This document shows, one piece after another, positions 1 through 37,539 of a stretch of DNA of 37,539 nt (position 1 is the stretch's first letter; the number at the start of each line of letters is the position of its first letter). Under the pieces are notes generated by a model. That model saw nothing but the letters and a program-made list of their open reading frames with translations. It had not been told where the DNA came from and ran no database searches. Made by a program: the position numbers and the translations under genes. This DNA comes from Acidobacteriota bacterium. Its GTDB lineage: Bacteria > Acidobacteriota > Terriglobia > Bryobacterales > Bryobacteraceae. The stretch lies in assembly GCA_025354525.1 (NCBI GenBank), contig JANXMS010000086.1:1-37539 (forward strand). The letters run 5' to 3'.

Positions 1-2
1 GT

Positions 3-86
3 TTCGACTGGAAGTCTTGGACCGACCAGAAAGCGTCGTTGACCAAAGTCCGCGTCGGTCAGCAGAAACAGAAGAAAGCGAAGTAG
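3..86 (+). CDS. C-terminal tail of an unidentified protein (cut by window start)
   Basis: The frame starting at base 3 is open from the window edge to a TAG at 84-86 and gives a basic tail ending QQKQKKAK. A strong terminator hairpin follows 15 nt later, which supports this as a real gene end. Lysine/glutamine-rich tails are common on nucleic-acid-binding or ribosomal proteins, but too little is visible to name a family. The other two plus frames either stop at once or run on through the terminator. Confidence 0.5.
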   Translation, partial: FDWKSWTDQKASLTKVRVGQQKQKKAK

Positions 87-100
87 TTCGCTTCGTCTCC

Positions 101-126
101 AAAGGCCCCGTTTTTACGGGGCCTTT
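101..126. terminator. Bidirectional intrinsic terminator
   Basis: A perfect 10-bp stem (AAAGGCCCCG at 101-110 pairing with CGGGGCCTTT at 117-126) encloses a 6-nt loop. The stem ends in an A-tract on one side and a T-tract on the other, so it can stop transcription from both strands. It lies between the plus-strand tail ending at 86 and the minus-strand HEAT gene ending at 132, as expected for a shared terminator between convergent genes. Confidence 0.85.
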
Positions 127-131
127 TGTAT

Positions 132-1421
132 TTACGGTGTCTGGGTTCGCAGGCTTCGTAGATTTTTCAACGCTTCGTTCGCAACTTCGGTATCGGAGTC
201 CTTCGCCAAACCCTCCAGCGCCGACTCCAACGCACGGCTCCCGCTACGTCCGAAAATCTGCGCTAAAGCAAGCTTTTCGATCTTTGTCGACTGGGCCACC
301 ACCGGCTCCAGCGCCGCGCGAACGGCTTCGATTCGCACAAGTTCAATCAAATATCCTTCCGCCATCCCCTTCCAAGCCTTCTGGTTCAGCGTATTCACCA
401 AATAACGCAACGGATCAAACTCCCCCAATCCCAACGCCCCAAGCTTCACCGCGCCGAAAGCCTGCGCCAACCGCGCCCGCATCTTCACCTCTTTTTCGAA
501 CCTTTCCCGCAACGCCGACCCGTCCTCTGCCCGCCCCAGCCGCGCTAACCCTTCCGCCGCCGCCGCCCGCAAATATTCGTCCGTCGCATCCAGTTGCGCC
601 ATAAAAAGCGGGCGAGACCCCTCATCAGGAATCAACGCCACCGCATTCAATGCCGCCCGCTTGACCCGCTCATTCCTCGCCCGATCGTAAGCCTCCCGCA
701 ACGGTGCCACGGACTCCGGATTCATCAGCAAACCCACGGTGTCCAGCGCCGCCACTTGAACTTTGTCATCCAAGTCCCGCAGCAGATAGTGAATCTTCGG
801 TGCTACACTGCGATCCCGGATCTTCTCGAACGCAATCAAAACCTCATAGATCAGCTTGCCGTCCTTCGCCGCCAACGCCTGCACCAAGTCCTCCACAGCA
901 GCCTTCCCGCGCAACACACCCACTGCCCGTGCCGCGTTCGCCCGCGCCATCATTGATCCTTTCCCGTTTGCCCCGTTCCCATTCGTCATCTTCCCCAACG
1001 CCGCCACAACCTCCGGCCGAACCTCCACATGGCCCGGGATCACCTGATCGTTCGTATCCGTCCAACGGCTCAACACCCGCGTCCCCGCCCGCTTCATCGT
1101 CCCACTCAACCCGCGCTCCCAGTACCCAGGAAGATAAAAGTTGACCACGCCATCCGTAGCTCGAATCTGCACCTCTTCATCGCTATCCCACAGCGCCTGC
1201 GTCAGCGGCTCCAACGACGCCGGCCCCCCAATGGCCACCATCGAACGGACCACCTCTCGTCGTACCTCCGCATCCGGGTCCTGCGCATAGGGCAGCAGCT
1301 TCGGAATACCCGCGGCACCTTCCTTGGCCATCGCCTTGGCATACTTCTGCCGTTCCTTCCCCGACGAATCCTGAGCCTGAAGCAACACCGAAAACACAAC
1401 TAAAAGCGACGCAATCCGCAT
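132..1421 (-). CDS. Exported HEAT-repeat protein
   Basis: 429 residues. It begins with a Sec signal peptide (MRIASLLVVFSVLLQAQ), so it is probably periplasmic. The rest is a chain of roughly 30-residue helical repeats of HEAT/PBS-lyase type: DAEVRREVVRSMVAIGGPAS near residue 50, then DEEVQIRATDGVV, DDKVQVAALDTVGLL, NERVKRAALNAVALI and DEYLRAAAAEGLARLG, and a last one near the C terminus (DTEVANEALKNLRSL). Such solenoids act as protein-binding scaffolds; no catalytic residues are visible and no specific role can be given. It is the last gene of the minus-strand run after mqnD. Its first ~17 codons are duplicated upstream in the chimeric mini-gene at 1453-1644. Confidence 0.85.
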   Translation of the reverse strand: MRIASLLVVFSVLLQAQDSSGKERQKYAKAMAKEGAAGIPKLLPYAQDPDAEVRREVVRSMVAIGGPASLEPLTQALWDSDEEVQIRATDGVVNFYLPGYWERGLSGTMKRAGTRVLSRWTDTNDQVIPGHVEVRPEVVAALGKMTNGNGANGKGSMMARANAARAVGVLRGKAAVEDLVQALAAKDGKLIYEVLIAFEKIRDRSVAPKIHYLLRDLDDKVQVAALDTVGLLMNPESVAPLREAYDRARNERVKRAALNAVALIPDEGSRPLFMAQLDATDEYLRAAAAEGLARLGRAEDGSALRERFEKEVKMRARLAQAFGAVKLGALGLGEFDPLRYLVNTLNQKAWKGMAEGYLIELVRIEAVRAALEPVVAQSTKIEKLALAQIFGRSGSRALESALEGLAKDSDTEVANEALKNLRSLRTQTP

Positions 1422-1822
1422 GCTTCTAGGACGACCGCTACGCCCCGAAAGTCTATCGGATAAATTCCAGCTTCACGCGGTTCGGAATCAGCCCGATGTC
1501 ATGACCCATATCAAGCAACTGCTGCGCGGCGCGTGGAATCAGGTCCCCGGCATCCACCGTGTAATGGCTCACATACATCCCGACAAAGGAAGTCTCGGCC
1601 AGAAGCACCATCGAACAAAGAAGGAGAAGCGACGCAATCCGCATGCCTCTAGAACGTCCCTACCCCCCGAAAGTCTATCGGATAAATTCGAGCTTCACTC
1701 GGTTCGGAATCAGCCCGATGTCATGACCCATATCAAGCAACTGCTGCGCGGCGCGCGGAATCAGCTCCCCGGCATCCACCGTGTAATGGTTCACATACAT
1801 TCCCACGAACTTAGTGGCCAGA
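1378..1822. repeat. 222-bp tandem duplication spanning the mqnD 3' end and HEAT-gene 5' end
   Basis: Two adjacent copies at about 1378-1600 and 1601-1822, offset 222-223 bp. Identical stretches include GAAAGTCTATCGGATAAATT (from 1447 and from 1669) and GCGACGCAATCCGCATGC around both start codons. Over the 138 nt encoding the mqnD C terminus I count about 10 differences, mostly synonymous. The original arrangement was evidently mqnD directly followed by the HEAT gene; duplication of the junction created an extra start and stop in between. Copy edges are approximate because similarity fades in the signal-peptide codons. Confidence 0.9.
1453..1644 (-). CDS. Chimeric mini-gene: HEAT-protein signal peptide fused to MqnD C terminus
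   Basis: 63 residues. The first 17 (MRIASLLLLCSMVLLAE) match the signal peptide of the HEAT protein. The remaining 46 match the last 46 residues of MqnD, with three substitutions (K to S, N to S, E to D). It is the product of the 222-bp tandem duplication. The frame is intact from ATG (1644) to stop (1453), with a purine-rich stretch (AGAGG) just before the ATG. Without the MqnD core it cannot be an enzyme; if made, it would be an exported short peptide. It may simply be a neutral by-product, but the open frame and mainly synonymous drift leave translation possible. Confidence 0.5.
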   Translation of the reverse strand: MRIASLLLLCSMVLLAETSFVGMYVSHYTVDAGDLIPRAAQQLLDMGHDIGLIPNRVKLEFIR

Positions 1823-2511
1823 TCCGCCTCCATGTCCCGGGCAAACTGCATCGCGTAGGTGAGCGCTTCTTCATGGTTGTCGAGAGCATATTGAATACTC
1901 TCCCGCATCAACCGGCAGCACTCATTCCGAATCTCTGGCTCCAAATCCCTACGCAGAATATTGCATCCGAGCGGCAACGGCATACCCTGCGTCTTCTTCC
2001 ACCACTTCCCTAAATCGATGATTTGATGAAAGCCGCCCCGAGCATACGTCAATTGCGCTTCGTGGATCACCAGCCCGGCATCCGCCGCCCCATCTTTCAC
2101 CACATCCAAAATCTTATCGAAAGGCACTTCCACCGGAATAAAATCCGGCTGAAAAATGCTCAGCGTCAAAAATGCCGTGGTCATCCGCCCCGGAATCGCG
2201 ATCCGCTTGCCTTTCAAATCCTCAGGCGTCATCGGGCGACTCGAAACAATCACCGGGCCGTAACCGTCCCCGACGCTCGATCCAGACGCCATCACAAAGT
2301 ACTTATCGGCAACATACGGATAGGCGTGGTACGAGATCGCCGTCAACTCGTATTCACCCACCATCGCCTTCTTGTTCAGCGTTTGGATGTCGTCAAGCAC
2401 GTGCCTAAAGTTCACGAGCTTGGAACGAATCTTCTTCGTCGCCAAACCGTAAAACATATACGCATCGTCGGAATCAGGGCTGTGCGCGCAAACTACGTCC
2501 ATAACCGCCAT
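1675..2511 (-). CDS. mqnD: 1,4-dihydroxy-6-naphthoate synthase (menaquinone, futalosine pathway)
   Basis: 278 residues, normal length for MqnD, which converts cyclic dehypoxanthine futalosine to 1,4-dihydroxy-6-naphthoate in the alternative menaquinone route. Family hallmarks are visible: HSPDSDDAYMFYGL at residues 10-23, the EYELTAISYHAYPYV segment, GDGYGPVIVSS, and the periplasmic-binding-protein-like fold pattern (DAGLVIHEAQLTY, then DLGKWW). No signal peptide, so cytoplasmic. No other mqn gene is in the window, which fits the scattered mqn genes common outside operons. Its final 46 codons are duplicated just downstream. A perfect TATAAT lies 12 nt before the ATG. Confidence 0.9.
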   Translation of the reverse strand: MAVMDVVCAHSPDSDDAYMFYGLATKKIRSKLVNFRHVLDDIQTLNKKAMVGEYELTAISYHAYPYVADKYFVMASGSSVGDGYGPVIVSSRPMTPEDLKGKRIAIPGRMTTAFLTLSIFQPDFIPVEVPFDKILDVVKDGAADAGLVIHEAQLTYARGGFHQIIDLGKWWKKTQGMPLPLGCNILRRDLEPEIRNECCRLMRESIQYALDNHEEALTYAMQFARDMEADLATKFVGMYVNHYTVDAGELIPRAAQQLLDMGHDIGLIPNRVKLEFIR

Positions 2512-2522
2512 AGTGAACTTTC

Positions 2523-2528
2523 ATTATA
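2523..2528 (-). promoter_or_regulatory. Possible -10 box before mqnD
   Basis: TATAAT on the minus strand, 11 nt upstream of the mqnD ATG. The best -35 match is TTGGGG, 16 nt further upstream (three of six consensus positions). The implied leader would be only a few nucleotides, so this is either a near-leaderless promoter or chance. Confidence 0.25.
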
Positions 2529-2567
2529 GCAAACAGCCCCATTACCCCAAGCCAAGAAAGGTAGATA

Positions 2568-2930
2568 CTATGCGCTCTCGACCGCCAATTCCAACAAGGC
2601 CGGATGAATATACTGTAACGCCTCATCAAGCTCAGCAAGTCCACGATCCACATGCGCCAAATCCCGATTTCGCCCCATCATTTCCAACACAAACGCCGCA
2701 TGGTAGGCGGCATCGGCCCCAAAATTCGATACCGAACCCTTTAAACTGTGCGCCGCTCGCTGCAGCGCGTCCGCGTCTCGCACCGCCACGGCGTCCCGAA
2801 TCTCTAACAGCAAAGCCGGATACTCATCCAAAAACAATCGCGCTACTTCGCGCAACAACTCTTCGTCGCCGCCGAGTCGCTCAAGCGCCACAGCACTGTT
2901 CAATCGGGCAATTTGTGAGGTGAACTGCAC
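2568..2930 (-). CDS. Stand-alone histidine phosphotransfer (HPt) protein
   Basis: About 120 residues starting at GTG 2930, chosen because GAGGAG sits 6 nt upstream. The longer frame back to 3074 adds only a non-conserved hydrophobic stretch. The phosphorylatable histidine lies in AAHSLKGSVSNFGA (His61), the classic HPt motif, inside a predicted four-helix bundle. HPt proteins relay phosphate between receiver domains and hybrid kinases in the cytoplasm. No hybrid kinase or receiver is adjacent; the only two-component pair in the window is 30 kb away and is not of the phosphorelay type, so its partners lie elsewhere. It is 56 nt upstream of mqnD on the same strand. Confidence 0.8.
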   Translation of the reverse strand: MQFTSQIARLNSAVALERLGGDEELLREVARLFLDEYPALLLEIRDAVAVRDADALQRAAHSLKGSVSNFGADAAYHAAFVLEMMGRNRDLAHVDRGLAELDEALQYIHPALLELAVESA

Positions 2931-3153
2931 AAGACACTCCTCAAGTAACGCTTTGGCGGCAAAAACGACATGGCCTTGGCATAACACTAGCAGATTCAGT
3001 ACTACTACCAAACCCTCCAGACCCTTACTTGTCTCTTCGGCCGACTGCCTACATTCTTGAACAAATCGAGACAAAACACAAGCCCCTCCCCTCGACCCAA
3101 CAACTCAGGCGGCTGATCAGGGTGGCACAGCGAGTACTGGCTGTACGGCCCAG

Positions 3154-4242
3154 CTACTGAGGCACTTCCTCTGTCGGGTCCACCAACCGATCCACCACCA
3201 TCGAGTAAATCACCATCTTCCCGTGCCGGTCCGTTTGAAAGAAGATTCGTTGCGAGTTCGGCGCAAACGTCGGGTTCGCCAACCGAGGGTCCGAGCACTT
3301 GTGCTCGCATAGGGTCAACTCTCGTCGCACCGCCCGCAAGAGCAAGAGCAATGTAGGCTGCGCCTTGCTCCCACTCGCCCCCAAAAACACCGTCGCGTCG
3401 CCGTTAGGGGCAAACCTAACAAACTGGCTCGTCTTGCCCAGAACTACATCGGAGTTCCCATCTGGCGCATACTCGTGCATCTCATTCAACCTGCCTGGCC
3501 CCTCACCCGGTTGTAAAAGATACAATATCGTCCGGCCATCGGGCGACCATTGCGCCTCCAACACTTGCCCGCTCGACGTCTTCAACTGCCGATTCTCTTT
3601 GCCGTCAAAACTGGCGAGCCACAAGCCGCCATCGCGGACATAGAACAAGCCCGCCCGCTTCGGTCGAACCGCCACTTCCGTCAACACCCCTTCAAACTCC
3701 GCCACCGTCTGCAACCCCAGCTTCCCGGTCGGCGTAAACCGAAGCCGCGTCAACGCGCCCTCTTTCTCCGCAAACACCGCATTCAGCCCGTCTTGGGAAA
3801 CACTCAGCTTCCGCCCACTCTCCCGCATCTCCGCTATCACACGCTCCCGCAGCGTGCCCATATTGATCTGCAACAATCGAGCCCCATCAATGGCGTACAG
3901 CCACCGGTCCCCACCGGCCAGCGTCATTGTCTCCGGCTCCAAAGCAGATAGCTCGGTCAATTGTCGCGTCTTGCCAGATTTGACTTCAATCCGGTAAGCC
4001 TGCATCCCTTGACCACGGTCAGAGCCACAAATTAAAAACTCGGCCCGTCGCGAGACCGCCCGCCCCGTATTCGAAGGCAGAATACTCACAAACTCCGGAC
4101 TCGTCAACCGCACCACTTCGAACTCGGTCGTCGGATCGAGAAACCGTTGCCGATCACCCGCCGCTTCCTGTCCCTTACCGCTCGCGGCGAGAACAGGCCG
4201 CGCGCCCATCAAAACGAGAAGCGCGCGGCGAGAAACCATCAC
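3154..4242 (-). CDS. Exported TolB/oligogalacturonate-lyase-like beta-propeller protein
   Basis: 362 residues. The N terminus (MMVSRRALLVLMGARPVLAAS) looks like a twin-arginine or Sec signal. The body is a beta-propeller of WD40/TolB type: repeated blades carry SQDGLNAVFAEKE, WSPDGRTILYLL, FAPNGDATVFLG and FAPNSQRIFFQTD. The overall plan (DPTTEFEVVRLTSPEF start, propeller, closing blade) resembles oligogalacturonate-lyase-like propellers, but I cannot see its metal-binding histidines well enough to claim lyase activity. It follows the DUF3500 gene by 16 nt, so the two are probably co-transcribed. A binding or sensing role in the periplasm is equally possible. Confidence 0.75.
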   Translation of the reverse strand: MMVSRRALLVLMGARPVLAASGKGQEAAGDRQRFLDPTTEFEVVRLTSPEFVSILPSNTGRAVSRRAEFLICGSDRGQGMQAYRIEVKSGKTRQLTELSALEPETMTLAGGDRWLYAIDGARLLQINMGTLRERVIAEMRESGRKLSVSQDGLNAVFAEKEGALTRLRFTPTGKLGLQTVAEFEGVLTEVAVRPKRAGLFYVRDGGLWLASFDGKENRQLKTSSGQVLEAQWSPDGRTILYLLQPGEGPGRLNEMHEYAPDGNSDVVLGKTSQFVRFAPNGDATVFLGASGSKAQPTLLLLLRAVRRELTLCEHKCSDPRLANPTFAPNSQRIFFQTDRHGKMVIYSMVVDRLVDPTEEVPQ

Positions 4243-4258
4243 TCTATTCTAACTTGCC

Positions 4259-5287
4259 TTATTCCTTCGCATGGTTGGCTTTGACATGGTCGCCCAGCAA
4301 ATCCACCCCAAAGTCCCCTGCATAGTCGCGCCAAACCGAGTGGACGTGGTTGTTGTTGTTCTGCGTGTTGTCATATTCCACTAAGAACGTCGGCCCCTGC
4401 ACACGGTAATAATGGCCTTCGCCCTTCCCCGCCGTGCCCGCCCAGGCGAAGTACAAGTTCGTGCCCGCCGCCTTCACCTGCGCCGCCCGCGTTGCCGCCG
4501 CTTGCTCCGGAACATTGGATGCGTATTCATCTAGCAGCGCCGCCAACATCTCCCGCTGTTTGCCCGTCATCTTCGCCGCCGACAATCCATTCGGCTGCCC
4601 CTTCAACGCCGCCACCCGGTCAGCCATCGTGAAGATGTCTTTGTAAGCCACCTCGGCCACCACCGCCGTCTTCACCTGCTCCGCCGTCAACGCCATCCGC
4701 AGATCGCGCCCCAAATCCTCTTCGCGGCCCAATACCCGCAATCCCTTCCGCGGCCCTTCTTTAATCTCCGCCGGATTCGTCCCGAAGAACATCGGACTCG
4801 ACGCCACACGGTTCTTCGCAATCGTCCAGTTCAAAGCCAGATGATGGCCTTCCACCCGATACCCCCAAGTCCCACCCTCGGAAGGCGTGCCAAAGATCGA
4901 GAAGAAATACTGCTCCGGATCCCGCCGACCCACCGTGTCTTTCTCCTGTTGCCGCAGAATGTCTTCCAGGCTCATGATGCTCATCGCCTTCGTGTATCCC
5001 TGTTGCGATACACCCGCGTTCAACAAAGCTTGCGCTAGGTGACGCTGCTCGTGCGACATCTGCTTCAAGGGCAACCCCTTCCGCACCTTCGGAATAAAGT
5101 GCCAGTTCTTGCGTTCATCGTCTTCAAACGAAAATACCGCCTTCGCTTTTTGCTCGGCAGATAACGAAGCCAGAAAAGCATTGGCGGTGTCCGACATCAC
5201 GCGCGGCGTCTGTGTTCTATAGCTGGCGGCCACCAGCAGCAACGCCCCTGTCGAGGCGGCCATCAATCGCAGTTGGTTCGAATTCAT
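4259..5287 (-). CDS. DUF3500 family exported protein
   Basis: 342 residues from the ATG at 5287 (MNSNQLRLMAASTGALLLV, a clear signal peptide). The open frame extends upstream to 5464, but that part is antisense to nothing conserved and runs into the M23 gene, so it is rejected. DUF3500 features include FLASLSAEQKAKAVFSFEDD, WHFIPKVRKGLPLKQM, GTPSEGGTWGYRVEGHHLALN and the C-terminal VEYDNTQNNNNHVHSVWRD. The histidine/asparagine-rich end and the GHHLALN segment suggest a metal site, but the biochemical function of the family is not established. It sits 34 nt after the M23 peptidase gene and 16 nt before the beta-propeller gene. Confidence 0.85.
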   Translation of the reverse strand: MNSNQLRLMAASTGALLLVAASYRTQTPRVMSDTANAFLASLSAEQKAKAVFSFEDDERKNWHFIPKVRKGLPLKQMSHEQRHLAQALLNAGVSQQGYTKAMSIMSLEDILRQQEKDTVGRRDPEQYFFSIFGTPSEGGTWGYRVEGHHLALNWTIAKNRVASSPMFFGTNPAEIKEGPRKGLRVLGREEDLGRDLRMALTAEQVKTAVVAEVAYKDIFTMADRVAALKGQPNGLSAAKMTGKQREMLAALLDEYASNVPEQAAATRAAQVKAAGTNLYFAWAGTAGKGEGHYYRVQGPTFLVEYDNTQNNNNHVHSVWRDYAGDFGVDLLGDHVKANHAKE

Positions 5288-5321
5288 CTCAAGGGCCCTT
5301 CTACTACCCTCGACGATTCTA

Positions 5322-6209
5322 TTAGAAAGGAAGGTCCTTTTGCACGGTCGCCACCACGAGTGACTTGGCAAGGTACTTGTAAGGGTTAATCGGTGCGCCA
5401 CCCTGACGAACCTCATAGTGCAAATGCGGAGCCGTTGCCCGCCCTGTGCTGCCACTCCGACCAATCACCTGACCGCGACGCACCTCCTGCCCCGGGATCA
5501 CTTCAAACGAAGACATATGCGCGTAATACGTCTCTAAACTGCCACCATGGCTGATCACAATCAACTTGCCATAGCCGCCGCTCCACCCTGCGGATCGGAC
5601 AATCCCGTCCGCCGCCACTTTGATCGGCGTCCCCGTCGTACACGAAATATCCACACCCGGGTGAAATGCCGAACCTCCGGAAAACGGGTCGGTTCGAGAT
5701 CCAAACGAACTCAACAAGCGACCGTTCGTCGGCCAAATGCTCGGCACAACATTCTGCTGCCAAAGCTGATTGATCCGACGCGTCCCCGGATTGAAAACTC
5801 GGGTCGTCCGCAACAGGTCGTACTGCTCAATCGACTCCTGAAAGGTCGGCATCAGCTTCCCTTCCGCGGCAATCGATTGCGGCCCGTCCATCCGCTCTTT
5901 GATCCCGTAAACCATCGAAACTTCGGACGCGAGCATTTGCAACGTCGCCAACTGCTCTTTCGTCTGCTCCGTAGACCGTTGCAAATCCTGATACCGCCGC
6001 TGCAACGAAGAAACTTCATCCCGAAGATTGTTATAGTTCGTCACCTTCCACGCCATCCGGGCGTAGGAAGATACGAAACCCACCACCGTAAACGATCCGA
6101 TCAAAGCCAGCGTCAAAACCGTATACAACACCGTATGCGACAGATGCACGCGGCGAAGACGACCGTGGACGGAATGGGCGATAACGACAACGAAATGAGG
6201 TTGCTTCAT
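5322..6209 (-). CDS. Membrane-anchored M23 (LytM) peptidoglycan endopeptidase
   Basis: 295 residues. A short cytoplasmic basic segment is followed by one membrane span (about residues 28-50), a coiled coil (about 55-98) and a C-terminal LytM domain (about 158-280). Zinc ligands are visible: HPGVD (His183, Asp187) and HLHYE (His262, His264), with YYAHMSS supplying the other active-site histidine. This is the layout of envelope M23 enzymes that cut peptide crosslinks during growth or division. Because the ligands are complete it is probably active, unlike degenerate EnvC/NlpD activators. It starts a minus-strand run with the DUF3500 protein 34 nt downstream. Confidence 0.9.
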   Translation of the reverse strand: MKQPHFVVVIAHSVHGRLRRVHLSHTVLYTVLTLALIGSFTVVGFVSSYARMAWKVTNYNNLRDEVSSLQRRYQDLQRSTEQTKEQLATLQMLASEVSMVYGIKERMDGPQSIAAEGKLMPTFQESIEQYDLLRTTRVFNPGTRRINQLWQQNVVPSIWPTNGRLLSSFGSRTDPFSGGSAFHPGVDISCTTGTPIKVAADGIVRSAGWSGGYGKLIVISHGGSLETYYAHMSSFEVIPGQEVRRGQVIGRSGSTGRATAPHLHYEVRQGGAPINPYKYLAKSLVVATVQKDLPF

Positions 6210-6318
6210 GCTCGATTAAATTCTGGACGCATGAGACACGATCGAGTCCAAACGACCCAAGGGATGTGTCGCATTTTTCACCCTATCACCCAACGACTAC
6301 CCCAGTCAACCCTAAAAG

Positions 6319-7641
6319 CTATAGACGAATCGGCCAACCCGGTGCCGTCGGCGGCAGATAATCGTACGTGTTCTCCATCCATTCGCCCAGTCTTCGTTGC
6401 AACGCTTGTCGAATATCGGCATGTGCCGCACTCGTCGCCAAGTTCTGAAACTCGTCCGGATCCGTCGCCAAATCGTAAAGCTCCACCATCGGCCGGGTCG
6501 GCTGCAACAACCTGCCGTGATTCGCTGAAAGTTTCCCCCTCCGCGACAGCTCCAAATAGCTCTTCCACGTCGGGCTCCCCTCCAAATCCAACGCCGGGCG
6601 GTATGGAAAATGCGGTGCGGCGTTAAAGATCAGCTTGTGCCGCTCCGTCCGTACGCTCCGAATCGGGTCAAAATTGTCATGCCAATTCCGCTCGCTGAAG
6701 ACAGCCTCTCGCTGCCGATAGGGCGACCCGTCCAGAAGCCCTCGAAAGCTCACGCCCTGCATCTTTGGCGGAACCGCAACGTTCGCCAAGTCGAGCCAAG
6801 TCGCCGGCAAGTCGACATGAGAAATCAACTCCTCCCGCACCACGCCACCTTTCTGGCCTGGTCGCGCCACGATCAGCGGCACATTAATCCCAGGGTCGTA
6901 GCAGGTCCCCTTCGCCCCAGGAAACGGCATCCCGTTGTCCCCGCTGAAAAACACGATCGTATTCTCCGCCAAACCTCGCGTCGTCAGCAAGTCCAGGAGT
7001 TGCCCACATTCGCCGTCCATCCGGGCAATGAAATCAGCGTACATACCCAGGTCCTCCCGCACCTCTGTTGTGTCCGGCAGGAACTTCGGCACCCGCACCT
7101 TCGCCCGGTCGTGCGGTGGATCAAACGCCTTACCCACGTAAGGCCGATGCGGGTCCGTAAATCCAACATGCAGAAAGAATGGCCGATTCGTCGGTCGCTG
7201 GTCAAAAGACTCCGCGAACGCCGCTGTCTTCTCCGCCCGATAAAAATCAAACCGACGATTAAACTCGTTCCCCTGATGAACCTTCCGAAACCCGCCCGTA
7301 TAGTAACCACGCGCCTTCAACAGCTCCAAAAAGCTCTGTTCCCAAGCCGGCATGGGAGTGTGCAGACGCGAAGTGCCCGTCGTATGCGCCGTGCAACCTG
7401 TGAAGATCGCCGACCGATTCGGACTGCACTGGGGCGAGGTCACAAAACAGTTGGCGAACCGTGTCCCCCTCTGCGCCAGCCGATCCAAGTTCGGCGTTCG
7501 GATCCCCAGGTTACCAGCGCACCCCAAGTCCGCCGCCGTGTGATCATCCGAAAGCAGAAAAACGATATTCGGGGGTGCCGGAGTTGTCTGCGCGAGTGCC
7601 GCGGTCGTTCCAAGAAAGCCGCGTCGAGTTGGCCCATTCAT
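6319..7641 (-). CDS. Tat-exported sulfatase (formylglycine type)
   Basis: 440 residues from the ATG at 7641. The open frame continues upstream only as the antisense of the SDR gene, with glycine/valine/aspartate-rich nonsense, so it is excluded. The start carries a twin-arginine motif (TRRGFLG). Alkaline-phosphatase-fold sulfatase features follow: NIVFLLSDDH with metal-binding aspartates (residues 32-33), the maturation motif CSPNR with Cys72 as the formylglycine precursor, HVGFTDPHRPY, and FFSGDNG supplying further metal ligands. It resembles iduronate-sulfatase-like enzymes acting on sulfated glycans in the periplasm. It is divergent from the SDR gene with only 24 nt between start codons. 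Confidence 0.9.
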   Translation of the reverse strand: MNGPTRRGFLGTTAALAQTTPAPPNIVFLLSDDHTAADLGCAGNLGIRTPNLDRLAQRGTRFANCFVTSPQCSPNRSAIFTGCTAHTTGTSRLHTPMPAWEQSFLELLKARGYYTGGFRKVHQGNEFNRRFDFYRAEKTAAFAESFDQRPTNRPFFLHVGFTDPHRPYVGKAFDPPHDRAKVRVPKFLPDTTEVREDLGMYADFIARMDGECGQLLDLLTTRGLAENTIVFFSGDNGMPFPGAKGTCYDPGINVPLIVARPGQKGGVVREELISHVDLPATWLDLANVAVPPKMQGVSFRGLLDGSPYRQREAVFSERNWHDNFDPIRSVRTERHKLIFNAAPHFPYRPALDLEGSPTWKSYLELSRRGKLSANHGRLLQPTRPMVELYDLATDPDEFQNLATSAAHADIRQALQRRLGEWMENTYDYLPPTAPGWPIRL

Positions 7642-7651
7642 CTGCGAACAG

Positions 7652-7662
7652 GATAGCCTATC
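7652..7662. promoter_or_regulatory. Palindrome between divergent sulfatase and SDR genes
   Basis: GATAGCCTATC is a perfect 11-bp palindrome lying in the middle of the 24-nt gap between the two divergent start codons (7641 and 7666). It could be a shared operator. The gap is too short for two full promoters with leaders, so transcription must begin inside the opposite gene or be leaderless. Confidence 0.35.
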
Positions 7663-7665
7663 TAC

Positions 7666-8418
7666 ATGCAGATCGATCTCTCCGGCCGCCACGCCATCGT
7701 CACTGGCGGCTCCCACGGCATCGGCCTCGCCATGGCCCAAACCCTCGCCGCCTGCGGTGCCCACGTCACCGTCTTCGACCTCGACGCCCCCACCCCCGTC
7801 GACGTCACCAACCGCGCCAGCCTCGACGACGCCTTCAACCGCTCCCCCGTCCCCGACATCGTCATGATCAACGCCGGCACCGCCTACCTCCGACCAATCC
7901 CCGATACCACCCGCGACATCTGGGACAAAACCCTCGCCCTTAACCTCACCGCCGTATTCGAAACCCTCCAGGCCGCCTCCAATCGCATGCGCGCCGCCGG
8001 CCGACCCGGCGCAATCGTCCTCACCGCCTCCACCAACTCCTACGACGGCGAAGAAAACCTCATCGCCTACAACGCCACCAAAGCCGGCGTCCTCGGCCTC
8101 GTCCACACCGCCGCCAACGAACTCGGCCCCTACGGCATCCGAGTCAACGCCATCAACCCCGGACTCATCCAAACCCGTCTCACCGCCGACTCCTTCAACA
8201 ACGAAACCGTCATCAAAGAATACTTCCGCGCCATCCCCATGGGCCGCGGCGGTCAACCCGAAGAGGTCGCCAAAGCCGCCGTCTTCCTCTCGAGCGACTG
8301 GGCCAGCTACATCACCGGCACCACCCTACTCGTCGATGGCGGCCAAATGGCCTGCAAGTTCGGCCCCTGGCGCGACGCCGAAGCCGAGTTCCGCAATAGC
8401 CGTTGGCAACGCCGCTAA
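7666..8418 (+). CDS. Short-chain dehydrogenase/reductase
   Basis: 250 residues, typical for a classical SDR. The NAD(P)-binding glycine motif is TGGSHGIG at residues 14-21, followed by NAG (MINAGTAY), the catalytic serine in LTASTNSYDG, and the active-site YNATK (YxxxK). The C terminus has the usual SSDWASYITGTTLLVDGG, which marks FabG-like oxidoreductases. The short VFDLDAP after beta-2 suggests NAD rather than NADP. The substrate cannot be read from sequence. Its position between two sulfatase genes suggests a role in sugar or polyol oxidation after desulfation, which is inference. Its end overlaps the convergent sulfatase by 4 nt. Confidence 0.9.
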   Translation: MQIDLSGRHAIVTGGSHGIGLAMAQTLAACGAHVTVFDLDAPTPVDVTNRASLDDAFNRSPVPDIVMINAGTAYLRPIPDTTRDIWDKTLALNLTAVFETLQAASNRMRAAGRPGAIVLTASTNSYDGEENLIAYNATKAGVLGLVHTAANELGPYGIRVNAINPGLIQTRLTADSFNNETVIKEYFRAIPMGRGGQPEEVAKAAVFLSSDWASYITGTTLLVDGGQMACKFGPWRDAEAEFRNSRWQRR

Positions 8419-9875
8419 CGGACGCCCACATTCAGCGGTGGATACAGCGGCGAATACTGCACCATCTTCTGCCGAGTCGCCAGTTTACCCCCCTTAACCC
8501 ACGCCTCGCCCCGACCTTCCAGGTGCCCAATCATCCGCCCTCGCCATAGTCGCAACTGCGCCCCGTCGTCGCTCCGATTCACCACCTCCCCCCGGTCTCC
8601 CACCAAATCAAACAACTGCTCCTCCCCCGAAAACCCATGGAAAATGTACTTCCACTTGCCGTCCGTCAGCGCCGTCCACTGGTTCGTCTGGTCATAGCAA
8701 ACCCCATGTTCCAGGTCAATCCACTCCCGCCAGCCCGCCGTCTTCCCCCGTACTAACGGAAGCATCGACCGCCCATCAATCGGTCGACTCGGAGCAGCAC
8801 CCGCCGCATCCAGCACCGTCGGGAAGATGTCCCGCAACTCCACCGGCTCCGCGATCAACTGCCCCTTCTTCGCCCCCGGCAACCGGATGATCATCGGTAT
8901 CCGCGCCGAACCCTCATAGCCATAAGACTTCCGCCAAAGGTGGTGATCGCCCAACATGTCGCCATGGTCGGACGTATACACAATCACCGTATTCTCTAAC
9001 ATTCCCCGCTTCTCCAGCGACTCGACAATCCGCCCGATCTGCTCATCCACAAACGACACCGAACCCCAATACCCCTGCCGCGATTCCCGAATCGCCGCCG
9101 CCCCCAAGTCCCCCCGCCACAAGTCATTCTTCTCCGTGTTCCGCGGCCGATTTCCCTCCGCCCACTTGCCAATCGTCGCCCCTGGCAAAGCCCGATCCCG
9201 ATAGAAGTCCATCCACCGCTGCGGCGGGTCGTACGGGCTATGCGGACGCGCGAACGACACCTTCAGAAAAAACGGCTCCGGCCGCTGATAATCCTCCAGA
9301 AACCGCACCGCACAGTCCGCCGTCCACCGCGTCGGATGCAGCCGCTCCGGCAACACATACGCCTTCGCGTTGTAGTCGTTAAAGCCCACGCCCGTCGCAT
9401 CCGGATTCAGCAACGGCGCGTGCGAAGCAAACCAACTCCGGTAGTCGCTCCGAAACTCAGTCGTTTCCGCCCGGCTGCTCTCATCCAGCAACGCCATCTG
9501 GAACCCATGCGCATTCCGCTGCGGCGTATAGTGCAACTTGCCAATCGCCGCCGTGAAATAGCCCAACTCATTCATCGCCCGCGGCATCTCGTACGCATAC
9601 CGCGCTGCCACCTTCCCGTAAGCCAACATCCCGTGGTTCCACGGCGATAGCCCCGTCAGCAAGCAAGCCCGCGCCGGCGTACACGTCGGCGTCGAAGAAT
9701 AGGCACTCTGAAACGTCGCCCCCTCCCGCGCCAACCGGTCCAAATTCGGCGTATGCGCCGAACCGCCCACACAGTCCGCCCGATGCTGATCCGCCATCAC
9801 GAACAGCACGTTCATCCGGCTCGCCACCCGTTGCAACAACGTCGGCGCAGCCAACAACTCCCGTCGCGTCATCAT
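8415..9875 (-). CDS. Exported sulfatase (formylglycine type), second paralogue
   Basis: 486 residues. A possible Tat-type start (MMTRRELLAAPTLL) leads into MNVLFVMADQHRAD with metal-binding residues, the maturation motif CTPAR with Cys65 as formylglycine precursor, LLTGLSPWNHGM, SFARPHSPYDPP and the ligand block YTSDHGDMLGDHHLWRK. It belongs to the arylsulfatase/choline-sulfatase-like branch and is only distantly similar to the sulfatase at 6319-7641. It is the third gene of a minus-strand operon: the DUF72 gene ends in a 4-nt overlap with its ATG (9872-9875). It converges on the SDR gene. No sulfatase-maturing enzyme is present in the window. Confidence 0.9.
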   Translation of the reverse strand: MMTRRELLAAPTLLQRVASRMNVLFVMADQHRADCVGGSAHTPNLDRLAREGATFQSAYSSTPTCTPARACLLTGLSPWNHGMLAYGKVAARYAYEMPRAMNELGYFTAAIGKLHYTPQRNAHGFQMALLDESSRAETTEFRSDYRSWFASHAPLLNPDATGVGFNDYNAKAYVLPERLHPTRWTADCAVRFLEDYQRPEPFFLKVSFARPHSPYDPPQRWMDFYRDRALPGATIGKWAEGNRPRNTEKNDLWRGDLGAAAIRESRQGYWGSVSFVDEQIGRIVESLEKRGMLENTVIVYTSDHGDMLGDHHLWRKSYGYEGSARIPMIIRLPGAKKGQLIAEPVELRDIFPTVLDAAGAAPSRPIDGRSMLPLVRGKTAGWREWIDLEHGVCYDQTNQWTALTDGKWKYIFHGFSGEEQLFDLVGDRGEVVNRSDDGAQLRLWRGRMIGHLEGRGEAWVKGGKLATRQKMVQYSPLYPPLNVGVR

Positions 9876-10828
9876 ACGTCGATCCCCTCAATCACCGCTT
9901 CAATCGTCGAGGGCGCGTTCCCCTCGAACCGATTATTCACAAAAATATACGCCGGCTGCTGCAGGCCCAGCGACCGTTGAATCAGCGCCCGCAGCGCGTC
10001 CCGCGACTCCACATTCGGATCCTGAATCCGCTCGTACGGCGAAAACTTCTTCACCGCATCCTCGTACGCCCGCCCCTGCCGCAGCAACGCCCGCACCACC
10101 GTAAAATCCGCCGTATGCGCCTGCGGCATCACACTCTGCGTCGGCAAATCCGGCATCCGCGTCCAAGCGTTAAAAATATGCGCCACCCCACGTTCCTGCA
10201 AAGCTTCAAAGTAATCCCGCGTCATAAACTCCGCGTTCCGCAACTCAATCGCATACCGCGGCCCCTCCGGCAACTGATCCAAAAACGGCACCAGCCGCTC
10301 CAGAAACGCGTCCACATCCGGCATCGACTTCTTCGTCATCTGGCCAAACTCAAATAGCAGCACAATCGCCCGCTTACTATGCGGCCGCAGCATCTCCAGA
10401 AACAACTGCCGAAACAAATTGAAATCGAGAAAATTCGGATTCTCCAGCCCCGCTCGTTGCCCATACCGCGCATGAGACGGAAACACTTTTACCGTAATCT
10501 CCTCCGGCACCTTAAACGCAAACCGCAGCGATCCCGGCGTACTCGCAAACAACTTCCGCCAATACTCCTCCGACGGAAACTGATAAAAACTGAAGTCCCC
10601 GCACACAATCGGGAACGTCTCCGCGTACTCTTCGAGGCAGGTATCTTCAAACTTCTTCGCCGAAAACTTCCCCCGCGTAACATACCGGTCCGGCGTATAA
10701 ATCTGCCCCAGCCAACCCTCGTACTTCCACGAACTCGTCCCCATCAGAATGCCCCGCTCGGCCAACCGCGCCAGCTTCAACGCCAGCGCCGTCGGCTCCG
10801 CCGCAAACAGAGAAAGGTTCGTTACCAA
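9872..10828 (-). CDS. DUF72 family protein (YecE-like TIM barrel)
   Basis: 318 residues. Characteristic DUF72 features: MGTSSWKYEGWLGQIYTPDRY near residue 30, the FAETFPIV-like segment (YAETFPIVCGDFSFYQFPSEEYW), FAFKVPEEIT, YAIELRNAEFM and the C-terminal YIFVNNRFEGNAPSTI. The family forms a TIM-barrel-like fold with conserved acidic and aromatic residues but has no agreed reaction. Its start overlaps the stop of the gamma-glutamyltransferase gene by 7 nt and its stop overlaps the sulfatase start by 4 nt, so translation is coupled. What the three products share is unclear. Confidence 0.9.
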   Translation of the reverse strand: MVTNLSLFAAEPTALALKLARLAERGILMGTSSWKYEGWLGQIYTPDRYVTRGKFSAKKFEDTCLEEYAETFPIVCGDFSFYQFPSEEYWRKLFASTPGSLRFAFKVPEEITVKVFPSHARYGQRAGLENPNFLDFNLFRQLFLEMLRPHSKRAIVLLFEFGQMTKKSMPDVDAFLERLVPFLDQLPEGPRYAIELRNAEFMTRDYFEALQERGVAHIFNAWTRMPDLPTQSVMPQAHTADFTVVRALLRQGRAYEDAVKKFSPYERIQDPNVESRDALRALIQRSLGLQQPAYIFVNNRFEGNAPSTIEAVIEGIDV

Positions 10829-12654
10829 GCCCGCGCCGCGCGGTATCCATACGGATCCGCCCCCGCCTCAATCGTCCCGCCCGGCGCATACCGCAGAACC
10901 ACCGGTGCCGACCCACCCGCCCATCTCGACCGCATACTCACCTCGTGCCCCCGCTGCGCCAACTCCTGCGCCACGTTCGGCGCCACCCGTTCGTCCAACA
11001 TCAAATCGCCCGGGCTCATCGCATGATTATCAAAGCTCGAAACCAAATGCCGCGTCTGCAACCGAGGAGCCTCCACGGCCGTTTGAGCATTCATCCCGAA
11101 CTCCACCACGTTCAAAAAAAGTTGCAACAAAGCTTGGTCCTGGTTGTCGCCCCCCGGCGTTGACAAAGCCAAATACGGCTTCCCCTCCCGCGTCACAATC
11201 GTCGGGCTCAACGTCACCCGTGGCCGCTTCCCTCCCGCCAACTCGTTCGGATGCCCTTCTACCAACAGAAAGCTCTGCGCCCGCTGCGTCAGCGGAATCC
11301 CCGTATCCCCCGCCACCACCGACGGCAGCCACGAACCCGAAGGCGTCACCGCAAAAATTACCCCGTCCGCATCCGCCGCCACCACCGACGTCGTATCCCG
11401 CGCCATCAACTCATCGTCAATCTTGTGCCGCACCATCTCACTCTGCGATGGATGCAAACCCTTCTTCCCATGAATCATCCCCGGACGAAACTCCATCGAA
11501 GCCTGCGCTCCAATCTGCTTCCGCCGCTCCGCCGCATACTCTTTCGAAAGCAGCGTCTGCGCCGGCACCTGCGAAAACTTCGGGTCACCATAGTACGTAT
11601 CCCGGTCCGCATACCCCAGCTTCAACGCCTCCGTCACCGTATGCAAATACGACGTCGAATTGTGCTGCATCTCCCCCAACGACATCCCCTCCAACAGATT
11701 CAACGCCTCCAGGAAAATCGGCCCCTGGCTCCAGAACCCCGGCTTGTAAATCGTGTATCCACGATAAGTCGTCGACGCCGGCTCCTCCGGTTCTAACCGA
11801 AACGCCGCCATGTCCTCATAGCGCAGCAACCCCTGGTTCTCTTTGCTAAACGTATCGATCTTCCGCGCAATGTCGCCACGATAAAAATAATCGCGTACCG
11901 CGTCGATCCCGCCCTGCCGCCCCGCCCCGCCCTTCGTCGCCCTCGCCTCCGCGGTCGCCATCGCCCGCAGCGTCCGTGCCAAGTCCGGCTGCCGGAAAAT
12001 CGCACTCGGAATCGGCGTCAAACCCGGCGGTAAATACGCCGCCTTCGAAGTTGGCCACATCTCAAAAAAACGCCGCGACCGCGCAATCGAACCCGCCCGA
12101 ATCTCGTCAAGCGGAGACGCATCGGCCAACTCAATCGCCGGCTGAATCACCTCCGCAAACGACTTCGTGCCATACTCCCGCAACGCCACCAACCCCGCTT
12201 CCACCATCCCCGGCACCAGCGCCGGCATCATCCCCGCCACCGGCACCATCCCCTTCAACCCATTCGGCTCCAAATTCTGAATCTCGCCCGCCAACAGCCG
12301 CCGGTTCCGAAACATCTCCGCCGTCGCCAACTTTGGCATCGTCCCCACGCCAGCGATCGAAACCACTTTCCCTCCCTTCGTCCGAATCAAAATCGGGGCC
12401 TCGCCGCCAAAGCCGAAATGCGAATATTCCACAATGCTCGCCGCAAACATCGTCGCCACGCCCGCATCCACCGCATTCCCACCCGCAAACGCCAACCGCA
12501 TTCCAGCATTCGCCGCGGCATCGGTCCCGGCCCCAATCGCCATCCTCGTCCCGCGCGCCGCAAACCGCTGCGGTGGCTCCGGCTGGGCCCGCCGTTGCGC
12601 CCACAACCCGCCCAGCAAGCCAACCGCCGCAAGCCCGATCAATATGCGCTTCAT
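10822..12654 (-). CDS. ggt: Gamma-glutamyltransferase (Ntn hydrolase)
   Basis: 610 residues. A signal sequence or anchor at the start (MKRILIGLAAVGLLGGLWAQ) indicates export. The large-subunit region has AGGNAVDAGVATMFA, GFGGEAPILIRT and FYRGDIARKI. The autocleavage site is in ARDTTSVVAADADG, with Thr421 expected to become the N-terminal nucleophile of the small subunit; the histidine usual after the two threonines is serine here. Downstream, SGSWLPSV, LSPTIVTREGKPYLALSTPGGDNQ and EAPRLQTRH are typical of the small subunit. The family cleaves gamma-glutamyl bonds, for example in glutathione. It leads the minus operon with DUF72 and a sulfatase and is divergent from the M28 peptidase. Confidence 0.9.
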   Translation of the reverse strand: MKRILIGLAAVGLLGGLWAQRRAQPEPPQRFAARGTRMAIGAGTDAAANAGMRLAFAGGNAVDAGVATMFAASIVEYSHFGFGGEAPILIRTKGGKVVSIAGVGTMPKLATAEMFRNRRLLAGEIQNLEPNGLKGMVPVAGMMPALVPGMVEAGLVALREYGTKSFAEVIQPAIELADASPLDEIRAGSIARSRRFFEMWPTSKAAYLPPGLTPIPSAIFRQPDLARTLRAMATAEARATKGGAGRQGGIDAVRDYFYRGDIARKIDTFSKENQGLLRYEDMAAFRLEPEEPASTTYRGYTIYKPGFWSQGPIFLEALNLLEGMSLGEMQHNSTSYLHTVTEALKLGYADRDTYYGDPKFSQVPAQTLLSKEYAAERRKQIGAQASMEFRPGMIHGKKGLHPSQSEMVRHKIDDELMARDTTSVVAADADGVIFAVTPSGSWLPSVVAGDTGIPLTQRAQSFLLVEGHPNELAGGKRPRVTLSPTIVTREGKPYLALSTPGGDNQDQALLQLFLNVVEFGMNAQTAVEAPRLQTRHLVSSFDNHAMSPGDLMLDERVAPNVAQELAQRGHEVSMRSRWAGGSAPVVLRYAPGGTIEAGADPYGYRAARAW

Positions 12655-12668
12655 CCCAGTGCCCTCAC

Positions 12669-12674
12669 TATAAT
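12669..12674 (+). promoter_or_regulatory. Possible -10 box before the M28 peptidase operon
   Basis: A perfect TATAAT lies 42 nt upstream of the M28 start codon, in the 62-nt gap between the divergent ggt and M28 genes. No convincing -35 element is visible at the right spacing. A leader of about 35 nt with AAGGA before the ATG would fit. Confidence 0.35.
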
Positions 12675-12716
12675 GGAGTTTCCGTCAGCAACCTGGCCGA
12701 AACTTTAAGGATACTC

Positions 12717-14264
12717 ATGCGCCGCGTTTTTTGCTTCGTCCTCTGTGTAACTTCTCTCTCCGCCGAAAACAACGGCCAACTTTGGTGGAAGCACGTCCAG
12801 TTCCTCGCCGACGACAAACTCGAAGGCCGCAACACCGGTAGCGAAGGCCATCGCCTAGCCGCCGCCTACGTCGCCGAACAGTTCGAACGCCTCGGACTCA
12901 CCGCCGCCGGAACCCAGGGCTACACGCAACGTGTGAAGTTCCAAACCCGCCAAATCGACGAACCCAACTCCAGCCTCGCCCTCCTCCGTAACGGCCAAAC
13001 CCTCCCCATCGAACTCGGCAAACAAGCCTATTTCGGCCTCCGAACCAACCCCGCCCCCACCGTGAAAGCGCCCATGGTCTTCGTCGGCTACGGCCTCCGC
13101 GTGCCCGAAATGAAGTACGACGATCTAAAAGGCCTCAAGCTCAAAGGCAAAGTTGTCGTCATGCTCTCCGGCGCTCCCAAAGGCTGGCCCGGTCCGCTCT
13201 CTGCCCACGTTCAGTCCGGCGATGTCCGCTGGGAGCCCCTCCGCAAACTCGGAGCCATCGGACTCATCACCATCCCCCGCGTCCAAACCGTTCCCTGGCC
13301 CCGCGCCTCCGCCGCCCGCCTCCAAGCTTCCATGACCGCCATCGCCGACGAGGCCGGCCAACAGATCTCCCTCATCTTTAATCCCGAACAAGCAGAGATG
13401 CTCTTCGCCGGCTCCGGCCACACCGCCAAAGAACTCCTCGCCCTCGCCGCCGCCGAACAGCCGCTTCCCAAGTTCGATCTCCCAGGCGAACTCGCCGCCA
13501 CCATCGCAGTCAAGCGCGGCGAACTCGATAGCCCCAACGTAGTCGCCAAACTCATAGGCTCCCATCCCAAGCTCAAAAACGAGTTCATCGTCATCAGCGC
13601 CCATCTCGACCACCTCGGCAAAACTATTTCCTTCGCCGGCGACGGCATCTTCAACGGTGCCCTCGATAACGCCTCCGGCGTCGCCGCCATGCTCGAAGTC
13701 GCCCGCCAACTCAAGGCCGGTAAACCCCTCGAACGCAGCGTCCTCTTCGTCGCCGTCACCGGTGAAGAGAAAGGCCTCCAAGGCTCCCGCTTCTTCGCTC
13801 AAAACCCCACCGTCCCCGCCAAGCAAATCGTCGCCGATTGCAACATGGATATGTTCATGCCCCTCCACCCGCTCAAGTTCCTAACCCTCCTCGGCATCGA
13901 CGAATCCACCCTCGGCGACACCGCCCGCCTCGTCGCCAACGAGTTCAATCTCCCCATCCTCCCCGATCCCATCCCCGAACAGCGCCGCTTCATCCGCAGC
14001 GACCAGTACAGCTTCATCCGCGTCGGCATCCCCTCCCTCGCCTTCAAGTTTGGATACGAAAAAGGTTCGCCCGAAGAAAAACTGCAAGCCGAATGGCTCA
14101 AAACCCGCTACCACGCCGTTTCCGACGATCTCCAACAACCCATCGACATCCCCGCCGCCGGGCGCTTCACCGAGTACCTCACCGCCCTCGTCACCCGCGT
14201 CGCCAACCAGCCGCGGCGGCCAACCTGGAAACCTGATAGCTTCTTCAAACGATTCGCCAAATGA
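12717..14264 (+). CDS. Exported M28 zinc aminopeptidase with PA domain
   Basis: 515 residues from the ATG at 12717, chosen for the signal peptide (MRRVFCFVLCVTSLSAE) and AAGGA 7 nt upstream. The open frame upstream to 11976 is the antisense of ggt. A protease-associated (PA) insert spans about residues 110-260 (VFVGYGLRV, LKGKVVVMLSG). The M28 dizinc site is complete: His296 in SAHLDHLG, bridging Asp317 in ALDNASG, catalytic Glu350 with Glu351, Asp378 in NMDMF and His466 in RYHAVSDD. Such enzymes release amino acids from peptides in the periplasm. It heads a plus-strand operon and overlaps the acyl-CoA synthetase start by 4 nt. Confidence 0.93.
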   Translation: MRRVFCFVLCVTSLSAENNGQLWWKHVQFLADDKLEGRNTGSEGHRLAAAYVAEQFERLGLTAAGTQGYTQRVKFQTRQIDEPNSSLALLRNGQTLPIELGKQAYFGLRTNPAPTVKAPMVFVGYGLRVPEMKYDDLKGLKLKGKVVVMLSGAPKGWPGPLSAHVQSGDVRWEPLRKLGAIGLITIPRVQTVPWPRASAARLQASMTAIADEAGQQISLIFNPEQAEMLFAGSGHTAKELLALAAAEQPLPKFDLPGELAATIAVKRGELDSPNVVAKLIGSHPKLKNEFIVISAHLDHLGKTISFAGDGIFNGALDNASGVAAMLEVARQLKAGKPLERSVLFVAVTGEEKGLQGSRFFAQNPTVPAKQIVADCNMDMFMPLHPLKFLTLLGIDESTLGDTARLVANEFNLPILPDPIPEQRRFIRSDQYSFIRVGIPSLAFKFGYEKGSPEEKLQAEWLKTRYHAVSDDLQQPIDIPAAGRFTEYLTALVTRVANQPRRPTWKPDSFFKRFAK

Positions 14265-15811
14265 ACCTGCCCCTCACCCCCATCCGTTTTCTCTACCGCG
14301 CGGCTGATATCTTCAACCGCCGCATCGGCATCGTCTGCGGCGATAAGCAGTTCACCTACGGCCACTTCGCCGAACGCTGCGAACGCCTCGCCGGCACGCT
14401 CCTCTCGCTCGGACTCCAACCCGGCGACCGCGTCGCCTATCTCAGCTTCAACACCCATCTCCTCCTCGAAGGCTACTACGGCGTCGTCATGGCCGGCGGC
14501 ATCGTCATGCCCCTCAACGTCCGCCTCACCTCCGGCGAACTCACGGGCATTCTCAACCACTCCGGCGCCCGCATCGTCTTCTTCGAACCCGACTTCGCCC
14601 CCCTCGTCGCCGACCTCGATTGCCCCGAGGTCGAGCATTGGATCGCCCTCGACAAGTTCGAAATGAACGCCCCACCCGCCCCCTGCGACTGGACCAAAAT
14701 CGACGAAAACCAAATTGCCGAACTCTTCTATACGAGCGGCAGCACCGGCACCCCCAAAGGCGTCAGCCTCACCCACCGAACCCTCTACCTCCACGCCCTC
14801 TCCCTCGCCACCACCTTCGACGACGCAACTACCAAAGTCGACCTCCACACCATCCCCCTCTTCCATGCCAACGGCTGGGGCATGCCCCAAGCCTGCGCCA
14901 TGATGGGCACAAAACAAGTCATGGTCCGCCGCTTCGACCCCGCCGGCGTCCTCGCCCTCATCGCCGAACACAAGGCCACCGACATGTGCCTCGTCCCCAC
15001 CATGGCCAACGCCCTCCTCAACTGCCCCCAACTCGGCCAGTTCGATACCTCCAGCCTCCGCCACATCATGCTCGGCGGCGCGGCGTCCTCCCCCGAACTC
15101 ATCGCCCGCCTGGAAGCCGCCTTCCATTGCGAAGCCGCCGCCGGCTACGGCCTCACCGAAACCGCCCCCGTCTTGAGCAAATCCGGCCCCAAACCCGGCA
15201 TCACCTACGCCGACACCGCCGACCGCCACCGCCGTCAAGCCATGACCGGCTGGGCCCTCCCCGGCGTCGAACTCCGCGTCGTCGACCCCCAGGGCCTCGA
15301 CGTCCCCCGCGACGAAACCTCCATCGGCGAAATCATCACCCGCTCGGACCATGTCATGGCCGGCTATTACAAGGAGCCCGCCGCCACCGCCGCCGTCATG
15401 GACGGTGCCTGGTTCCACACCGGCGACATGGCCGTCTGGGACGACGAAGGTTACATCCTCATAGTCGACCGTAAGAAGGAAATTATCATCAGCGGCGGCG
15501 AAAACATCTCGTCCATCGAAGTCGAACGCGCCATCGCCGCCCACCCGGCCGTCCTCGAATGCGCCGTCGTCTCCGCCCCCGATGACAAATGGGGCGAAGT
15601 CCCCGCCGCCGTCATCGTCCGCAAGCCCGGTGCCGAACTCTCGGCCGAAGAGCTCTTAGCTTTCCTCGGCACCCGCCTCGGCCGCTTCAAACACCCCCGC
15701 ATCATCGAGTTCCGCGCCGAAGCCCTCCCCAAAACCGGCACCGGCAAAATCCGCAAACTCGACCTCAAAGACGCCTTCTGGTCCGGCCGCGCAAAACGGG
15801 TGCAAGGATAA
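14261..15811 (+). CDS. Fatty-acyl-CoA synthetase (AMP-forming)
   Basis: 516 residues, a full-length member of the ANL superfamily. Adenylation core motifs are present: YTSGSTGTPKGV (P-loop), GYGLTETAPV, WFHTGDMAVWDDEGY and DRKKEIIISGGENIS, ending in PKTGTGKIRK with the catalytic lysine. It activates a carboxylic acid with ATP and transfers it to CoA. The sequence around TIPLFHANGWG and the A5 motif resemble medium/long-chain synthetases, but chain length cannot be judged. It overlaps the M28 gene by 4 nt and the prmA-like gene by 1 nt (TAATG), so the block is one transcript. Confidence 0.92.
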   Translation: MNLPLTPIRFLYRAADIFNRRIGIVCGDKQFTYGHFAERCERLAGTLLSLGLQPGDRVAYLSFNTHLLLEGYYGVVMAGGIVMPLNVRLTSGELTGILNHSGARIVFFEPDFAPLVADLDCPEVEHWIALDKFEMNAPPAPCDWTKIDENQIAELFYTSGSTGTPKGVSLTHRTLYLHALSLATTFDDATTKVDLHTIPLFHANGWGMPQACAMMGTKQVMVRRFDPAGVLALIAEHKATDMCLVPTMANALLNCPQLGQFDTSSLRHIMLGGAASSPELIARLEAAFHCEAAAGYGLTETAPVLSKSGPKPGITYADTADRHRRQAMTGWALPGVELRVVDPQGLDVPRDETSIGEIITRSDHVMAGYYKEPAATAAVMDGAWFHTGDMAVWDDEGYILIVDRKKEIIISGGENISSIEVERAIAAHPAVLECAVVSAPDDKWGEVPAAVIVRKPGAELSAEELLAFLGTRLGRFKHPRIIEFRAEALPKTGTGKIRKLDLKDAFWSGRAKRVQG

Positions 15812-16605
15812 TGCACTCGCTCACCCTCGATTGCACCCAGGACGAAAAAGACGAACTCCTCGGCCGCCTGTGGGAACTCGATACGGCAGGCGTCACCGAG
15901 AACGACCTCACCGCCAGCCGAGTCTCCCTCCGAGCGTTTTTCGAAGAGCCATTCGACGCCGCCGAATTTGCCCCCTTCGACCCCCACTGGGCTGAAGAGC
16001 CTGATACCGATTGGCAAGCCGAATCCGAAGCCGCCTGGCCCGGCCGCCCCGTCGGCGACAGGCTCTTCATCGCTCCCCCCTGGTGCCAGGAACCCACTCC
16101 TCCCGGCCGCCTCCGCGTCATCATCAACCCCGGCGTAGCCTTCGGCACCGGTGCCGACACCACCACCCAACTCGCCCTCGAAGTCCTGGAGCGGACCGTC
16201 CAACCCGGCGACCGCGTCTTCGACTTCGGCACCGGCTCCGGCATTCTCGCCCTCGCCGCCCTCCGCCTCGGTGCCGCCGTCGTCCACGGCTGCGATATTG
16301 ACCACGACGCCGTCGTCGCCGCCCGCGCCGACATGCCCCCCGAGATCGGCCTATTCACCGGATCCCTCCGGTCCATCGAGTCGCATTGGGCTGACGTCAT
16401 CTTCGCCAACATCAACGCCGAAACCGTCTCTCACAACGCCGAGGAGATGAAGCGTGTACTCAAACCCGGCGGCCGCCTGATCGTCGGCGGCATCCCGCCC
16501 CGCCACGCCGAACGCGTCATCAAAGCGCTCGGCGCCCAACAATGGACTCTCCGCGAGAGAGTCGACCGAGACATCTGGGTCTGCATGGCCTGGGAGGACA
16601 AGTAA
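15811..16605 (+). CDS. prmA: Ribosomal protein L11 methyltransferase-like (PrmA)
   Basis: 264 residues. The C-terminal half is a SAM-dependent methyltransferase of PrmA type: INPGVAFGTGADTTTQ, motif I DFGTGSGILALAALRLGA, CDIDHDAVVAA, then FANIN in place of the usual ANIL and the VLKPGGRLIVGGI strand. PrmA trimethylates L11 amino groups. Two departures are seen: the conserved GTGxHxTT loop reads GTGADTTT, so the histidine is replaced by aspartate, and the N-terminal substrate-recruiting domain is shorter than in the E. coli enzyme (about 293 residues). It could be a divergent PrmA or a relative with another target. It is coupled to the synthetase upstream and lies 2 nt before the next gene. 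Confidence 0.8.
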   Translation: MHSLTLDCTQDEKDELLGRLWELDTAGVTENDLTASRVSLRAFFEEPFDAAEFAPFDPHWAEEPDTDWQAESEAAWPGRPVGDRLFIAPPWCQEPTPPGRLRVIINPGVAFGTGADTTTQLALEVLERTVQPGDRVFDFGTGSGILALAALRLGAAVVHGCDIDHDAVVAARADMPPEIGLFTGSLRSIESHWADVIFANINAETVSHNAEEMKRVLKPGGRLIVGGIPPRHAERVIKALGAQQWTLRERVDRDIWVCMAWEDK

Positions 16606-16607
16606 AA

Positions 16608-17858
16608 ATGAAACGTCGCGCCTTTCTCGCCGCCTTATCGGCTTACCCGGTGGCCAACGCCGCCGCCGCTGGCAAAATTGCCGCTCTCGAATTCTGGCGC
16701 TTCGAAGGCCGCTACACCTACGAAGCCGGCACCGCCAACCGCCAGTTCCAAACGAACCCCCTTCACATTTATGACGCCCTCCGCCCCAAGGAATACAAGG
16801 AGCAAGGCCGCCCCGCGGGCGAGTCAAAAACCTCCGCGTTCTACCTAAAACTGCGAACCGACGCCGGCCTCGAAGGCCTCTACGGCCCCATTGATGAGGA
16901 GGCCGCCGTCGTCGTCCATCGCCAACTCCGGCCGTTCCTCCTTGGTAAGGAAGCCCTCGCCGGCGAGGCGCTGTGGGACCAGTTGTACCGTTCGAACCGC
17001 CACTCCCGCTCCAGCCATTTCATGATGGCGATATCGGCCGTCGATAATGCCTTATGGGACCTCCGCGGCCGCTACTTCAAAGCGCCAGTGTACAGCCTAC
17101 TCGGAGGCCCCACCCGCCCCGCCGTCCAAGTTTACGGCAGTTGCTTAGGCTTCAGCGTCGAGCCCGAGTTCCTGAAGAAGAAGTGCGTGGAACTGAAGCA
17201 GAAGGGATTCATGCACCAGAAGTGGTTCATGCCTTTCGGCCCCGGCGACGGAGCCGCGGGAATGGAGAAAAACGTAGCGATTGTTCGAAACCTCCGCGAA
17301 GCGATGGGCTACGACGTCGACATCATGTTTGACGCCTTCATGGGCTGGGACATCAACTACGCCGTGCAGTGGGCCAAGCAAGTCGAGCAGTACCGACCCC
17401 GTTGGATTGAGGAGGCGTTCACCCCGGACAAACTGGAGAGCTTCGCCGCCCTCCGCCGCGCGACGTCAATTCCGGTCGCCACCGGAGAGCATTTTTACGG
17501 TCGATGGGAGACGAAGCGTTACCTCGACGCGCAAGCGATCACGGTGGTCCAGGCCGACCCCGAATGGTGCGGAGGAGTCAGCGAACTAGTGAAGATCTGC
17601 CACATCGCCAGCGCCTACGACGCCCACGTGATCCCCCACGGCCACGGAGTCCACGCCGCGATGCATGTAGTTGCCAGCCAAAGCCCGATGACCTGCCCGT
17701 TGGTTGAATACCTAATCCCCAAAATGACCACCTACCATCACTTCGAAAAATGGAACCCGACCCCGGTCAACGGCAAAATCACCCTCCCCGAAACCCCAGG
17801 TTTCGGCATCGTCATCGACGATGCCAAGGTGGAAAAACGAGCCCAGGTAACCTTCTAA
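16608..17858 (+). CDS. Exported enolase-superfamily dehydratase (rhamnonate-dehydratase-like)
   Basis: 416 residues from the ATG at 16608, chosen because GGAGG lies 10 nt upstream and a Tat/Sec-type leader follows (MKRRAFLAALSAYPVANAAAA). Mandelate-racemase/enolase features: SAVDNALWDLRGR near residue 145, metal ligands Asp242 in FDAFMGWD, Glu268 in WIEEA and Glu294 in ATGEH, then QADPEWCGGVSE and a histidine block IPHGHGVHAAM (His344, His346). The ligand spacing and HGHG resemble L-rhamnonate dehydratases, which make 2-keto-3-deoxy acids. A signal peptide on such an enzyme is unusual, as most are cytoplasmic. It is the last gene of the operon. Confidence 0.85.
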   Translation: MKRRAFLAALSAYPVANAAAAGKIAALEFWRFEGRYTYEAGTANRQFQTNPLHIYDALRPKEYKEQGRPAGESKTSAFYLKLRTDAGLEGLYGPIDEEAAVVVHRQLRPFLLGKEALAGEALWDQLYRSNRHSRSSHFMMAISAVDNALWDLRGRYFKAPVYSLLGGPTRPAVQVYGSCLGFSVEPEFLKKKCVELKQKGFMHQKWFMPFGPGDGAAGMEKNVAIVRNLREAMGYDVDIMFDAFMGWDINYAVQWAKQVEQYRPRWIEEAFTPDKLESFAALRRATSIPVATGEHFYGRWETKRYLDAQAITVVQADPEWCGGVSELVKICHIASAYDAHVIPHGHGVHAAMHVVASQSPMTCPLVEYLIPKMTTYHHFEKWNPTPVNGKITLPETPGFGIVIDDAKVEKRAQVTF

Positions 17859-18241
17859 CCCGAGTTCAACACTCAAAATGCAGAATTGAGTGGCGTACTT
17901 CCGGCGATAGTCTTCGGAAAACGACCGGGGGCGACGCACGATTCGACCCGCGCTTGCGCGAGGCGCATACCATTGCGATTCACTTCCTTGGATCGACTGA
18001 GCAACAGCGGAATACGCGGGTCAGCTTGTAGATTACCGACGATCCGGACCGGATCTAGGCGACTCCACATAACGAGACTTTTAGCCCATCAACTTCAGGA
18101 TGGCGCGTCATCGAGTAGCAGATCGCAATATCATGGATCTCTGGATTGGCCGCGATCTGCCGAGTCGTTTGGACACCTGAGAACCGGCGATTGAGTCGAA
18201 CACGTTGATTGCGGGCAGTTACCTTGATAGACTCGTGGCGA
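17859..18241. other. Gene-free stretch with small hairpins
   Basis: No frame here looks convincingly coding: minus-strand frames at 17873-18070 and 18055-18261 are open but have no recognisable family pattern. Two hairpin-capable sequences are present. CACTCAA at 17870-17876 pairs with TTGAGTG at 17886-17892, 12 nt after the dehydratase stop and without a T-run. GATCCGGACCGGATC at 18041-18055 is a 15-nt palindrome. Base composition is less C-ending than the operon to the left, marking the start of the accessory patch. Confidence 0.5.
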
Positions 18242-18697
18242 ATGGACTGGAACGCGATCACACCGATGGTATTCGTACCGGCAATTACCGGAGGGGCTAC
18301 TGGAGCATTCTTTAGTTGGATATTCCAGAGGAAACTGCAAAAACGGCAAATGCAAGCCTCCTTGAGACAGAGCGCGATCCAAGATCTGAAGGCGTGGACG
18401 TCAAAGGCGTACGAACTTTACATGGTCAACGAAGCGACGTGGCTCGGCGAGAATCGGCCGCCTCGTGCAACAGCTACCTCGACCCAATCTGAGTACATGA
18501 GCTTGCGAGACATCGCGGATTTGGCGATAAACACGACGTTCGATAAAGACCAATACACAGACTTCAAGGACTTTGCAGATCGTTTGGAAAAGTCCCTCGT
18601 TGAATCGTTCATGCACGGCACGCCTCTTGGCTTCGAGGATTTTTATGCTCAGCGTGAACAGCTTGTGAAACGATTGCTTGAAAGGCTTTGGAAGTAA
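18242..18697 (+). CDS. Hypothetical single-span membrane protein
   Basis: 151 residues from the ATG at 18242; a TTG at 18209 would add 11 residues. One N-terminal membrane span (about residues 6-24, MVFVPAITGGATGAFFSWIF) is followed by a basic, helical cytoplasmic region (QRKLQKRQMQASLRQSAIQ) and a charged domain ending LVKRLLERLWK. I recognise no family. The topology, an N-terminal anchor with a helical soluble part, is common in small proteins near mobile or defence loci, but no defence domain is visible. Codon use is less GC-biased than in the flanking housekeeping genes, consistent with transfer. Confidence 0.55.
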   Translation: MDWNAITPMVFVPAITGGATGAFFSWIFQRKLQKRQMQASLRQSAIQDLKAWTSKAYELYMVNEATWLGENRPPRATATSTQSEYMSLRDIADLAINTTFDKDQYTDFKDFADRLEKSLVESFMHGTPLGFEDFYAQREQLVKRLLERLWK

Positions 18698-18767
18698 TAC
18701 TGCGCATGTGGCCACTTCGTTTTTGCTTGAACTTTAGGCAAGCCAGCATCCCGGACAATGTTCAGAA

Positions 18768-19142
18768 CTAAGGGGGTAGGCTGTGATCTTCGAATGGATC
18801 GTCGGTAACCCAGAAGGTGACCCGAAACGGCGTTCTGTGAAACTGCGTTACCTTGCACATGGAGCATGGGCAATCCGGAACACGCGATTGCTGGCATAGT
18901 TTTCTACTACCTCCGAAGGGCCTCCTGCCCGTCGCCAGGACCGTCCTCGGAAGCTGGTCGGTGCCACTCAGCGTGAAACAATTGAAGTCCTTATACCAGT
19001 TACTTGCGGGAGCGACAGGGACCGCTTTGACCCATTCCTGGAGCGCCAATAAATCTGCGACCGATAGGCGGCGCTCATCCACGCGCTGGAGAAGATGGAG
19101 CCACAAGGGCCGAGGCAGGTTACCGAATTGAATCTTCGGCAA
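18768..19142 (-). CDS. Uncharacterised small protein with WYKDF motif, downstream half of a two-gene module
   Basis: About 124 residues from TTG 19142 (LPKIQFGNLP); another TTG at 19157 is possible, and GGAGCGGAGG lies just upstream. The first 70 or so residues look genuinely protein-like: PRPLWLHLLQRVDERRLS, ADLLALQEWVKAVPVAP, WYKDFNCFTLSG, LPRTVL. I recall similar uncharacterised small proteins in Acidobacteriota-like genomes, but this could not be searched. The part after RRPFGG is cysteine-rich and unlike the start, so the original stop may have been lost by mutation. It overlaps the end of the small ORF upstream if that ORF is read through its amber codon, an arrangement like a toxin-antitoxin pair. 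No function is claimed. Confidence 0.45.
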   Translation of the reverse strand: MPKIQFGNLPRPLWLHLLQRVDERRLSVADLLALQEWVKAVPVAPASNWYKDFNCFTLSGTDQLPRTVLATGRRPFGGSRKLCQQSRVPDCPCSMCKVTQFHRTPFRVTFWVTDDPFEDHSLPP

Positions 19143-19194
19143 GTGCCTCCGCTCCAAAGATCGCGCGCATTAGGTCTTTGCCCGCCTCGTTCTT

Positions 19195-19341
19195 CTAAGC
19201 CGGATCGTTCTCCGCGAGAAAGCGGTTGGAGGATGACTTCAGTTGTTCCTTCGCCGCCCGGCGGACCTCGGGGACGAGCGTCGCCAGGATCGTCACACTC
19301 TGCCGAATTGAACTCGCCGATGCCGCTTTGCGGGTCGCCAT
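19195..19341 (-). CDS. 48-residue protein, upstream half of the two-gene module, with possible premature amber
   Basis: Starts at ATG 19341 (MATRKAASASSIRQSVTI) and ends at TAG 19195-19197 after LAENDPA. The composition (serine/arginine start, then TILATLVPEVRRAAKEQLKSS) is antitoxin-like, resembling a short ribbon-helix-helix protein. Beyond the TAG the same frame continues with protein-like sequence (KNEAGKDLMRAIFGAEALA) to a TAA at 19120-19122, which would overlap the start of the next gene by about 23 nt. That overlap suggests the 73-codon frame is ancestral and the TAG is a nonsense mutation or a recoded codon. Confidence 0.4.
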   Translation of the reverse strand: MATRKAASASSIRQSVTILATLVPEVRRAAKEQLKSSSNRFLAENDPA

Positions 19342-19442
19342 ATTCGAAGCATAGCAGCGCGCAACAGTGTTGCGTGCGTCCGCCGCCGATCATCAGTTTG
19401 AAGCTCGCCGCAAAATGGCGAATTCAAGTTTTGCGAACAACG

Positions 19443-19580
19443 GTGACGATTTCCGACCACCTACCCGAGAACACCAAACAGTACGCCGAACAGCGCGGCA
19501 CCACCGCCAGTAGGGAATCCGCACGATCCAGCCAGAACAACATGCCTTCCACGAAACTGAATCAGTTTGAACTCAACTGA
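19443..19580 (+). CDS. Possible 45-residue ORF coupled to the next gene
   Basis: GTG start at 19443, giving MTISDHLPENTKQYAEQRG and ending in a TGA whose last base is the A of the next gene's ATG (TGATG at 19578-19582). The first 20 residues resemble the start of small antitoxins, while the rest is serine/asparagine-rich. No clear ribosome-binding site is seen. It may be a remnant of an antitoxin gene. Confidence 0.25.
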   Translation: MTISDHLPENTKQYAEQRGTTASRESARSSQNNMPSTKLNQFELN

Positions 19581-20032
19581 TGAACGCCATTTTTAACCTT
19601 GGCGGCGCAGGCGGCTTCATCAACGGCTTTTGGGGGTCGATCTCGAGCGCGTGCGGTAACGCAATGGGCGTTTGTATCGAGCTCATTGAGGCCCAACAGG
19701 CGACGGGCATCAAACCAACCAAATGGACAGTCGCCCAGAAATTCAAAATGTTCGGACCATTACTTGGCCTTACCGAAAATGAATACGTCAACCTGGCCGT
19801 CGCCTGCGGCTTAGTTGGCCTCTCCACCGCCGGCCTCGCCGCCCTCGGCTTGTTCGGCGACGCGATTGGCCTCGGCGCCGCCCAACACGGCCTCGAAAAC
19901 CGCATCAACGACGGCTTGGGGAACAAAGCGGCAATGATCGGCAACGCAAGACGAATCCAACTGTATCTCGATGCGGAGTACAAGAAAGAAATGGCCCGCC
20001 GTCCTAGTATCGGCCGACCTGTCTATAGGTAA
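19580..20032 (+). CDS. Hypothetical glycine-rich hydrophobic protein
   Basis: 150 residues. It has a glycine-rich start (NLGGAGGFINGFWGSISSACGNAMG), a central soluble part (GIKPTKWTVAQKFKMFG), a hydrophobic glycine/alanine/leucine segment (about residues 73-100, VACGLVGLSTAGLAALGLFGDAIGLGAAQ) and a charged end. The hydrophobic stretch could be one or two membrane helices. No family recognised; it could be a stand-alone small membrane protein or a C-terminal remnant of a larger polymorphic-toxin or Rhs-like protein. It sits in the accessory patch, convergent with the doc gene. Confidence 0.5.
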   Translation: MNAIFNLGGAGGFINGFWGSISSACGNAMGVCIELIEAQQATGIKPTKWTVAQKFKMFGPLLGLTENEYVNLAVACGLVGLSTAGLAALGLFGDAIGLGAAQHGLENRINDGLGNKAAMIGNARRIQLYLDAEYKKEMARRPSIGRPVYR

Positions 20033-20056
20033 GTCTCTAGCGCCATTCCCCCCACA

Positions 20057-20443
20057 TCACCGTCCCTCCGCCACAACCGCCGCGTGCTGACGTAGCCAGC
20101 AATCAAGTTCATCAAAACGCATTCGACCGTTTTCATAGAGGTCCAGCAAGAACGAAAATGCATCGGCATCGCTGAATTCCAGACGGTAGCCATTAACTTG
20201 CAGAAATGCGGCGGTCATGGTCACCGCGACCCGCTTGTTTCCATCCACGAAAGCATGGTTCTGCGAGAGACTTGCCCATAAAGCGGCCGCTTCCTGGATC
20301 AAGTCACTGTAGTATCCACTCCGAGGTCTCGCCAATGCCGACTCCAACGCAGCACGATCTCGAATACCCCCCGCCCCCCCAAACCGTGCGATTAATTTTG
20401 CGTGAACCGCAACCGTATCTTCAACTGTGGGATATCGGATCAC
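20057..20443 (-). CDS. doc: Doc-type toxin (Fic/Doc fold)
   Basis: 128 residues, the usual size of Doc. The core motif HAFVDGNKR (residues 63-71) matches HxFx(D)GNKR of Doc. YPTVEDTVAVHAKLIARFGG and GIRDRAALESALARP at the start are typical of the death-on-curing family. Doc of phage P1 phosphorylates elongation factor Tu and blocks translation; the same activity is expected if this protein is intact. It overlaps its upstream partner by 4 nt (ATGA at 20440-20443), the classic toxin-after-antitoxin order. Confidence 0.92.
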   Translation of the reverse strand: MIRYPTVEDTVAVHAKLIARFGGAGGIRDRAALESALARPRSGYYSDLIQEAAALWASLSQNHAFVDGNKRVAVTMTAAFLQVNGYRLEFSDADAFSFLLDLYENGRMRFDELDCWLRQHAAVVAEGR

Positions 20444-20625
20444 TGAGCAAGGCGTTGCAGTAGCTCTGGATGTTGATCGATGAACTCGTCGGCAGCCTGG
20501 AGAAACGGCGATTGAGAGCCGACCGAGGCATCCCGCCGCTTCAAATTGTCGATGAACTGCCGCACCTCATCCTGTTCATGCGGCGTCAGTGACTGAACGA
20601 TTTCTGCTAAGCTCTCGCTGACCAT
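20440..20625 (-). CDS. Antitoxin partner of Doc (not Phd-like)
   Basis: 61 residues from ATG 20625, chosen because AGGAGG lies 8 nt upstream. The longer frame to 20709 is not supported. The sequence is helical and charged (LAEIVQSLTPHEQDEVRQFI) with a C-terminal SPFLQAADEFIDQHPELLQRL. It lacks the Phd/YefM DNA-binding N terminus normally paired with Doc. The ending, a helix rich in acidic and hydrophobic residues, would suit toxin inhibition by docking. Identification rests mainly on position and overlap with doc. An autoregulatory DNA-binding role is not evident. Confidence 0.75.
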   Translation of the reverse strand: MVSESLAEIVQSLTPHEQDEVRQFIDNLKRRDASVGSQSPFLQAADEFIDQHPELLQRLAQ

Positions 20626-20717
20626 TGAACTGTCCCTCCTAAGAGTATACAGCCGACACGGAAGTGCACGAGCGTTCGAATCCACCACGGGGGTGGGCCA
20701 TCGACACACAACTCCGC

Positions 20718-20927
20718 TTAGACGGCCTCAACCAGTTCGAAGTGCGACGGTTCCGGAATCGGGTCGCCGTCCTCGCGCATCGACGACAGGTGCATTTCCA
20801 TCGCCTTCGCCATCCGCGCCCGTGTTTCTTCCAGGGTCCGACCAGTCGCAACGCAGCCCGGCAGATCAGGCGCATAGGCCCCGTAGCCGGTGGAAGACTT
20901 CTCAAAAAGGACGGGAAATTTGTTCAT
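20718..20927 (-). CDS. hicB: HicB antitoxin
   Basis: 69 residues. It has the HicB partial RNase-H fold pattern: FPVLFEKSSTGYGAYAPDLPGCVATGRTLEET, followed by helix ARMAKAMEMHL and PIPEPSHFELVEA. No C-terminal DNA-binding extension is present, so it belongs to the short HicB class. It follows hicA with a 4-nt overlap (20924-20927), the toxin-first order typical of hicAB. HicB masks the HicA active site. Confidence 0.92.
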   Translation of the reverse strand: MNKFPVLFEKSSTGYGAYAPDLPGCVATGRTLEETRARMAKAMEMHLSSMREDGDPIPEPSHFELVEAV

Positions 20928-21109
20928 AAAATGTCCGCTTGTTTCATTATAGACTTCATCGTTTTCGGGGGCATCTCATCCGATTCGTGGCCAGCCACTG
21001 TAACCTTTCCCGGCTTGTAGGGATGAACGAATTGACGGTGACTGCCCTCTTGATTCCTCAAAATCCAGCCCTCGCCCCGAAGCATCCTAAGCACGTCACG
21101 AACCTTCAC
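20924..21109 (-). CDS. hicA: HicA toxin (mRNA interferase)
   Basis: 61 residues with the double-stranded-RNA-binding-like fold of HicA: VRDVLRMLRGEGWILRNQEGSHRQF, catalytic His24 in GSHRQFVHP, then KVTVAGHESDEMPPKTMKSIMKQADI. HicA cleaves mRNA and tmRNA in the cytoplasm. All conserved residues seem intact, so the pair is probably functional. The gene is upstream of hicB in the same minus transcript, about 100 nt before the doc antitoxin gene. Confidence 0.92.
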   Translation of the reverse strand: MKVRDVLRMLRGEGWILRNQEGSHRQFVHPYKPGKVTVAGHESDEMPPKTMKSIMKQADIL

Positions 21110-21219
21110 GCTTTCTTCCCAAGCCGCGTTTCTATCGCCACGACCGTTAGTTTACACCCCGCCCACTCGCAAACAATCCATCAATGCTGCTGCCGTCCTA
21201 AAGACGATAGGATCAAGTT

Positions 21220-21396
21220 GTGCCGAAAACACCACCCCCTTCCGACCACCTTTTGGATACCAACGAGAGAGAGAAGGCCGCCCGGTCCTTCAAACTACAC
21301 ACCGTTAAGGGCCAATTAGTCGATCGAAACCGCAGCCTCGATCGCATATCAGAACTCATCGCGCTCGACGACGAAGCCGACTACCTCACTTACTAA
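21220..21396 (+). CDS. 58-residue hypothetical protein
   Basis: GTG start at 21220 with AGGA 7 nt upstream. The product is MPKTPPPSDHLLDTNEREKA, then basic and amphipathic (RSFKLHTVKGQLVDRNRSLDRI), ending in an acidic helix (SELIALDDEADYLTY). The composition looks like a real small protein, possibly a cofactor or antitoxin-like partner. Its stop overlaps the convergent msrB end by 11 nt. No family recognised; the evidence is the ribosome-binding site and amino-acid pattern only. Confidence 0.4.
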   Translation: MPKTPPPSDHLLDTNEREKAARSFKLHTVKGQLVDRNRSLDRISELIALDDEADYLTY

Positions 21397-21877
21397 GCGT
21401 CAACGAAATCGAATTAATGCAATAACGCAACCCCGTCGGCGGCGGCCCATCATCAAACACGTGCCCCAAGTGCCCCTCACACCGCACGCACCGCACCTCA
21501 ACCCTATCCCCATCCGCCCGCTTCTCCACATTCTGCGGAGCCGCCGGCTGCCAAAAACTCGGCCACCCCGTCCCCGAATCAAACTTATGCTCGCCTGAAA
21601 AAACCGCCGTCCCACATCCCGCGCAATAGAACGTCCCACTCCCCTGATACTTGTCGTACTCCCCCGTAAACGCCTGCTCCGTCCCCGCCTCCCGCATCAC
21701 CCAATACCGCGTCGGCTTCATCATCTGCCGCCACTCCGCCGGGCTCCTCACCAGCTTCTCCACCGTCACCATCCCCTTCTCCATATCCACGATCCGCAGC
21801 GTCTCCCGCTCCGGCATCACCACCTCCCTCTTCGCGCACGAAGCCAACGGCAGCACCACCCACCATCGCCGCGTCAC
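21386..21877 (-). CDS. msrB: Peptide-methionine (R)-S-oxide reductase, probable lipoprotein
   Basis: 163 residues. The start ends in a lipobox-like LPLASC (Cys14), suggesting membrane attachment outside the cytoplasm. The MsrB domain has zinc cysteines in CAGC (85, 88) and CVRC (130, 133), GWPSFW, GHLGHVFDDGPPPTG and the catalytic cysteine in RYCIN (Cys153). It reduces methionine-R-sulfoxide in oxidised envelope proteins. It is the last gene of the overlapping minus operon (4-nt overlap with the M16 gene), which fits an envelope protein-quality role. Confidence 0.92.
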   Translation of the reverse strand: MTRRWWVVLPLASCAKREVVMPERETLRIVDMEKGMVTVEKLVRSPAEWRQMMKPTRYWVMREAGTEQAFTGEYDKYQGSGTFYCAGCGTAVFSGEHKFDSGTGWPSFWQPAAPQNVEKRADGDRVEVRCVRCEGHLGHVFDDGPPPTGLRYCINSISLTLSK

Positions 21878-23325
21878 TGGAAAAACTTCTCCGCCGGCAC
21901 AATTCGCACCTGCGCTGGCACCAACCCCAACTTCCGCGTCGACACCACCTTGTCCTCCTCCAAAATGTCCGCCAACTTCGGGCTGTTATACGTCATCGGC
22001 GACGGCCCATCCCCCAGCAACTGCTTCTGCAAACCCTCGGCGTCCTGCGCCACCGCCACAATCTCCAACCGATCCTTCCGCAAGTGCCTCTTCACCGCCC
22101 GGTTCACATCCTCCACCGTCAACCCCGCAATCGCCTTCTTCACCGTCTCGGTATACTCGCCCGTCCCATAAAACTGGCTATCAATCCGATAGCCCAGCTC
22201 ATTCGCCTTCGTCTTCAAAAGCAAATTCACATTCCGGCTCAAAAAGCTCCGCGTCTCTTCAAAGTCGCTCTCCGTCAGCCCCTTGTCGAGAAACCGGTCC
22301 AACTCATGCAGCGCCAACCGCAGGGCAAAATGCGCCGTCTTCGGCTCCACCGGCCGAATCCACATCTGAAAAATCTGCTGCCGCCGCGCCAAGTTCGGAT
22401 CCGGCTCAAACTGGTCCATCCCCCGCGGAAAATACTCGATATAGCTATAGTCCCCATAGTTCAACCCCCGAATCTCCCGCATGCGCTGATAAAGATTCCC
22501 CGCGCTCGACCGATGCGGCCCAAACCACGTATTGGCCACGAGCAACGCCGCATAATCCGGATGGCTCCGCGTCACCGCAATCGGAAACCCCAACGAATAC
22601 GCCACCGCCAAAGTCGGCTTCTTCACAATCGTCACCCGCGTCTGCGCCATCGGCTTCGGCACCGCCCGCTTCACTGCCGACAACGTCCCCACCGGCAACT
22701 GCCCAAAATCTTTCTTTACCCGTTCCACAAACCCCTCCGGATACTTCCCCGCAATGGCAATCGTCAAATTCGCCTGCGTCAAATGCTGCTTATAAAATAA
22801 CTTCAAGTCCCCCAGCGTCAACCTCTCCAGCGCAGAAACCCGACCCACCGGATGCGCCGTCCCCTGCAACAGGTTATACAGCACCTCCTTCCCCAACTCC
22901 TCATCGTTGTTCTGCCGCAGCGAAACCCGCAAGTAAGTCAACTGATCATCGCGCAACCGCTTCAAATCCTCCGCCCTCCAACCCAGCTGCAACACCATCT
23001 CCCGCAGTGTCGCGTAGTAACTCTCCAGGTTGTCCAAATGCGTCATTCCCGTAATCGTCAGCATCTCCTGGTCGGTCTGATCGCCCACCGTCGCCGCCAT
23101 CGGATACATTTTCTCGAGAATCTGGCTGTAGCTCGCCTGCGCCGATCCCCCCCGCGCCAACATCGCCGCCGTCAACGCCGCCACGCCCTCCTTCCCCGCC
23201 GGATCATTCAGCGATCCACAACGAAAAACGAACCGGAAATTGATGATCGGCGACTGACCCGGCAGCGCCACCACCTCCATCGCCTGCAAAGCAACGACCG
23301 AAACCAACAAACCCAAAACTCTCAC
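21874..23325 (-). CDS. M16 peptidase-family subunit without zinc site
   Basis: 483 residues. A short signal-like start (MRVLGLLVSVVALQAM) is followed by the M16 two-lobe pattern (FRCGSLNDPAGKEGVAALTAAML), but the HxxEH zinc motif is absent at the expected place. The second lobe keeps the R...Y pair region (REIRGLNYGDYSYIEY) that binds substrate in the partner of the catalytic subunit. In M16B pairs one subunit is catalytic and the other supports binding; this is the latter. It is coupled to the catalytic gene upstream by a 4-nt overlap. Confidence 0.88.
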   Translation of the reverse strand: MRVLGLLVSVVALQAMEVVALPGQSPIINFRFVFRCGSLNDPAGKEGVAALTAAMLARGGSAQASYSQILEKMYPMAATVGDQTDQEMLTITGMTHLDNLESYYATLREMVLQLGWRAEDLKRLRDDQLTYLRVSLRQNNDEELGKEVLYNLLQGTAHPVGRVSALERLTLGDLKLFYKQHLTQANLTIAIAGKYPEGFVERVKKDFGQLPVGTLSAVKRAVPKPMAQTRVTIVKKPTLAVAYSLGFPIAVTRSHPDYAALLVANTWFGPHRSSAGNLYQRMREIRGLNYGDYSYIEYFPRGMDQFEPDPNLARRQQIFQMWIRPVEPKTAHFALRLALHELDRFLDKGLTESDFEETRSFLSRNVNLLLKTKANELGYRIDSQFYGTGEYTETVKKAIAGLTVEDVNRAVKRHLRKDRLEIVAVAQDAEGLQKQLLGDGPSPMTYNSPKLADILEEDKVVSTRKLGLVPAQVRIVPAEKFFQ

Positions 23326-24647
23326 TTAGCCTCCTTCTTCTGCGATAGCGTCACCACCGTCCGACCCGCCGCCACAAAATATTTCCGGGCCACCTCCCGC
23401 AAATCCTCCGGCGTCAACGAAGCGTAAATATCGTAAACCTGGTTGATCGTCTCCGGCGTCCGCGTCAACGCGATGATACCCGCCAAATTCGCCGCAATCG
23501 CCTCGCTATTGTCCAGCCCCAGCGCAAAGCTGTAGCGAAGATTGCTCTTCACCGCCTCCAACCGCTTCCCATCCACAAGCGTGTCCTTAAAGCCGTTCAA
23601 AGTCGAAACAATCGCCTCTTCGACCACGGGCACGTCTACGTCCTTCTTCACCCGCGCATAAACCAGAAACAAGTACGGGTCCGCATGGTTCTCATATCCA
23701 CCCGCCAAAACATCGTTCTTCTGCTCGTCAATCACCAGCTTTTTGTACAGCGGCGAAGTCTTCCCCAGCGCCAGCGCCGCGATCAAATCCAGCGCCGCCG
23801 CATCCCGCATATTCTCCGTAAACGCCGGCGTTTTATAGCCGATCATCATCCATGGCAGCGTCGCCGTCGGCCAATCCACATGCGCCTTCCGCTCCGCCAT
23901 CTGCACCGGCTCCACCGGAATCTCGGGCTTCACCGCTCCCTTCTTCCACGGCCCCCAATACTTCGCCGTCATCGCCCGAACCGCCTTCTGCTCCACATCG
24001 CCCACCACCACCAGCGTCACATTCTCCGGCCGATAGAACCGTGCAAAGAACTCCTTCGAATACGCATACTGGTTCGGCATCGCCTTGATGTCCGCCACAA
24101 ATCCCATCGTCGTATGCCGATACGTATGCTTCTCAAACGCCGTCTCCCGCAGCTTCTCGTTCAGTTGATTCTCCGGCTCCGAACTGTTCTTGTTGTACTC
24201 CCCATTCACCGCCAATGCCTCGGTCCGAAACGCGCTCTCGGAATACTCCAGGTTCTGAAACCGGTCCGCTTCCAACTCCAAGATCGATTCCAACCCCTCT
24301 TTTGCAAACGTCGCGTGGTAAACCGTCAAATCGTCGCTCGTGTAGGCGTTCGTCGCCGCCCCCGCCGCCTTCATCACCGCCTCCCACTTCTGCGGCGGAT
24401 ACTTCTTTGTCCCCCGAAACATGCAGTGCTCAAAGAAGTGCGCAAACCCCGACTTGCCCGCCTCCACCTCATGCCGAGACCCCACGCTCACGACGACATA
24501 CACCGACACAATATTCGGAAAGTCCGTCGGAATCGTCACGAGCCGCATTCCGTTCGGCAAATCATGCTGATCGTAGCCATACGGGAAAATCTTCGACGGC
24601 GCCGCCGTCAAACTCATCGCCACCAAAAACGCTAAGAAATAACGCAT
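23322..24647 (-). CDS. M16 zinc peptidase, catalytic subunit
   Basis: 441 residues. A signal peptide (MRYFLAFLVAMSLTA) precedes the M16 inverted zinc motif HFFEH (His70, Glu73, His74) in GFAHFFEHCMFRGTKKYP; the third ligand is expected in the AVNGEYNK glutamate region. Repeated lobes follow (NVTLVVVGDV, VDVPVVEEAI). Such enzymes degrade peptides in the periplasm. It overlaps the amidase gene end by 16 nt and the second M16 gene by 4 nt, so the two subunits are made together. Confidence 0.92.
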   Translation of the reverse strand: MRYFLAFLVAMSLTAAPSKIFPYGYDQHDLPNGMRLVTIPTDFPNIVSVYVVVSVGSRHEVEAGKSGFAHFFEHCMFRGTKKYPPQKWEAVMKAAGAATNAYTSDDLTVYHATFAKEGLESILELEADRFQNLEYSESAFRTEALAVNGEYNKNSSEPENQLNEKLRETAFEKHTYRHTTMGFVADIKAMPNQYAYSKEFFARFYRPENVTLVVVGDVEQKAVRAMTAKYWGPWKKGAVKPEIPVEPVQMAERKAHVDWPTATLPWMMIGYKTPAFTENMRDAAALDLIAALALGKTSPLYKKLVIDEQKNDVLAGGYENHADPYLFLVYARVKKDVDVPVVEEAIVSTLNGFKDTLVDGKRLEAVKSNLRYSFALGLDNSEAIAANLAGIIALTRTPETINQVYDIYASLTPEDLREVARKYFVAAGRTVVTLSQKKEAK

Positions 24648-25936
24648 GGAAAAGCCCCCCGCACCCGTTCTAACTTCTCGCCCAAAGCCAGCAACAACTC
24701 CTCGCTATAAGGCCGACCCACAAGCTGCACGCCAATCGGCAAACCGCCCGCGCTAACCCGCATCGGCACCGTCAAACCCGGCATCCCAAAAAGATTGAAG
24801 GGTGTCAGACACGACATCGCCTCCAGCAAACTCACCCCATTCCAGTTTCGTTCACGCGGAAGAAAAGCCGTCACCGCACAACTCGGCAGCAGCAACACCG
24901 GCGTCTCCTCCATCTGCTGCAACAGCGCCACTCGCAACTTATCCCGCACCGCAAACTGCTTCACCACCTCGACACCACTCGGGTGCGCCGGTGGATCCTG
25001 CAACAACTCCAACCCCGTCCAGTGCGCCAGCGTCGGATCACCGGCCATAATTTCCCGCTTCAACGGATCGCTCAAAACATTAAAGAAAAAGTCCCAACAT
25101 TGATGCGCCCGCCCAAACCCCGCAAACTCGAACGGCTCCGCCCCACCCAACATCGCCGCCGCCTCCAACACCGCCGCCCGAATCTCCGGCTCCATCGGAA
25201 ACTGCTCCACCAACCCGATCTTCACCCCCTCCGTCTCCGCCGACCGCAGCCCAATCGGCACCGAAAACGGATCCGCCACGTCATGCCCAGCCAGCACTTC
25301 AAACAACAACCGCACATCCTCCACCGTTCGCCCCATCGGCCCCACCACCCCCAACAACCCACCCGGATGCGCAATCTCCGGCACGTGCCCCGCCGCCGAT
25401 ACCCGCCCCGGCGTCGGCTTCAATCCCGCAATCCCGCAAAAGTGCGCCGGCAGCCGAATCGACCCCCCACCATCACTCCCCACGCCCCCCGCGCTCAACC
25501 CCGCAGCAATCGCCGCCGCCTCCCCGCCCGACGATCCACCCGCCGACCGTTCCAGCGCCCACGGGTTCCGCGTCCGACCCACAATCGCGTTGTCGGTTTC
25601 GTAATTCGCCAAAAACTCCGGGCAGTTCGTCTTGCCCACAATCGTTGCCCCCGCCGCCTTCAGCCGCGCCACGCAAGTCGCATCCGCCGCCGGCCTCGGT
25701 GCCAGCGCATATCGCGACCCACAAGTCGTCGGCACCCCGGCAATATGAATCGAGTCTTTAATCGTCAACATCGCCCCATGCAACGGCCCCGGCCCCGGCT
25801 CCACAAAATCATCAAACCGCCGCACAAAAGCCCGGTACCGGTCTTCCTTACCCCGATGCGCCTCCCACAACTCCCGCGGGCTCCACTCCCCCCCACGAAT
25901 CCCCGCCAATTGCCGCGCCAAACTGAAATGAGTCAC
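24632..25936 (-). CDS. Amidase (amidase-signature family)
   Basis: About 434 residues from GTG 25936 (THFSLARQLAGIRGG); an ATG at 25966 would add 10 residues but overlap the moeA start, so the start is uncertain. The catalytic Ser-cisSer-Lys triad is visible: Lys in LTIKDSIH, cis-Ser in SAGGSSGGEAAAIAAG and nucleophile Ser in GSDGGGSIRLPA, where the usual GSDTGG threonine is glycine. It hydrolyses an amide; GatA is unlikely because no gatB or gatC is adjacent and the rest fits general amidases. It heads the minus operon with the M16 pair and msrB. No signal peptide is seen. Confidence 0.88.
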   Translation of the reverse strand: MTHFSLARQLAGIRGGEWSPRELWEAHRGKEDRYRAFVRRFDDFVEPGPGPLHGAMLTIKDSIHIAGVPTTCGSRYALAPRPAADATCVARLKAAGATIVGKTNCPEFLANYETDNAIVGRTRNPWALERSAGGSSGGEAAAIAAGLSAGGVGSDGGGSIRLPAHFCGIAGLKPTPGRVSAAGHVPEIAHPGGLLGVVGPMGRTVEDVRLLFEVLAGHDVADPFSVPIGLRSAETEGVKIGLVEQFPMEPEIRAAVLEAAAMLGGAEPFEFAGFGRAHQCWDFFFNVLSDPLKREIMAGDPTLAHWTGLELLQDPPAHPSGVEVVKQFAVRDKLRVALLQQMEETPVLLLPSCAVTAFLPRERNWNGVSLLEAMSCLTPFNLFGMPGLTVPMRVSAGGLPIGVQLVGRPYSEELLLALGEKLERVRGAFPCVIS

Positions 25937-25956
25937 ATCTCCATTAGACTCGAAGG

Positions 25957-27138
25957 GTGGAAGCATTGACTTATTCTCAGGCCCTCGCCGCCGTCACCGA
26001 ACGGGTCCGCCCCCTCGCCGAAACCGAATCCGTCCCCCTCCTCGACGCCGCCGACCGCGTCCTCGCCGCCGACCTCACCGCCGACCGCGACTATCCCCCC
26101 GCCCCCCGCAGCATCCGCGATGGCTACGCCGTCCGCGCTGCCGACCTCCCCGGCTCCCTCCAAGTCATCGGCGAAGTCCGCGCCGGCACAAGCTTCCCCG
26201 GCCAAGTCGGCCCCGGCCAATGCGTCGAAATCATGACCGGTGCCCCCATGCCCCCCGGTGCCGATGCCGTCGTCATGGTCGAACACGCCACGCTCGCCGA
26301 CGGCCTCATGACCACCACCCGCCAACCCCGCGGCGGCGAAAACTGGACCCCCGCCGGCTGCGACGCCAAAGCCGGCGACATCGTCCTCCACCGCGGCACC
26401 CGCCTCCGTTTCAACCACATCGCCCTTCTCGCTACCGTCGGCTGCGCTCAAGTCAACGTCTACCGCCAACCCCGCGTCGCCATCCTCGCCACCGGCGACG
26501 AAGTCGTCCCCGTCGAATCCACCCCCACCCTCGAACAAGTCCGCAACTCCAACTCCTACTCCGTCGCCGCCCAGGTCCGCCAAGCCGGCGGCCTCCCCAC
26601 CGTCCTCCCCGTCGCCAAAGACAATCTCGACGATACCCGCCGCCTCATCGCCGAAGGCCTAACGTTTGACCTCCTCCTCCTCTCCGGCGGCGTCTCTGCC
26701 GGCAAGTACGACCTCGTCGAAATCGTCCTCGCCGAATTCGGAGCCGAATTCTTCTTCACCCGGGTAAAAATGCAGCCCGGCCAACCCCTCGTCTTCGGCC
26801 AAGCCAATGGCAAATTTTTCTTCGGCCTCCCCGGCAACCCGGCGTCCACCATGGTCACCTTCGCCGTCGTCGCCAGCGCCGCCGTCGCCCTCCTCGGCGG
26901 CCAAACGGACCCCACCCCCCAACTCTACCCCGCCGTCCTCCAAACCGAACTCCGCCTCAAACCCGGCCTCACCCGCTTCCTCCCCGGTGCCCTCCGCGGC
27001 GGCTCCGTCTTCCCTACAAAATATTCCGGCTCCGGCGACGTCCCCGCCCTCGCCCTCGCCAACGTCTTCATCGTCACTAACCCCGACCGCGACGTCTACC
27101 TCCCCGGTGAAGAAATCCAGGTTCTCCCCCTCACATGA
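25957..27138 (+). CDS. moeA: Molybdopterin molybdenumtransferase
   Basis: 393 residues from GTG 25957 (a TTG at 25966 is also possible), normal MoeA length. Features: [12 protein letters not shown] in domain [21 protein letters not shown], then the MogA-like domain with [41 protein letters not shown] and FGLPGNPAS, and a C-terminal domain IV. It inserts molybdate into molybdopterin in the cytoplasm. It is divergent from the amidase gene with almost no gap and overlaps moaC by 4 nt (27135-27138). No molybdoenzyme is in the window. Confidence 0.93.
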
Positions 27139-27617
27139 GCAAACTCTCCCACTACGATTCCGCCGGGCAAGCCCGCATGGTCGATGTCACCGCCAAAGCC
27201 ATCACCCAGCGCTCCGCCCGCGCCCACGCCTTCGTTAAAATGAGCCGCCGCGTCCTCGACGAACTCAAAACCAACCCCAAAGGCGACCCCCTCGAAGTCG
27301 CCCGCATCGCCGGAATCCTCGCCGCCAAAAAAACCGGCGAGCTCATCCCCATGTGCCACCCCCTCGCCCTCACTAACGTCGACGTCGAACTTGTCATCCA
27401 AGCAACCGGCATCCGGGTCACCACTCTAGCCGTAACTTCCGGCCAAACCGGCGTCGAAATGGAAGCGCTTACCGCCGCCAGCGTCGCCGCCCTCACGGTC
27501 TATGACATGACCAAAGCCCTCGATAAAGGCATCGAGATCCAGGACGTCTATCTTCTCGAAAAAACCGGTGGCAAGTCCGGCGTCTGGAAACGGGTGAAAC
27601 CCAATGCAAAGCGGTAA
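27135..27617 (+). CDS. moaC: Cyclic pyranopterin monophosphate synthase
   Basis: 160 residues, standard MoaC length. Motifs include [65 protein letters not shown] and [19 protein letters not shown]. MoaC converts the MoaA product to cyclic pyranopterin monophosphate, an early step of molybdenum cofactor synthesis. It is coupled to moeA upstream by a 4-nt overlap and ends just before the VWFA gene start. Confidence 0.95.
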
Positions 27618-27630
27618 CATCGTAGAAGAT

Positions 27631-28704
27631 ATGAGTGTCACCCGTCGGCTCTTCTCCTCCCTCGCCCTAGGCGCGCCCTTACTCGGGCAAGACAAGGCCC
27701 CCGCCGAACCCGACGGCGACCTCGCGAAATTCACCACGTTCACCAGAAACGTCGTAGCCCCCACCACCGTCACCAAAGACGGTCGCTACGTCACCGACCT
27801 TCAGCCCCACGAGTTCCGCCTCATCGACCGCGGCAAAGAACAAAAGCTCACCGTCGAGGTCGCTTTCCAACCCCTCGATATCGTCGTCTGCATCCAAGCC
27901 AATAACACCGTCGAACCGGTCCTCGACAAGATCAAGCAAATCGGCCCCCTCCTCGAAGGCCTCGTCCTCGGCGAAAAAGGCCAAGCCGCCATCATCGCCT
28001 TCGACCATCGCAAACGAGTCATGCAGGATTTCACGAGCGACGGTGCCCTGCTCAAAAAGGCCCTCGCCAAAATCAACGCCGGATCCACCACCTCCGCCAT
28101 GAACGACGCCGTTATCGACGCCGCCCGCATGCTCAAAAACCGCCCGAAAGATCACCGCAAAGTCATCCTTCTCATCTCCGAAACCCGCGACAAAGGCAGC
28201 GAAGCTAAAACCCGCCAAGCCATGCTCGATCTCCAATTCGGCAACGTCGTTCTCTACTCCGTCAACATCAATCGCCTCGTCACCAGCGTCATGGCCAAAG
28301 CCCCCGTCCCCCGACCGGACGCCCTCCCCGCCGGAGCCCGCCACATGCCCGCCGGCTCCCTCGTCACCCCAGAAACCATCAGCCAGCAAACGGGCATCTA
28401 CAATGGCAACGCCATCCCCCTCGCCGTCGAAATCCTCCGCCAAGTGAAAAGCGTCTTCGTCGACAACCAAGTCGAGGTCTTCACCAAATACACCGGCGGT
28501 TCCGAGCGTTCCTTCCTCACTTACAAAGACCTCGAACGCGTCATCGCTGACATCGGCGAGGAACTCCATAGCCAGTACATGATCAGCTACTCGCCCAACA
28601 ACACCGAAGACGGCGGCTTCCACGAAATCACCGTTGAAGTCCTTCGCACTGGCATGAAAGTCCGCACCCGACCCGGCTACTGGATGGCCGCTATTCCGAA
28701 GTAG
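27631..28704 (+). CDS. VWFA-related protein, acidobacterial type
   Basis: 357 residues from ATG 27631 (MSVTRRLFSSLALGAPLLGQ, a Tat/Sec-like signal); an ATG at 27604 would overlap moaC. The N-terminal part (VTKDGRYVTDLQPHEFRLIDRG) and the following von Willebrand A-like domain (PLDIVVCIQANN, QAAIIAFDHRK, DAVIDAARML, KVILLISETRD) match the VWFA-related family expanded in Acidobacteriota. The metal-ion-dependent adhesion site DxSxS reads as IQANN and is probably non-functional. The tail (HSQYMISYSPNNTEDGGFHEITVEV) is typical of the family. It is probably secreted; its function is unknown. Overlaps the convergent YkgJ gene by 14 nt. Confidence 0.85.
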   Translation: MSVTRRLFSSLALGAPLLGQDKAPAEPDGDLAKFTTFTRNVVAPTTVTKDGRYVTDLQPHEFRLIDRGKEQKLTVEVAFQPLDIVVCIQANNTVEPVLDKIKQIGPLLEGLVLGEKGQAAIIAFDHRKRVMQDFTSDGALLKKALAKINAGSTTSAMNDAVIDAARMLKNRPKDHRKVILLISETRDKGSEAKTRQAMLDLQFGNVVLYSVNINRLVTSVMAKAPVPRPDALPAGARHMPAGSLVTPETISQQTGIYNGNAIPLAVEILRQVKSVFVDNQVEVFTKYTGGSERSFLTYKDLERVIADIGEELHSQYMISYSPNNTEDGGFHEITVEVLRTGMKVRTRPGYWMAAIPK

Positions 28705-29272
28705 CCAGCACCCAAGCAATCAGCGTCTCCCCGGCGTCGAGTCTACCCTGCTCCACCGCACTCACCGCCACCTGCACCCGGCTGCCCTCAATCTCCGCCT
28801 CCGTAGCCCCCTGAAAACAGTAGTGGCAAATCGTCTGCGTCTCCTCGCCAATCTGAATCAAATGCCCGTACAGCCGACAAGCCACCGGCCGATGCTCATA
28901 CAACCGGCAAGCCCCCGTCGTCGGATCCACCACCGGACACGGCTGCCCTTTGTGCCGAGTCAAAAACCACTCCAGCCACTCTTCATTAGCCGCGAACACC
29001 CCACTCGCCACATCCCCCGGAAAGTCCGGTCCAATCTTTTCCCATAAAGCCCGCGCCCGTTCCACAATATCCGCACGCACGTCCGCCGAAGCCGCCCGCA
29101 ACCCCCGCCGCAGCCGTTCCGCATCCTGCATCGTTATTGGAAACAGCACCGAGCAGCATTCGCTGCACCCCGCCCGACACGCAATCCACTTCCCTGCCCG
29201 CGCATGCGACTCCGCTACCGCCGCCGCCACGGTCTCCAAAATCACGAAATCTGTCTTCTCTTCGAATGCCAT
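28691..29272 (-). CDS. YkgJ-family cysteine-cluster protein (probable metal binding)
   Basis: 193 residues. The cysteine cluster comprises CRAGCSECC (Cys32, 36, 39, 40), CPVVDPTTGACRLYEHRPVACRLYG and CHYC, the pattern of the YkgJ/Fe-S or zinc-chelating family. The CRLYEHRPxxCRLYG element is the family signature. These proteins are thought to bind a metal or Fe-S cluster, but no substrate is established. No signal peptide. The gene is divergent from the PLP-enzyme remnant with 25 nt between starts. Confidence 0.85.
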   Translation of the reverse strand: MAFEEKTDFVILETVAAAVAESHARAGKWIACRAGCSECCSVLFPITMQDAERLRRGLRAASADVRADIVERARALWEKIGPDFPGDVASGVFAANEEWLEWFLTRHKGQPCPVVDPTTGACRLYEHRPVACRLYGHLIQIGEETQTICHYCFQGATEAEIEGSRVQVAVSAVEQGRLDAGETLIAWVLATSE

Positions 29273-29297
29273 CCGCTCTACTCAGTATCATCGGAAG

Positions 29298-29385
29298 ATG
29301 TATTTCGGTCGAGTCCAGCCCACTCTTCTTGAAAGCGTCTCCGTCAACGACGGCCCCCTCATTTGGTGCAAGCTCGAATCCTTAA
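29298..29385 (+). pseudogene. 5' scrap of a PLP-dependent lyase gene
   Basis: An ATG at 29298 opens about 29 codons reading MYFGRVQPTLLESVSVNDG and then PLIWCKLESLN. This closely follows the N terminus of PLP-dependent beta-family enzymes (cysteine synthase, threonine synthase type: TPLLE...IWAKLE.LN). The next element, a glycine/serine-rich PLP lysine motif, is missing because the sequence runs straight into the antisense of the RidA-like gene, whose stop is at 29382. It is therefore a truncated gene, broken by the event that placed the RidA-like gene here. Confidence 0.5.
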
Positions 29386-29762
29386 ACGGCCGACGCGATC
29401 ACTTCAATCTCAATCCGCGCCCCCGCCGACAGCCGCTTCACCTCCACCCCCGTCTTCGCCGGAGCATGGGGAAAGTAAGCCCCATAGACTTCGTTCAAAG
29501 CCCCCAGCTCATCCACGTCCGTCATGTAGACCGTCGTCTTGGCCACCCGCGCCAAGCTGCTCCCCGCCGCCTCCAGTATCGTCTTGATGTTTTCTATCGC
29601 CTGACGGTATTCCGCCACCTGACCCCCAGTCGCCAGTGCCCCCGTCTCCGGGTCCACCCCCAACTGCCCCGACACAAACAATAAGTCGCCCAGCCGCACC
29701 GCTTGGCTATAAGTCTGGTTTCCCGGCGGAATCGCCGCCACTGCAATCGAAATTGGAATCAT
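29382..29762 (-). CDS. RidA/YjgF family protein lacking the catalytic arginine
   Basis: 126 residues from ATG 29762; the longer frame to 29831 has a non-family extension. Features: GDLLFVSGQLGVDPETGALA, NIKTILEAAGSSLARVAKTTVYMTD, VYGAYFPHAPAKTGVEV and ARIEIEVIA. In Salmonella RidA the imine-deaminating arginine (Arg105) lies in PARSCVEV; here it is lysine (PAKTGVEV, residue 103). That puts it among Rid relatives that may lack or alter 2-aminoacrylate deaminase activity. The RidA name is therefore a family name only. Confidence 0.8.
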   Translation of the reverse strand: MIPISIAVAAIPPGNQTYSQAVRLGDLLFVSGQLGVDPETGALATGGQVAEYRQAIENIKTILEAAGSSLARVAKTTVYMTDVDELGALNEVYGAYFPHAPAKTGVEVKRLSAGARIEIEVIASAV

Positions 29763-29854
29763 GTCTCTCAGCCTAGAACAAATTAAATGAACAAATGACA
29801 ACCTCTCGAAAGCAACGCCACGTTTGGCCATTGGCGTGCTCCATTAAAGGCAGG

Positions 29855-29948
29855 CAGACTGTCCCGGCGGTGACCATTTTTGTTGCTTCTGGAATATCCT
29901 AGGTTGGGCCAAAGTAGAGCAGCGTCAGGCCTGGCACGGGACAGTCTG
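29855..29948. repeat. 94-bp element bounded by 12-bp perfect inverted repeats
   Basis: CAGACTGTCCCG at 29855-29866 is exactly inverted as CGGGACAGTCTG at 29937-29948, with about 70 nt between that carry no gene. The arms differ just outside the 12 bp. This layout suits a small non-autonomous transposon-like element or a REP-like repeat; copy number elsewhere cannot be checked here. No target-site duplication is obvious. Confidence 0.5.
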
Positions 29949-29977
29949 GCTCACGCCAAATTGGAGTGAGCACCAAA

Positions 29978-30160
29978 TTAAATCGGTCGTCCGCTCCTCA
30001 TCTTTCTCCCCACCATCCCCACGATAACGGTAACATTGACTGCAAGTGATCGCCCCATCGTACGTCGTCTCTCACGCCTATCTGGTTCCCTCACCCAATC
30101 CGGGCCCTCCACCGAGTAATTGATGTCCGCGCTCAGAGCCTCGTAGTTGAACGTAGCCAA
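29978..30160 (-). CDS. Possible small basic protein
   Basis: 60 codons from a TTG at 30160 with a purine-rich AGAGG upstream: MATFNYEALSADINYSVEG, then WVREPDRRERRRTMGRSL and a hydrophobic NVTVIVGMVG. It is divergent from the KaiC gene. The arginine-rich patch followed by a hydrophobic stretch is not a known motif. It may be non-coding. Confidence 0.2.
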   Translation of the reverse strand: MATFNYEALSADINYSVEGPDWVREPDRRERRRTMGRSLAVNVTVIVGMVGRKMRSGRPI

Positions 30161-30189
30161 TTAGCCTCTCCCTCGAAAAGGAATGTTAT

Positions 30190-31719
30190 ATGCGTAAGCC
30201 TGTGAAGAAAATGGACGTCGTTAAGGCTAAAACATTAGCGAAATGCCCCACTGGAATTAAGGGCTTTGACGAGATTACCGAAGGAGGCCTTCCAAAAGAC
30301 AGAACCACTCTACTCTCGGGAGGCGCCGGGTCCGGAAAAACCCTTCTCGGACTCGATTTTCTAGTTAGAGGTGCAACCGATTACAATGAGCCCGGCGTCT
30401 TCATGTCCTTTGAGGAGACCGCGGATGAACTTTATAAAGACGTGGCCTCGCTCAATCTCAATTTGGAAGCGTTGGTTTCACAAAAGAAGATCATACTTGA
30501 GCATGTGATCCTCGAGATAAGCGATATCCAAGAGAAGAATTTTAATCTTGAAGGCCTACTCGTCCGCCTGGAACATGCCATCGATTCCATTGGCGCCAAA
30601 CGCGTCGTCTTGGATTCTCTCGAATCTCCCTTTGCAGGAATCAAAGACGCGGGCATTCTGCGCGTCGAGATAAAGAGGCTTTTCCGCTGGCTTAAGAATA
30701 AAAAGGTTACCGCAATCGTTACCAGCGAACCCCTTCAAGGGTATAGCCGAAATGGGCTGGAAGAGTTCATTTCCGATTGCATCATCTTCCTCGACAACAG
30801 GGTAAAAGAACAAATCGCAATCCGTAGAATCCGTGTTGTTAAATATCGGGGCTCCAAGCATGGCACAAACGAATATCCTTTCGTGATCGATAGCGAAGGC
30901 CTGTCGGTGATTCCCATCACTTCAGCAGGTCTTGACCAGCCAGGTACAGCCGCGAAGGTTTCGACGGGAATTCCATCTTTAGATAAACTCTTCTGGGGTG
31001 GAAACCCTGGATACACTCGAGGCAGTACGATACTGGCGTCGGGGACCGCGGGCACCGGAAAAACGAGTCTTGCGGCTGCGTTCGCAATAGAAAGCTGCAA
31101 ACGGGGAGAACGGTGCATTTTTTATTCTTATGAAGAGTCAGCGGGTCAACTGAGCCAAAACATGGGCTCGATCGGGTTCGACCTCAAGCCATGGATAAAA
31201 AAAGGGCTCTTGAAAATTGTGGCGATCAGGCCCTCTTTTTCGGGCCTGGAGGTACATCTGCTCGACTTATACAAGCTTGTTGGAAGCTTTAATCCGCAAT
31301 CTGTTGTGATAGATCCTTTGACTAGTCTCATTGGCGAGGGCGACGAACGGGAAATTCGATCCATGATCACTCGGATGATTGATCTTCTTAAATCTAGGGA
31401 AATAACGACTTTTTTCACAAGTCTCGTTTCTTCTTCCTCTGCCAATGATACAAGTGGCGAAATCGGAGTCTCGTCATTGATCGACACCTGGATAGTCGTA
31501 AGAGAGTTGGAAGAAGATGCGGGTCGAAAACGCACTCGTGGGCTTTTTATCGTCAAGTCTCGGGGCACGGGCCATTCCAGCGACGTCCATAAATTGATTT
31601 TGAGTGATACAGGGATCACCCTGGAACAAATGGATGCTGGCCCCAGTAACCTTGCGGAGCAGAGGAAGAAAATCACTACCGCCCAGAAAGTTAAGATGGG
31701 TAAACCTACTGAGGTTTAG
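30190..31719 (+). CDS. KaiC-like double-domain ATPase
   Basis: 509 residues, the length of cyanobacterial KaiC. It has two RecA-like halves: the first with Walker A GGAGSGKT (residues 44-51) and catalytic glutamates in SFEETADE (75-76), the second with Walker A GTAGTGKT (285-292) and YSYEESAG (315-316). In KaiC the autophosphorylated Ser-Thr pair lies in a segment ending in ITDT; here GVSSLIDTW (Ser428, Ser429) occupies the equivalent place, so phosphorylation is possible with a serine in the threonine position. No KaiA or KaiB is present. It is 3 nt before the cheB-like gene, in AT-richer DNA with AAA, GAA and ATT codons, so it was probably transferred as a unit. The role could be energy or time-coupled signalling, but this is inference. 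Confidence 0.9.
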   Translation: MRKPVKKMDVVKAKTLAKCPTGIKGFDEITEGGLPKDRTTLLSGGAGSGKTLLGLDFLVRGATDYNEPGVFMSFEETADELYKDVASLNLNLEALVSQKKIILEHVILEISDIQEKNFNLEGLLVRLEHAIDSIGAKRVVLDSLESPFAGIKDAGILRVEIKRLFRWLKNKKVTAIVTSEPLQGYSRNGLEEFISDCIIFLDNRVKEQIAIRRIRVVKYRGSKHGTNEYPFVIDSEGLSVIPITSAGLDQPGTAAKVSTGIPSLDKLFWGGNPGYTRGSTILASGTAGTGKTSLAAAFAIESCKRGERCIFYSYEESAGQLSQNMGSIGFDLKPWIKKGLLKIVAIRPSFSGLEVHLLDLYKLVGSFNPQSVVIDPLTSLIGEGDEREIRSMITRMIDLLKSREITTFFTSLVSSSSANDTSGEIGVSSLIDTWIVVRELEEDAGRKRTRGLFIVKSRGTGHSSDVHKLILSDTGITLEQMDAGPSNLAEQRKKITTAQKVKMGKPTEV

Positions 31720-31722
31720 CTC

Positions 31723-32325
31723 ATGGGAACCTTACCCAACTACGTTGTGGGGATTGGCGGCTCCGCTGGAAGTCTAGTCGCGTTCAAAGACCTCCTCGGC
31801 TGCCTTCCGTTTAATACGGGGATGGCGTTTGTCTTTGTTGCTCACATCGTACCGGACGCCAATAGTTACTTGGCTGAAATTCTGTCCAGATGTACAACTA
31901 TGCCAACAATGGTGGCCTCCACGGCGATGGCGATCCAGGCCAATCACGTCTACGTAAGCGCTCCGAACTCAGATCTTCTGATAGAGAACTATCGCTTCAA
32001 AGTAGTCTGCCCCCGCACGAAAAGGAACGTGCTCATAGACTACCTATTTGCTTCTCTAGCCGATGCGATGGGGTCGGGTGCGATCGGCATCGTCCTATCT
32101 GGATACCATGGCGACGGTACTGAGGGATGCAGACAGATTAAAGCGAAGGGAGGAATAACCTTCGCCCAGGACTCCTCGGCCGAAGTACGCGATATGCCTT
32201 TCAGTGCTCAGGATGCGGGCTATATTGATTTCGTCCTTTCCCCAAGTAAAATCGCAGACGCGCTTGCCGAAATCGCAATCGCCTCAAACGGAAATTCTTC
32301 GCCAGTACACCGCCGAAAAAAATAA
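31723..32325 (+). CDS. Stand-alone CheB methylesterase (no receiver domain)
   Basis: 200 residues, only the CheB catalytic domain. The serine-hydrolase triad is visible: Ser14 in GIGGSAGS, His41 in FVAHIVPD and Asp131 in LSGYHGDGTEG. FAQDSSAEVRDMPFSAQDAGYIDFVLSP near the end is typical of CheB. The N-terminal receiver domain that normally controls CheB is absent, so activity would be unregulated or controlled through a partner, possibly the adjacent KaiC. CheB removes methyl groups from chemoreceptors or deamidates them; no cheR or receptor gene is near. Same codon use as the KaiC gene, 3 nt apart. Confidence 0.88.
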   Translation: MGTLPNYVVGIGGSAGSLVAFKDLLGCLPFNTGMAFVFVAHIVPDANSYLAEILSRCTTMPTMVASTAMAIQANHVYVSAPNSDLLIENYRFKVVCPRTKRNVLIDYLFASLADAMGSGAIGIVLSGYHGDGTEGCRQIKAKGGITFAQDSSAEVRDMPFSAQDAGYIDFVLSPSKIADALAEIAIASNGNSSPVHRRKK

Positions 32326-32355
32326 GCGAATCCCCTCCCCCGAATCGTCAAAATC
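32326..32355 (-). pseudogene. Degenerate second copy of the response-regulator 3' end
   Basis: On the minus strand the sequence TTGACGATTCGGGGGAGGGG matches the end of the regulator gene (TTGACGGTTCGGGGGGAGGGG, within 32930-32960) with one lost G and a few changes. In the regulator this codes for the winged-helix ending ILTVRGEGYRF. The copy lies right after the CheB stop and at the far end of the toxin-antitoxin wreck. It is a duplicated or left-over regulator tail. Confidence 0.45.
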
Positions 32356-32648
32356 GACGTCCTGACTCCACCCTTGCCCCCCACCGCTCTCCGCCAACCA
32401 TGCCGGACGTGCAGGACATAGACGGCGAAGTTCGGTGAATCAACAAAAAAAGACGACCCTATGCGATCTATAAACGATCTGCCGAATCTCTTCTTGAAAA
32501 TACTCACGCTCACGGGCGTAAGCGCAACGCTCCGGGAATCGCTCCAGCGTATCTATCTGAGTATTTGGAGCCTGCTCGTTGATAGACAGAAAGGAATCTC
32601 TAATCCCAGCCTGCGCATCGGGGTGACGATTACCCGATGTCGTTTCAT
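32356..32648 (-). pseudogene. Decayed ParE/RelE-type toxin gene
   Basis: The ATG at 32648 overlaps the antitoxin stop by 3 nt (ATGA). The original protein can be pieced together from three frames: MKRHRVIVTP, then PDAQAGIRDSFLSINEQAPNT, an apparent internal deletion, IDTLERFPERCAYAREREYF, EEIRQIVYRSHRVVFF, and in another frame VDSPNFAVYVLHVRHGWRRA. This is the ParE/RelE plan (LERFPERC...EEIRQ...YRVVF...HVRHG). One base is lost near CCCCGATG, another shift is in a run of seven T, and the central helix is deleted. The lower boundary is approximate. Confidence 0.65.
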
Positions 32649-32910
32649 CGCAGCGAAATGCCATGTTCCCTCGCCAACTCTTCAAGAAACTCCCGCATCG
32701 GACGACCTTCACCCCGCGTTGCCTCCTCCAATCCCCGACTCACGCTCCGAATACTCGAAAGTTCCTCTTGGTCGTCAAGCAGTTTTTGGTAAGCATCGGC
32801 ACTCTTTTCCCATTCACGGCGAGCACCTCAAGCTGCCCCGAATCCTTAAGTCGGCGAAGGTGGTCCTTCGTGTTTCGCTGAAAGTCGCTCAACGAATCGC
32901 ATGTCAGCGC
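32645..32910 (-). pseudogene. Decayed Phd/YefM-type antitoxin gene
   Basis: Two frames give a recognisable Phd antitoxin: DSLSDFQRNTKDHLRRLKDS, GQLEVLAVNGK, then after a frame change ADAYQKLLDDQEELSSIRSV and RPMREFLEELAREHGISLR before the stop at 32645-32647. The normal AEVVVQ segment between NGK and the YQKLL helix is deleted, which shifts the frame. The 5' end is also missing because it runs into the end of the regulator gene. The gene cannot make a working antitoxin. Confidence 0.65.
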
Positions 32911-32917
32911 AAGCCCC

Positions 32918-33607
32918 CTACCCAACAAACCGATACCCCTCCCCCCGAACCGTCAATATATGCTTCGGCGTCTGCGCCTCCTCCTCCAACTTCTGCCGCA
33001 ACCATGCCACATGCACATCCACCGTCCGCGGCGTGATAAACCGCTGCTGACTCCACACCTGCCCCAATAACCACTCCCGCGTCAACACCTGCCCCCGATG
33101 GTCTATCAAGCACCGCAAAAGCTGCATCTCCTTCGCCGCCAAACTCACCGCCACCCCGTTCCGCGTCACCGAAGGCCGCGAAAAATCCACACTCACCCCC
33201 CCAAACTGAAACCGCAACACCGGCGTCAATTGCTCCTTCCCCACCCGCCGCAACAACGCCGACACCCGCGCCACCAACTCATTCGGGTCAAAAGGCTTCG
33301 CCAGATAATCGTCCGCCCCAATCTGCAAACCCAGCACCCGATCTGCCACCTGCGAACGCGCCGTCAACATCAATACCCCCCCATCAAAGCCCTGCTCCCG
33401 CATCGCCCGACACACCGCAAAACCATCCATCCCCGGCAACATCACATCCAAAATCAACAAGTCGTACCGGCCATCGGTCGCCATCCGCACCCCCTCCGGC
33501 CCCGTCCCCGCCGTCTCCACCGCATGCCCCTGCGCCCCCAAAAGGTCCGCCACCACCAGGGCAATATCCGGTTCATCTTCAACCAGCAGAATGCGCGAAT
33601 TCGTCAT
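32918..33607 (-). CDS. OmpR-family response regulator
   Basis: 229 residues. The receiver domain (residues 1-120) has phosphoacceptor Asp54 in LLILDVMLPGMDG, the acidic pocket EDEPD, the TAR switch threonine and Lys in YLAKPF. A winged-helix DNA-binding domain follows (LAAKEMQLLRCLIDHRGQVLTRE, ITPRTVDVHVAWLRQKL, ILTVRGEGYRFVG). It acts as a transcription factor after phosphorylation by the kinase gene overlapping upstream by 29 nt. The likely target is the divergent di-heme peroxidase and its own operon, judged by repeated half-sites upstream. Confidence 0.93.
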   Translation of the reverse strand: MTNSRILLVEDEPDIALVVADLLGAQGHAVETAGTGPEGVRMATDGRYDLLILDVMLPGMDGFAVCRAMREQGFDGGVLMLTARSQVADRVLGLQIGADDYLAKPFDPNELVARVSALLRRVGKEQLTPVLRFQFGGVSVDFSRPSVTRNGVAVSLAAKEMQLLRCLIDHRGQVLTREWLLGQVWSQQRFITPRTVDVHVAWLRQKLEEEAQTPKHILTVRGEGYRFVG

Positions 33608-35183
33608 ACTCCTCCAGTCTCGCCGCCGGCAGTCGCAGCGTAAATACTGAGCCCCCGGAAACCAAATTCTCTCCCGTCACACTCCCCCCGTGCGCCTTCG
33701 CAATCTCCGCCACCAAACTCAACCCCAACCCAGTCCCCCGCACCTGGTCCGCCTTCGCCCGCTCCCCCCGATAAAACGGCTCAAACAAATGCGCCAACTC
33801 CTCCGCCGGAATTCCCGCCCCCCGGTCCTGCACGCGCACCGTCACCTCCTGCCGCTCCTCCCTCCCGCCCACCTCCACCGTAATCCCAATCCATCCCCCT
33901 TCCCCCCCATGCTTCGCCGCGTTTCCAATCAAATTCTGAAACGCCCGCCGCAGCGCCACCGCGTCCCCCATCACCGGCGGAATCTCCGGCGGCGCCTGCA
34001 AATCCACCTCGCACCGAGCCCCTTCAATCTCCCCGCCCGCCGCCTCTAACCCCTCATTGATTGCATCCATCACCCGCACCGCCTCATGCGCGTTCTTCGC
34101 CCCGCCGCTCCGCGCCCCCGCAAACCCCAACACCTGCTCCACCATCTCCGTCAAATTCTCCGCATGTCGCACAATCAATTTCGTATACCGCTCCCGCTGC
34201 GCCGCGTCCTTCACCACGCCGCTCAGCAGGTTATGCCCCGCCCCCCGAATCACCGTCAACGGCGTCCGAAACTCATGCGTCACCCCCGCCACAAACGCAA
34301 ACTCCATCTCGGCCAACCGCCGTGCCTTCCCCGTATTGCGGACCAAAGCCCACCCCGCCGCCGCAATCAATACCAGCAACAAACCCGACACCGCCAAATT
34401 GCGCCAACGGCTCACCCGCACCGCCGCGTCCAACGACCCCTCCCGATGCCGCGCCGAAATCCGCCACCTTCCTCCCCCCTCCGGCCCCCCCTTCTTCCGT
34501 CCCGGCCGTAGTGTCCGCGTCGTCGCATCCGCCCCCGTCATCGCCGCCCCGTACAGCACCTTACCCCGCTCCCCCACCGTCACACTAACGTCGTATACTG
34601 ACTCCCCCATATACCTCCGTACCATCGACGGCCAATACGTCTCCCGCAGATACCCCTCGTCCAGCTCAAACAAATACCAAGCCACCTCCTCACCTTCCCG
34701 AAACTGCGGAATCTCCAAAAGCAGCGAGTCCCGCTCCACCCGAGGAGGCCCATACCCCTCCTCCACCCGCCGCAAAATCTCCTCACGAAAAGAATCCCAC
34801 TCCGGCGGCCAACTCATTGGCGTCTTCTGGCCCGTCGCCGGATCCAGTAACTCCAACCCCACCACTCCCTTCTTCGGGGTCGCCACCGCGATCCGGCTAA
34901 ACAAACGCATACGCCCCGTTCTCCCCCGGAACTCCTCCTCCTCTCGCGGCACTAACGCCTCGGTCGCTTCCCGCAAATCCCGGTCAAACGCCCGCGCCAT
35001 CAGCTCCAACTGCGTCGCCAATCCCGCCCCCATCTGCTGCCGCTCGGCCTCGCTGAGTTCACCCGTCCATCGATACTGCAATACCGCCAGCAAGCAGCAC
35101 AGACTCACCATCACCGCCACCCAGCCCCACTCCTGCACCCGCGCGCGCAATCCCAAATTACAACCTCCCTTCGCAATCTCCAT
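33579..35183 (-). CDS. Membrane sensor histidine kinase
   Basis: 534 residues. Two membrane spans (about 20-37 and 262-281) flank a periplasmic sensor of some 225 residues with no recognised fold. The cytoplasmic part has the H box VTHEFRTPLT (His303), N box QNLIGNAAKHG, G1 DRGAGIP, F box FEPFYRG and G2 GTGLGLSL, so it is a complete HisKA/HATPase_c kinase. It overlaps the regulator gene by 29 nt. Position, divergent from a periplasmic di-heme peroxidase, suggests it senses an envelope or oxidative signal, which is inference. Confidence 0.93.
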   Translation of the reverse strand: MEIAKGGCNLGLRARVQEWGWVAVMVSLCCLLAVLQYRWTGELSEAERQQMGAGLATQLELMARAFDRDLREATEALVPREEEEFRGRTGRMRLFSRIAVATPKKGVVGLELLDPATGQKTPMSWPPEWDSFREEILRRVEEGYGPPRVERDSLLLEIPQFREGEEVAWYLFELDEGYLRETYWPSMVRRYMGESVYDVSVTVGERGKVLYGAAMTGADATTRTLRPGRKKGGPEGGGRWRISARHREGSLDAAVRVSRWRNLAVSGLLLVLIAAAGWALVRNTGKARRLAEMEFAFVAGVTHEFRTPLTVIRGAGHNLLSGVVKDAAQRERYTKLIVRHAENLTEMVEQVLGFAGARSGGAKNAHEAVRVMDAINEGLEAAGGEIEGARCEVDLQAPPEIPPVMGDAVALRRAFQNLIGNAAKHGGEGGWIGITVEVGGREERQEVTVRVQDRGAGIPAEELAHLFEPFYRGERAKADQVRGTGLGLSLVAEIAKAHGGSVTGENLVSGGSVFTLRLPAARLEEYDEFAHSAG

Positions 35184-35210
35184 TAGACTCCTTCCTCCCC
35201 TCCCCGTTCC

Positions 35211-35258
35211 GTTAAGCGATGTTAAGCCCTTGCAGCTTTGCCCATAACAGTCCTTAAC
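35211..35258. promoter_or_regulatory. GTTAAG half-site cluster between kinase and peroxidase genes
   Basis: GTTAAG occurs at 35211 and 35221, exactly 10 bp apart, with an inverted CTTAAC at 35253-35258. OmpR/PhoB-type regulators bind direct repeats spaced by one helical turn. The cluster is in the 121-nt gap between the divergent kinase and peroxidase start codons, so it could control both. CCAGGAGC lies just before the peroxidase ATG as its ribosome-binding site. Confidence 0.5.
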
Positions 35259-35304
35259 GTGACATCACACCCGATCCAGGGTTTGCTGGTACCAGGAGCA
35301 TCCA

Positions 35305-37095
35305 ATGAAACTTACTACCGTCCTGCTCATCCCCGCCCTCGCTGCCAACCTCACCGCCCAACCCCCCCCGGGCGGCGGCCCACCCCTCACTTCCCTGAAG
35401 TCCGTCCCCATCCCCACGCCCCCCGGCCTCGACCGTTACGTCCGCGACACCCGCGCCCTCGTCGTCCTCGGGAAAGCCTTCTTCTGGGACATGCAAGCCG
35501 GCAGCGACGGCAAAACCGCCTGCGCCACCTGCCACTTCCACGCCGGCGCCGACCACCGCCTCCAAAACCAACTCGCCGCTCCCGCCGCCTCTTCGGCCAC
35601 CATCACCCCCAATCAAACCCTAACCCCCAGCGACTTCCCCTTCCGTCGCCTCGCCAACCCCAACGACAACCGCTCCGCCGTCCTTCGCGACACCCGCCAA
35701 ATCGCCGGGTCCGCCGGCATCTTCCATCGCAGCTTCTTCGATATCGTCCCCTCCCTCCCCGCCGAACAAGGCGCCGACCAACCCTCCACCGCCCGCTCCA
35801 CCCTCAACGGCGTCCAAACCCGCCAAGTCACCGCCCGCAACTCCCCCAGCGTCATCAACGCCGTCTTCAACGTCCGCAACTTCTGGGACGGTCGCGCCAA
35901 AGAAATCTTCACCGGTCCCACCTCCTTCGGCGATTCGGACCCCGCCTGGAACGTCCTCGCCTGGCGCGACGGTCAACTCGTCAAGGAACAAATCCGCCTC
36001 GAAAACTCCAGCCTCGCCTCCCAAGCCGTCGGCCCCGCCCTCAACGAAATCGAAATGTCCTATCTAGGCCGCACTTGGCCCAAACTCGCCGAAAAACTCC
36101 TCGCCCTCCAACCCCTCGGCCGCCAAGCCGTCGCCGCCGACGATAGCGTCCTCGGCCCCTACGCCGACCCCTCCGGCCTCGGCCTCGCTGCCAACTATCG
36201 CACCCTCATCGAAGCCGCCTTTCAACCCGCCTACTGGCAAGCCCCCGAACTCCTCGAAGCCAACTTCGCCATCTACTGGGGCCTCTCGATCCAAGCCTAC
36301 GAAGCCACCCTCGTCTCCAACAACTCCCGCGTCGACCAGTTCCTTGAAGGCAACCGACAAGCCCTCTCCGCCCTCGAACAACAAGGCCTCCGCGACTTCC
36401 AAAACGGCGGCGTCCAATGCACCCAGTGCCACCAAGGCGCCGAATTCACCGCCGCCTCGGTCTCCAACCGAACCACCCGCGGCTTCAACCCCGCCAACCC
36501 CCGCGACGCCGGTTTCTTCCGCACCGCCGTCTCCCCCCTCGCCGATGACCCTGGCCTCAACGCCCTCGACCCCTTCGGCCAACCTCTCTTCAAAGCCGCC
36601 CAGCCCAACGACACAAACGGTGCCTTCAAATCCCCCGGCCTCCGCAACGTCGAACTCACCGGACCCTACTTCCACAACGGCGGCCAGGCCACCCTCGAAC
36701 AAGTCATGGACTTTTACGCCCGCAACGGCGACTTCCCCGCCGACGGGAACCTCGGTCCCGGCATCGGCCGAATCCGCCTCAGCCCCCAGGAACGCAACTC
36801 CATCGTCGCCTTCATGAAAGCCCTCACCGACGACCGAGTCCGCTTCCAACGCGCTCCCTTTGACCATCCGGCCCTCTGCGTCCCCACCGGCCACGTCGAA
36901 GCCGCCCCCGGCATCTTGGCCACCGATACCTCCGACGCCCAGTTCGTCCTCAGCGCCATCGACCGCTGGGCCCACATCCCCGCCGTCGGCCGCGAGGGCG
37001 AAACCGTCCCCCTCCAAACCTTCGACGAACTCCTCCGCGGCATCGGCAACGATGGCTCCCGCGCCCATCACCTAACCACTCCCTGCGTGCCCTAG
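35305..37095 (+). CDS. Large di-heme cytochrome c peroxidase (MauG/CCP family)
   Basis: 596 residues, much longer than the usual 330-350. A signal peptide (MKLTTVLLIPALAANLTAQ) directs it to the periplasm, where heme is attached at CATCH and CTQCH. Family features: LGKAFFWDMQ, RNSPSVINAVFNVRNFWDGRA, IEMSYLGRTWP, AIYWGLSIQAYEATLVS and LRNVELTGPYFHNGG. The enzymes reduce hydrogen peroxide or, in MauG relatives, oxidise proteins. Extra length comes from insertions between the hemes and a C-terminal extension after residue 515. It is divergent from the two-component genes and probably under their control. Confidence 0.9.
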   Translation: MKLTTVLLIPALAANLTAQPPPGGGPPLTSLKSVPIPTPPGLDRYVRDTRALVVLGKAFFWDMQAGSDGKTACATCHFHAGADHRLQNQLAAPAASSATITPNQTLTPSDFPFRRLANPNDNRSAVLRDTRQIAGSAGIFHRSFFDIVPSLPAEQGADQPSTARSTLNGVQTRQVTARNSPSVINAVFNVRNFWDGRAKEIFTGPTSFGDSDPAWNVLAWRDGQLVKEQIRLENSSLASQAVGPALNEIEMSYLGRTWPKLAEKLLALQPLGRQAVAADDSVLGPYADPSGLGLAANYRTLIEAAFQPAYWQAPELLEANFAIYWGLSIQAYEATLVSNNSRVDQFLEGNRQALSALEQQGLRDFQNGGVQCTQCHQGAEFTAASVSNRTTRGFNPANPRDAGFFRTAVSPLADDPGLNALDPFGQPLFKAAQPNDTNGAFKSPGLRNVELTGPYFHNGGQATLEQVMDFYARNGDFPADGNLGPGIGRIRLSPQERNSIVAFMKALTDDRVRFQRAPFDHPALCVPTGHVEAAPGILATDTSDAQFVLSAIDRWAHIPAVGREGETVPLQTFDELLRGIGNDGSRAHHLTTPCVP

Positions 37096-37325
37096 TCCAG
37101 CATCGCCTTCCACCCAGCCTCGTCCTGGCCCATACTAACCCGTTTGTCCGCCCGAACCAGCGGGAGCCGCAGCGAAGTCGGCTCCCGCTCAATTTTTGCC
37201 AGCAACTCCCCCTCCGACTGCCGCAAATACTGCAACCCCGCCTTTTCGTAAGCCTTGCTCTCCCTATCCAACATCCTTAGTAGAGTAAACCGATCAATAA
37301 ACCGTTTGATCTCCCCCGGCGCCAT
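37092..37325 (-). CDS. Small hypothetical protein, downstream tandem copy
   Basis: 77 residues: MAPGEIKRFIDRFTLLRML, then DRESKAYEKAGLQYLRQSEG and a charged C-terminal part ending DEAGWKAMLD. Helical and charged; no family recognised. It is 12 nt downstream of its near-identical paralogue and converges with the peroxidase gene, overlapping its stop by 4 nt. The high identity between copies means recent duplication. Confidence 0.55.
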   Translation of the reverse strand: MAPGEIKRFIDRFTLLRMLDRESKAYEKAGLQYLRQSEGELLAKIEREPTSLRLPLVRADKRVSMGQDEAGWKAMLD

Positions 37326-37337
37326 CGGCTGCGTGCC

Positions 37338-37539
37338 CTAGTCCAGCATCGCCTTCCACCCAGCCTCGTCCTGGCCCATACTAACCCGTTTGTCCGCTCG
37401 AACCAGCGGGAGCCGCAGCAATGTAGGCTCCCGCTCAATCTTTCCGAGCAACTCCCCCTCCGACTGCCGCAAATACTGCAACCCCGCCTTCTCGTAAGCC
37501 TTGCTCTCCCTATCCAACATCCCCAGTAGAGTAAACCGA
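37338..37539 (-). CDS. Small hypothetical protein, upstream tandem copy (cut by window end)
   Basis: The frame is open to the window edge and reads RFTLLGMLDRESKAYEKAG in place of RFTLLRML... in the other copy, ending in the same DEAGWKAMLD. Differences from the copy at 37092-37325 include R to G, A to G and S to L. The true start is beyond the window, so I cannot tell whether this copy is longer and the other is a truncated duplicate. Confidence 0.5.
   Translation of the reverse strand, partial: RFTLLGMLDRESKAYEKAGLQYLRQSEGELLGKIEREPTLLRLPLVRADKRVSMGQDEAGWKAMLD

Follow-up and report, generated by a model that had tools for sequence, protein, structure and literature searches.

Results

A double-domain kaiC precedes a stand-alone cheB

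The window analyzed here comprises positions 1 to 37,539 of contig JANXMS010000086.1 (assembly GCA_025354525.1, Acidobacteriota, Bryobacteraceae), to which all window coordinates refer. Among its open reading frames (ORFs) is a kaiC encoding 509 residues that is followed, after an intergenic gap of 3 nt, by a cheB encoding 200 residues (Table 1). The KaiC protein matched Pfam KaiC (PF06745) over two stretches (E = 7e-110) and scored above the cutoff of the NCBIfam KaiC equivalog PRK09302 and under that of TIGR02655 (circ_KaiC). Its best match in the PDB was the KaiC of Rhodobacter sphaeroides (KaiC_RS; 8DBA), which scored 473 bits, whereas the KaiC ranked next scored 322. Alignment located the Walker A residues at K50/T51 and K291/T292 and the glutamate pairs at 75-76 and 315-316, i.e., two KaiC domains that each carry a Walker A motif and catalytic glutamates, as in KaiC2-type proteins. 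The dual phosphorylation position is occupied by Ser428 and Ser429, which are invariant in all 18 aligned KaiCs of the clade described below. According to an excerpt of PMC5520375, KaiC2 carries two serines at its phosphorylation site, and the part of PMC10076222 that we used assigns this role to S413/S414 of KaiC_RS. The CheB protein covered the full PF01339 model (residues 9 to 181, E = 4.9e-44) and has the catalytic Ser14, His41, and Asp131 in place; a Pfam scan of its 200 residues detected no receiver domain.

The first-pass annotation had described a double-domain KaiC with both Walker A sites, catalytic glutamates, and a Ser-Ser pair, lying 3 nt before a receiver-less CheB with an intact triad, and each of these elements was recovered by the alignments, the ORFs, and the profile matches (PF06745, PRK09302, PF01339). 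It had also stated that no KaiA, KaiB, cheR, or receptor lies nearby. Indeed, the window contained zero KaiB matches, and no chemotaxis gene was found in a scan of eight neighboring genes or recognized by eye among the other ORFs of the window, so that cheB does not sit in a chemotaxis operon. Around the pair, no Rfam family matched, and promoter-like and terminator-like sites were in no excess over shuffled sequence.

Table 1. Coordinates of the kaiC-cheB pair and associated features in the window
Feature	Coordinates	Strand	Basis
kaiC: two-domain KaiC ATPase/kinase of the CheB-pairing clade, without A-loop, short tail	30190..31719	+	ORF, Pfam/NCBIfam, alignment, tree
Codons of the dual phosphorylation position, Ser428-Ser429, unchanged throughout the clade	31471..31476	+	Aligned with KaiC_RS S413/S414
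Codons of the C-terminal tail (31 residues), at the place of the A-loop and long tail of most KaiB-type KaiCs	31624..31716	+	Alignment
cheB: stand-alone CheB methylesterase/amidase domain, Ser14-His41-Asp131, no receiver	31723..32325	+	ORF, Pfam, alignment, tree
Outer limits of the insertion, judged against the syntenic site in sister genome G094	29776..32508	.	Right edge by eye perhaps near 32388

The kaiC-cheB pair recurs in seven phyla

Contigs were scanned with an alignment of two CheBs from such pairs, those of the window and of G220, another member of its family; since the scan used two peptide patterns, it retrieves close relatives only. The 79 loci obtained split cleanly into 26 with 56 to 74% identity and 53 with at most 50%. 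KaiC lay directly upstream of CheB in 19 of the 26, and the sequence around the 53 others contained no KaiC near CheB (0/53). Whole-genome searches yielded six more loci of the pair-type CheB, which brought the total, with the window, to 33. Three of these (L127, L131, and L132) are cut by a contig end; of the 30 that could be judged, 24 have KaiC as the gene directly before CheB. The 22 pairs measured ranged from an 8-nt overlap to a 57-nt gap, taking the nearest CheB start codon. Inspection of ~850 to 8,000 upstream bases revealed no KaiC at L115, L119, L124, L129, L229, and L230. Among these six, L129 is degraded, and L119 (Mucilaginibacter psychrotolerans) has a KaiB ~1.8 kb upstream, the only KaiB near this CheB subfamily.

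The pairs belong, by record name (for two of them by shared genome), to Acidobacteriota, Melainabacteria, Chloroflexota, Bacteroidota, Bdellovibrionota, Pseudomonadota, and Nitrospira. Most of the loci come from metagenome-assembled genomes, which we count against a functional module. Two named isolates carry the pair: Mucilaginibacter flavidus has two copies (one cut by a contig end) and one lone CheB, and Polaromonas eurypsychrophila has one on a 212-kb contig. Judging by their names (Chersky, palsa, bog, Kiruna, psychrotolerans, eurypsychrophila), several carriers among L105 to L132 may come from cold or peat sites. At L236, a second CheB domain (1163-1708, 41% identical) faces the pair, in a genome that also contains the Nitrospira-labeled L129.

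Besides KaiC and CheB, only receivers (5 loci) and histidine kinases were common to more than two loci, and no third family other than kinases occurred in more than 5 of the 27 counted (the window plus the 26 closer loci of the contig scan). A Pfam scan of 20 neighbors of pair loci likewise found nothing in common. The module is rare, as only the window genome contained it among the 396 of a phylum-wide sample. Within the window's family, both KaiCs of the pair kind (2 of 237 genomes) adjoin CheB. No relative in viral carriers turned up when IMG/VR was scanned with KaiC or with the CheB alignment, and the 417 CheB and 283 KaiC plasmid records that matched were all below 60% identity; among those inspected, two KaiC records have KaiB and two CheB records contain CheB within long proteins.

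The gene-neighborhood comparison had been set beforehand as a test of the proposal in the first-pass annotation that the genes form an uncharacterized two-gene module, and the conserved co-occurrence in 24 of 30 judgeable loci and seven phyla agrees with that proposal. We searched the literature for KaiC with CheB or methylesterase, for KaiC neighborhoods or operons, and for CheB/CheR fusions; no KaiC-CheB pair was described among the matches listed, including the excerpts of PMC5847659 and PMC13286277.

CheB occupies the place of KaiB

KaiCs that are ~43 to 54% identical to that of the window adjoin KaiB at all 62 distinct loci checked (28 + 35, with one repeat removed) and CheB at none. Conversely, the sequence around the 24 pair loci contained no KaiB. 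So that loci would not be preselected by their CheB, we also searched 351 genomes from the family of M. flavidus with KaiC only. Among its 88 matches, the five KaiCs with at least 70% identity (78 to 80%) were all followed by CheB, none fell between 54% and 78%, and KaiB was present at 29 of 29 loci checked from the other 83. The window genome itself has a second KaiC (L068, G000:C38:2054-4517), split into two overlapping pieces by a frameshift or an assembly error, and its sole KaiB match adjoins this second gene on contig C38. In the loci checked, KaiB and CheB are mutually exclusive, and CheB occupies the place that KaiB holds in related KaiC operons.

KaiC and CheB each form one clade, and the paired KaiC is remodeled

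A KaiC tree was built from 56 of 62 rows, after removal of four presumed near-duplicates and two broken rows. In it, the 18 pair KaiCs formed one clade (100/100) on a long branch, in which the sister of the window's KaiC was a Melainabacteria sequence (100/99) and not that of G220 from its own family. The position of the clade among the KaiB-type rows, where it groups with two long branches (88/17 and 93/87), is weakly supported. The CheB tree likewise united the 28 pair-type CheBs in one clade (100/100); here too the window's copy was next to that Melainabacteria locus, and the KaiC-less L115 and L124 branched deepest. Distances in the two trees correlated over 17 loci (Mantel r = 0.76, 0 of 9,999 permutations as high). 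Against a module, only 5 of 14 splits were identical in both trees, and the six loci with no KaiC upstream, two of them deepest-branching, show that a CheB of this kind does not need a KaiC to persist.

The C-terminal tails of the pair KaiCs are 26 to 36 residues long; those of 37 of 42 KaiB-type rows reach at least 70. A strict A-loop pattern was found in none of the 18 pair KaiCs versus 36 of the 42 KaiB-type rows, and two of the six misses in the latter, L186 (KaiC_RS) and L085, have a close variant by eye. According to the excerpts used, the A-loop switches cyanobacterial KaiC between kinase and phosphatase (PMC8538168) and the tail of KaiC_RS forms a coiled-coil regulatory moiety (PMC10076222). 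Tail lengths in the two outgroup KaiCs are 35 and 41 residues, and one of these proteins shows the A-loop pattern. The missing A-loop of the pair clade thus looks like a loss; the missing long coiled-coil tail could be ancestral, given the short outgroup tails, and need not be a loss. With our own cutoffs, 22 alignment positions separate the pair KaiCs from the KaiB-type KaiCs, including 118-119 and 464-469 (CII domain). At 118-119, which we take to lie in the KaiB-binding B-loop stretch, the Tyr-Asp of the KaiB type is Phe-Asn in the pair clade. The B-loop is the KaiB/SasA site of cyanobacterial KaiC in the part of PMC6378743 that we used.

These data bear on the possibility that the two genes are adjacent only because one mobile fragment carried both, with no functional partnership. 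Such hitchhiking would fit the mobile behavior of the pair and the six loci that have CheB and no KaiC, but against it stand the strict exclusion between KaiB and CheB, the differences confined to the KaiCs of the clade (the tail and the 22 positions), and the finding that no third family except kinases recurs in more than 5 of 27 loci. We give it a slim chance.

The pair lies in an insertion

At 0.485 and 0.521, the GC contents of kaiC and cheB are the lowest of the 13 window genes measured, as are their GC3 values (0.52 and 0.56, against 0.69 to 0.84 in the 11 others). The flanking genes are on one contig in seven sister genomes, and none of the six compared had a match to kaiC-cheB at the syntenic site (0/6). 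In G094, the closest, 141 bases stand in place of 29776-32508; G101 likewise lacks the pair and has ~260 bases at the site. The pair therefore lies in a roughly 2.6-kb AT-richer insertion relative to the sister genomes. This insertion, together with the recurrence in seven phyla, supports the earlier suggestion that a codon use unlike that of the neighbors reflects transfer as a unit. We recognized no transposase by eye among the ORFs of the insertion, and no RNA family was found in it.

Other features were noted around the site. Near the left edge of the insertion, 29852-29951 is an imperfect palindrome with 15-nt arms; a 75% similar stretch lies on the opposite side of ridA in G101, and the palindrome may be a small repeated element. 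A G094 gene between the CxxCxxCC-domain gene and ridA (L272 1001-1812), cysteine-synthase-like by eye, is missing in the window (29383-29387). Right beside the insertion (window 32388-32925, L272 2202-2842), two small G094 frames that we take by eye to be relE-like and phd-like are degraded in the window. We dropped a reading of 32324-32404 (repeats) as the remnant of a response-regulator gene; by eye, 32388-32513 matches the end of the relE-like frame of G094, and the window remnant of that frame had no Pfam match.

Catalytic residues are retained, and some CheBs are fused to output domains

Both genes are under purifying selection: dN/dS was 0.07 to 0.11 in 6 comparisons of KaiC and 0.13 to 0.19 in 5 of CheB, although dS exceeded 1 in some of these. 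Little or no variation was seen at the KaiC motif residues, where one pair row deviates at the second CI glutamate. In the rows with a letter at the position, the CheB triad is conserved at Ser in 28/28, His in 27/28, and Asp in 30/30 (L129, L131, and L183 left out of the count). The exception, L114, has Gln in place of His, which counts against the module.

Some CheBs run on into further domains. At L112, after kaiC, CheB continues into a histidine kinase (CheB-HisKA-HATPase), and at L114 it continues into a cNMP_binding domain that is cut by the contig end. At L110 (999-1442), a C-terminal extension of CheB weakly resembles a response regulator receiver (E = 0.005); if it is a receiver, the order CheB-receiver would reverse the classical receiver-CheB.

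We considered whether CheB could do the job of KaiB, i.e., bind or modify KaiC so as to switch it between kinase and phosphatase, with the output lying elsewhere. The replacement of KaiB in the gene order, the change at 118-119 in the presumed B-loop stretch, and the absence of the A-loop, which removes the usual switch, are all in line with such a regulator. However, the fusions to a kinase or a cyclic-nucleotide-binding domain in relatives point to an output, and the triad is kept in nearly all CheB copies, whereas KaiB is not known to be an enzyme. A regulatory role thus seems rather unlikely.

No chemoreceptor match in most of the host genomes searched

The 28 genomes with a pair-type CheB were searched for the MCP signaling domain. 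Matches were obtained in 10 (9 of them above the curated cutoff) and in 7 of 14 control genomes; the 18 negative genomes include 6 of 6 from the family of M. flavidus, and several of the 28 are incomplete, so single absences are weak. The window genome has five MCP matches, which we count against the module. These matches, those in the 10 positive genomes, and the Pfam CheB assignment would suit a classical chemotaxis methylesterase that stands beside KaiC by chance. Against this, CheB has no receiver, no che gene was recognized among the other ORFs of the window, and the lack of a detected chemoreceptor in 18 of 28 genomes makes classical receptor demethylation unlikely. CheB is therefore unlikely to be a chemotaxis methylesterase, and we attach a very slight probability to this explanation combined with chance adjacency. 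The first-pass annotation had also suggested that KaiC could control protein demethylation or deamidation; CheB does retain its triad, but a chemoreceptor would be an improbable substrate.

The genomes with no MCP match would suit a CheB fold that is a noncatalytic adaptor, a docking domain that only reads KaiC. The fused output domains agree with this idea, and an adaptor role is favored at L114, whose copy has both the cNMP_binding fusion and the lost triad His. Nevertheless, the conservation of the triad and the low dN/dS of CheB argue against it, and we consider the adaptor improbable as a general explanation.

Discussion

In the kaiC-cheB pair, adjacency and order are conserved, each partner has a common ancestry, catalytic residues are near-completely kept, both genes are under purifying selection, and the window's copy lies in an insertion. 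We favor, with a probability of about 0.6, a mobile two-gene module in which a KaiC2-type ATPase/autokinase has swapped KaiB for a CheB hydrolase domain, so that signals would run from KaiC through CheB to an output. In such a module, a KaiC hexamer, set by ATP/ADP and by the phosphorylation state of Ser428/Ser429, would dock or gate CheB. CheB would in turn relay the state of KaiC, most likely by hydrolyzing a Glu-methyl ester or a Gln on a protein other than a chemoreceptor; candidate targets would be a partner kinase or KaiC itself. Alternatively, the state could be passed on by an output domain fused to CheB, like the histidine kinase and the cyclic-nucleotide-binding domain of relatives. 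Structure models of KaiC alone (15 rows) and of a read-through KaiC-CheB (30 rows) reached pTM values of 0.44 and 0.35, respectively. Only CheB and some portions of both KaiC cores were modeled with confidence, and their mutual arrangement was not, so these poor models allow no argument about an interface, which counts against the module. More tentatively, the pair could be a KaiC-driven mobile timer or energy sensor that operates without an A-loop, has a serine hydrolase in place of the fold-switching clock partner KaiB, and has as its output the reversible covalent modification, by ester or amide hydrolysis, of a protein outside chemotaxis.

The pair has counterparts in known systems. The long CheB-containing signaling proteins, a kind that typically has CheR and kinase parts, contain the closest CheB domains outside the clade (at most 50% identical), and in 26 of the 27 rows measured their frame continues for 157 to 1287 residues past CheB. 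Compared with the CheB of chemotaxis (PDB 1CHD, 1A2O), the pair CheB has the same catalytic domain and triad positions, but it lacks the receiver, no chemotaxis genes were recognized nearby, and many of its hosts have no MCP match. The KaiBC hourglass of Rhodobacter (Cereibacter) sphaeroides (KaiC_RS, PDB 8DBA), as presented in the excerpt of PMC10076222, shares the Ser-Ser pair, the EE pairs, and the Walker motifs, with kaiC directly before its partner gene; the pair KaiC differs in having CheB in the place of KaiB and in lacking the A-loop and the coiled-coil tail. The kaiC-HK of Ramlibacter tataouinensis, as given in part of PMC3164672, similarly has a KaiC with no adjacent KaiB and then a signaling gene, which recalls the CheB-kinase fusion of L112. 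The Ramlibacter kinase begins with a domain likened there to KaiB/SasA, in contrast to the CheB domain here, and CheB is unmentioned in the excerpt of that paper that sets out three kaiC contexts.

The complete swap of partner and the absence of the A-loop switch make this clade a natural experiment that separates the parts of KaiC that serve KaiB from those that serve the kinase/ATPase. The cultured hosts Mucilaginibacter and Polaromonas offer a way to ask what CheB does in bacteria of which some apparently have no chemoreceptors. If a timer with a hydrolase output is real, it would tie the Kai family chemically to chemotaxis-type adaptation, a connection that we did not find in the literature searched.
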